This document shows positions 1 to 38,389 of a DNA stretch of 38,389 bases, piece after piece. Both the position numbers and the translations under genes were made by a program. The DNA lies in the IMG/VR virus record IMGVR_UViG_3300032236_000421, positions 1 through 38,389 of that record. One strand, 5' to 3'. The stretch is from a virus. Each line of letters starts with the position of its first letter. Within the stretch, counting starts at the first letter, position 1. Under the pieces are notes generated by a model that worked only from the letters and a program-made list of their open reading frames with translations, did no database searches and was not told where the DNA came from.

Positions 1-123
1 AGGCACCGCCACCACAATGGTCGGCGTGTTTACACCTGTTGGCGCAACGTATTACCCAATGGGCAATTATGACGGAAGCTTTTTTAACCAAGGGCTAAAC
101 GTGGTGCTTGGTGGTACGGTTGC
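1..123. repeat. Terminal direct repeat, left copy
   Basis: Bases 1-123 are identical to 38267-38389. The repeat lies inside one gene and its reading frame continues perfectly across the join. This indicates a circular or terminally redundant molecule that was linearised at an arbitrary point. The exact length may reflect assembly overlap rather than a biological terminus. Confidence 0.95.
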
Positions 124-145
124 TGCAACTGTCATTTACGAATAA
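1..145 (+). CDS. 88-aa virion-associated protein, 3' part (gene spans the circular junction)
   Basis: This is the C-terminal part of the gene that starts at 38145. The frame enters at base 2 and ends at TAA 143-145 after the residues TVAATVIYE. Joined across the 123-bp overlap it gives 88 residues. The protein is small, Gly/Thr/Val-rich and has no Lys- or Arg-rich tail, which suits a beta-structured virion protein. It lies between the DUF5856-like gene and the fibre-like gene in the head-gene cluster. I do not recognise a named family; a structural role is inferred from position only. Confidence 0.75.
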   Translation, partial: GTATTMVGVFTPVGATYYPMGNYDGSFFNQGLNVVLGGTVAATVIYE

Positions 146-154
146 AGGGTTGCC

Positions 155-1543
155 ATGAGCCGCGCAATATTTGAAGCGTTATCCGGCGGTAAGACTATCC
201 TAGACGCCGCAGATAGTGCAGCGGATAACACTATTGTTGTTCCTGCGGTTACAGGCATTTTACCTGTACCCACTACAGTCGGTCTTGCTAACCAAGTCCT
301 AACTTCTAGCGGCACGACAACGCCTACCTGGAAATATTTGGCCGGCACAGGTACAGTTACCTCAATTAACGGCTCGGGCGGCTCTACAGGATTAACGCTG
401 ACCGGTGGGCCAATTACCGTTGCCGGTACGCTGACCCTTGGCGGCTTGTTAAACGCTACCTATGGCGGCACAGGCGCGTCAAACTTGGTTGGCTATATGT
501 TTGGCAACGGGCCAAACCCTGCTTCGGCAAGTTTGACAATCCCCAACACTAGCATCAGCGGTTTGGGCACAATGTCCACGCAAGCCGCAACGGCTGTGGC
601 AATCACGGGCGGCACAATAAACGGTACATCTATTGGCGCAACCACTAGATCATCGGGCGACTTTACAACCCTTAGCGGCAATGCCGTATCTAGCACTACG
701 CCAGTTTTAAGTTTTAATGCATCAAACACTATTGCGTCTTTTGGGTCAACGACGGCAAGTTCCTACAACCAATTGGTTATCCAAAACCAAAGCAACAGCG
801 CGGGCGCGTCAGCCAATTATGTTGTATCAAACAATTTAGGTACAGATTCAACGTATTACGCTGAGTTTGGGATGAACTCTTCGACGTTTAGCGCGTCAAC
901 CCCCGCTGATTTTTACTCAATCAACAACGGCATTTATTACTCAGGCCACGATGGCGACGTGTCGATTGGGTCAGGTAATGGATTTAAAACGTATTTGACG
1001 TACGGCACAACTGGCCAATCGTCACACGTTATTAACGCCTCGGGCGCTCTTGGGTTTACAACAAACCTTGGTACAACCCCTGCGTTGTCAGGCACCACAG
1101 GTTTTGGTACCGCAGGGCAATATTTAGTTTCAGCCGGTTCAGCCGCACCTCCAGCTTGGGCTACATTAAGCCTTGTGTCACCGCCCCCAATTGGCACAAC
1201 TACACCCGCTGAAGTACGGGCTACTACTGGATGGTCGCAAAACTTTGCCTTAACTGATGCAGCCACCGTAGCTTGGGATACAACCAACCAAACCGCCACC
1301 TTTACTTTTGTATCTACCAACCGCACTTTTGGCGCTCCGACAAACCTAAAGAACGGTGCATTTTATGCGTTAGCAATTATTCAAAACGCGGGTAGCAACA
1401 CTTTAACTTGGAACGCGGTTTTTAAATGGACAGGCGGCGTTGCGCCAACTTTATCGACCGCTGCAAGTGCAAAAGATTATTTTGTATTTCGCTCGGATGG
1501 AACAAATTTATACGAGCAAGGCCGAAGTCTAGGCGTTGCCTAA
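155..1543 (+). CDS. Fibre-like virion protein with shared C-terminal module
   Basis: A 462-aa protein that is very rich in Gly, Ser, Thr and Ala and low in charge, as in trimeric phage fibres. Residues about 65-110 carry the TGTVTSINGSGG and NATYGGTGAS type motifs common in fibre shafts. The last 99 residues (from ALTDAAT, base 1247) are about four-fifths identical to the end of the fibre protein at 6698-7612, so this C-terminus is probably a folding or receptor-binding module. It starts 9 nt after the 88-aa gene. Its place between the portal group and the scaffold is unusual for a fibre; a head fibre or a second adhesin are alternatives. Confidence 0.72.
   Translation: MSRAIFEALSGGKTILDAADSAADNTIVVPAVTGILPVPTTVGLANQVLTSSGTTTPTWKYLAGTGTVTSINGSGGSTGLTLTGGPITVAGTLTLGGLLNATYGGTGASNLVGYMFGNGPNPASASLTIPNTSISGLGTMSTQAATAVAITGGTINGTSIGATTRSSGDFTTLSGNAVSSTTPVLSFNASNTIASFGSTTASSYNQLVIQNQSNSAGASANYVVSNNLGTDSTYYAEFGMNSSTFSASTPADFYSINNGIYYSGHDGDVSIGSGNGFKTYLTYGTTGQSSHVINASGALGFTTNLGTTPALSGTTGFGTAGQYLVSAGSAAPPAWATLSLVSPPPIGTTTPAEVRATTGWSQNFALTDAATVAWDTTNQTATFTFVSTNRTFGAPTNLKNGAFYALAIIQNAGSNTLTWNAVFKWTGGVAPTLSTAASAKDYFVFRSDGTNLYEQGRSLGVA
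1247..1543 (+). repeat. Fibre C-terminal module, copy 1
   Basis: Encodes the ALTDAATVAWDT to GRSLGVA segment. It matches 7313-7612 over about 99 codons, at roughly 80% amino-acid identity by eye with many synonymous differences. Both copies end exactly at the stop codon. Confidence 0.9.
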
Positions 1544-1552
1544 GATTTACCA

Positions 1553-1598
1553 TATAATTATCGTACTGGTGCGATCCACCAGGACTCCTCGGAGTTAC
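1553..1598 (+). promoter_or_regulatory. Candidate promoter -10 and hairpin leader of scaffold gene
   Basis: TATAAT lies at 1553-1558 in the only gap of more than 50 nt in this part of the late block. It is followed by the hairpin CTGGTG-CGATC-CACCAG (about 1565-1581) and a second short inverted repeat (ACTC/GAGT). The second repeat contains the GGAG ribosome-binding site just before ATG 1601. A -35 box is not convincing. The arrangement would let RNA structure tune translation of scaffold and coat. Confidence 0.4.
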
Positions 1599-1600
1599 AA

Positions 1601-2359
1601 ATGTCAGACGAAGTAAGCCAAGCGGAAGTGCCCGCGCCAGCACCGGAAATTACGGCAGAACCGGTTGTTGAAGTACAAGCGCCGGAAGTACCCGAAGCAG
1701 CACCTAAGACCTTTTCACAAGAGGAATTAGACGCAGCCATCGGCAAGCGGCTCGCTAGAGAGCAACGAAAGTGGGAAAGGGAACGCGCGCAACAAGCACC
1801 TCAAGTGCCGCAAGTGCCGGTCACGCCCGAGCAGTTTGCTACGAACGAAGATTATGTCGAAGCATTGGCAGAACAACGTGCGGAGCAAAAATTAGCCGAG
1901 CGAGAGCAGCGCAAGCAGCAGACTGAGATACTAAACGCGTATCACGATAAAGAAGAAGAGATTAGGGCTAAGTATGACGACTTTGAACAAGTCGCCTACA
2001 ACCCGAACCTACCAATCACTACCGTGATGGCCCAAACCATTCAAGCATCGGATATTGGCCCCGAAGTGGCATACCACTTAGGTGCGAACCCCCGAGAAGC
2101 TGAACGGATTTCACGTCTTTCGCCTATCTTGCAAGCCAAAGAGATCGGAAAGATTGAGGCTCAATTAGCCGCAAACCCACCGGTCAAAAAGACTTCAAAC
2201 GCGCCAGCGCCAATTTCACCTGTATCAGCCCGTACGACAGGCTCACCAGCTTACGATACGACTGATCCACGCTCTATCAAGTCAATGTCCACGTCAGACT
2301 GGATTGAGGCTGAAAGGATGCGTCAGGTAAAGAAGCTCGAAGCGCGTAATCTCCGCTAA
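1601..2359 (+). CDS. Head scaffolding protein
   Basis: A 252-aa protein directly upstream of the coat gene, the usual position of the scaffold in P22-like head clusters. Residues 1-40 are Ala/Pro/Glu/Val-rich and disordered-looking. Residues about 45-110 are strongly charged and helical (KRLAREQRKWERER, AEQRAEQKLAEREQRKQQ), suggesting coiled coil. The basic C-terminus (RQVKKLEARNLR) would suit coat binding. It has a clear GGAG site before the ATG. Scaffolds diverge quickly, so this rests on position, composition and size. It should drive procapsid assembly and then exit. Confidence 0.8.
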   Translation: MSDEVSQAEVPAPAPEITAEPVVEVQAPEVPEAAPKTFSQEELDAAIGKRLAREQRKWERERAQQAPQVPQVPVTPEQFATNEDYVEALAEQRAEQKLAEREQRKQQTEILNAYHDKEEEIRAKYDDFEQVAYNPNLPITTVMAQTIQASDIGPEVAYHLGANPREAERISRLSPILQAKEIGKIEAQLAANPPVKKTSNAPAPISPVSARTTGSPAYDTTDPRSIKSMSTSDWIEAERMRQVKKLEARNLR

Positions 2360-2378
2360 CTTATTTTAGGAAATTATC

Positions 2379-3587
2379 ATGGCCAATAGCATTCTAACCA
2401 TTGACATGATCACCCGTAAATCCCTCGAAATCCTCGAGAACAACTTGGTGATCAGTCGCAACGTCAATCGTCAATACGACGATTCATTCGCCGTTGAAGG
2501 CGCAAAAATTGGTTCAACTCTGCGTATTCGCTTACCCGATCGCGCGCTGGTGACCGACGGTGCCGCCCTGCAAGTTCAGGACGACAACGAACAGTACACA
2601 ACTTTGACTGTCGCAAGTCAAAAGCACATCGGCGTGAACTTCACGTCTGCCGAACTCACCATGCAGTTGGATGACTTCGCAGAGCGCGTTCTCAAGCCTC
2701 GCGTGTCGCAATTGGCATCAAGCGTTGACGCTGACGTTGCAACTGCCTACAAAGGCATTTACAACTCGGTGGGCACACCTGGTACAACTCCTTCGACTTC
2801 TTTGGTTTTGCTCCAAGCACAACAAAAGTTGAACGAATTTGCCACACCCATGAACCCACGTTATGCGACTGTTAACCCAGCCGCCAACGCCGGTTTGGTC
2901 GAGGGCCTGAAGAGTTTGTTTAACCCAACTGCAACTATCAGCCGCCAGTTCAAGAACGGTATGATGGGTGAAGGCGTATTGGGCTTAGACGAAATCAATA
3001 TGTCGCAGTCGATTGTTCAGCACACAACCGGTGTTACACCAACGTCGCCTATCGTGGCAACTGCGGTTACCGCACAAGGTTCGACTTCGCTGTCAATCAG
3101 CTTTACAAGCGGCTCACCTACATTTAACGTAGGCGACGTATTCACCATCGCTGGTGTGTATGCCGTTAACCCACAAACCCGTCAGACAACTGGTGCTTTG
3201 CAGCAATTTGTCGTAACGGCTCCCGTGGCTGTGTCGTCAGGCACAACTGCAACGCTGTCAATCAGCCCAGCAATTTACACCCCCGCAAACGCTTTGGCTA
3301 CCGTGGATTCATTCCCCGCAGCCAGCGCCGCGTTGGTGTTCTTGGGTGGATCGGCTACAGCTTACCCGCAAAACTTGATCTATCACAAAGATGCGATCAC
3401 GCTTGCGACTGCTGACTTGCTGTTGCCACAAGGTGTAGACATGGCTTCACGCCAAGTCCACAATGGTATTTCGTTGCGTATCGTACGTCAGTACGATATC
3501 AACAACGACCGTATGCCTTGCCGTATTGACGTGCTGTATGGTTTCAGCGCGATCCGTCCGGTCACAGCCGTGCGTATGTGGGGCTAA
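2379..3587 (+). CDS. Major capsid protein, P22 coat-like
   Basis: A 402-aa protein that I recognise as the P22 gp5-type coat family. The N-terminus (SILTIDMITRKSLEILENNL) and the block with SFAVEGAKIGSTLRIRLP followed by VNFTSAELTMQL are typical of it. HK97-fold capsid formation is the expected role. The Ser/Thr/Val-rich stretch at about residues 215-300 probably corresponds to the inserted Ig-like domain of P22 coat. GGAAATTATC before the ATG provides a ribosome-binding site, and an intrinsic terminator follows the stop. It lies between scaffold and a small structural protein. Confidence 0.92.
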   Translation: MANSILTIDMITRKSLEILENNLVISRNVNRQYDDSFAVEGAKIGSTLRIRLPDRALVTDGAALQVQDDNEQYTTLTVASQKHIGVNFTSAELTMQLDDFAERVLKPRVSQLASSVDADVATAYKGIYNSVGTPGTTPSTSLVLLQAQQKLNEFATPMNPRYATVNPAANAGLVEGLKSLFNPTATISRQFKNGMMGEGVLGLDEINMSQSIVQHTTGVTPTSPIVATAVTAQGSTSLSISFTSGSPTFNVGDVFTIAGVYAVNPQTRQTTGALQQFVVTAPVAVSSGTTATLSISPAIYTPANALATVDSFPAASAALVFLGGSATAYPQNLIYHKDAITLATADLLLPQGVDMASRQVHNGISLRIVRQYDINNDRMPCRIDVLYGFSAIRPVTAVRMWG

Positions 3588-3590
3588 ACA

Positions 3591-3623
3591 GAGTGGGGCT
3601 TCGGCCCCTCTTCTAATCTTTTT
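3591..3623 (+). terminator. Intrinsic terminator or attenuator after coat gene
   Basis: The hairpin GGGGC-TTCG-GCCCC (3595-3608) has a UUCG tetraloop and partial pairing outside the stem. It is followed by CTTCTAATCTTTTT ending at 3623. The T tract runs into the ribosome-binding site of the next gene, so partial termination may raise coat expression over the genes downstream. Confidence 0.7.
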
Positions 3624-3637
3624 AAAGGAATTTCATC

Positions 3638-4033
3638 ATGGCACTTCCAAATGGCGCAGGCGGCTATCAGCTTGGCGACGGTAACCTCAATGAGGTTATT
3701 CTTTCAGTTCAATCAGCACCTATTGCTAAAACAGCAGCGGCCACTTTGACCCCCGCTGAATTGGCAAACGGTATTATTACTTACACCGGCGCAGCCGTTA
3801 ACTTGACAATGCCTTTGGGCGCTGATCTTGACACAGCTTTCCCAAGCATGAAAGTCAACAGTTCGTTTGACTTTTTCATCGTCAACACAGGCGCCACAAA
3901 CGCCGCAACAGTTACGGCTAACACCGGCGTGACTTTGGTTGGTGTTGCTGCGGTTGCAGCAGTTTCAGCTTGTAATTGGCGCGTTCGCAAGACCGCTGAC
4001 GCAACTTACGTTGCTTATCGCATCGCTGGTTAA
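3638..4033 (+). CDS. Small virion structural protein (decoration-type candidate)
   Basis: A 131-aa protein of mostly Ala/Val/Thr with beta-strand character and almost no charged clusters. It begins MALPNGAGGYQLGDGNLNEV, a start I associate with small structural proteins next to coat genes in environmental podoviruses. AAAGGA precedes the ATG. Position just after the coat suggests a capsid decoration or head-stabilising protein, but no named domain is visible. It is insulated by hairpins on both sides (3591-3623 and 4040-4064). Confidence 0.65.
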   Translation: MALPNGAGGYQLGDGNLNEVILSVQSAPIAKTAAATLTPAELANGIITYTGAAVNLTMPLGADLDTAFPSMKVNSSFDFFIVNTGATNAATVTANTGVTLVGVAAVAAVSACNWRVRKTADATYVAYRIAG

Positions 4034-4039
4034 TGCGTA

Positions 4040-4064
4040 GAGGGGCGGGCGATCCTCGCCCCTC
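4040..4064. other. Strong GC-rich intergenic hairpin
   Basis: A perfect 8-bp stem GAGGGGCG/CGCCCCTC (4040-4047 with 4057-4064) has a 9-nt loop. No U tract follows, so it is more likely an mRNA 3'-end stabiliser or weak attenuator than a full terminator. Confidence 0.55.
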
Positions 4065-4079
4065 GCACAAGGATTAAGA

Positions 4080-4244
4080 ATGCACATTTATCTCAAACAT
4101 CCCATTCACGGCAGCAAAGTGGCAATTTCCGATATGGAAGTTGAAGCTGATGTTCAAAACGGTTGGGAAGTGTACAATTTAGACGCGCCGGTAGTTGAAG
4201 CCGCGCCTGTAAATGAGTTAAAACGACGTCGTAAAACGGAGTAA
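4080..4244 (+). CDS. Conserved small phage protein (54 aa)
   Basis: Starts at ATG 4080 after AAGGATTAAGA and encodes 54 residues. The start MHIYLKHPIHGSKVAISDME and a central NGWEVY are recalled from small head-cluster proteins of podoviruses and siphoviruses. A Glu-rich middle leads to a basic tail (LKRRRKTE). The function is unknown. It lies between the small structural protein and the gp4-like protein, so an assembly or head-completion role is possible. The next gene's ATG follows its stop by 2 nt. Confidence 0.75.
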   Translation: MHIYLKHPIHGSKVAISDMEVEADVQNGWEVYNLDAPVVEAAPVNELKRRRKTE

Positions 4245-4246
4245 GC

Positions 4247-4963
4247 ATGGCCATAACCACAGCCGGTGATCAAATCAATGGGGCGTTGCGCCTAATCGGT
4301 CAACTGGCTGAGGCTGAAGAGCCGTCGGCGGCGACTGCCAACGACGCGTTGACCACACTCAATCAAATGATTGATTCATGGTCAACTGAGCGTTTGTCTA
4401 TTTTTACCACTCAAGAACAAGTGTTCATGTGGCCACCAGGCAAAATTAACCAAACGCTTGGCCCCACGGGCGACTTTGTTGGCAAACGTCCTATTTTGAT
4501 GGACGACGCAACTTATTTTATTGACCCCTCTAACGGTATTTCGTTTGGCATCAAGCTAATCAATCAGCAACAATACGACGGTATCGCGGTCAAGACCGTC
4601 ACGTCTACCTATCCACAAGTGATGTGGATTAACACCAACTACCCCGACGTTGATTTGCACGTCTATCCGGTGCCTACCAAGGTGCTAGAGTGGCATTTCA
4701 TTAGTGTTGACCCATTAGATCAACCGGCTCAATTGGCAACAAGTTTAGCGTTCCCTCCAGGCTACCTCAGAGCCTTTAAATACAACTTGGCGTGTGAACT
4801 TGCACCTGAGTTTGGTGTTGAGCCTAGCCCCAAAGTGTCGCGCATTGCAATGGCGTCTAAACGTAACATCAAGCGTATTAACAACCCCGACGATATTATG
4901 TCGTTGCCGTACTCAATTGTTGCAACGCGTCAGCGCTTTAACATCTTTGCCGGTAATTATTGA
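4247..4963 (+). CDS. Tail accessory factor, P22 gp4-like
   Basis: A 238-aa protein with the hallmark N-terminus of the P22 tail accessory factor family: INGALRLIGQL, then ALTTLNQMIDSWSTERLSIF. In P22, gp4 binds below the portal and begins head-to-tail completion; some family members have peptidoglycan hydrolase activity, and I see no evidence for or against that here. It is followed at once by the gp10-like gene with a TGATG overlap, the order seen in P22-type neck clusters. GGAG lies 7 nt before the ATG. Confidence 0.88.
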   Translation: MAITTAGDQINGALRLIGQLAEAEEPSAATANDALTTLNQMIDSWSTERLSIFTTQEQVFMWPPGKINQTLGPTGDFVGKRPILMDDATYFIDPSNGISFGIKLINQQQYDGIAVKTVTSTYPQVMWINTNYPDVDLHVYPVPTKVLEWHFISVDPLDQPAQLATSLAFPPGYLRAFKYNLACELAPEFGVEPSPKVSRIAMASKRNIKRINNPDDIMSLPYSIVATRQRFNIFAGNY

Positions 4964-6489
4964 TGAAGTCGCCTATCCTCGGGTCAACTTATGTGACACG
5001 CAGCATTAACGCTGCGAATAACCGCATGGTTAATTTGTTTCCTGAGATTGTGGCTGAAGGCGGTAAAGAACCCGCATTTTTAAACCGCGCACCTGGGTTG
5101 CGGTTAATTAAACCGGTTGGCACCGGCCCCGTGCGGGGGTTGTGGCAATACGGCGGGTATGGCTACGTTGTGTCGGGCAATACGTTGTACCGCATTGACT
5201 CGCAGTACAACATCACAACGCTCGGCGTAGTAGCCAACGACGGGCCCGTATCGATGACAGATGACGGCATTCATTTAATGATTGCGTGTAACGGGCCGAG
5301 TTTCGTCTACAACGCTACCACCGGCGCGTTTGGGCAGATTACTGACCCCGATTTCCCTGGTGCGTTGACTTGTTCATATCTCGGCGGCTATTTTGTGTTC
5401 ATAGAACCCAATAGCCAGCGCGTATGGACGTCTGCGTTGCTCGACCCACTCAGTATCGACCCACTTGATTTCGCAAGCGCAGAGGGCAGTCCTGACAACT
5501 TGGTGTCGTCTATTACCGACCACTCCGAGGTTTGGCTGTTTGGCACAACGTCAGTTGAAGTTTGGTACAACGCCGCCGGTGGTGCGGGTTTTCCCCTAGC
5601 CCGTATTCAAGGCGCGTTTAATGAAATTGGTTGCGCTGCAACATTTTCCGTTGCCAAATTGGATAATGGGTTGTTTTGGTTAGGCTCGGATAACCGTGGG
5701 CAAGGTATTGTGTACCGCTCACAAGGCTACACAGGTGTGCGGATCAGCACCCACGCAGTTGAGTGGCAAATCCAACAGTACGGCAACATCTCGGATGCCA
5801 TTGCCTACACTTACCAGCAAGACGGGCATTCGTTTTATGTGCTGACGTTTCCGACTGCCAAAGCTACTTGGGTGTACGACATTGCAACTCAAGCATGGCA
5901 TGAGCGCGCAAGTTTTAACAACGGTTCGTTTAGCCGCCACCGTAGCAATTGCCAAATGTTTTTTAACAGCGAAATCATCATAGGTGATTTTCAAAACGGC
6001 AATTTGTACGCGTTTGACTTAAAAGTGTATTCAGACGGCCCACGCACTCAGAAATGGTTGCGCTCATGGCGCGCGCTGCCTACGGGCACCAATACGCTCA
6101 AGCGTACCGCGCAACACTCGCTGCAATTGGATTGCGAAACCGGCGTGGGTCTGCCAGGCGTAACCGAAGTGCCAGGACGCGTGTACTTGTCGCCTTTTGA
6201 CATTGTGGGCGACTTCTACATACCTTACGAAGTTGATATTATCAATTCGGTTGATAACTTTGTGCAACCAAAAGTTATGCTGCGCTGGTCAGATGACGGC
6301 GGGCACACATGGTCAAACGAGCATTGGCGCACGATGGGCGGCGTAGGCGAATACGGCACCCGCGTCTTTTGGCGCAGACTTGGCATGACCGACAAACTGC
6401 GTGATCGGGTGTACGAAATTTCAGGCACCGATCCGGTTAAGATTGCAATTATGGCGGCTGAACTTGACGTTGAGGCGACTCGAGCATGA
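4963..6489 (+). CDS. Packaged-DNA stabilisation protein, P22 gp10-like
   Basis: The ATG at 4963 overlaps the gp4-like stop by one base. An in-frame TTG lies one codon earlier and is less likely. The protein has 508 residues. The start SPILGSTYVTRSINAANNRM and following VNLFPEIV match the gp10 family that plugs the tail tube below the portal and gp4. Later repeats such as VWLFGTTSVEVWYN and FWLGSDNRGQGIVYR fit its beta-propeller-like fold. It overlaps the next gene by 4 nt (ATGA). Confidence 0.9.
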   Translation: MKSPILGSTYVTRSINAANNRMVNLFPEIVAEGGKEPAFLNRAPGLRLIKPVGTGPVRGLWQYGGYGYVVSGNTLYRIDSQYNITTLGVVANDGPVSMTDDGIHLMIACNGPSFVYNATTGAFGQITDPDFPGALTCSYLGGYFVFIEPNSQRVWTSALLDPLSIDPLDFASAEGSPDNLVSSITDHSEVWLFGTTSVEVWYNAAGGAGFPLARIQGAFNEIGCAATFSVAKLDNGLFWLGSDNRGQGIVYRSQGYTGVRISTHAVEWQIQQYGNISDAIAYTYQQDGHSFYVLTFPTAKATWVYDIATQAWHERASFNNGSFSRHRSNCQMFFNSEIIIGDFQNGNLYAFDLKVYSDGPRTQKWLRSWRALPTGTNTLKRTAQHSLQLDCETGVGLPGVTEVPGRVYLSPFDIVGDFYIPYEVDIINSVDNFVQPKVMLRWSDDGGHTWSNEHWRTMGGVGEYGTRVFWRRLGMTDKLRDRVYEISGTDPVKIAIMAAELDVEATRA

Positions 6490-6698
6490 CCGCAAACATC
6501 ACTCAAATTCCAGCCCCCCGCGTACCAATTATTGACGCTAATACAGGTTTAATTTCGCGTGAATGGTTTAGATTTCTTAACGCAGTCTATGAACAGTTAG
6601 GCGGTGGCATAGGCGGGGCGACCGGCACGTTTAAGAGCGGCGACACCGTACCTAAAACCATAACCGTGGTCAACGGCATCATTACAGGAATAGTTTAA
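6486..6698 (+). CDS. Small tail-associated protein (70 aa)
   Basis: A 70-aa protein joined by ATGA overlap to the gp10-like gene and by one base to the fibre gene. It has Pro/Ile-rich residues 5-20, then LISREWFRFLNAVYEQLGGG. This motif recurs in short phage proteins between neck and fibre genes. The Gly/Thr-rich C-terminus ends PKTITVVNGIITGIV. It may be an adaptor between the tail plug and fibres; no function is established from sequence alone. Confidence 0.7.
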   Translation: MTANITQIPAPRVPIIDANTGLISREWFRFLNAVYEQLGGGIGGATGTFKSGDTVPKTITVVNGIITGIV

Positions 6699-7612
6699 TG
6701 TCCATCAATCTTTCAGCCTTTGCCGGTGCTGGCGCTCAATTTTTTGACGCTAATGGCATACCTTTGGCGGGTGGTTTGTTATACACCTACCTAGCTGGCA
6801 CAACTACTCCCGCAACGACATACACGTCACCTTCAAGCGCTTCTAGCAACACCAACCCGATCGTGCTAGACGCAGCTGGGCGTACACCGGCTGAGATTTG
6901 GGTAAACGGTGGAGTGTTTTATAAATTTATTCTTAAAACCTCAACCTATGTGCAGATTGGGTCGTATGACAATATCCCCGCAATTGGTGATGTTACGACC
7001 ACAACGAATTTGATTACGGTTGCCGGTACAAACGCGTTAACGGGCTTGGCCACGCCTACGTTGGGCGGTTATGCGGCGGGGCAAACATTTAGCTTTATTG
7101 CTCAGAACACCAACACCAGCGCGGTTACGATCGACATTGACACGCTAGGCGTCAAGAGCATTACCCGAGAAGGCAATATCCCGCTTGTAGCGGGCGACAT
7201 CCTTGCGGGCAAAATGCAGTTGATGGAATACGACGGCACTCAATTCCAATTGCTTAACGGCAACAGCTACCAAGCTATTCGTGTGACCGGCACGGGCTAC
7301 TCACCCAACATTGCGTTGACGGACGCCGCCACAATTGCGTGGGATACGGCGTTGGGTCAAACCGCTACGTTTACTTTCGTATCGACCAACCGTACAATGG
7401 GTACGCCAACAAACCTGAAGAACGGTGCGTTTTACGCTTTGGCTGTTATTCAGAATACAGGCAGCAACACGTTGACTTGGAGCAGCGCATTTAAATGGGC
7501 AAACGCATCAGCACCGGTGTTGACCGCCGCCGCAGGGGCGAAAGATTACTTTGTGTTTAGATCAGACGGAACAAATCTTTATGAGCAAGGTCGTTCACAA
7601 GGGGTCGCGTAA
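6698..7612 (+). CDS. Tail fibre or tailspike-type protein with virion-binding N-terminus
   Basis: A 304-aa protein. Residues 10-95 (GAGAQFFDANGIPLAGG, LYTYLAGTT, PIVLDAAGRTPAEIWV, YKFIL) form the N-terminal head or neck-binding domain found in P22-type tailspikes and many podoviral fibres. The middle is short and beta-rich. The last 100 residues are the module shared with the protein at 155-1543. At 304 aa it lacks the long beta-helix of a full tailspike, so it may act as an adaptor carrying the next protein or as a minimal adhesin. It overlaps the next gene's ATG by one base. Confidence 0.85.
   Translation: MSINLSAFAGAGAQFFDANGIPLAGGLLYTYLAGTTTPATTYTSPSSASSNTNPIVLDAAGRTPAEIWVNGGVFYKFILKTSTYVQIGSYDNIPAIGDVTTTTNLITVAGTNALTGLATPTLGGYAAGQTFSFIAQNTNTSAVTIDIDTLGVKSITREGNIPLVAGDILAGKMQLMEYDGTQFQLLNGNSYQAIRVTGTGYSPNIALTDAATIAWDTALGQTATFTFVSTNRTMGTPTNLKNGAFYALAVIQNTGSNTLTWSSAFKWANASAPVLTAAAGAKDYFVFRSDGTNLYEQGRSQGVA
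7313..7612 (+). repeat. Fibre C-terminal module, copy 2
   Basis: Second copy of the roughly 99-codon module also present at 1247-1543, from ALTDAATIAWDT to GRSQGVA. The most conserved stretch is KDYFVFRSDGTNLYEQGRS, identical in both. Confidence 0.9.
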
Positions 7613-10002
7613 TGCTTAATTATGCCGGTGGAACTCCTGTCACAGCGTACAACCTTACGCGTTCGCTGCGGTTTCGTAGCGCAGCTACGGCGTGGCTGGG
7701 CCGCACACCCGCTACTGCGACAAATCAAACGACTTGGACATGGAGCGGTTGGGTTAAACGCGGCGTACTATCAAGCGGAACTATTCAAACATTATTTAAT
7801 GCTTCGGTAGATGCAAACAACTTTACTGAATTGCGCTTTACAGACACAAGTAACGGCGTTTTTCAATTTACTTATGTTGTCGCGGGCGTTGATACTGCGG
7901 GGTTAACTACAACTCAAGTATTCCGTGACTCTTCTGCTTACTATCATATTGCGTTAGCTGTTGATACAACGCAAGCAACCGCCGCAAACCGCTTAAAACT
8001 GTATGTAAACGGCGCGCAAGTTACTGCGTTTAGCGCAGCAACGTATCCTTTGTTAAACGCAACTCTGTGGGTTAACTCAGTAAATTTTCATGGGCTTGGA
8101 ATTACTCGCGCAGTTGGTAGGTACTACGACGGTTACATGGCTGAAGTCAACTTTGTTGATGGCCAAGCGCTCACCCCATCATCCTTCGGCTCAACTAGCG
8201 CCACAACAGGCGTATGGCAACCCGCCAAGTACACAGGCACATACGGCACAAACGGTTTCTATTTACCCTTCACAGACAACTCTGCGCTGACTACAAGCAG
8301 CAACGTAGGCTTGGGTAAAGACTTTTCAGGCAATGGTAATTACTGGACTACAAACAACATTAGCATCACGGTTGGTGTGACGTATGACTCCATGACGGAT
8401 GTGCCTACACTTACGTCTGCGACTGCGGCTAACTTTCCGGTGTTAAACACCTTAGTGCCTAATTTTGCGGGCGCACCAATATACCGCGACGGTAATTTGT
8501 ATGTAAACTGTTCTAGCGCAGCTAACTTTACCGCTGTGCCCGCGACCATGTCTATGCCAACATCCGGCAAATGGTACGCGGAATTTTTTGCCGTGTACGG
8601 CGACGCCGCAACATCCATAATGGATATGGGTTTGGTCGGGGTAAACACCTTTCCTTTGCCATCTAATGTTATCGGCACTACTGCAACAAGTTATAACTAC
8701 CGAAGCAGCGGAAATAAACTTAACAACAACGTAAGCACAGCGTACGGCGCAACTTACGGTACTGGTGATTTGATCGCAATTGCGTTTGACGCAACAGCGG
8801 GGTCGCTTACGTTTTATAAAAACAACGTTAGCCAAGGCGTAGCGTTTACTGGATTAACCGCTGAGTATTCATTTGCTGTTGGCGGCTTTAATGCTGCCCA
8901 ATGGCAATGCAACTTTGGTCAACGCCCCTTCACTTACACACCCCCCACAGGCTTTGTAGCCTTAAACACCTACAACTTGCCGACAAGCACCATCTTGCAA
9001 GGTAACAAGGTGATGGATGCGACGTTGTACACAGGTACGTTGCTGTCCAACGCAATCACCAACGCTGCGGGGTTTAAACCTGACCTTGTATGGCTCAAGT
9101 CACGGTCGGCGGTTACCGATAACAAATTGACAGACTCGGTACGCGGTGTGACCAAAGGTTTAGTGTCAAATAATGCTGGCGCTGAAACAACTGACGTACA
9201 AGGGTTGACCGCGTTTAATAGCAACGGATTTACCGTTGGCACGGATGTCAATTACAACAACTTGGCAGCGACTTACGTTGCTTGGCAATGGCAAGCAGGG
9301 CAGGGGTCGTCAGGCGCTAACACCAACGGCACAATCACAAGCACGGTAAGCGTTAACGCGTCTGCTGGGTTTAGCGTAGTGACTTACACCGGCTCGGGCG
9401 TTAACGCAACTGTTGGTCACGGGCTAGGTGTTGCGCCTAGTTTAATTATTGTAAAAATTAGAAGTACGCTTGCCGATTGGTACGTTTATCATATTTCAAC
9501 GGGAAATACGAGCAACCTGTACCTTAACTCAACAAGCGGGGTTGTTAGCAGCGCTACTGTTTGGAACAACACTTCTCCTACATCGTCTGTGTTTAGCGTT
9601 GGCACAGCCGGCGCGGTTAATGGAAGCGGGGCTACGTTTGTTGCTTATTGTTGGGCGCCTATAGCGGGCTTTTCATCTTTTGGCAGTTACATTGGAAACG
9701 CAAACGCGGCGGGGCCATTTGTGTACACAGGGTTTAGGCCTAAGTTTGTATTGGTCAAGTGCAACACTACATCAAACTCATGGATTATTTGGGATGGCGC
9801 AAGAACCCCATACAATCAAGAAAGTTTATCTTTACTTACTGATACGTCGGGCGCAGAAATAAGCAACACGGATTTAAGTATAGACGCGCTTTCAAATGGC
9901 TTTAAGTTAAGAGGCCCTAACGCAAATAGCAATGCTAGTGGCGCAGGGTTTATCTATATGGCATTTGCCGAAAACCCTTTCAAAAATAGTCTAGCGAGGT
10001 AG
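7612..10002 (+). CDS. Large tail fibre protein with lectin-like and SPRY-like domains
   Basis: A 796-aa protein rich in Asn, Thr, Ser and Gly. Residues about 35-190 (TWTWSGWVKRG, YHIALAVDTTQ, LKLYVNGAQV, YYDGYMAEVNFVDGQAL) are a LamG/concanavalin-like jelly roll. Residues about 285-460 (GKWYAEFF, DATAGSLTFYKNNVSQG, NFGQRPFTYTPPTGF) look like a SPRY-type domain. The C-terminal third has repeats of the type GVAPSLIIVKIR, KFVLVKC and WIIWDG. This architecture is common in environmental phage adhesins and suggests glycan recognition on the host surface. It lies between the N-terminal-domain fibre and a fibre-assembly-like gene. Confidence 0.85.
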   Translation: MLNYAGGTPVTAYNLTRSLRFRSAATAWLGRTPATATNQTTWTWSGWVKRGVLSSGTIQTLFNASVDANNFTELRFTDTSNGVFQFTYVVAGVDTAGLTTTQVFRDSSAYYHIALAVDTTQATAANRLKLYVNGAQVTAFSAATYPLLNATLWVNSVNFHGLGITRAVGRYYDGYMAEVNFVDGQALTPSSFGSTSATTGVWQPAKYTGTYGTNGFYLPFTDNSALTTSSNVGLGKDFSGNGNYWTTNNISITVGVTYDSMTDVPTLTSATAANFPVLNTLVPNFAGAPIYRDGNLYVNCSSAANFTAVPATMSMPTSGKWYAEFFAVYGDAATSIMDMGLVGVNTFPLPSNVIGTTATSYNYRSSGNKLNNNVSTAYGATYGTGDLIAIAFDATAGSLTFYKNNVSQGVAFTGLTAEYSFAVGGFNAAQWQCNFGQRPFTYTPPTGFVALNTYNLPTSTILQGNKVMDATLYTGTLLSNAITNAAGFKPDLVWLKSRSAVTDNKLTDSVRGVTKGLVSNNAGAETTDVQGLTAFNSNGFTVGTDVNYNNLAATYVAWQWQAGQGSSGANTNGTITSTVSVNASAGFSVVTYTGSGVNATVGHGLGVAPSLIIVKIRSTLADWYVYHISTGNTSNLYLNSTSGVVSSATVWNNTSPTSSVFSVGTAGAVNGSGATFVAYCWAPIAGFSSFGSYIGNANAAGPFVYTGFRPKFVLVKCNTTSNSWIIWDGARTPYNQESLSLLTDTSGAEISNTDLSIDALSNGFKLRGPNANSNASGAGFIYMAFAENPFKNSLAR

Positions 10003-10004
10003 TC

Positions 10005-10508
10005 ATGTTTGCAATCATCTCTAACGGTATCATCGCCATGTTCGTACCCGCCGGTACGGCTTTTGAGTGGGATGGTATTCAGTACCCACAGAACTGGTGC
10101 AACCTGTCTAGCCCCGAAGAAAAGGCGGCGATCGGTATGGTCGATGTGGTCTATGGTCAATACCCCAACGACCAATACTATTGGGTCAGCCAAGACGCGC
10201 CGGTCTACAAAGATGGCGTAGTCACCATCGACTACACCGCCACGCCTAAAGACCTGTTTGAATGCCAAAGCCAAGCCGTGAACGCGGTAAACGCAGCAGC
10301 GTACGCAATCCTATTACCTAGCGATTGGATGGTCACCAAGGCCACGGAAACACGCTCAACGGTGCCAACCAATTGGAACGATTGGCGTGAAACCATCCGC
10401 TTGCAAGCTAAGACCCAACGCGACGCAATCAGCGCCACTAAAACGGTTGACGAACTTGCTGCCCTGCCCGCTGTCGATTGGGCGCATGACCCGAACTACG
10501 TCGCATGA
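10005..10508 (+). CDS. Tail fibre assembly-like protein
   Basis: A 167-aa protein immediately after the large fibre gene. The C-terminal half reads LLPSDWMVTKATETRSTVP, NWNDWRETIRLQAKTQRDAI, the D-W-x-V and R-x-x-x-R pattern of phage tail fibre assembly proteins (DUF4376/Caudo_TAP-like). Such proteins act as chaperones or fibre-tip components. The N-terminal half (VPAGTAFEWDGIQYPQNW) is a less conserved beta domain. It overlaps the next gene by ATGA. Confidence 0.75.
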   Translation: MFAIISNGIIAMFVPAGTAFEWDGIQYPQNWCNLSSPEEKAAIGMVDVVYGQYPNDQYYWVSQDAPVYKDGVVTIDYTATPKDLFECQSQAVNAVNAAAYAILLPSDWMVTKATETRSTVPTNWNDWRETIRLQAKTQRDAISATKTVDELAALPAVDWAHDPNYVA

Positions 10509-10978
10509 AAGTCACTTTCGACCTTGACTTTTTAAAGCCAACCTTGCAGCGCAAGATCGACGTGCTGCAAGACGAACTTTTGAAAATGCCACAGGCCGAC
10601 ATTGTTACGACGCACGTTTTCAAAGATGGCAAATATATTCGCACGATGATTGTGCCGCCCAACACGGTTATCGTGGGCGCGGCACACAAATCGCCCTATA
10701 AAGTTAGACTTGAAAAAGGTACAATTTCAGTCAACTTAGGCGACGATATTCACACCCTGACCGCGCCGATCGAATTAGACGCGCCAGCGGGTACGCGCCG
10801 AGTCGGGTGGGTGGGTAGTGAAGAACTTGTATGGGTTGACATTTACGACAACCCTAATGGCTGCACCGACATAGACGAGATTGAAGAATTACTCTATGTC
10901 ATTCCTGAATGCGGGTTGTTAGATAAAAGACTGGCTTTGGCGAATAATAGCGCTAGACTAGCCTTAACGGAGAATTAA
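10505..10978 (+). CDS. Cupin-like conserved phage protein
   Basis: A 157-aa protein in an ATGA overlap with the fibre-assembly gene. Residues 30-110 alternate short beta strands (IVTTHVFKDGKYIRTMIVPP, TVIVGAAHKSPYKVRLEKG, GTRRVGWVGSEELVWVDIY) with the ring-forming pattern of small cupin/RmlC-like folds seen next to fibre genes in podoviruses. An acidic segment (CTDIDEIEELLYVIPEC) follows. No metal ligands are certain. The role is unknown; position suggests tail or virion assembly. Confidence 0.6.
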   Translation: MKVTFDLDFLKPTLQRKIDVLQDELLKMPQADIVTTHVFKDGKYIRTMIVPPNTVIVGAAHKSPYKVRLEKGTISVNLGDDIHTLTAPIELDAPAGTRRVGWVGSEELVWVDIYDNPNGCTDIDEIEELLYVIPECGLLDKRLALANNSARLALTEN

Positions 10979-10979
10979 C

Positions 10980-12089
10980 ATGGCTGGAGTTATTGTTGGG
11001 TCGGTAATTAGCGCGGGCGCATCGTTGCTTGGGGCATCAAAAAGCGCTTCGGCCGCGCAAGCCGCTGCCAGCACACAAGCTGATGCATCAAGAGAAGCGG
11101 CCATACTTGCGCGTCAAACCGCACTAGACCAAATCGCAGCGCAAAAAGACGCGCTAGACAGGCAGATTGCTGCCTCGGGCGCAACTGTTGACAAACAGCT
11201 TGTGGCCCAACGCGATTCGCTTGACCAGCAATTAAGGATAAGCGAAGAAGCATTGGCTTTTCAAAAGCAAATGTACGAGCAGACGCGCGCAGACTTTGCG
11301 CCGTACCGCGAGTCGGGCACCGCCAACCTTAACCAACTCAACACGCTGTTGGGTATTGGCGGCAACACGGGCGCAGCAGACTACGGCAAATACGCAACGG
11401 CTGAGTTTACGCCCGCTGCTTTTGCAGCCAACCAAGACCCAGGCTACGCATTCCGGTTAAGCGAAGGTTTGAAAGCCGTCGATCGCCAAGCTGCTGCTCG
11501 AGGTGGTTTGATTTCAGGTAATGCTCTCAAAGCCTCACAAACGTATGGCCAAGACATGGCCTCGCAAGAATACCAAAACGCGTTTAACCGTTATCAAACG
11601 GTGCGCGGCAATACCCTTCAGCCTTTCCAAATGGGCGCAGCAGCCGGTCAAAGCGCGGCGGCTATGCAAGGGCAAGCCAATTTAAATTTTGGTACTGCTG
11701 GGGCTAATGCAGCATCCGCACAAGGCGCGGCGTATGGCGCGTATGGCCAAGGTGTAACTAGCGCGCTAGGCAATGCGGGTAATGCAGCCAATACAGCGTA
11801 TGGCAACTACGGCCAAGGCGTATCCGGTGCTTATGGCGCTTACGGTACAAACGCCACCAACGCATTGACGGGCGGCGCTAACGCTAACGCTGCGGGTATT
11901 GTCGGCAGCGCCAACGCGTACAACCAAGGGTTGAGTGGCATCAGCAATCTTGCCAACACTTATTACGTTAACAGTTTGCTTAACGGTAGAAATAATGGCG
12001 GTTCTCTTTCTAGCCCAGTTGGGTATACCAACCCTACAACAGGAAACACTTGGGCTAACGATTTGAATAACGGCCTAGCCGCATATTAA
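10980..12089 (+). CDS. Probable DNA-ejection/internal virion protein 1
   Basis: A 369-aa protein, Ala/Gly/Gln-rich. Residues 5-25 form a Gly/Ala hydrophobic segment (VIVGSVISAGASLLGASKSA). Residues 30-100 are a long Gln/Asp/Ala helix, likely coiled coil. The block YRESGTANLNQLNTLLGIGG, then DPGYAFRLSEGLKAVDRQAA and YQNAFNRYQTVRGN, is one I recall from proteins annotated as phage DNA transfer or injection proteins. A low-complexity AYGAYGQG region follows. It heads a run of three large virion genes like P22 gp7-gp20-gp16. Confidence 0.75.
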   Translation: MAGVIVGSVISAGASLLGASKSASAAQAAASTQADASREAAILARQTALDQIAAQKDALDRQIAASGATVDKQLVAQRDSLDQQLRISEEALAFQKQMYEQTRADFAPYRESGTANLNQLNTLLGIGGNTGAADYGKYATAEFTPAAFAANQDPGYAFRLSEGLKAVDRQAAARGGLISGNALKASQTYGQDMASQEYQNAFNRYQTVRGNTLQPFQMGAAAGQSAAAMQGQANLNFGTAGANAASAQGAAYGAYGQGVTSALGNAGNAANTAYGNYGQGVSGAYGAYGTNATNALTGGANANAAGIVGSANAYNQGLSGISNLANTYYVNSLLNGRNNGGSLSSPVGYTNPTTGNTWANDLNNGLAAY

Positions 12090-12099
12090 GGGTTAAATC

Positions 12100-13554
12100 A
12101 TGGCACTCGACACCAACATCGCGCTAGGCGTACGCCCTATTGAGCAGCCCAATATGCTTGCCCAAATGGGGCAAATGATGCAATTGCGGCAAGCGCAGCA
12201 ACAATACGAAAGCGAAAACGCTTTGCGTGATTTAGCGGTCAAACACGGGGGTGATATTTCTAACCCCGCGTTTATCCGCGAATTGGGTACCCTTAACCCA
12301 AAAATGGCGACTGATTTACGCAGCAAACAACTTGAGCAGCAACAGAAAGGTGTTGAAACCGGAATCAAAATCAACGAAGCGTTAAGCGCAGCGTTAGGTG
12401 GCTTGGCAGAAAATCCTACTCTTGATTACGCTAGAAACACTTTTAGCCATCTTGTGTCAACAGGTGTTTTACCTCCTGACAAAGCGCAAGCAATGTTTGC
12501 CAAACTTGAAGCAGAACCTGGTCGAATTAAAGAATACGCAACTTTAGGTGTTAACGCCGCTATTAGCGCGGAGAAAAAATTAACTAACGCAACAACTATT
12601 CGCGGACAAGATTTAACTCATAGCGCGTCTATGGCTCATGTCGGCGCAACCATACGCGGTCAAAATCAAGCTGAAAGACATTGGCAATACGACATTGACA
12701 ACCCAAAAATGACACCGCTTGCGGGCGAAAAAGTTGTTAATGGGGAAAAAATTCCTGCGTATTTTGGGTATGACCCTCGCAATAATTCAATGATTGAAGT
12801 GGCTATGCCAACAGTTTCTGTTGGCGCGCCCACAACTTTACCAACCAACGCTTATGCGCCTCCAAACGTAAACGCGTTAAGTATGCCGCCCGCTGGCGCG
12901 CCAACATCACCTGTCGCACGTCCAGCTACGGTTGCGACGCCGTCTGCTGTTGCGCCTTCGGCGGCGATACCTTCGGCTGCTGCGCCTACGTCGGTTGTAC
13001 CTGGCGCGCCAAATGCGCCCGCACAAGTTAGGTTTGGCCCTAAGAGTACGGCTGAAAATCTTACCGAAGCTCAAGGTAAATCAACAGGGTTTGCTTTACG
13101 CGCTAAACAAGCAAGCGACATTCTTGATATAGTGGGTAAAGACGGCAAAGTCCAGCCTGGCGTTCTTAAGCGCGTAGGTGAATCGGTGCCGTTAGTAGGC
13201 GAAGGGTTAGGCACAATGCTAAACGTCACTCAAACTCCGCAACAACAGCAAATTGAGCAAGCCCAACGCGCGTTTGTTAACGCCATTCTTCGTCAAGAGT
13301 CAGGCGCGGCGATTAACGAATCTGAATTTGTTAACGCAAAGAAACAATATTTCCCGCAGCCTGGCGATTCAAAAGAAGTTATTGAGCAAAAACGTCTAAA
13401 TCGCGAAACTGCGGTTAGATCGTTAGAGGTTGCTGCTGGCCCAGGCATGAAACAAGCCGCACCCGCAACAGGAATTAAAGTTGGTACGGTTGAAGATGGA
13501 TACCGATTTAAAGGCGGCGACCCAGCAAATAAAAATAACTGGGAGAAACAATAA
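12100..13554 (+). CDS. Probable DNA-ejection/internal virion protein 2
   Basis: A 484-aa protein. The N-terminus has a Gln/Met-rich helix (MLAQMGQMMQLRQAQQQYES), typical of ejection-type proteins in this position. Residues about 240-305 are a Pro/Ala/Ser/Val low-complexity linker. The C-terminal third (LRQESGAAINESEFVNAKKQYFP, quoted in part: LRQESGAAINESEF) resembles a helical segment widely seen in podoviral internal proteins, and it ends VGTVEDGYRFKGGDPANK. The stop overlaps the next ATG by one base. No enzymatic motif is visible. The ejection role is inferred from context. Confidence 0.65.
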   Translation: MALDTNIALGVRPIEQPNMLAQMGQMMQLRQAQQQYESENALRDLAVKHGGDISNPAFIRELGTLNPKMATDLRSKQLEQQQKGVETGIKINEALSAALGGLAENPTLDYARNTFSHLVSTGVLPPDKAQAMFAKLEAEPGRIKEYATLGVNAAISAEKKLTNATTIRGQDLTHSASMAHVGATIRGQNQAERHWQYDIDNPKMTPLAGEKVVNGEKIPAYFGYDPRNNSMIEVAMPTVSVGAPTTLPTNAYAPPNVNALSMPPAGAPTSPVARPATVATPSAVAPSAAIPSAAAPTSVVPGAPNAPAQVRFGPKSTAENLTEAQGKSTGFALRAKQASDILDIVGKDGKVQPGVLKRVGESVPLVGEGLGTMLNVTQTPQQQQIEQAQRAFVNAILRQESGAAINESEFVNAKKQYFPQPGDSKEVIEQKRLNRETAVRSLEVAAGPGMKQAAPATGIKVGTVEDGYRFKGGDPANKNNWEKQ

Positions 13555-15830
13555 TGGCAGCGCCTTGGGAAAAATACGCAACAACAGAACCGGCGGCGCA
13601 ATCAGGCCCTTGGGCTAAATATGGCAGCAGCGAAGGTATACCTGAAGAACGCAAACCCTTGACTATGGGTGAATCGTTCATGCAAATACCTATGGGCATT
13701 TACAAAGGATTTAAAGACGTCACCGATACCATGCTTAAGGGCGGCGCAAGCGCAATTGATTACGCAACCGGCGCAAACACTCGCGCTGCATTAGACGCCG
13801 CAGCAGCACAACAAAATGCAGCTTATGAACAAACATATGGCGGCAGCAACTTAGCCGCTACAGGTCGTTTAGCGGGCAACATAGGCGCAACTTTACCTGT
13901 AGGAAGCGTATTAGCCGCGCCGTTTCGGGGTATAGCCCCTGAAGTTGCTACAGCTTTGCAAACAGGCGGGTTTGGGGCTAAGACTTTAGCTGGTCGCGGT
14001 ACAGCGGGCGCGGTTACGGGCGCCGTATCCGCAGGGCTTGTCAATCCCGAAGACGCGGGTACAGGCGCTATTGTAGGCGCTGTGGTGCCTACCGTTGTCG
14101 CTCCGCTAGTTAAAGGTGGGGCTAAACTAATTGCTAAAACTAGCGATTTATTTTCAGGTAACACCGCTAAAGTAAAAGCGGCTGAAATTGCTAGAGAAGC
14201 AATCGGCGATCAAATGCAGCCAGCGTTAATTGCGTTGGCTAACGCTGACCCTGCGCGCAAACTTACACCTTCGCAAATATTAAAAGAAGCAGGTATTAAA
14301 GCCGAACCTTTTATGGCGCTAGAGGCGTTAGCAAAAAATAAGGACGTTAAAGGTTTTTACAGTACGTTAGAAGAATTGGCAACGCTAGGGCAGCAAAACC
14401 AATTAGCACGATTGGCGGGCGGCAATACTCAGACTGAAATAGCTGAATCATTAGCTGCAAACAAAAACGCACTTAACGCGCAAACAACGCCTATGCGCGA
14501 CGTAAATTTACAAGCGGCTAACCAATACCAGCAAACTGCTCAACGTCTTGAGCCGTACATTGCTCAAAAAGAAGCAGCTATGGTTAGCGCGTTGCAAGGT
14601 CAAGGCCAAGCCGCAACCAACGCCGCGCAACAAGCAAACCTTGCGCGTGGCGGCGTGTTGCCCGCAACTATGGGTACATCTAGCAACCCTAATGCGTTTG
14701 CGTCGCCTATTGGCGGTACAGGCGTTCCGCAGCCAATGGCTGTGGCTACGCAAGCCGGTCTACCACGCATTTCACCAGGCATTACTTTAAACGCTGAACG
14801 TGCTGCTGAATCAGGGGTCTTGTCAGCCGAAATGGCTGCGCTTAAAACGCAGCGTCAAGCTGAGCGTGATCTTTTGCAATACCAACTTGGTAGTCTTGAA
14901 GCCCACGGATTAAAACCGCTTGATGTTAACCCCATCATTAACACTATTGATTCTAAATTAGCAGACCCTAATTTGTACGGACAAACGCAATTGCTTAATG
15001 TCTTGCGCGGGTTGCGCGACGATTTTGCGGGCGCTGTGGCGGCTAATGGCGGCGTGGCTGACGCGCGCGCTTTGTACAGTATGCGTAAAGCAGGTATTAG
15101 CCAAAAAATTGACGAAATGTATGGCTCACTTGACCCATCGGCTAAACAAAGATTAACCGCCGACGTGTTGGCATCGGTCAGAAACCCAATTGACAAAGCG
15201 ATTACGGAAGCTGGCGGTACAGGTTGGAATCGTTACTTGCAAACTTTTGAAACAGGTATGCACCAACTTGACCAACAACGACTGGCGGCTATTGCGTTAG
15301 ACAAATTTAAAGGTGATAAAGCAGGCTTTCTTAAACTTGTGCGCGGCGATGACACAGACGCTATAGAAAAAGTATTTGGTTACGGTAGCCCAAATATTTT
15401 TAAAGAAATGGGGCGTGATTCTACTGTTTTGCAAAACATTGGTCGTGAACTTGAGCGCGATATAGGCGTACAAGCGCAAGCTAAAGCGGGTATGGGTGGT
15501 TTAAGTGGCATTATGGCTAAAGACCAATCTACACTACGCCGTGTCGCTAATATTATTGGTCGAGGCGGCCGCGCGGCTGAACTTACGCTCGAACAATTAG
15601 AAGGTAAAGTAGACCGTAAAGTTATTGATTCGTTGCGCGAAGGATTTAAGTCTAACAAAGACATTTTGCAAATGATGTCAACATTGCCAAAAGAAGAAAG
15701 TAGTGCTTTACTTAAGGCTTTGAAAGATACTAAGCAATGGAACGCAGCGGTTAATCGCGGCGGCGCGCAATTGTTTATTGACCGCACCAATCAACTCGCA
15801 CCCGAAAACCGCAACAACTTGAGGCCGTAA
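13554..15830 (+). CDS. Probable DNA-ejection/internal virion protein 3
   Basis: A 758-aa protein. Residues 1-60 carry WEKYATTEPAAQSGPWAKYG, a tandem W-x-K-Y motif also found at the N-termini of ejection proteins in environmental podoviruses. Residues about 100-205 are Gly/Ala/Val-rich with glycine-zipper spacing and could insert in the host membrane. The remainder is long, helical and Gln/Ala/Leu-rich (QYQLGSLEAHGL, RKAGISQKIDEMYG). Size and place match P22 gp16, which helps DNA cross the inner membrane. No lytic transglycosylase motif is evident. Confidence 0.68.
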   Translation: MAAPWEKYATTEPAAQSGPWAKYGSSEGIPEERKPLTMGESFMQIPMGIYKGFKDVTDTMLKGGASAIDYATGANTRAALDAAAAQQNAAYEQTYGGSNLAATGRLAGNIGATLPVGSVLAAPFRGIAPEVATALQTGGFGAKTLAGRGTAGAVTGAVSAGLVNPEDAGTGAIVGAVVPTVVAPLVKGGAKLIAKTSDLFSGNTAKVKAAEIAREAIGDQMQPALIALANADPARKLTPSQILKEAGIKAEPFMALEALAKNKDVKGFYSTLEELATLGQQNQLARLAGGNTQTEIAESLAANKNALNAQTTPMRDVNLQAANQYQQTAQRLEPYIAQKEAAMVSALQGQGQAATNAAQQANLARGGVLPATMGTSSNPNAFASPIGGTGVPQPMAVATQAGLPRISPGITLNAERAAESGVLSAEMAALKTQRQAERDLLQYQLGSLEAHGLKPLDVNPIINTIDSKLADPNLYGQTQLLNVLRGLRDDFAGAVAANGGVADARALYSMRKAGISQKIDEMYGSLDPSAKQRLTADVLASVRNPIDKAITEAGGTGWNRYLQTFETGMHQLDQQRLAAIALDKFKGDKAGFLKLVRGDDTDAIEKVFGYGSPNIFKEMGRDSTVLQNIGRELERDIGVQAQAKAGMGGLSGIMAKDQSTLRRVANIIGRGGRAAELTLEQLEGKVDRKVIDSLREGFKSNKDILQMMSTLPKEESSALLKALKDTKQWNAAVNRGGAQLFIDRTNQLAPENRNNLRP

Positions 15831-15831
15831 C

Positions 15832-16086
15832 ATGACGTTACAAGAAATCATTAACACCGGTATCGGTACGGCTTTGGCAGCTATTGGTTGGGTCGCGCGA
15901 ATCTTGTATGAGTCGGTCAACAAACTTAGGCAAGACGTTGACAACCACAAGTTGCACGTCAGCGAAACGTATGTCAAAAAGTCTGAACTTGAAAGTCTTA
16001 GAATAGAAATGGACAAGCGTTTTGACAAACTTGAAACCCTGCTTGCCAGGCTATTTGACAAGATCGACGCAAAGGCTGACAAGTGA
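15832..16086 (+). CDS. Small membrane-anchored coiled-coil protein of the lysis cassette
   Basis: 84 residues. A hydrophobic segment at about 8-28 (TGIGTALAAIGWVARILYES) is followed by a charged heptad-like helix to the end (YVKKSELESLRIEMDKRFDK). The architecture is inverted relative to XhlA but similar in kind: one membrane segment plus coiled coil. It is the first gene after the ejection genes and overlaps the next holin-like gene by 4 nt (ATGA at 16083). A holin partner or antiholin role is plausible but not shown. Confidence 0.65.
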   Translation: MTLQEIINTGIGTALAAIGWVARILYESVNKLRQDVDNHKLHVSETYVKKSELESLRIEMDKRFDKLETLLARLFDKIDAKADK

Positions 16087-16298
16087 TCAAGCAACTGCTC
16101 ACAGGCAAAGACAACACCACGTTTGATATTGCCCGTGTAGCGTGGCTAATAAGCCTTATAGCCATCTTGGCTGTTGCGGGCTATCAAGTAGTCATGCACG
16201 GCATGGTTAGCCTCAGAGAACTCGCCGAATCCCTCGGCATTGTGTCTGCCTCGGGCGGCGCGTCTGTGTGGGCTAAGAAAGATGCGGAGCCACAATAA
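16083..16298 (+). CDS. Holin-like membrane protein (71 aa)
   Basis: 71 residues with one strong membrane segment at about 19-40 (VAWLISLIAILAVAGYQVVM), a short amphipathic part (SLRELAESLGIVSASGGASV) and a charged tail (AKKDAEPQ). Small proteins of this type between ejection genes and spanins are usually annotated as putative holins. The stop overlaps the Rz start by one base. A second two-segment membrane protein lies at 16708, so which is the true holin is unclear. Confidence 0.65.
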   Translation: MIKQLLTGKDNTTFDIARVAWLISLIAILAVAGYQVVMHGMVSLRELAESLGIVSASGGASVWAKKDAEPQ

Positions 16299-16711
16299 TG
16301 TTCCCCTTATTTCCAAGTGCTTTATGGATGAAGATCGGCGCGGCTTTGGCGCTATGCGCGGTCATGTATTTCATGGGTTGGAATCACGAACACAAGAAGC
16401 TGCTGGCGTACCAAGCAGAAGTCGCAACGGTCGGCAAAGCGCAAGAGGTTATCAACCAAGCAAAGGTGAAAGAACATGAAGTTATATCAGAGTCAATCAA
16501 GAATGAATATGAGGCTCGCCTTAGTGCTGTTCACAATTATTATTCTGAGCGGGTGCAGCAACCCAGTACCAATCGCAGTAACGTGCCCACCGTTTCCAAG
16601 CCCGCCGCCTGCCCTAATGCAGCCCCCGCCGACCCAGTTTTTATTGGACAATGCGCTGAAACGACCTTGATGTTAATTGAACTTCAAAATTGGAGAAAAG
16701 GTATCAAATGA
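16298..16711 (+). CDS. Rz: Inner-membrane spanin (Rz-like)
   Basis: 137 residues. One N-terminal membrane segment at about 9-27 (MKIGAALALCAVMYFMGWN) with a short N-terminus is followed by a periplasmic helix (residues 30-90: HKKLLAYQAEVATVGKAQE and onward). The C-terminal part has two Cys (ACPN, QCAETT). This is the i-spanin layout. The diagnostic support is a lipoprotein gene with Rz1 character nested inside it in the +1 frame (16476-16670). With Rz1 it should fuse inner and outer membranes in the last lysis step. Confidence 0.88.
   Translation: MFPLFPSALWMKIGAALALCAVMYFMGWNHEHKKLLAYQAEVATVGKAQEVINQAKVKEHEVISESIKNEYEARLSAVHNYYSERVQQPSTNRSNVPTVSKPAACPNAAPADPVFIGQCAETTLMLIELQNWRKGIK
16476..16670 (+). 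CDS. Rz1: Outer-membrane spanin lipoprotein (Rz1-like), nested in Rz
   Basis: 64 residues wholly inside Rz in another frame. The signal peptide (MRLALVLFTIIILSGC) ends in the lipobox LSGC at about residues 24-27. The mature part is short and proline-rich (CPPFPSPPPALMQPPP), as in lambda Rz1. AAAGGTG at about 16464-16470 supports ATG 16476. A shorter start at 16503 (MNMRLAL) would give a more typical signal peptide but lacks as good a ribosome-binding site. The mature lipoprotein is about 38 residues. Confidence 0.87.
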   Translation: MKLYQSQSRMNMRLALVLFTIIILSGCSNPVPIAVTCPPFPSPPPALMQPPPTQFLLDNALKRP

Positions 16712-16920
16712 GCGTAGCCGATCGAATTACCGTCATCTGTTGCGTGTCGCTATCCATTGTGCTGATGAGTACGGTAAGCGTTGTACTGGTTGGCTTGTTT
16801 GACGAACGCGTCGATAACGCTGAAGTTTTTAAACTAATCAACCCCGCTTTCAATATGATTGTCGGCGCGTTTGTTGGAACGATCGCTGGCATAAAAATAG
16901 GAAAAGACGATGCTAAGTAA
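16708..16920 (+). CDS. Two-segment membrane protein, alternative holin
   Basis: The start is ATG 16708, which overlaps the Rz TGA (ATGA). An in-frame ATG at 16690 is possible but lies inside Rz. The 70-aa product has hydrophobic segments at about residues 6-28 (TVICCVSLSIVLMSTVSVVL) and 44-63 (AFNMIVGAFVGTIAGIKIG), separated by an acidic loop (DERVDNAEVFK). The C-terminus is charged. Two membrane segments and position next to the endolysin make it a good class II holin candidate. It overlaps the endolysin start by 11 nt. Confidence 0.72.
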   Translation: MSVADRITVICCVSLSIVLMSTVSVVLVGLFDERVDNAEVFKLINPAFNMIVGAFVGTIAGIKIGKDDAK

Positions 16921-17527
16921 ACAAGCCCTAATTGATTCGCAAACTTGCACGGCTGACATGGCCGAGAAGTGGTTTATTCCGTTAGAGTTTACTTGCGACA
17001 AGTTTGAGATCAACACGCCCGAGCGCTTGGCAGGGTTCTTGAGTCAAATTTCGCATGAGTCAGGCGGGTTTCGTTTTACCTCTGAGAACCTAAACTACCG
17101 CGCTGAAGCCTTGACACGCAGTTGGCCCAGCCGCTTCCCACCAGGCATTGCCGAAAGCTACGCCATGCAACCTGAAAAGATCGCCAACCGCGCCTATTGC
17201 GACCGCATGGGAAACGGCGATGAAGCGTCGGGTGATGGATGGAAGTACCGTGGGCGAGGGCTTATTCAGTTGACAGGCAAAGACAATTACGCAGCGTTCT
17301 CGCTTGATGCGGATAACGAAGCGTTGGTCAACCCCGACTTGGTCGCCGAGCCCGAACTGGCGGCACTTTCTGCCGGTTGGTTTTGGAAGAAGAACGGCTT
17401 GAATGCGTTGGCTGATGCCAAAGATATTGTCGGCATGCGTAAACGAATTAACGGAGGGATTAACGGGCTTGACGACGTACAAATGAGGTATGCTAAATTG
17501 ATAGAATATTTTAAAGGCCATCAATGA
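16910..17527 (+). CDS. Endolysin, glycoside hydrolase family 19 (chitinase/lysozyme-like)
   Basis: 205 residues. The GH19 fold is clear from FLSQISHESGGFRFTSENLN (residues about 42-62, with the likely catalytic Glu in HESGGF), the block YRGRGLIQLTGKDNYAAFS (about 114-132), the PELAALSAGWFW motif and the closing KRINGGINGLDDVQMRYAKL. It hydrolyses peptidoglycan glycan strands. No signal peptide is evident, so it needs a holin. Its stop overlaps the next HNH gene start (ATGA). A second, diverged copy of its C-terminus lies after that gene at 18006-18074. Confidence 0.92.
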   Translation: MLSKQALIDSQTCTADMAEKWFIPLEFTCDKFEINTPERLAGFLSQISHESGGFRFTSENLNYRAEALTRSWPSRFPPGIAESYAMQPEKIANRAYCDRMGNGDEASGDGWKYRGRGLIQLTGKDNYAAFSLDADNEALVNPDLVAEPELAALSAGWFWKKNGLNALADAKDIVGMRKRINGGINGLDDVQMRYAKLIEYFKGHQ

Positions 17528-18006
17528 ACGCAACCCAGCTTAATGATTTGTTTATGTATGAAAACGGGAAATTATTGGTTAACAAACCAAATTTACGCAG
17601 CAAATTAAAACATGGGGATAGAGCGGGAAGTTTAAATAAACATGGTTATAGAACAATTAGAATACAAAACAAAGTTTATTTAGAGCATCGGTTAATTTAC
17701 ACAATGTTTCATAATGATTGCCCTAAATCACTAGATCATATTAACGGCAACAAGTTAGACAACCGTATTGAAAATTTACGCCCTTGTACAGCGACACAAA
17801 ACCAACAAAACAAAAAACTTAGCAAAGTTAATAAGTCAGGGTATAAAGGTGTCTGTTGGAGAAACGAAAAACAATCTTGGCGTGTAGCAATTCGTGCAAA
17901 CGGCAAAAGAATTGAACTTGGTTCGTTTCGTGATTTAGAACTGGCAGGTCTAGTTGCTGATATGGCTAGAGAAAAATACCACAAAAATTTTTGTAGACAT
18001 ATTTAA
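17524..18006 (+). CDS. HNH endonuclease with AP2-like DNA-binding domain (copy 1)
   Basis: 160 residues. The HNH core lies in the stretch with YLEHRLIYTMFHNDCPKS, then LDHINGNKLDNRIENLRP. The AP2-type domain follows (NKSGYKGVCWRNEKQSWRVA, then GKRIELGSFRDLELA). It is AT-rich compared with the endolysin beside it, which suggests recent entry. It sits between the intact endolysin and a repeat of the endolysin 3' end, the footprint of a homing-type insertion. Three related genes lie elsewhere in the genome. Confidence 0.9.
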   Translation: MNATQLNDLFMYENGKLLVNKPNLRSKLKHGDRAGSLNKHGYRTIRIQNKVYLEHRLIYTMFHNDCPKSLDHINGNKLDNRIENLRPCTATQNQQNKKLSKVNKSGYKGVCWRNEKQSWRVAIRANGKRIELGSFRDLELAGLVADMAREKYHKNFCRHI

Positions 18007-18074
18007 ATGGCGGCACCAATGGGCTTGATGACCGCCAAATGCGCTACTCACGCCTCATGTCAGTATTGTCATAA
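18006..18074 (+). pseudogene. Orphan duplicate of the endolysin C-terminus
   Basis: In the frame starting at 18006 the sequence reads NGGTNGLDDRQMRYSRLM and then SVLS and stop (TAA 18072-18074). It aligns without gaps to the endolysin end at 17450-17503 (NGGINGLDDVQMRYAKLI). It has no start codon of its own. Nucleotide identity is moderate, with several synonymous changes, so it is not a recent exact duplication. The best reading is that it is the original 3' end of the resident endolysin gene, displaced by insertion of the HNH gene plus a replacement 3' end. Confidence 0.85.
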
Positions 18075-18172
18075 GCACCCTACGCCATAGTGGGATGTAA
18101 GGACAGGAGTAGTAGCCACTAAAGAGCGTGCGGGCGGTACGCCCTGTCCAGTTCGAGCCACTACGGTCAACA
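18075..18172. other. Structured gap between convergent operons
   Basis: This 98-nt gap separates the late rightward and early leftward blocks. It contains GGACAGG (18101-18107) pairing with CCTGTCC (18143-18149), and inside this the hairpin GGGCG-GTA-CGCCC (18132-18144). GCCACTA occurs twice (about 18115-18121 and 18157-18163), and TAGTGG (18088-18093) could pair with either copy. No U tract is present. A processing or termination element, or a small structured RNA, is possible. Confidence 0.45.
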
Positions 18173-18367
18173 TTACTTGGCCAGTTTCTTGACGCAGTAT
18201 TCACAATACCCTCCTAAAAGATCACTACATACTTGACCGCACCCGTCGCAGATCAACTCGGGCGGGAATTGCGGGGGCTTTTCGCGTTTGTTGAATATCA
18301 ATATCAACGCGCCGATAAATAACCCCACCGAAACGTAGAACCACATAACGATCTCATACACTATCAT
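18173..18367 (-). CDS. Membrane protein with zinc-ribbon-like tail (64 aa)
   Basis: Last gene of the first leftward operon. It has one membrane segment at about residues 5-25 (EIVMWFYVSVGLFIGALILI), then a basic linker (NKREKPPQ) and a Cys-rich tail: CDGC, C six residues beyond its first Cys, and CEYC. The four-Cys spacing fits a small zinc ribbon facing the cytoplasm. Start overlaps the previous stop by one base (TAATG). Function is unknown. Confidence 0.68.
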   Translation of the reverse strand: MIVYEIVMWFYVSVGLFIGALILIFNKREKPPQFPPELICDGCGQVCSDLLGGYCEYCVKKLAK

Positions 18368-18627
18368 TAGCCACCTCCTATGGTGATGATTGTGGGTTGC
18401 TCTTTAGCAGCCCGTTTAGCGTTGATTTGAAGTGCCATAGGCATCTGATATGCGCCCTTGACTAGCCTAGGTGGTGCAGCCGCGATAAACGCCTCCAAGA
18501 GCCATCTAGGGTTCGTCGGCCCACCGCCTAACACGCGGGCGGCAGCCGCCAGTATCTCGCCTTCCGAATTGGTGCTATAGCCCATTGTTCTTAATTTGTG
18601 CGCCGCCACGGAGTACAGATTTTTCAT
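18367..18627 (-). CDS. Small early protein (86 aa), unknown function
   Basis: 86 residues, overlapping the end of the preceding 58-aa gene by 53 nt. The region GGGPTNPRWLLEAFIAAAPPR suggests a helix-turn-helix-sized helical bundle, and the C-terminus is basic, then Gly-rich (KRAAKEQPTIITIGGG). A later ATG at 18585 is a possible start that would remove most of the overlap. GGA lies upstream of 18627. No family is recognised. Confidence 0.6.
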   Translation of the reverse strand: MKNLYSVAAHKLRTMGYSTNSEGEILAAAARVLGGGPTNPRWLLEAFIAAAPPRLVKGAYQMPMALQINAKRAAKEQPTIITIGGG

Positions 18628-18751
18628 ATTTATCCATTAGTATTTGAATGTCTACCCGTAGCATAAGATGTTGTTGTCTAAGACGGGCAATGTCGTCGTC
18701 AATCTGCGCTAAGTTTTCAACGATTTGTTTGTATACCTGGCTCTCGGTCAT
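18575..18751 (-). CDS. Small coiled-coil early protein (58 aa)
   Basis: ATG at 18751 overlaps the stop of the 181-aa gene (ATGA), and TAG ends at 18575. The 58-residue product is strongly helical with heptad-like spacing (QIVENLAQIDDDIARLRQQH, then LMLRVDIQILMDKYEK). Translational coupling and gap-free placement between two genes support it as real. The function is unknown. Confidence 0.72.
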   Translation of the reverse strand: MTESQVYKQIVENLAQIDDDIARLRQQHLMLRVDIQILMDKYEKSVLRGGAQIKNNGL

Positions 18752-19293
18752 GTGTTTTTATCCTTAAGGATTTGCTCTGCTTTTTTAATGTCAACCATCC
18801 AGCCACGGTCACAATCAAGTAGACCCTTAATATCTTCGTCCGTCAGTCCGACCCATTCTTTGCGTGGCGGCGTAGTGTTTACAACACTTAACGCCCAATC
18901 AAGCCATTGTTTTGCTGTCATTTCGTAATAACCATTTGGCCCAACAGAATACAAATCTTCACCTAAACGAATGGCAGCATTTCGCCACGCAACAGGCTCT
19001 TGCTCAGGCTTGGCTAACGCATCGACAATACGCCTAGCAATAAAACCTTCCCAATGCTCACCCTTTGGCGGGGCTTCATCAGCGCACAGGATTTCGTAAA
19101 CAGTCTGAACTCGTGGATCATCAAATTGAGCAATAGGCTTTGGTTTGCCCTGCGAAAACAGTTTTAAAAGTTCTTGTGCGACAAAATATTCTTTAGTTAT
19201 TTCAATCGGCGGATTTTTTTGCGCTCGATTCCAGTTAAGCACAATCATGCAAAAATTTAATTCATTAATAATTTTGTTTTCTTCAGGTTTCAT
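18748..19293 (-). CDS. Conserved early phage protein (181 aa), unknown function
   Basis: 181 residues of mostly helical composition. Two short motifs are familiar from many accessory phage proteins of betaproteobacteria and enterobacteria: EQEPVAWRN near residue 95 and the C-terminal EWVGLTDEDIKGLL with a trailing helix (KKAEQILKDKN). These are usually linkers in mosaic proteins of unknown role. It overlaps the upstream gene by 11 nt and couples to the next by ATGA. Confidence 0.72.
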   Translation of the reverse strand: MKPEENKIINELNFCMIVLNWNRAQKNPPIEITKEYFVAQELLKLFSQGKPKPIAQFDDPRVQTVYEILCADEAPPKGEHWEGFIARRIVDALAKPEQEPVAWRNAAIRLGEDLYSVGPNGYYEMTAKQWLDWALSVVNTTPPRKEWVGLTDEDIKGLLDCDRGWMVDIKKAEQILKDKNT

Positions 19294-19501
19294 TTTTATC
19301 CTTCAGTTTTTGTTCAACATAATTCACCAGCGAAGCGTATTTATCCCACAAATCATTAAATCTTTTTTCTTCGCATTTAATTTCTTCGTGTTGTTGTCGC
19401 AGTTTTTTAGCTACATCAGCAAATGTTGTTTTGTCATTCGGCGGTATTTTGGTTTCAAGCCACTCAGCAAAATACAACGCTTCGGGTTGTTTGTTTGTCA
19501 T
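19283..19501 (-). CDS. Small early protein (72 aa), PEAL motif
   Basis: 72 residues. The start MTNKQPEALYFAEWLE belongs to a common group of short phage proteins with a PEAL-x-x-A-x-x-L signature followed by a coiled coil (AKKLRQQHEEIKCEEKRFND). The C-terminus (VEQKLKDKNE) resembles the end of the next gene's product, hinting at shared segment exchange. ATGA coupling joins it to the 63-aa gene upstream. Function is unknown. Confidence 0.7.
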   Translation of the reverse strand: MTNKQPEALYFAEWLETKIPPNDKTTFADVAKKLRQQHEEIKCEEKRFNDLWDKYASLVNYVEQKLKDKNET

Positions 19502-19689
19502 GGCCGCACCGCCTCTTTCAATAGTTCAATACGCTCGCGCGAAACGCGCAAGCTGTTCGCCCGCTGGTGCAAGCGCAACAGCATTTTGACGCGCCGTTGG
19601 TGGGTGCGTTCGTACTCAAGCATGGCCATCACTTCGTCTTCCGTCAGCGTGGCCATGCGCTCATTTAGTTTTCGCCATGTGATTTGCAT
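19498..19689 (-). CDS. Small early protein (63 aa), basic helical
   Basis: 63 residues, Arg-rich and helical (RTHQRRVKMLLRLHQRANSL, RVSRERIELLKEAV). The high positive charge suggests nucleic-acid or acidic-protein binding, but no known fold is identified. GGAGG about 8 nt before the ATG, inside the previous gene, is a strong ribosome-binding site. It overlaps the 53-aa gene by 29 nt. Confidence 0.7.
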   Translation of the reverse strand: MQITWRKLNERMATLTEDEVMAMLEYERTHQRRVKMLLRLHQRANSLRVSRERIELLKEAVRP

Positions 19690-19822
19690 ATCGTTCCTCC
19701 AGTTTTTTAACAGTTACAAAAACACGGTTGTAAGCGCGTGTCGCTTCATTCATCAACTTCTGCCGGTGGCGCAGCGTATCCTTAGCCGTAGCCAATTGAG
19801 CGCGTAGTAGATCAAGTTTCAT
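19661..19822 (-). CDS. Small basic coiled-coil protein (53 aa)
   Basis: ATG at 19822, TGA at 19661-19663. The 53-residue product is helical and basic (LLRAQLATAKDTLRHRQKLM, then TRAYNRVFVTVKKLEERYA). The start lies 11 nt inside the upstream gene, and its end contains the GGAGG site of the next gene, so the three genes interlock. The function is unknown. Confidence 0.7.
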   Translation of the reverse strand: MKLDLLRAQLATAKDTLRHRQKLMNEATRAYNRVFVTVKKLEERYANHMAKTK

Positions 19823-20012
19823 CAAATTGTTTCCTTAGTTGAGTTAATTCACGGCGTACAGCAAACAATTCGTCGGCGTACCTAATCAGTTCTTCGCGCA
19901 TCGCTTTGTTAGACTGCTGCAAATCTCGAATGTATTTGGCTGTTTCGTCTTGCTCTTGATGGGTCATAAAGTACCCATGCTCAAGGTTGCGTAGTATTTT
20001 GTCGGGTGTCAT
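19812..20012 (-). CDS. Small helical early protein (66 aa)
   Basis: The start is taken as ATG 20012 (MTPDKILRNLEHG), because it overlaps the upstream stop as ATGA. The in-frame ATG at 20045 would add 11 residues inside that gene. The product is a long helix with heptad spacing (IRDLQQSNKAMREELIRYAD, ELFAVRRELTQLRKQFD). This coiled-coil form recurs among its neighbours. No known function. Confidence 0.7.
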   Translation of the reverse strand: MTPDKILRNLEHGYFMTHQEQDETAKYIRDLQQSNKAMREELIRYADELFAVRRELTQLRKQFDET

Positions 20013-20245
20013 TCGATGCCCCTTGCGCGGATTGCTTTGGCACAATCATAAGTTCCATCAGCCCAGTCCAAAATAACAAGTTTTGTTAGTTGCAAATCTT
20101 CACACAACTTCGCACAAGCCTCACGTTCATCAGCCCGCACAAGTTCAACAAAGCGTTCAAGGTCGTTCAGGTATTCTTGATTATTTTCTTCAGTATCTTG
20201 GTTAGTAATTAACCCTGCTTGTTTAGCTAATTCTCTATGTTTCAT
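20009..20245 (-). CDS. Conserved small early protein (78 aa)
   Basis: 78 residues. The core LERFVELVRADEREACAKLCE and ending AKAIRARG form a signature found in many short phage proteins of Gram-negative bacteria; the function is unknown. The stop and the next start share ATGA. It overlaps the end of the helicase gene by ATGA at 20242-20245, consistent with one polycistronic early mRNA. Confidence 0.75.
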   Translation of the reverse strand: MKHRELAKQAGLITNQDTEENNQEYLNDLERFVELVRADEREACAKLCEDLQLTKLVILDWADGTYDCAKAIRARGIE

Positions 20246-21558
20246 TTCAAAGCCTCCAAAGCAATATCAGACACAGCGCGTTTGTCATGCAACGCCGCCC
20301 AAATTTTTTCATCAACGGTATTGTTGGTAAGCAACACATACACCCACACGTCACGCTGCTGCCCCGAGCGATGGATACGCCCTACGGTTTGCTCATAGAG
20401 TTCAAGACTCCAAGGCAATGACAAAAAGACCATCCGGCAACCGCCGTGTTGCAAGTTAAGCCCGTGCCCTGCTGACTTGGGGTGGACAAGTAGCAACTCC
20501 ACTTCTCCCTTATTCCAGCGCTCAATAGCGTCCTTGTCGTCGAGAGTGACGGCGTGGGGGTATTGGCGCTTGAGTTCGGCGAGTTCTTCTTTGTAGGTGT
20601 AGGCGATGATGGTGTTGGCACGTTGGTTCTCCTCTAATAAATCATCTAACAAATCAAACTTGTGACGGCTTAACCAAATGGGCGTAGACGTGGTGATAAA
20701 ACTCTTCTCGCCCGCCCAAGTGTCGGTATGGTAAATAAAGCCTGAAGCCATCTGTTGCAATTTGCCCGTCACAACCCCTGCGTTAACGGCTGCAATCTGC
20801 GTGTCGCCAAAGCGCACCACAAATTCTTTTTTCATCACCTTGTACTCGGCCATGTCCATGTCGCAACGCATCTCGACTGTGTGACAGGGCGGCAGCTTAT
20901 CGGCGTACTCACCAGGCTCAAGCAAGTACGTTGCCGGTTTGATACGTTCCATGACCGACTGCAACGCCTTGGGGCGCGGCGCCCATTCGCCGTACTCTTT
21001 GTTCATCAGCACAAAATACGTCTGCATGAACGCACCTTTGCTGCGCCCAAGCAAGGATTGGTCAACGATCTTGCATTGCCCAAACACGTCTTCTAAGCCG
21101 TTACTTGTGAACGATCCGGTCAAGCCCCATCGCACGGTCATGGGTTCGATGACTTTAAGTAACGCTTTAAACCTTGCGCCCGAGGGGTTCTTTAGCCGTG
21201 TCAGTTCGTCAAACACAATGCCGTCAAAATCCAACTCTTGCTCGGCTAACCATTGCAAATTGTCGTAATTGGTCACAACGACGTTAGCGTTAGATTGAAG
21301 CGCAGCCAAACGCCGTGCGGGTGTGCCCCCTGCAAACGCCACGCTAAGTTTAAATTTCCACTTGACAGCCTCGGCGGGCCATACGCTCATGGCAACCCGC
21401 TTGGGGGCTAGGACAAGCCAACGCTTTACAGGTGAGGCTTGCATAGCGGTCAACGTAATAAGAGTCTTACCGGCGCCCACGGGGGCCAGCACCATAGCGC
21501 GGTCGTGTGTGCCGAGGAATGCTGCTGCCTCAGTCTGATAAGGTCGTAATGTAAACAT
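20242..21558 (-). CDS. SNF2/DEAD-type helicase-like ATPase
   Basis: 438 residues covering two RecA-like lobes. Motif I is APVGAGKT (residues about 25-32). Motif II is IVFDELTRLKN (about 115-125). Motif III-like WGLTGSFTSNG follows, and motif VI is LYEQTVGRIHRSGQQRDV (about 391-408) in the second lobe. The SNF2 character (GRIHRSGQ) is typical of phage helicases near replication genes, thought to act in origin opening or recombination. It overlaps the VRR-NUC gene upstream by 29 nt, and the helicase-nuclease pair is a frequent phage combination. Confidence 0.92.
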   Translation of the reverse strand: MFTLRPYQTEAAAFLGTHDRAMVLAPVGAGKTLITLTAMQASPVKRWLVLAPKRVAMSVWPAEAVKWKFKLSVAFAGGTPARRLAALQSNANVVVTNYDNLQWLAEQELDFDGIVFDELTRLKNPSGARFKALLKVIEPMTVRWGLTGSFTSNGLEDVFGQCKIVDQSLLGRSKGAFMQTYFVLMNKEYGEWAPRPKALQSVMERIKPATYLLEPGEYADKLPPCHTVEMRCDMDMAEYKVMKKEFVVRFGDTQIAAVNAGVVTGKLQQMASGFIYHTDTWAGEKSFITTSTPIWLSRHKFDLLDDLLEENQRANTIIAYTYKEELAELKRQYPHAVTLDDKDAIERWNKGEVELLLVHPKSAGHGLNLQHGGCRMVFLSLPWSLELYEQTVGRIHRSGQQRDVWVYVLLTNNTVDEKIWAALHDKRAVSDIALEALK

Positions 21559-21811
21559 CTACTTGTTCCTTAGTCCATAGTGTTGTGTAATTTTGGTTTA
21601 ATCTCGCCATGTCGGCGGCAAAAATTTTTTGTAATTCTGACAATCGACCTCCTTTGGTTTTAAGTTCTACAAACCATGTCGCCCCATTGGGAAAACACGC
21701 TATACGATCGGCAACGCCACGGTGACTAGGCGACGTGAACTTGTACGTCTTGCCCCCTGCGCGTTCAACCGCCCACTTAAAATAATTTTCGATTTCTGAT
21801 TCGCGGGTCAC
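21530..21811 (-). CDS. VRR-NUC domain nuclease (93 aa)
   Basis: 93 residues, the usual size of phage stand-alone VRR-NUC proteins. Motifs: E near residue 7 (ESEIENYFKWAVE), GVADRIACFPNGATWFVELK with the catalytic D (about residue 33) and E-x-K (about 48-50), then GGRLSELQKIFAADM. This is the PD-(D/E)XK fold shared with FAN1 and Holliday-junction-type nucleases. It sits between an HNH gene (ATGA overlap) and the SNF2 helicase and probably processes branched DNA during replication. Confidence 0.9.
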   Translation of the reverse strand: MTRESEIENYFKWAVERAGGKTYKFTSPSHRGVADRIACFPNGATWFVELKTKGGRLSELQKIFAADMARLNQNYTTLWTKEQVDVYITTLSD

Positions 21812-22296
21812 ATTGCGCCTGCGTGGGTAAACATTAAACTTTGAGCATTTAATCTAGCTTGCCGCGCGGCGTCTAAAGTGTCATGCACCCCAAGATAAAC
21901 GCGTTTTTTATCCATTGTTATGTACGCTTCATATTTACCGTACAAATGTAAATACACTCCTTTACACCCTGATGTGTTGTTTTTGTATCTATTAGTGTTT
22001 TGCGTGTTTTGTTGCGGCGACGCTAAACGTAAATTAGATATAGCGTTATGACTGCGGTTACGATCTTTGTGGTCTAAAAAACTTGACGGCCATTCACCGT
22101 TAACATAAAGCCACACCAAACGATGCGCTAAATATTGTTTTCGATTTATACAAATACCTATGTAACCGTCTTTTCTTACTGTGCCCGCAATTTTACCTGC
22201 GCGATCGTTTCTAGCAATGCCATGTCTAGCTTTCCAAATAAATTTACCTGTAGCAGAATTAAGTACCAACAATGATTTTAAAGTGGTTGCATTCAT
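21808..22296 (-). CDS. HNH endonuclease with AP2-like domain (copy 2)
   Basis: 162 residues. N-terminal domain with KARHGIARNDRAGKIAGTVR, HNH core with LAHRLVWLYVNGEWPSSFLD, then HKDRNRSHNAISNLR, and AP2-like NTSGCKGVYLHLYGKYEAYI with YLGVHDTLDAARQA. It is the first gene of the leftward operon, with AAAGGA before the ATG and the promoter 25-30 nt upstream. It is AT-rich and joined to VRR-NUC by ATGA. It is the only one of the four HNH-AP2 genes on the minus strand. Confidence 0.9.
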   Translation of the reverse strand: MNATTLKSLLVLNSATGKFIWKARHGIARNDRAGKIAGTVRKDGYIGICINRKQYLAHRLVWLYVNGEWPSSFLDHKDRNRSHNAISNLRLASPQQNTQNTNRYKNNTSGCKGVYLHLYGKYEAYITMDKKRVYLGVHDTLDAARQARLNAQSLMFTHAGAM

Positions 22297-22319
22297 TTAT
22301 TTTTCCTTTCATGTAAAAA

Positions 22320-22349
22320 AGTATAGCACAAGCAAAAAATCGTGTACAA
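22320..22349 (-). promoter_or_regulatory. Leftward early promoter
   Basis: On the minus strand TTGTAC (22349-22344) and TATACT (22325-22320) are separated by 18 bp, a good sigma70-type promoter. Transcription would start near 22313, just ahead of the HNH ribosome-binding site. Its -35 box overlaps the -10 of the opposing rightward promoter. Confidence 0.7.
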
Positions 22350-22350
22350 T
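22345..22350 (+). promoter_or_regulatory. Rightward early promoter -10 (divergent, overlapping)
   Basis: TACAAT at 22345-22350 lies within the string GTGTACAAT. The gene at 22384 starts 34 nt downstream. No good -35 is found at 16-18 bp upstream, so activation or an alternative sigma contact is possible. The same string forms the -10 of the second leftward operon at 31585-31593. Confidence 0.5.
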
Positions 22351-22383
22351 TAAATCTCTCTAAACTAAATTGGACTACACGAA

Positions 22384-22692
22384 ATGAAAGCTAAAACCAT
22401 TGCATGGCTAAGTAGCACTAGTAATATGTCGCCCGAACAAATCTTAAATGACTCGGGTGATGAACTTGCTTCACAAGTGATGTTGACTAAATTAGATATG
22501 GCTAAACATGGCTATACCCAAATTGGTACGGCTACGATTGAGTTTGATTTGATTAGCAATAAAGAAATGATTCAAAACAAAGTCGTGGCGTTGCAAGCTG
22601 AAATGCAGATTGTCAAAGCCGAGGCGCAAGTTAGAGTGCAAAAACTTGAAAACCAATTACAAAGCCTGTTGGCTATCGAGGTGTCAAAATGA
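22384..22692 (+). CDS. First gene of replication operon (102 aa), unknown function
   Basis: 102 residues. N-terminus MKAKTIAWLSSTSNMSPEQI, then a beta-rich stretch (YTQIGTATIEFDLI) and a C-terminal coiled coil of about 45 residues (KVVALQAEMQIVKAEAQVRV, QKLENQLQSLLAIE). The first position in the operon suggests an early regulatory or host-interaction role, but no family is recognised. ATGA overlap with the next gene. Confidence 0.72.
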   Translation: MKAKTIAWLSSTSNMSPEQILNDSGDELASQVMLTKLDMAKHGYTQIGTATIEFDLISNKEMIQNKVVALQAEMQIVKAEAQVRVQKLENQLQSLLAIEVSK

Positions 22693-22964
22693 AACACCAA
22701 CACGCAGACGTTATCCATGCTTGGGCAAACGGGGCGCAGATTCAATACTTTTATCACGGTGAATGGGTTGATTGGGAATCTGACACTTCGCCATCATGGG
22801 GTAAAACTATTAAATACCGCATCAAGCCTGAGCCAAAACCTGATTTATATATACAAGTTCATGTAACTAGACATGGTACAACTTCGTTGTATTCAGAACC
22901 AAACTTACGTCTGTCTTTTGACGACGAAACAGGCGAATTGAAATCAGCAGAGGTGTTGAAATGA
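22689..22964 (+). CDS. Conserved phage protein (91 aa)
   Basis: 91 residues. The N-terminal half, HADVIHAWANGAQIQYFYHG, EWVDWESDTSPSWG, then YRIKPEPKPD, is a widespread small phage domain often found alone or fused to other pieces; its biochemical role is unknown. The second half has beta strands (LYIQVHVTRHGTTSLYSEPN). ATGA overlaps on both sides place it tightly in the replication operon ahead of the DUF2800 nuclease. Confidence 0.75.
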   Translation: MKHQHADVIHAWANGAQIQYFYHGEWVDWESDTSPSWGKTIKYRIKPEPKPDLYIQVHVTRHGTTSLYSEPNLRLSFDDETGELKSAEVLK

Positions 22965-24049
22965 ATCACTCAACTATCGTCGGCGGCTCGACCGCCAAGC
23001 GCGTTATCGCTTGCCCAGCCTCAATCGAATTGGTCGCTAAGATGCCACCAAAGCCGTCTAGCAAGTACGCTGACGAAGGCACGTTGTTGCACGACGCCAT
23101 CAGCCAAATCCTTGACTGCAAGGCTACGCCCGAGTCGGTCATTGGTATGGTTTACGAAGGCATCACTCTGACTCAGGAGTTGTACGATGACAAGATTGCT
23201 GTGGCGCTTGCAGCGCTTGATGAAATCGACCCCGACAAGCAAATGGAATTTGCTGTGGAAAGTAGCGTCAACTTTGGTGATTTGTTGCCTGGCGTGTTCG
23301 GTTCTGCTGACCTACTTGGCCGGATCGGTAAGAAGGCGATTGTGCTTGACTGGAAGTTTGGCAATGGCGTGGCTGTTGAAGCAACTGAGAATTACCAAGG
23401 AATGTTCTACGCTGCCGCTGCAATGCGTACGCCGGAAACTGCGTGGGTGTTTGAGGACGCTGAAGAAATTGAGATTATCATTGTTCAACCGCCAATGGTA
23501 AAGCGTTGGGTGACAACGCCCGAGCGCATCAAAGCGTTTGAATTGGAATTGATCTCGGCCGTCAAAGGCCCACGCACTAAGCTAGAGAGCGGTGAGCATT
23601 GCCGTTGGTGCGCGGCCAAGCCAACGTGCCCCAAGGTGACCGGTGCTGTTGATCGGGCGCTAAAGACCGCGCTTGTGCGTGTCGATGCTGAGAAGATAAG
23701 CGAGTACCTTGCACAAGCCGATCAACTTGAGTCATGGATTGATAGCGTGCGTGTATTGGCATACGATATGCTTGAGAACAACGTCAAAGTGCCAGGCTAC
23801 AAACTGGTCGCCAAGCGCGGCACACGTCAATGGGTGAACGACGAAGCACCCGTAAAATTATTAGGTGACAAGGCTTACGAAAGTAAGCTAATCTCTGTCG
23901 CTCAAGCCGAAAAAATTATCGGCAAAAAGAACTTTCCGGCTGACGTAGCGGTAAGCGTTAGTTCGGGCAGTACGTTGGCTGCGGAATCTGATCCGCGCCC
24001 AGCGGTTATTAACCTAGGCGCGCAACTTGCAAACCTAAAACTAATCTAA
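22961..24049 (+). CDS. DUF2800 Cas4/RecB-like PD-(D/E)XK nuclease
   Basis: 362 residues. Recognised as DUF2800 from the start (STAKRVIACPASIELVAKMP, SSKYADEGTLLHDAISQIL), the nuclease core FGSADLLGRIGKKAIVLDWK (residues about 106-125, with D and D-x-K), NYQGMFYAAAAM, and the Cys cluster CRWCAAKPTCPKV (about 213-225). With an upstream Cys this cluster could hold an iron-sulphur centre as in Cas4/AddB. It is a common partner of phage family A polymerases and probably acts in recombination or end processing. Confidence 0.88.
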   Translation: MNHSTIVGGSTAKRVIACPASIELVAKMPPKPSSKYADEGTLLHDAISQILDCKATPESVIGMVYEGITLTQELYDDKIAVALAALDEIDPDKQMEFAVESSVNFGDLLPGVFGSADLLGRIGKKAIVLDWKFGNGVAVEATENYQGMFYAAAAMRTPETAWVFEDAEEIEIIIVQPPMVKRWVTTPERIKAFELELISAVKGPRTKLESGEHCRWCAAKPTCPKVTGAVDRALKTALVRVDAEKISEYLAQADQLESWIDSVRVLAYDMLENNVKVPGYKLVAKRGTRQWVNDEAPVKLLGDKAYESKLISVAQAEKIIGKKNFPADVAVSVSSGSTLAAESDPRPAVINLGAQLANLKLI

Positions 24050-24060
24050 AGGACAGTAAA

Positions 24061-24702
24061 ATGTTTAACTTAGCAAAACTCCCTGAAGTAAAGTCACTCT
24101 CTACAGCCCTGCGTACCATTCAAGCCGAAGTTGGCCCAACGGGTACGGTCATCATCAAGATGGACAAGACCGGTCATTGGGTCTTTGGTGCCGATCAAAC
24201 CGAAGTCGAATCGGACTCAACTTGGGCGGTCAATCCTTTTTCGTTTGTCCACGGTTACATTGCGTGGGGCGACGGTGAAGTATTGGCTGAGAAAATGGTG
24301 TCGGTATCTGAGCCATTGCCTGAAATGGACGACGCACCGCCAAGCGCTAAACGTGGTTGGGAAGTGCAAGTCGGTATGTCGATCAAGTGTCTAACCGGCG
24401 AAGATAAAGGTTTGGAAGCGCGTTACACCACCACCTCAGCCGGTGGTAAGCGTGGCGTACAGACCTTGGCTGTTGCGATTGCCGAACAAGTGGATAAAGA
24501 TCAGTCCAAACCTGTGCCTGTTGTGTTGCTTAAAAAAGAACACTATCAGCACAAGTCGTATGGTCGTATCTTTACACCGCTGTTCGACATTCAGTCGTGG
24601 GTGTCGATGGATGGTGAAGAGCCTGAAGTCGAACCTGATACATCGCCTGTTGCATCTGCTGTTGATGCAGCACCCACCCGTCGTCGTAGGAGCGCAGCAT
24701 GA
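24061..24702 (+). CDS. Candidate ssDNA-binding or replication accessory protein (213 aa)
   Basis: 213 residues between the DUF2800 nuclease and the polymerase, where related phages carry an ssDNA-binding protein. Aromatic-rich beta strands (TVIIKMDKTGHWVFGADQTE, TWAVNPFSFVHGYIAWGDGE) and a disordered C-terminus with an acidic stretch (DGEEPEVEPDTSPV) followed by TRRRRSAA. The RRRR ending differs from the usual acidic SSB tip. GGACAG precedes the ATG. The assignment rests on context and composition. Confidence 0.6.
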   Translation: MFNLAKLPEVKSLSTALRTIQAEVGPTGTVIIKMDKTGHWVFGADQTEVESDSTWAVNPFSFVHGYIAWGDGEVLAEKMVSVSEPLPEMDDAPPSAKRGWEVQVGMSIKCLTGEDKGLEARYTTTSAGGKRGVQTLAVAIAEQVDKDQSKPVPVVLLKKEHYQHKSYGRIFTPLFDIQSWVSMDGEEPEVEPDTSPVASAVDAAPTRRRRSAA

Positions 24703-24839
24703 AACTTGAACTTACAGTAGACGAAATTAACGCAATCATAGGTATGTTGGGTCGCCAACCTTATGAACAGGTTGAAGGTCTGATTTCTAAGATTCGTGAA
24801 CAAGCTATTCCGCAGTTACGACCAGCAGTAGCCGAGTAA
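24699..24839 (+). CDS. Small acidic helical protein (46 aa)
   Basis: ATG 24699 overlaps the preceding stop (ATGA), and TAA ends at 24839. The 46 residues read as two helices: LTVDEINAIIGMLGRQPYEQ, then VEGLISKIREQAIPQL. This Q-P-Y-x-x-V arrangement is found in short phage proteins near replication genes. Coupling supports translation. Function is unknown. Confidence 0.75.
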   Translation: MKLELTVDEINAIIGMLGRQPYEQVEGLISKIREQAIPQLRPAVAE

Positions 24840-24845
24840 GGTTTA

Positions 24846-24937
24846 GGGGGCGGTTAGGCAAGCATTCAAGGATGTCGTAAGCGCGCGTTTTTCTTGCCTT
24901 CCAGCGCGTAGGTAGCAACGACCAAATTGACGCCCCC
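24846..24937 (+). other. Structured leader before the DNA polymerase gene
   Basis: In the 109-nt gap an outer stem GGGGGCG (24846-24852) can pair with CGCCCCC (24931-24937), and an inner stem GGCAAG (24857-24862) with CTTGCC (24893-24898). The outer 3' arm ends 11 nt before the polymerase ATG. No Shine-Dalgarno sequence is visible between them. This suggests an RNA element that controls polymerase translation. Confidence 0.55.
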
Positions 24938-24948
24938 GCCTCACACTT

Positions 24949-26859
24949 ATGACAATCTTATACTTAGATTTTGAAACGCGCAGCCATTGCGATCTAAAGA
25001 AGCATGGCGTCTACAATTACGCGCAAGACATAACGACTGAAGTCTTGTGTATGTCCTACGCGTTTGATGATGAAGAGGTCGTGACGTGGTTACCCACGCA
25101 GCCCTTCCCCAAGCGTGTACGCGATCACAAGGGCTTAATTTACGCCCACAACGCCGCCTTTGAGCGCCTGATCTTTTGGTACGTCTTACAGATCAACTTT
25201 AAGCTAGAGCAGTTTTATTGCACAGCCACTCAAGCGCGCGCGAATTGCGCGCCTGGTAGCCTTGAAGACGTGGGCCGGTTTGCCGGTGCAAGCATGAAAA
25301 AAGATTACCGTGGCGCGCAGCTTATTCGTGCGCTATGCGTACCGCCGTTCAAGGACGACCCCGCGCTGATGCGTGAAATGGTGCAATACTGTGAGCAAGA
25401 CGTACGCGCCATGCGCGCCGTTAGTCAAAGCCTACGCCCTTTATCAAAAGAGGAATTACATGACTATCAAATTAACGAAAGAATTAACGACCGTGGCGTC
25501 TTGGTGGACGTGCATCTTGCCAGCGCAGCTATTAGTTATGCGGCCACCGAACTCGAGGACATACAGTCCAATGTCCGAACCGTCACCAATGGCGCAATCA
25601 CGTCAGTCCGCAGCCCGAAAATGCGCGAGTGGGTCAAAGAAAGGTTAAGTCCTGAACACCTTAAACTAATGGAGGTTGAGGATGGAAAGTATTCGATTGA
25701 CAAGCGCGTCCGCGCAAACCTCTTGGCCGTGGAAGACTTACCGCCCGACGTTGCCGAGGTTATCCAATGCGCCGATGACCTATGGGCGTCGAGCGTTGCG
25801 AAGTTCAGCCGCCTTAAAGACTTGGCAGATGTCGAGGATAGCCGTGTCAGAGGAGCATTTGTTTTTGCTGGAGGCAGCGCTACAGGGCGCGCGTCGTCAT
25901 ACGGCGCTCAAGTCCATAATTTCACTCGTCGATGCGCAGCTCAGCCGGAAGACGTTAGAGAAAGTATGGTTCGGGGGCGTTCCATTGTTCCCCAGTTTGG
26001 CAAAAGGGTAACCGACGTTTTAAAAGGGATGCTACGCCCTGCGATCATACCGGCCAAGGGTAAGTCCTTGGTGGTAGCCGATTGGGCGCAGATCGAAGCT
26101 AGGATGACCCCGTGGTTGTCAGGGCGCGGTGATGACGTGCTTGACGTGTTCCGATCGGGGCGTGACATTTACGTTCGTGAAGCCGCTGCGATGTATAAGA
26201 TACCCGAGTCGGAAGTCACCCCCGATCAGCGTCAGATCGGTAAGGTCGCTATTCTCGCGTGTGGATTCGGTGGCGGTGTCGGCGCGTTCTCTGCAATGGG
26301 CCGCGCCTACGGGTTGACCATGACCGAGTCGGACGCGCAGCGTACCGTGGACGCTTGGCGACGCGCAAACCAATGGGCGGTACGCTACTGGCAAGAGTTG
26401 GAAACCGGCTACATGATCGCCATGCGTAATAAGGGGCGCGAAATCGTGGCGGGTAGGGTAACCTATCTATATGACGGGCTTCACCTGTGGTACGCTTTAC
26501 CTTCCGGTCGCATTCTCTGTTACCCCTACGCCAAACTTGAAGAAGATGGTATCTCATACGCCAAAGCCGCTTGGAAGCCAGCCGTTGACGCCCGTGAATG
26601 GCCCCGCGCCCGACTTTGGCGTGGGTTGGCCTGTGAGAACATCACCCAAGCCGCCGCGAACGACGTATTACGTTACGCTCTCCGCGCCGTTGAACCTCTC
26701 GGAGTTGTACTCCACGTTCACGACGAAATTGTTATTGAAACCGATCAGCCCGAAACCGTCACCGAACAACTAAGAAAAGTAATGTGTACCGCGCCCCCGT
26801 GGGCGCAAGGTCTGCCCCTAGACGCCGAGATCAGCACAATGGCTCGGTACGGCAAGTAA
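24949..26859 (+). CDS. Family A DNA polymerase with 3'-5' exonuclease domain
   Basis: 636 residues. Exonuclease motifs: YLDFETRS (residues 5-12), YAHNAAFERLIFWY (about 64-77) and YCEQDVRAM (about 145-153). Polymerase motif A is VVADWAQIEARM (about 375-386), motif B RQIGKVAILACGFGGG (about 428-443) and motif C HVHDEIVIE (about 588-596). All catalytic acids appear present. It is T7-like in size and arrangement and should replicate the phage genome. An in-frame stop lies just upstream of the ATG, so the start is secure although no ribosome-binding site is seen. Confidence 0.96.
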   Translation: MTILYLDFETRSHCDLKKHGVYNYAQDITTEVLCMSYAFDDEEVVTWLPTQPFPKRVRDHKGLIYAHNAAFERLIFWYVLQINFKLEQFYCTATQARANCAPGSLEDVGRFAGASMKKDYRGAQLIRALCVPPFKDDPALMREMVQYCEQDVRAMRAVSQSLRPLSKEELHDYQINERINDRGVLVDVHLASAAISYAATELEDIQSNVRTVTNGAITSVRSPKMREWVKERLSPEHLKLMEVEDGKYSIDKRVRANLLAVEDLPPDVAEVIQCADDLWASSVAKFSRLKDLADVEDSRVRGAFVFAGGSATGRASSYGAQVHNFTRRCAAQPEDVRESMVRGRSIVPQFGKRVTDVLKGMLRPAIIPAKGKSLVVADWAQIEARMTPWLSGRGDDVLDVFRSGRDIYVREAAAMYKIPESEVTPDQRQIGKVAILACGFGGGVGAFSAMGRAYGLTMTESDAQRTVDAWRRANQWAVRYWQELETGYMIAMRNKGREIVAGRVTYLYDGLHLWYALPSGRILCYPYAKLEEDGISYAKAAWKPAVDAREWPRARLWRGLACENITQAAANDVLRYALRAVEPLGVVLHVHDEIVIETDQPETVTEQLRKVMCTAPPWAQGLPLDAEISTMARYGK

Positions 26860-26886
26860 AAAAGAAGCCACCGGCTAGGGTGGCTT
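26858..26886 (-). terminator. Hairpin oriented as a leftward intrinsic terminator
   Basis: Stem AAGCCACC/GGTGGCTT (26865-26872 with 26879-26886), loop GGCTAG. Read on the minus strand it is followed by a cytosine and TTTTTT (26863-26858). On the plus strand only TT follows. It lies between polymerase and primase-helicase and would stop leftward transcripts; it may also stabilise the polymerase mRNA 3' end. Confidence 0.6.
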
Positions 26887-26907
26887 AAACAACTAAGGAG
26901 TATTGCA

Positions 26908-29220
26908 TTGGACTTTGTCGATTATATTTCAAAAGTCGCCCCCGAGGGTGAAACTTGTTTGCTTGTCAAGCAAAAGCCTGTTGGAAAAGAACAACACGCC
27001 GACGGTACGATTAAGGCGACATGGCCCGCCTTTTATCCAAACGAATATAAAGATGGCGGCGCGTGGTACTGCAACACCGCGTCTTTCATTACCGATCGGC
27101 TAGGCAAACGCCCGAGCGCGTCGATTCACAACTGCACTCACGTTGCCTTTCTTGTGCTTGATGACGTAGGCACCAAATCGAAAGCGCCCCCGCTTGAGCC
27201 GACGTGGAAGATCGAAACTTCACCGGATAACTTTCAATGGGGCTATACGTTTGCCCTTGACGACCAGCCCACGCATCAAGTCTTTAGCGCAGCGATCAAA
27301 GCGATAGCCGAGGCGGGCTACACCGATAAGGGCGCGACTAACGCGGTGCGCAATTTTAGGATACCTAATAGCGTTAACCTTAAACCCGAGCGCGCAGGGT
27401 TCAAGTCGGTGCTAACCGAGTTTCACCCCGAGCGTGAATTTAGTTTGCCGCAAATCATGGGCGCGTTTGGCGTCACGTCCGGCCCCGTCGAATCTAACGC
27501 ATACCGACCAATCAAAATAGACGACGACGGTACCGACAACATCTTTGCGTGGTTGGCCGAAAATAGTTTGGTCATCAGTCGCCCGAACTCCGAGGGCTGG
27601 GCGGGCGTGGTTTGCCCTAACGCACACGAACATACCGACGGTAACCCCCAAGGGCGTTACAACCCGTCTATGCGCGCCTATTGCTGTTTGCATAGCCATT
27701 GCTTGCAGCTTGATAGTCATATTTTCTTAGAATGGGTCGAGGGCCAAGGGGGCCCAAGTGCTGCGCCAGGTCTGCGCGATGAATTGCTTGCTTCGGTTAT
27801 GGCTAAAGCATATTCAGTTATCGCCCCGTCTGATGCGTTCCCCGATGACGTCAAAAAACGCCAAACCGAGATCGAACACCGAGAACTCGGGCGCGTACAA
27901 AAAAAGGAGTGGTTCGGCCGGTTTGCTTACATTCAGTCCGACGATTCGTATTTTGATATGCAAGACCGACGCGAGATTAGCCGAGGCACGTTTAACGCGC
28001 TATACCGGCACATCATTTGCAAGTCAATTAGAACCGGCCGACATATTGAGGCGTCAGTTTGTTTTGACGAATTGCGCCAAGAGAATGGCGCCCCCGCCCT
28101 TGTAGGGATAACGTACGCGGCCGGTGATACCGTACTTGTGTCGCGTGGTGGCGACGTCTACGGTAACCGGTGGCGCGACGCTCGGCCTGTAGCGGTGCCT
28201 GGCGACATTACCCCGTGGCTAGATCATTGTAGGCACCTAGTGCCCGACGCTGATACGCTCGAGCATTGTTTTGATGTTATGGCCTATAAACTGCAATACC
28301 CACAAACCAAAATCAATCACGCCGTGCTGCACACGGGCGTACAGGGTTCAGGTAAGGACACTATGTGGCACCCGTTTATATGGGCCGTGTGCGGTGATAA
28401 CGCCGTGAACCGTGGCTTGCTTGATTCTGACACTATGTCGTCGCAGTTTAATTACGCGCTCGAAAGCGAAATACTGATACTGAACGAACTGCGCGAACCC
28501 GACGCCAAAGACCGTAGAGCCCTTGCTAATAAACTCAAACCGATTATCGCTGCGCCCCCCGAATACCTATCAATTAACCGTAAGGGCCTGAAACCGTACG
28601 ATATGGTGAATAGGTGTCTAGTTTTGGCCTTTTCTAATGACGCGGTGCCGATAACGCTTGACTCGCAAGACCGCCGTTGGTTTGCCCTTAAATCAAACGC
28701 CCCCCGTATGGCCCCCGACGTGAGCGCCAAAATATGGGCATGGTTTGCCCGTGGTGGCGTGGCCGCGTGCGCCGCGTGGCTATACGCGCGCGACGTGAGC
28801 GCGTTTAACCCGTCGGCCGCGCCCCCCGTGACTGAATTTAAGTTAACCCTGATTGAGCAGGGTATGAGTGCTAATGAATCGTACTTGGTCGATATGATTC
28901 GAGAGCGGCGTGGGGTGTTCGCGCAGGGCGTCATAGCGTCGCCGTTTCACGTTATTTGTGACACGTTATCCTTGAACGCCCCAGGCGCCTATAAGGTTAG
29001 CCAGGGCGCGCTTTTGCACGCGTTGCTCGAGTGCAATTGGTTCGACTGTGGCCGGTTAGCCACGCGTGATTTGAGCACTAAAAAACAGGTCTATTGCGCG
29101 CCGGACATGATAGGGCACAAGAAAACCGAATTACGCGTAATGGCCGAGGGCTTAGTAGTGCGCGCCGGTACACCACTTGCGGCCGTGACTCATTTAAAGC
29201 CCGTAAAAAACGCCCCGTAG
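26908..29220 (+). CDS. Primase-helicase fusion (RepB-like primase domain and SF3-type helicase)
   Basis: 770 residues starting at TTG 26908, with AAGGAG 7 nt upstream and no suitable ATG nearby. Residues about 75-185 (LVLDDVGTKSKAPP, TSPDNFQWGYTF, RNFRIPNSVNLKPE) resemble RepB/prim-pol primases. A Cys/His cluster (CPNAHEHTDG, then CCLHSHC) at about 233-270 may bind zinc. Walker A is TGVQGSGKDTMW (about 476-487) and the acidic motif is EILILNELREPDAKDRR (about 520-536), as in SF3/D5-type helicases. It should prime and unwind for the polymerase. Base composition is rich in GGCC, GCGC and CGCG words, unlike the late genes. Confidence 0.9.
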   Translation: MDFVDYISKVAPEGETCLLVKQKPVGKEQHADGTIKATWPAFYPNEYKDGGAWYCNTASFITDRLGKRPSASIHNCTHVAFLVLDDVGTKSKAPPLEPTWKIETSPDNFQWGYTFALDDQPTHQVFSAAIKAIAEAGYTDKGATNAVRNFRIPNSVNLKPERAGFKSVLTEFHPEREFSLPQIMGAFGVTSGPVESNAYRPIKIDDDGTDNIFAWLAENSLVISRPNSEGWAGVVCPNAHEHTDGNPQGRYNPSMRAYCCLHSHCLQLDSHIFLEWVEGQGGPSAAPGLRDELLASVMAKAYSVIAPSDAFPDDVKKRQTEIEHRELGRVQKKEWFGRFAYIQSDDSYFDMQDRREISRGTFNALYRHIICKSIRTGRHIEASVCFDELRQENGAPALVGITYAAGDTVLVSRGGDVYGNRWRDARPVAVPGDITPWLDHCRHLVPDADTLEHCFDVMAYKLQYPQTKINHAVLHTGVQGSGKDTMWHPFIWAVCGDNAVNRGLLDSDTMSSQFNYALESEILILNELREPDAKDRRALANKLKPIIAAPPEYLSINRKGLKPYDMVNRCLVLAFSNDAVPITLDSQDRRWFALKSNAPRMAPDVSAKIWAWFARGGVAACAAWLYARDVSAFNPSAAPPVTEFKLTLIEQGMSANESYLVDMIRERRGVFAQGVIASPFHVICDTLSLNAPGAYKVSQGALLHALLECNWFDCGRLATRDLSTKKQVYCAPDMIGHKKTELRVMAEGLVVRAGTPLAAVTHLKPVKNAP

Positions 29221-29226
29221 GGCGTT
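29205..29226 (-). terminator. Intrinsic terminator of the second leftward operon
   Basis: Stem AACGCCC/GGGCGTT (29209-29215 with 29220-29226), loop CGTA. On the minus strand it is followed by TTTTTT (29210-29205, partly shared with the stem). It lies just beyond the last leftward gene and inside the last codons and stop of the primase-helicase gene. Confidence 0.8.
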
Positions 29227-29246
29227 GTAGTGGTTTGCGTGGTGCG

Positions 29247-29309
29247 CTATAGGTCAAATACTAAAATCAATAAAATGACCGTAGCGGCCGCGATAAGTGA
29301 GATAGTCAT
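29247..29309 (-). CDS. Membrane micro-protein (20 aa)
   Basis: ATG at 29309 overlaps the stop of the 67-aa gene as ATGA, and TAG ends at 29247. The product MTISLIAAATVILLILVFDL is almost entirely one membrane segment. The coupling, position as last gene before the operon terminator, and a second similar micro-protein at 30884-30955 support translation. Function is unknown; membrane disturbance, superinfection exclusion or binding of a host membrane protein are speculation. Confidence 0.55.
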   Translation of the reverse strand: MTISLIAAATVILLILVFDL

Positions 29310-29509
29310 ATCGGCATTAACCCCGCGAAAACGGGGTGTAGGCGCGGTATATAGGCGCCTATATCGGCCGGAAATACGCGCTTTATATAGCCACGCTCAC
29401 ACATAGAGCGCAGCGTTACCGTGTCGCTGATTGAATAGACGGTATAGGGCCGGTTTTTGACGTGTACAACGTCGCCAACGTCGACGGTTTGGCCTGTTTT
29501 ATATTTCAT
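29306..29509 (-). CDS. Small early protein (67 aa), beta-rich
   Basis: 67 residues, mostly beta strands (VDVGDVVHVKNRPYTVYSI) with the V-x-V-G-D-x-V pattern of SH3-like or KOW-like barrels, then a basic segment (LRSMCERGYIKRVFPADIG). It could bind nucleic acid. ATGA overlaps with the 61-aa gene upstream and the 20-aa gene downstream. No named family is recognised. Confidence 0.7.
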   Translation of the reverse strand: MKYKTGQTVDVGDVVHVKNRPYTVYSISDTVTLRSMCERGYIKRVFPADIGAYIPRLHPVFAGLMPI

Positions 29510-29691
29510 GTTCGCACCTCTTGTGCTATGTCAAAATATGAGTAAGTGCCGTCGTCTTCGCGCAGCCGTACCGGTTGCAACGCTTGGGCAATAATGTCGG
29601 CGGTTGATTCACTAAGCCCACCGGCGCCGTCTTCAGAACCTAAGTAAACGGCGTGGCTTGGGATTGATGCGTACGCTGTATAGGTTTTCAT
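29506..29691 (-). CDS. Small early protein (61 aa), unknown function
   Basis: 61 residues. It begins MKTYTAYASIPSHAVYLGSE and has a Gly/Ser turn region and a helix (ESTADIIAQALQPVRLREDD). Mixed alpha/beta with net negative charge. ATGA overlap at both ends. Not recognised. Confidence 0.68.
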   Translation of the reverse strand: MKTYTAYASIPSHAVYLGSEDGAGGLSESTADIIAQALQPVRLREDDGTYSYFDIAQEVRT

Positions 29692-29876
29692 TCGGCCACC
29701 TCTTGGGCGTCGGTTATTTGTTGGGCCGTCGGTTCGTTAAGCGCGCACCACTCAAGGTGGCCATACTTGGGGTTACGGCGCGCTTGGTCGTAAAGCATTA
29801 CGGCCGCGTGGGGTGATTTGAATTTGACTATTTGCCCGTCAAATTGCGGGCGCGTTGGCGCATTGGTGCCTGTCAT
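29688..29876 (-). CDS. Small early protein (62 aa), unknown function
   Basis: The start is taken as ATG 29876 because AAAGGG sits 6 nt upstream. The in-frame ATG at 29906 would overlap the preceding gene and has no such site. The product (MTGTNAPTRPQFDGQIVKFK, then AAVMLYDQARRNPKYGHLEW) has conserved-looking aromatic and basic positions. ATGA overlap joins it to the next gene. No family is recognised. Confidence 0.68.
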   Translation of the reverse strand: MTGTNAPTRPQFDGQIVKFKSPHAAVMLYDQARRNPKYGHLEWCALNEPTAQQITDAQEVAE

Positions 29877-29886
29877 TTTGTACCCT

Positions 29887-30216
29887 TTAAAATTGAACGT
29901 AAACAATATCGCCGGCGTCGGTGGCCATAGCGTGCGCGGTGTTTTCTTCTAAGTGCTCGAGCACGGCCGCTATAGCGTCGTCATCGTCGAGCCCTTCAAT
30001 ATCAATATCGTATTGCTCGGCCACGCTTGCATAATCGTCTTCGGACCACTCGCAGCAAATAGCGATAACGTCGAGTTCTACTTGTTCGCCGGCGTCGCTT
30101 TCGTACGATTCGATATAGTCGAAAATTACTTCTAAGCCGTCATAACTGAATTGATCGCCACGGCCGGCCGCTTTGAACGCGTCGCGGAAATCATAAATTG
30201 AAATTGTCTTAATCAT
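29887..30216 (-). CDS. Highly acidic early protein (109 aa), possible DNA mimic
   Basis: 109 residues with about 29 Asp/Glu and only about 4 Lys/Arg, mostly in the last 80 residues (VELDVIAICCEWSEDDYASV, YDIDIEGLDDDDAIAAVLEH). The N-terminus (ISIYDFRDAFKAAGR) and middle pattern YDGLEVIFDYIESYE recur in phage proteins of unknown function. Extreme acidity in an early gene is a property of antirestriction and DNA-mimic proteins, so that role is a reasonable inference, not a demonstrated one. CTAAGG precedes the start. Confidence 0.72.
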   Translation of the reverse strand: MIKTISIYDFRDAFKAAGRGDQFSYDGLEVIFDYIESYESDAGEQVELDVIAICCEWSEDDYASVAEQYDIDIEGLDDDDAIAAVLEHLEENTAHAMATDAGDIVYVQF

Positions 30217-30240
30217 TTTGTTTACCTTAGTGAAGTTTAT

Positions 30241-30258
30241 GGCCCGCTTGCACGGGCC
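30241..30258. other. Intergenic GC hairpin A
   Basis: Stem GGCCCG/CGGGCC (30241-30246 with 30253-30258), loop CTTGCA, in the gap after the sliding-clamp-like gene. No U tract on either strand. It resembles the hairpin at 31159-31174 in sequence and position, downstream of a gene stop. Confidence 0.55.
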
Positions 30259-30267
30259 CGAGTGGTG

Positions 30268-30852
30268 TTACATGAAATCGCGGTTAAATCCAGCGTACGG
30301 CGCCTCATGGCCGGCGCGCATAGGCATTACAACCGCTAGGCAAGTATTAACGCCGGCGTGCATTACGGCGCTATCTGAGCCGCGCTGAATGAAATTGAAT
30401 GTATCTTTTGGTTTAACGCCGAGATAAAGCGACAGAGCCGCGCGGCCGCGTACTAGCAAGTCAGGGTTATAGGTGCCTGGCGTTTGCTCGGTGTTATGGT
30501 CGATCGACGGGATAACGCGGCCAATATCAGGATAACGACCATCAAGCGGGATAAAGCGCGCGCCACCAAGTAAATAATTTTGGCCGTCGAACTCGAGTTC
30601 TGTAAACTCGGCTTTTTTATCTAAGCGCTTAACGGCGTCGGTGGGGATAATCAGATTAAGCGTTGGCGGGCAATAATCACTCTCATAAGGCAATTGGCCC
30701 CCAAATAATATATGGCCGTCGGTACCGTAAACCATACCAACGGAGTCTTTAGTAATCTGAATATTGATACCTTGAAGGTAATAACGTATATCTTTTTTAG
30801 CCGCGCACTCGAGCGCGGCAAACAATGCGGAAGTTTTAACGGTGATTTTCAT
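30268..30852 (-). CDS. DnaN-like sliding clamp relative (short form, 194 aa)
   Basis: 194 residues. DnaN-type signatures are GTDGHILFGG (residues about 43-52, compare ATDGHRL in bacterial beta clamp), FIPLDGRYPDIGRVIPS (about 99-115, compare GRFPDYRRVLP) and the near-terminal AVVMPMRAG (compare VVMPMRL at the end of DnaN). The host-type clamp has about 366 residues in three domains, so this protein is roughly half size. It may form a different ring, bind the host clamp, or occupy clamp-binding motifs. It lies in the second leftward operon, apart from the polymerase. Confidence 0.75.
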   Translation of the reverse strand: MKITVKTSALFAALECAAKKDIRYYLQGINIQITKDSVGMVYGTDGHILFGGQLPYESDYCPPTLNLIIPTDAVKRLDKKAEFTELEFDGQNYLLGGARFIPLDGRYPDIGRVIPSIDHNTEQTPGTYNPDLLVRGRAALSLYLGVKPKDTFNFIQRGSDSAVMHAGVNTCLAVVMPMRAGHEAPYAGFNRDFM

Positions 30853-30883
30853 TTTTTAACCTTAAAGTTTAGGGGAGGGAAGT

Positions 30884-30955
30884 TTAAAGAAAACAAGCGA
30901 CTAGCAACGCCAGGCACATAAGTAAAGCTGCAACGATATCGGAAAATTTATTCAT
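30884..30955 (-). CDS. Membrane micro-protein (23 aa)
   Basis: ATG at 30955 overlaps the end of the 63-aa gene by 8 nt, and TAA ends at 30884. The product starts MNKFSDIVAALLMC and continues LALLVACFL, a single hydrophobic helix with two Cys. Its relation to its neighbours is the same as that of the 20-aa gene at 29247. No lipobox of the usual spacing is convincing. Function is unknown. Confidence 0.5.
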   Translation of the reverse strand: MNKFSDIVAALLMCLALLVACFL

Positions 30956-31139
30956 CGTCGGCCACCTCGAGCGCGTACGCGGTATCAAATAACGCTTCGG
31001 CCGCAAAATATGTTTTTTGCGCAGCTAAAAATTCAGCGTCGGAAAGTTTACCGGCGCGGTACGCGTCGCGTATTGGCGCGTAAACCTTAAACGCGTCATT
31101 GGCCGCCTGGCGCGCGTCGTCATATTGTTTAGATGTCAT
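30948..31139 (-). CDS. Small helical early protein (63 aa)
   Basis: 63 residues of helix-rich, Ala/Asp-rich sequence (KQYDDARQAANDAFKVYAPI, LSDAEFLAAQKTYFAAEALF). CTAAGGG lies before the ATG. The central GKLSDAEFLAAQ resembles helical linker segments but no domain is recognised. Net negative charge. It overlaps the 23-aa gene. Confidence 0.7.
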   Translation of the reverse strand: MTSKQYDDARQAANDAFKVYAPIRDAYRAGKLSDAEFLAAQKTYFAAEALFDTAYALEVADDE

Positions 31140-31158
31140 ATTGAACCCTTAGAGTAAT

Positions 31159-31174
31159 GGCCGCTTGCGCGGCC
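31159..31174. other. Intergenic GC hairpin B
   Basis: Perfect stem GGCCGC/GCGGCC (31159-31164 with 31169-31174), loop TTGC, in the 46-nt gap between two leftward genes. No U tract. Matches hairpin A (30241-30258) in form and position. Confidence 0.55.
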
Positions 31175-31185
31175 GGTTTAGTTAG

Positions 31186-31551
31186 TTAATCCATTCTGCT
31201 ATCAACGTACGCGTCGACGCCGTTGGCGCGTAGCACATCAGCGAACGCGTGCGCGTAAACTTCTTTGCGCGTTAACGATTGATTGAAATCGCGTACGCTA
31301 ATGTTCCAGCCTGAGCCGTAATTTTTACGGCCAATACCGAGTTTTTTTAAGCCGTTGGCGAACTTTATATTTTTAACGACAACGCTGGCAAAGCCACAAA
31401 CGCCGTCTTCAACAAAGTAAGAGCGCGTTATCTCACTGTTAGCGTCGAGCGGGTTTTTATGCGCGTTAACGATCATTGGTGCTACTTGCGCGGCTTGCGC
31501 GGCCGATAAACCGGCTTCGCGGGCTTGGTTGTAGAGATCTGATACATTCAT
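31186..31551 (-). CDS. First gene of the second leftward operon (121 aa), unknown function
   Basis: The start is ATG 31551, with TAAGG 8 nt before it. An in-frame GTG at 31560 is less likely. The product begins MNVSDLYNQAREAGLSAAQA, has a central beta part (FVEDGVCGFASVVVKNIKFA) and a C-terminal helix (EVYAHAFADVLRANGVDAYV). Mildly basic in the middle (KKLGIGRKNYGSGWN). As the first early gene it might be a regulator or host-takeover factor; no family is recognised. Confidence 0.7.
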   Translation of the reverse strand: MNVSDLYNQAREAGLSAAQAAQVAPMIVNAHKNPLDANSEITRSYFVEDGVCGFASVVVKNIKFANGLKKLGIGRKNYGSGWNISVRDFNQSLTRKEVYAHAFADVLRANGVDAYVDSRMD

Positions 31552-31584
31552 TTTGAACACCTTAGGTTAGTTGACTGAGATCCT

Positions 31585-31614
31585 ATTGTACACAAATTTA
31601 TAGCATTGTGTACA
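31585..31614 (-). promoter_or_regulatory. Leftward promoter built on an inverted-repeat operator
   Basis: TGTACACAA (31587-31595) and TTGTGTACA (31606-31614) form a perfect 9-bp inverted repeat with a 10-bp centre. On the minus strand TACAAT (31590-31585) can serve as -10 and TGTACA (31614-31609) as -35 with an 18-bp spacer. Both boxes lie in the repeat arms, so a dimeric protein bound here would block or shape transcription of the operon starting at 31551. Confidence 0.65.
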
Positions 31615-31629
31615 TTATTTTATAAGGAC

Positions 31630-31651
31630 TTACCCTTATTTTTGAGGGTAA
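31630..31651. other. Perfect hairpin TTACCCT/AGGGTAA
   Basis: A 7-bp stem (31630-31636 with 31645-31651) with loop TATTTTTG. GAGGGTAA recurs once more about 20 nt to the right. It could be a protein-binding palindrome upstream of the leftward promoter or a weak terminator for incoming leftward transcripts. Confidence 0.5.
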
Positions 31652-31777
31652 TGAAAAGGTAGTGTGAGGGTAACGGAAAAATGCGCGAATTGCCGGTAAA
31701 AAGTGGTTAATTATTAAGGTGTTAGATGATGTGCAGTCTAATAAGGTAATAAATACTTTAAACTTTAATAAGATGTC

Positions 31778-31793
31778 TATATATATATATATA
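31778..31793. repeat. TA dinucleotide tract in AT-rich DNA
   Basis: Eight TA units at 31778-31793, within an AT-rich stretch at about 31725-31800. It lies 115 bp left of the iteron array, a layout typical of a DNA-unwinding element beside iterons. Confidence 0.6.
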
Positions 31794-31906
31794 GGTGTTT
31801 ATGTGTCACACGGGATCCGCGCACAACGTAGCGGCTCTTCGACATAAAAAAGGCAATATTTTTTGACCCTTCAAGGAAAACTTAGTAAATAGGCTTAAGC
31901 GTAATA

Positions 31907-32042
31907 CTAAGACTTAGTGAGCCTGTAAGCCCTAAGACTTAGTGAGTGGCTAAGACTTAGTGAGTATTTGTCCTAAGACTTAGTGAGCTTGTTGGTTGTC
32001 CAACAACCTAAGACTTAGTGAGTGTGGCTAAGACTTAGTGAG
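31907..32042. repeat. Six-copy palindromic iteron array
   Basis: The 15-mer CTAAGACTTAGTGAG occurs six times without mismatch, all in the same orientation: starts at 31907, 31932, 31950, 31973, 32008 and 32028. Its first 11 bases, CTAAGACTTAG, are a palindrome around a central A. Spacing between starts is 25, 18, 23, 35 and 20 bp. A partial copy (ACTTAGTA) lies near 31880. The array looks like binding sites for a dimeric initiator, terminase or regulator. Confidence 0.92.
31994..32008. repeat. Second palindrome, copy 1
   Basis: GGTTGTCCAACAACC: 6-bp arms around CCA. Located between iterons 4 and 5, its last base is the first base of iteron 5. The preceding GAGCTTGT is shared with copy 2. Confidence 0.75.
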
Positions 32043-32048
32043 CTTGTA

Positions 32049-32063
32049 GGTTGTCCAACAACT
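32049..32063. repeat. Second palindrome, copy 2
   Basis: GGTTGTCCAACAACT follows iteron 6. It differs from copy 1 at the last base only, and the shared unit extends left through GAGCTTGT with one mismatch. Confidence 0.75.
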
Positions 32064-32101
32064 CGGCTACCAGGCTCTCGGCTTCGGGCAAAAATCTTGG
32101 C

Positions 32102-32118
32102 GGGTAGGGGGGGTAGGG
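32102..32118 (+). other. G-quadruplex motif with adjoining hairpin
   Basis: GGGTAGGGGGGGTAGGG gives four G3 runs with loops TA, G and TA, the strict G4 consensus. The overlapping TAGGGC can also pair with GCCCTA about 10 nt downstream, so two exclusive structures are possible. It lies 100 bp upstream of the terminase small subunit start, where a packaging site or transcription pause element could act. Confidence 0.65.
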
Positions 32119-32148
32119 CCCTGCGAGGAGCCCTAGCTAGCGGAGGTT

Positions 32149-32205
32149 ATGCCAACAAAATTTTTTTATAGCAAATTTTTTTTATATAATAAATTGCCTA
32201 CATGA
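32149..32205 (+). CDS. Putative terminase leader peptide (18 aa)
   Basis: ATG 32149 follows GGAGG after only 2 nt, and TGA at 32203-32205 overlaps the terminase small subunit ATG as ATGA. The product MPTKFFYSKFFLYNKLPT is aromatic and basic. Since the terminase start has no ribosome-binding site of its own, re-initiation after this peptide would explain its translation. The spacing of GGAGG to ATG is shorter than ideal. Confidence 0.45.
   Translation: MPTKFFYSKFFLYNKLPT
32185..32190 (+). promoter_or_regulatory. Consensus -10 box before terminase genes
   Basis: TATAAT at 32185-32190 lies 11 nt before the terminase ATG in very AT-rich DNA; a -35 box is poor (T tract). A transcript starting near 32197 would be almost leaderless for the terminase. 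It may be chance in AT-rich sequence. Confidence 0.35.
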
Positions 32206-32723
32206 CCTACAATCGCAAAATGCTATCTCTACACTTCACACCCCGCGAAGTCCGCGCCACCGAGTCGCGATTGCAGCGCGTCTACGACGCGGCGAAGTTA
32301 GGCTTGTCCAACGATGCGCTTGCGCTCAAAGCTGGCATGATGCCCGAGGAGTTTCGTAAACTCTGCCAACTAGACCCAGTTGTCGAGTTGGCGGTTATGC
32401 AGGGCCGAGCCGAAGCGGAAGCCACCATGTCGCAAGTCGTGTACGACGCGGCGGTCGGCGGCGACGCCAAGATGGCGTTGGAGTTTCTGAAACATAAGCA
32501 CGCTTGGACTGCGGCTCAAGCCATCACGGTAGATGTAACTCAAACCATATCTATTATTACGGCGCTTGAGCAAGCCAACCAAAGAGTAGCAAATGGGCTT
32601 ACAATTGACGAAGCCGATTATCGCGTCAACGATAACCGGCTTCTTATCAACAACCGTGAAAAGGACGGCGATGACTACCAAGATATTAACTCAAGACCGG
32701 CTCAAAGAGCTACTTCAGTATGA
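32202..32723 (+). CDS. terS: Terminase small subunit
   Basis: 173 residues placed before the large subunit. The N-terminal part has a helix-turn-helix-like stretch (YDAAKLGLSNDALALKAGMM, then PEEFRKLCQLDP) as in DNA-recognising small terminases. A helical region typical of the oligomerisation domain follows (AEAEATMSQVVYDAAVGGDA, KMALEFLKHKHAW). The last 17 codons overlap the HNH gene, so the C-terminus may have been altered by that insertion. It should recognise the packaging site and recruit the motor. Confidence 0.82.
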   Translation: MTYNRKMLSLHFTPREVRATESRLQRVYDAAKLGLSNDALALKAGMMPEEFRKLCQLDPVVELAVMQGRAEAEATMSQVVYDAAVGGDAKMALEFLKHKHAWTAAQAITVDVTQTISIITALEQANQRVANGLTIDEADYRVNDNRLLINNREKDGDDYQDINSRPAQRATSV

Positions 32724-33153
32724 CGCCGACACAGGCGTCTTTACCTGGCGGGCTACCCGCAGAGCGGCTAAGGCAAACGCAATAGCCGGTACGCGCAGCG
32801 TCAAAAATTACATTATGGTAAGCGTAGATGCAAAAGTGTATTGCGCGCATCGGCTTGCTTGGCTGTATACCCACGGCGTTTGGCCTACTTCCGAACTAGA
32901 CCACATAAACAGAATCCGCAATGACAACCGCATAGAAAACTTGCGGTTAGCCGATCGATACATCAACACCCGTAACACCGAAACGCGCAAAGATAATTTG
33001 TCCGGCGCCAAAGGTGTGCGTTGGCATAAAACGCAAGCTAGGTGGGAATCCCGTATACAGCACAACCATAAACCGATTACGATAGGCTATTACGGCAATT
33101 TGCAAGATGCTGTACAAGCCCGCAAGATTGCTGAAATTTTATTAGGTTGGTAA
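32671..33153 (+). CDS. HNH endonuclease with AP2-like domain (copy 3)
   Basis: 160 residues from ATG 32671, supported by AAGGA 5 nt upstream; an upstream in-frame ATG at 32593 would lie deep in the terminase gene. HNH core: YCAHRLAWLYTHGVWPTSEL, then DHINRIRNDNRIENLR. AP2-like part: NLSGAKGVRWHKTQARWESR, then ITIGYYGNLQDAVQARK. It lies between the two terminase genes and ends 3 nt before the large-subunit ATG. Its GC content is closer to the genome average than copies 1, 2 and 4, so it may be an older resident. Confidence 0.9.
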   Translation: MTTKILTQDRLKELLQYDADTGVFTWRATRRAAKANAIAGTRSVKNYIMVSVDAKVYCAHRLAWLYTHGVWPTSELDHINRIRNDNRIENLRLADRYINTRNTETRKDNLSGAKGVRWHKTQARWESRIQHNHKPITIGYYGNLQDAVQARKIAEILLGW

Positions 33154-33156
33154 ACA

Positions 33157-34677
33157 ATGCAAACGACACAGTACAGCGCCGCCGAAGAGATGCGCCTCAT
33201 GTCAGCGCTTTGGTCGCCCAAGATCAAGGATGACCCACTAGCGTTTGTCTTGTACGCGTTCCCTTGGGGTCAGAAAGGCACACCGCTAGAACACTTCTCA
33301 GGCCCACGCAAATGGCAGCGGGAAGTCCTGTCTGACCTGACCGCGCACATTAAGCAAAACAACGGCAAGGTTGACTTCGACACGTTCAGGATGGCGACCT
33401 CTTCAGGACGCGGTATTGGCAAATCTGCGTTGGTCAGTTGGCTCACCTTATGGATGTTGTCCACACGCATAGGCTCGACGACCATCATCTCGGCAAACTC
33501 CGAATCACAACTCCGATCGGTCACCTGGGCAGAAATTACCAAGTGGTTGGCGATGTCACTCAACTCACATTGGTTTGAGGTTAGCGCAACCAGGCTCATG
33601 CCCGCTAAATGGATCACCGAGTTGGTCGAGCGTGACTTAAAGAAAGGCACACGCTATTGGTCGGTGGAAGGCAGGCTTTGGTCAAGCGAAAACCCTGACG
33701 CTTATGCTGGCGTTCACAATTACGATGGCGTGATGGTGATCTTTGATGAAGCCTCCGGTATTGACGACGCCATTTGGGCGGTGACCGCTGGCTTCTTTAC
33801 AGAGAACACGCCTAACCGTTTTTGGATGGCGTTCTCTAACCCACGGCGCAACACCGGCTACTTCTACGAATGCCACAACTCCAAGCGTGACTTTTGGAAC
33901 ACCAAAATTGTGGACGCGCGCACGGTCGAAGGTACGGACAAGGCCGTGTACCAGCAAATCATCGACGAATACGGCGCCGATTCATCACAAGCTGCGGTTG
34001 AGGTCTATGGTGACTTCCCATCAGCCGGTGATGATCAGTTTATATCATCCGCAATCGTTGACGAAGCCATGCGTCGGCCACGGCACAAGGACTTGAGCGC
34101 CCCCATTATTGTGGGTGTTGACCCAGCGCGCTTTGGATCAGACTCAACTGTCATCGCCATACGCCAAGGGCGTGACATTATTGGCATCAAACGCTTCAAG
34201 GGCGACGATACGATGACCGTTGTGGGCCACGTCATTGAGGCGATTGAGGAATACAAGCCCGCGTTGGTGGTGATCGACGAAGGCGGCGTGGGCGGCGGCG
34301 TTGTTGACCGGCTAAAAGAGCAGCGATACAAGATAAGAGGGGTCAATTTCGGAAATAAATCCAAAAATCCGCTCATGTATGGTAATTTAAGGGCTCAGAT
34401 GTGGGGCGATATGCGAAATTGGTTGAAAACCGCGTCGATTCCTAGTGACAGGATACTTAAAACTGATTTAATATCACCAGTAATGAAGCCCGATTCTAAA
34501 GGTACGATCTTTTTAGAGTCTAAGAAAGACATGAAAGCGCGGGGCCTAGCCTCGCCTGATGCAGCAGATGCTATATGCGTGACGTTTGCATTCCCTGTCG
34601 CGCATCGTGAGTATGCAGAACCAAAGCGCCGTAATTATTCGCCGCAAGGCGTACAAAATTCTTGGATGGGGGCTTAA
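33157..34677 (+). CDS. terL: Terminase large subunit
   Basis: 506 residues. The ATPase has Walker A ATSSGRGIGKSALVSW (residues about 80-95) and Walker B VMVIFDEASG (about 191-200). The C-terminal RNase H-like nuclease has VGVDPARFGSDSTVIA (about 321-336), ALVVIDEGGVGGGVVDRL (about 369-386) and a final Asp in SPDAADAICVTF (about 467-478). It pumps DNA through the portal and cuts it. Its position upstream of portal, scaffold and coat is standard. Confidence 0.95.
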   Translation: MQTTQYSAAEEMRLMSALWSPKIKDDPLAFVLYAFPWGQKGTPLEHFSGPRKWQREVLSDLTAHIKQNNGKVDFDTFRMATSSGRGIGKSALVSWLTLWMLSTRIGSTTIISANSESQLRSVTWAEITKWLAMSLNSHWFEVSATRLMPAKWITELVERDLKKGTRYWSVEGRLWSSENPDAYAGVHNYDGVMVIFDEASGIDDAIWAVTAGFFTENTPNRFWMAFSNPRRNTGYFYECHNSKRDFWNTKIVDARTVEGTDKAVYQQIIDEYGADSSQAAVEVYGDFPSAGDDQFISSAIVDEAMRRPRHKDLSAPIIVGVDPARFGSDSTVIAIRQGRDIIGIKRFKGDDTMTVVGHVIEAIEEYKPALVVIDEGGVGGGVVDRLKEQRYKIRGVNFGNKSKNPLMYGNLRAQMWGDMRNWLKTASIPSDRILKTDLISPVMKPDSKGTIFLESKKDMKARGLASPDAADAICVTFAFPVAHREYAEPKRRNYSPQGVQNSWMGA

Positions 34678-34806
34678 ATGCCGTTGAAGAAATCACCTAG
34701 CAAAGAGGCTTTCCGCGCAAACGTGAAGGCCGAGGCAAAAACTAAACCGATTAAGCAAGCCGTGGCGATTGCCTATGCTGTTAAACGTAAGGCAGAAAAG
34801 AAATGA
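34678..34806 (+). CDS. Small basic conserved phage protein (42 aa)
   Basis: ATG 34678 directly follows the terminase stop. The 42 residues begin MPLKKSPSKEAFRANVKAEA and end AIAYAVKRKAEKK. This pattern (P-x-K-x-x-S-x-x-A-F, then A-I-A-Y-A-x-x-R-x-A) is a widespread short phage protein family (DUF6496-like) of unknown role. Very basic, so DNA or procapsid binding is possible. ATGA overlap with the next gene. Confidence 0.82.
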   Translation: MPLKKSPSKEAFRANVKAEAKTKPIKQAVAIAYAVKRKAEKK

Positions 34807-34916
34807 AAGCTAAACCTTTTGAAAAATCCAAAAAAGACGTCGAGCCTAAGAACATGAAAGAAGGTTCTAAGCGCGAAGAAAAGATGGATAAACGCCAAAT
34901 GACTAAAAAGAAATGA
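34803..34916 (+). CDS. Small highly charged Lys/Glu protein (37 aa)
   Basis: 37 residues between ATGA overlaps on both sides (34803 and 34913). Composition is mostly Lys, Glu, Asp and Met (FEKSKKDVEPKNMKEGSKRE), with no hydrophobic core, so it is likely disordered or helical. Its tight coupling within the terminase-portal segment supports expression. It resembles the short KKK-rich peptides common next to DUF6496-type genes. Function is unknown. Confidence 0.72.
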   Translation: MKAKPFEKSKKDVEPKNMKEGSKREEKMDKRQMTKKK

Positions 34917-35158
34917 TCAGACCATTAAACGACAATATCGTAGTCAAGCCCGACCCGTTTGTGCAAAGCGGGCTGCTTATCCTACCTGAAGAAGATATGC
35001 GTACAGGTGTAGTGGTCGCAGCGGGCCCAGGCAAAAAAGGCAGCAACCGACCCTTGATGGTCAAAGTTGGCGACCATGTGATGTACAGCGGCACGATCGA
35101 CCAAAAATTTGATGATCTGCTTGTGATGAAAGACAAGGACGTGATTGGATTGGTATGA
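34913..35158 (+). CDS. GroES-like co-chaperonin
   Basis: 81 residues. GroES signatures: IRPLNDNIVVKPDP at the N-terminus (compare IRPLHDRVIVK), a mobile-loop-like hydrophobic segment QSGLLILPEED (residues about 18-28), TGVVVAAGPGKKG (about 31-43, compare GEVVAVGNG), then VKVGDHVMYSG (about 50-60) and VMKDKDVIGLV at the end. It is shorter than host GroES (about 97 aa) in the dome region. It may replace host GroES on GroEL to fold the coat or portal, as T4 gp31 does. It sits directly upstream of the portal with ATGA overlaps. Confidence 0.88.
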   Translation: MIRPLNDNIVVKPDPFVQSGLLILPEEDMRTGVVVAAGPGKKGSNRPLMVKVGDHVMYSGTIDQKFDDLLVMKDKDVIGLV

Positions 35159-37317
35159 ACGATAAAGACATCATAGACACCGCGCTGCATCGCATGACAA
35201 TGGCGATAGCCGCCTATTCTGATAGCCGTGAGGATGAACTAGATGACTTACGATTCTACGCAGCAAGCCCCGACAACCAATATCAATGGCCAGCCGACGT
35301 ACTCGCTACTAGAGGCGCAGTTCAGGGCCAAACAATTAACGCTCGACCTTGCCTTACCATTAACAAACTGCCTCAGCACGTCCGACAAGTCACCAACGAC
35401 CAACGCCAAAATCGACCAAGTGGGAAAGTAATCCCTGCTGACGACAAAGCTGACGTGGAAGTTGCCGAGATTTTCAACGGCATGGTGCGTCATATTGAGT
35501 ATATGTCGGACGCGGACGTTGCATACGACACCGCTTGCGAAAACCAAGTGGCGTACGGTGAAGGCTACATTCGACTGCTTACCGAGTACGAAAGCCCTAA
35601 TTCGTTTGATCAAACCATCAAAATTGGGCGTATTCGCAATAGTTTTAGCGTCTACATGGATCCGACCATCCAAGACCCTTGCGGCTCAGACGCACAATGG
35701 TGTTTTGTGACCGAAGACGTGCTGCTTGAAGACTTTGAGCGTATGTTTCCTGACGCGCAACCCGTGTCCTCTCTCCAAGCGCAAAGCGTGGGCAACGAAT
35801 CCTACGCCCCGTGGTTAAGCGTAGACACCATTCGGATTGCCGATTATTACTACGTCGAACACGAAAAAGCTACGCTAAATCTGTATTACGGCAACGTAAG
35901 TGCTTTGAAAGGCTCACCTGAAGACCAACAAATGGTTCAGTTAGGCATGAAACCGATCAAAAGCCGCTTGGTTGACATTAAAAAAGTCAGACATTGCAAA
36001 ATCAATGGCTTTGAAGTGTTGGAGTCAAACGATTGGGCGGGCGAGTGGATTCCAGTTGTGCGGGTGGTCGGCAACGAATTTGAGATCGACGGGCGCATTC
36101 ATGTGTCGGGCATTGTTCGCAACGCCAAGGATGCACAGCGGATGTACAACTATTGGGTAAGCCAAGAAGCAGAAATGCTTGCCTTGGCACCCAAAGCACC
36201 GTTTATTGGCTACGGCGGTCAGTTTGAAGGCTACGAACAGCAATGGAAAACAGCCAACACGACCAACTGGCCGTACCTTGAGGTTAACCCTGATGTAAGC
36301 GACGGTGCGGGCACTCCGCTGCCTTTGCCGCAACGCTCACAACCGCCTATGGCGCAGACCGGCTTAATTCAAGCCAAAATGGGCGCCAGCGACGATATTA
36401 AAGGCACGACAGGGCAATATGACTCTAGCCTCGGCGCGACCTCTAACGAGCGTTCAGGCAAGGCTATCATGGCGCGTGAGCGTCAGACCGACACCGGCAC
36501 TTATCATTACGTTGACAACCTCGCCCGTGCGATACGCCACATTACGCGCCAAATCGTGGGCCTAGTGCCTAAACTGTACGACACCCAACGCATTGCGCGC
36601 ATCATGGGTGAAGACGGGCAACCTGATTCAGCCAAGATCGACCCTAATCAAGCCGAGCCGGTCAAGAAAATTGTTGACCAAAACGGCATTGAAATTGACC
36701 GGATTTACAACCCTGGTGTCGGAACGTACGACGTCATGGTCACGACCGGCCCAAGCTACATGACCAAACGCCAAGAGGCGTTGGAATCTATGGGTCAATT
36801 GCTGCAAGGCAACCCACAACTGTGGGCGGTTGCCGGTGATTTGTTTATCAAAAACATGGATTGGCCTGGTGCGCAAGAAATGGCTAAACGCTTTGCCAAG
36901 ACGATTGATCCTAAGTTGATGGACGACGGCAATAAAGACCCAGCCTTGCAAGCCGCCGAGCAGCAGATGCAAGCGATGGCGCAAGAAATGGAAAATATGC
37001 ACAAGATGCTGCAAAACGTGTCCAAGTCAATCGAAATGAAAGACATTGAGATCAAAGAAAACGCCAACTTGATCAAAGCATTCGATGCTGAAACCAAGCG
37101 TATTGCGGCTGTACAAGCCTCTATGTCGCCCGAGCAGATTCAAGACGTAGTAATGGGTACTGTTCATTCTATGATTACGTCAGGTGATTTAGTAGGCGCA
37201 ATGGAAAATCGTGGCGGCAATCAAGTAAATGATGATATCATACCTGAGAACGTACCTCAAGGAATGATAAATGAACAGCCAGCACTTAACACAAACCCAA
37301 ATGCACCACCTGTTTGA
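35155..37317 (+). CDS. Portal protein, P22 gp1-like
   Basis: 720 residues, the size of the P22 portal (725). Family features: an N-terminal region with DLRFYAASPDNQYQWP and RPCLTINKLPQHVRQVTNDQ, then YDTACENQVAYGEGYIRLLT. The middle holds WAGEWIPVVRVVGNEFEIDG and SGKAIMARERQTDTGTYHYV. The C-terminus has long helices rich in Gln/Met (EQQMQAMAQEMENMHKMLQN), as in the P22 barrel region. It forms the dodecameric DNA gate. The last 47 nt overlap an HNH gene in another frame. Confidence 0.93.
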   Translation: MNDKDIIDTALHRMTMAIAAYSDSREDELDDLRFYAASPDNQYQWPADVLATRGAVQGQTINARPCLTINKLPQHVRQVTNDQRQNRPSGKVIPADDKADVEVAEIFNGMVRHIEYMSDADVAYDTACENQVAYGEGYIRLLTEYESPNSFDQTIKIGRIRNSFSVYMDPTIQDPCGSDAQWCFVTEDVLLEDFERMFPDAQPVSSLQAQSVGNESYAPWLSVDTIRIADYYYVEHEKATLNLYYGNVSALKGSPEDQQMVQLGMKPIKSRLVDIKKVRHCKINGFEVLESNDWAGEWIPVVRVVGNEFEIDGRIHVSGIVRNAKDAQRMYNYWVSQEAEMLALAPKAPFIGYGGQFEGYEQQWKTANTTNWPYLEVNPDVSDGAGTPLPLPQRSQPPMAQTGLIQAKMGASDDIKGTTGQYDSSLGATSNERSGKAIMARERQTDTGTYHYVDNLARAIRHITRQIVGLVPKLYDTQRIARIMGEDGQPDSAKIDPNQAEPVKKIVDQNGIEIDRIYNPGVGTYDVMVTTGPSYMTKRQEALESMGQLLQGNPQLWAVAGDLFIKNMDWPGAQEMAKRFAKTIDPKLMDDGNKDPALQAAEQQMQAMAQEMENMHKMLQNVSKSIEMKDIEIKENANLIKAFDAETKRIAAVQASMSPEQIQDVVMGTVHSMITSGDLVGAMENRGGNQVNDDIIPENVPQGMINEQPALNTNPNAPPV

Positions 37318-37777
37318 GTACAAAGACGGAAAGCTATTGTGGCGTGTAAAAACGTCGCGCAAAACAGTAATAGGAAATGAAGCAGGTACCCTTAGAAAAA
37401 CTGATGGATACAGGCAAATAATGATCAATCGAAAGCCGTATAGAACGCATAGATTGGTTTATTTATATCATCATGGTTATATTCCTGAGATAATTGATCA
37501 TATAAATCAAGATGCTTCGGATAACAGAGTAGAAAATTTACGTCCAGCTACACGCGCAGAAAACGCATATAACTGTTCTTTTAGACCTGACAATACTTCC
37601 GGCGTAAAGGGAGTTACTTGGGATAAAGCAAAAAACAAATGGTCTGCTAGGCTTTACGCAGACAGAATGTGTATAAATTTAGGCCGATTTATGAATTTTG
37701 ATGACGCAGCAAAAGCCATTAAAGTAGCAAGAGCCGTGTATCACGGAGAATTTGCTTGCACCGGAGAGATAACATGA
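37271..37777 (+). CDS. HNH endonuclease with AP2-like domain (copy 4)
   Basis: 168 residues; ATG 37271 lies inside the portal 3' end with AAGGA 7 nt upstream. HNH core: YRTHRLVYLYHHGYIPEIID, then HINQDASDNRVENLRP. AP2-like part: NTSGVKGVTWDKAKNKWSAR, then INLGRFMNFDDAAKA. It is more AT-rich than the portal. Its stop overlaps the start of the DUF5856-like gene as ATGA, so it is wedged tightly in the head operon. Confidence 0.9.
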   Translation: MNSQHLTQTQMHHLFEYKDGKLLWRVKTSRKTVIGNEAGTLRKTDGYRQIMINRKPYRTHRLVYLYHHGYIPEIIDHINQDASDNRVENLRPATRAENAYNCSFRPDNTSGVKGVTWDKAKNKWSARLYADRMCINLGRFMNFDDAAKAIKVARAVYHGEFACTGEIT

Positions 37778-38136
37778 AAGCGGCAAATTTTATAGGTCAA
37801 TTATTTTTAGCCCGTGATGTGACGCATTCGGTGCATTTGAACACCCGATCGTACGCCAAACACAAAGCATTGCAAAAGTTCTATGAGAACATTATCGACT
37901 TGGCTGACACTTTTGCCGAGGCCTACCAAGGCAAACACGGCTTAATCGGGTCGGTCACTTTGCAATCGGCTAAGAAAACATTGAACGTAACTGAATTTCT
38001 TGAAGACCAACTCAAGCAAATTGAGGACGAACGGTACGACATTTGCGATAAGTCGTATACACCTCTTCAGAATATAATCGACGAGATCATTGGGTTGTAT
38101 CTGAGTACACTCTATAAATTGAAATTTCTTTCGTAA
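37774..38136 (+). CDS. DUF5856-like protein (120 aa)
   Basis: The start is taken as ATG 37774 (GGAGAG upstream, ATGA with the HNH stop); an in-frame ATG at 37756 would lie within the HNH gene. The all-helical 120-residue product has LFLARDVTHSVHLNTRSYAK, HKALQKFYENIIDLADTFAE and AYQGKHGLIG, the pattern of DUF5856 proteins with a ferritin/Dps-like helical bundle found in many head-gene clusters. The conserved His and Glu residues could bind metal. The role in the virion is unknown. Confidence 0.8.
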   Translation: MKAANFIGQLFLARDVTHSVHLNTRSYAKHKALQKFYENIIDLADTFAEAYQGKHGLIGSVTLQSAKKTLNVTEFLEDQLKQIEDERYDICDKSYTPLQNIIDEIIGLYLSTLYKLKFLS

Positions 38137-38144
38137 GGCATATC

Positions 38145-38389
38145 ATGGCAAATTACACCTACATCACGGCGTCTAAACAGATCAAAGTCGGCGCTGGCAA
38201 GCTAAAGGGCATCTTTGTAAGTTCTGCCTCCGGTACGCCTACGATTACCATTTATGACGTGCAAACAGGCACCGCCACCACAATGGTCGGCGTGTTTACA
38301 CCTGTTGGCGCAACGTATTACCCAATGGGCAATTATGACGGAAGCTTTTTTAACCAAGGGCTAAACGTGGTGCTTGGTGGTACGGTTGC
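38145..38389 (+). CDS. 88-aa virion-associated protein, 5' part (continues at base 1)
   Basis: ATG 38145 after AAGGCATATC opens a frame (MANYTYITASKQIKVGAGKL) that runs off the window and continues at bases 2-145 after removal of the 123-bp overlap. The full product is 88 residues, beta-rich with Gly/Thr repeats (TITIYDVQTGTATTMVGVFT). It resembles small structural proteins between portal and coat in environmental podoviruses; no specific family can be named. Confidence 0.75.
   Translation, partial: MANYTYITASKQIKVGAGKLKGIFVSSASGTPTITIYDVQTGTATTMVGVFTPVGATYYPMGNYDGSFFNQGLNVVLGGTV
38267..38389. repeat. Terminal direct repeat, right copy
   Basis: Identical to bases 1-123 with no mismatch. It closes the circle within the 88-aa gene. 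Confidence 0.95.

Follow-up and report, generated by a model that had tools for sequence, protein, structure and literature searches.

A putative HNH-AP2 homing endonuclease cassette that supplies a new 3' end to the phage endolysin gene it enters

The sequence analyzed here is a 38,389-nucleotide stretch of viral DNA (IMG/VR record IMGVR_UViG_3300032236_000421), referred to below as the window. It contains an endolysin gene, an HNH gene whose start sits in the endolysin stop codon (ATGA), and, directly behind the HNH gene, a second endolysin 3' end. The expressed endolysin ends in RKRINGGINGLDDVQMRYAKLIEYFKGHQ and a stop codon. The second end, NGGTNGLDDRQMRYSRLMSVLS and a stop, forms an orphan frame without a start codon, and its first base is the last A of the HNH stop codon TAA. 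The two ends form a 41-nt direct repeat with 71% identity. When the C terminus of the upstream gene was scored against the sequence following the HNH gene in a stop-anchored test, the endolysin cassette reached 72 to 80, while the best of 1932 random pairings drawn from other HNH loci was 46. The cassette was AT rich (GC content of 0.34 to 0.38) compared with the endolysin core and the orphan (0.53). The new tail retains the invariant residues N181, G182, G183, and G186. In an AlphaFold model of the hybrid endolysin, the mean pLDDT was 94.5, with values above 90 in the new tail except for the last few residues; a well-folded hybrid protein, replaced end included, is thus predicted. The orphan tail is inferred to be untranslated, and we propose that it serves as a right homology arm. 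The features of the locus are listed in Table 1.

The HNH protein matched Pfam HNH_3 (7.4e-13) and phrog_99 (7.8e-56). An AP2 match was also found (1.4e-6), with a bit score of 29, under the Pfam cut-off of 33.3. The domain order is that expected of I-HmuI-like HNH (HNN)-AP2 enzymes, with the HNH_3 nuclease domain followed by an AP2-type DNA-binding domain, and the profile of the HNH family matched the homing endonuclease I-HmuI (1U3E) at 1.5e-5. We regard the HNH product as a homing endonuclease; its endonuclease activity, sequence-specific cutting, and homing are inferred, and there are no biochemical or homing data.

To compare alleles of this site, endolysin relatives were drawn from viral contigs. 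One of them, L001, lacks the HNH gene and has a single uninterrupted endolysin (90% amino acid identity to that of the window) ending in RRINGGTNGLDDRQMRYSRLMSVLS and a stop. The flanks of the insert were homologous between L001 and the window, with 81.7% identity over 875 nt and 83.3% over 696 nt. The endolysin core of the window was 87.3% identical to that of L001 at the nucleotide level. The orphan matched the L001 end at 95.5% (100% at the amino acid level), and the expressed end of the window matched it at only 50%. Identity and GC content both indicate that the native core continues in frame into a foreign 3' end and that the native 3' end was displaced past the HNH gene. A second occupied site, L004/L081, carries the same cassette in a different endolysin allele. 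Between the window and L004, nucleotide identity was 70.8% in the core, 88.9% in the new tail (96% for amino acids), 92.7% in the HNH gene (95.6% for amino acids), and 73% in the orphan. Along a sliding window, identity to L004 was about 0.75 in the core, rose at about position 17432 to about 0.93, and fell again in the orphan after position 18006. The orphan of L004, NGGTNGLDDRQMRYSRLISCL and a stop, is of the type found at the end of L005 and L007, unlike that of the window, and both inserts end in TTTAAATGGCGG at an identical position. Thus, alleles were found at one precise site, empty in L001 and L005 and occupied, with a common junction, in the window and L004. Because one new tail and HNH gene occur in two alleles, each with its own end behind, one cassette entered both at one site. 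The comparison of these sequences therefore shows that the new 3' end and the HNH gene travel as a single unit between alleles. It also shows purifying selection on both the HNH gene (dN/dS of 0.07) and the new tail (0.05). The left cassette junction could not be placed to the base and could be as much as about 15 nt upstream of position 17438.

An earlier note, made before any relatives were compared, had described an endolysin gene, an ATGA-coupled HNH gene, and a start-less second endolysin end, and this layout held exactly. Its assignment of the two tails had to be corrected, the expressed tail being foreign and the tail inferred to be untranslated being native, and the replaced stretch begins slightly upstream of the motif that it quoted, at about position 17438. 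The empty site that it predicted, an endolysin core followed by a single ending, was found in L001, where both flanks are homologous to the window. It had named two observations that would refute its reading. HNH-less relatives carrying both tails were not seen (0 of 78 HNH-less endolysin relatives; among the 79 testable relatives, the only one with a second tail was L004, which has the HNH gene). An orphan from a different ancestral gene failed to appear as well, since it is the endolysin's own native end that forms the orphan. Its reading of an invasion that brought a replacement 3' end is supported, with cleavage and homing remaining inferred, and the search for orphan tails elsewhere that it suggested succeeded in terminase, portal, and spanin genes, as described below.

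Table 1. Features of the endolysin locus and further HNH genes in the window
Feature	Position	Strand	Remarks
Endolysin ORF	16910-17527	+	GH19 / phrog_181
Endolysin core	16910-17437	+	Native to the phage lineage; phrog_181 1.5e-78, Glyco_hydro_19 2.5e-9; GC 0.53
Replacement endolysin 3' end, 29 codons plus stop	17438-17527	+	Cassette borne, recoded relative to the native end; GC 0.38
HNH (HNN-type) plus AP2 putative endonuclease gene	17524-18006	+	Start overlaps the endolysin stop (ATGA)
Complete mobile cassette (new tail plus HNH), about 568 bp	17438-18005	+	Identity profile against L004; junctions against empty sites L001 and L005
Orphan native endolysin 3' end, start-less	18006-18074	+	NGGTNGLDDRQMRYSRLMSVLS and stop; matches the end of uninterrupted L001; GC 0.53
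Further HNH gene	21808-22296	-	Amino acid identity of the three further genes to the endolysin-linked HNH, 32-40%
Further HNH gene	32671-33153	+	Between terS and terL; overlaps the terS 3' end by 53 nt
Further HNH gene	37271-37777	+	Overlaps the portal 3' end by 47 nt

In HNH_3/AP2 loci gathered from bacterial genomes as well as viral contigs, the sequence after the HNH gene was then tested for another C terminus of the upstream gene. A stop-anchored test was adopted, since GC-rich, out-of-frame sequence had produced false positives under free local alignment. Clear orphan tails were present at 5 of the 242 non-redundant HNH places with an upstream gene (about 2%), namely, the window, L004, L119, L342, and L469. 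The arrangement is thus shown to recur in other genes. In L119, the upstream gene encodes the terminase large subunit; its expressed end is EYVATAPKRGYTAGGIATSWMGA and the orphan is DIVDRAPRRAYAPGGISNSWMGA, each followed by a stop. Three empty TerL sites (L171, L173, and L187) end in the type of the L119 orphan, with 91 to 98% nucleotide identity on both flanks. Apart from L170, which is the contig of L119, none of the remaining 79 TerL loci had a second tail. In L342, a prophage in a Rhodospirillales genome, the upstream gene encodes the portal protein, and the orphan scored 97 against a null maximum of 58. Its tail is longer, and this locus was counted on the basis of an earlier test and of portal relatives, not by the stop-anchored test. 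L558 carries the beginning of the L342 insert, and the other portal relatives that were readable to the stop had one end each. The portal relatives are too alike for the L342 orphan to be tied to a lineage.

The remaining case, L469, lies in a gene for the Rz spanin, where a new tail and the HNH gene are followed by the usual Rz end. A cassette of the L469 type was also found in L480, with its own decayed orphan (internal stop), and in L484, from which the orphan is gone. A shared HNH cassette differing from that of L469 was found in the Rz genes of L527 and of the cultured Cronobacter phage ES2 (GenBank JF314845, L638), followed in each by a different native-type Rz end. In L469, L480, L527, and ES2, the embedded +1 frame (Rz1-like) also had a new C terminus; the Rz cassette therefore re-ends two overlapping frames. 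HNH identity among the Rz cassettes was 82 to 83% at the nucleotide level versus 76 to 78% in the core. Because this is only slightly above the core, transfer is less clear for Rz than for the endolysin.

Several other observations were made during the survey. L479 (about 1810-1893) and L481 (about 938-1021) have an Rz gene with a cassette-type 3' end and no HNH gene; they probably represent an end stage in which the replaced gene end has outlasted the homing gene. The ES2 record lists the HNH gene (1432-1929) merely as encoding a hypothetical protein and has no annotation for the Rz tail behind it. In Escherichia coli phage vB_EcoP-683R2 (ON470594, L639), an HNH/AP2 gene (1501-1995) is annotated as an endolysin, apparently a naming error. 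The C termini of the HNH genes of L354 (1854-2369) and L166 (1202-1696) resemble that of the upstream gene (KEWRHRIVDVS / KQWLHKIVDVS; AVMVSSGE). A displaced tail might have been fused in frame to the HNH gene in these two loci, although they are weak and unproven candidates. For the mirror case, an orphan 5' end before the HNH gene, every alignment obtained was chance-like, low in complexity, or out of frame. The cultured-phage HNH loci H1, H14, H48, H126, H137, and H152 yielded no established case of an orphan tail, and no tail duplication was seen at the three other HNH genes of the window.

We consider it very likely (probability of about 0.85) that the window holds a free-standing homing endonuclease cassette that replaces the 3' end of the gene it targets, carries a recoded version of its own target region, and keeps the displaced end in place as a homology arm. 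The cassette boundaries, the empty site, and the transfer from allele to allele rest directly on the alignments; endonuclease activity and homing are inferred. Clear cases being a minority of HNH places, about 2%, counts against this reading. In the proposed mechanism, the HNH enzyme would most likely nick or cut the uninvaded allele at the GMTRRINGG codons, in a conserved GH19 segment. The break would be repaired from a cassette-bearing genome during a mixed infection, with the endolysin core as the left arm and the displaced native tail as the right arm. The recipient would then produce a full-length hybrid endolysin made of its native core and the cassette tail. The HNH gene would be translated through ATGA coupling, and the old tail would stay untranslated behind it. 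The occupied allele should be resistant to further cutting, since the cassette holds a recoded target region and keeps the native half-sites apart. The cleavage site, the repair route, and this immunity are all inferred. The cassette could plausibly have originated from a free-standing HNH gene located immediately behind a homologous endolysin. In the first capture, repair with homology on the upstream side only may have copied the donor 3' end and the HNH gene, which were joined to the cut end of the recipient.

Other explanations for the locus were considered. Phages are mosaic, and illegitimate recombination could have brought a gene end and an HNH block from another phage, with the endonuclease uninvolved and the orphan a mere recombination scar. 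The fact that most of the surveyed HNH genes have no orphan tails speaks for such passive mosaicism. However, one block with one junction base is found in two endolysin alleles that are about 29% different, different HNH genes occur in a like layout at other conserved gene ends, and the HNH gene is under purifying selection; we therefore find this explanation unlikely. The homologous ends on both sides of the HNH gene could also result from an in-place tandem duplication of the endolysin 3' end, with the HNH gene landing between the copies and divergence following later. This is very unlikely, because the orphan shares 95.5% identity with the end of L001, whereas the expressed end is 50% identical to that of L001 and 89% to that of L004, and no HNH-less relative has two ends. 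As the window is a metagenomic virus record, an assembly chimera of two co-occurring phage strains could be suspected, but this is all but excluded by the identical junction in the independent contig L004 and by the recurrence of the layout, which is seen in many contigs as well as in the GenBank entry for the cultured phage ES2.

Three known types of element were rejected as well. A search of Rfam over positions 16800 to 18400 gave zero matches at an E value of ≤1, and hence no known intron family is present; on this result and on the closing of the endolysin frame before the HNH gene, a group I intron was rejected. An intein is ruled out since the HNH gene comes after the endolysin stop and only HNH_3 and AP2 were detected. 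The locus is not a gene in pieces either, because the first piece ends as a complete endolysin and the second is start-less. The Rz equivalent of the orphan also counts against genes in pieces, as it has a stop in L480 and is absent in L484.

The homing strategy that the earlier note had put forward is not new in principle, as it has a precedent in fungal mitochondrial DNA (PMC3630166). Mobile ORFs carrying a C terminus have been described in atp6, atp9, cox2, and nad3 of Glomus and in atp6 of Allomyces macrogynus (PMC3630166). As in the phage cassette, an endonuclease gene lies in a host gene, a foreign C terminus supplants the native one, and the displaced native C terminus, found downstream, is most similar to those of close relatives (PMC3630166). 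The criteria for a displaced C terminus were met here, the native tail being nearest to close relatives and the inserted tail nearest to the other copy of the element. The mitochondrial location and the LAGLIDADG or GIY-YIG endonuclease of the fungal class were not met by this phage genome and its HNH/AP2 gene. In the fungal elements, host gene and endonuclease ORF are often in phase (PMC3630166), whereas the phage HNH gene is separate and ATGA coupled, and the re-ending of two overlapping frames by the Rz cassette is a further difference. Because the fungal ORFs are of the LAGLIDADG or GIY-YIG type and mitochondrial (PMC3630166), while the phage cassette is HNH-AP2, the two share a way of working but not a family.

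Phage papers describe free-standing intergenic genes, genes in pieces, random HNN-AP2 spread, and read-through insertions (PMC2988022, PMC2248197, PMC11855218, PMC10448857, PMC12724721). The seg and mob genes of T4 are alike in being free-standing endonuclease genes adjoining a conserved gene, and mobE has a stop/start overlap (UAAUGA), through which translational coupling has been proposed; unlike the cassette, these elements are described as intergenic, and the description includes neither a replacement gene end nor an orphan tail (PMC2988022). With mobE in nrdA of Aeh1 and mobA in gene 60 of T4, an HNH homing endonuclease lies within a coding sequence whose function is kept, as here. However, those genes in pieces give two translated polypeptides (PMC2988022), whereas in the endolysin the first piece is completed by the cassette and the second is start-less. 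The HNN-AP2 endonucleases of the Xanthomonas phages Xp10, OP1, and Xop411 have the same domain pair and a free-standing layout; no conserved flanks were found for them and sequence-independent spread was proposed, in contrast to the precise sites in homologous genes of the re-ending cassettes (PMC2248197). The out-of-frame HNH insertion in the ShiLan phage methylase is likewise neither an intron nor an intein and lies inside a phage gene, but it is read through in the host frame, while the endolysin frame ends before the HNH gene on the replacement 3' end (PMC11855218). No phage precedent for re-ending cassettes was found in the open PMC literature searched, and a report elsewhere is possible. 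The layout is thus known from fungal mitochondria, and its phage HNH-AP2 version is new as far as the open PMC literature shows.

A bolder reading, which we favor, is that homing cassettes that re-end genes form a class that recurs among phages. Several lineages of HNH-AP2 genes would each have acquired a 3' end from a conserved phage gene (endolysin, large terminase, portal, and Rz with its embedded Rz1), and invasion would swap the end of an essential gene instead of breaking the gene, with two overlapping frames re-ended in the case of Rz. Homing genes undergo a cycle of gain and loss. The Rz decay series fits such a cycle, with the replaced end as its lasting trace. If the replaced end can persist after loss of the HNH gene, homing would reshape the ends of phage genes.

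A simple search rule follows from the layout, namely, to look for HNH genes behind which the end of the upstream gene occurs a second time, and the cultured phage ES2 offers a system for testing homing. Homing endonucleases are thought to persist within introns or inteins, or between genes. The cassettes would represent a further route in phages, that of entering an essential gene and bringing a working substitute for the part displaced. They would explain the abrupt changes at phage gene ends, as well as the start-less tail fragments behind HNH genes that are skipped by gene callers.
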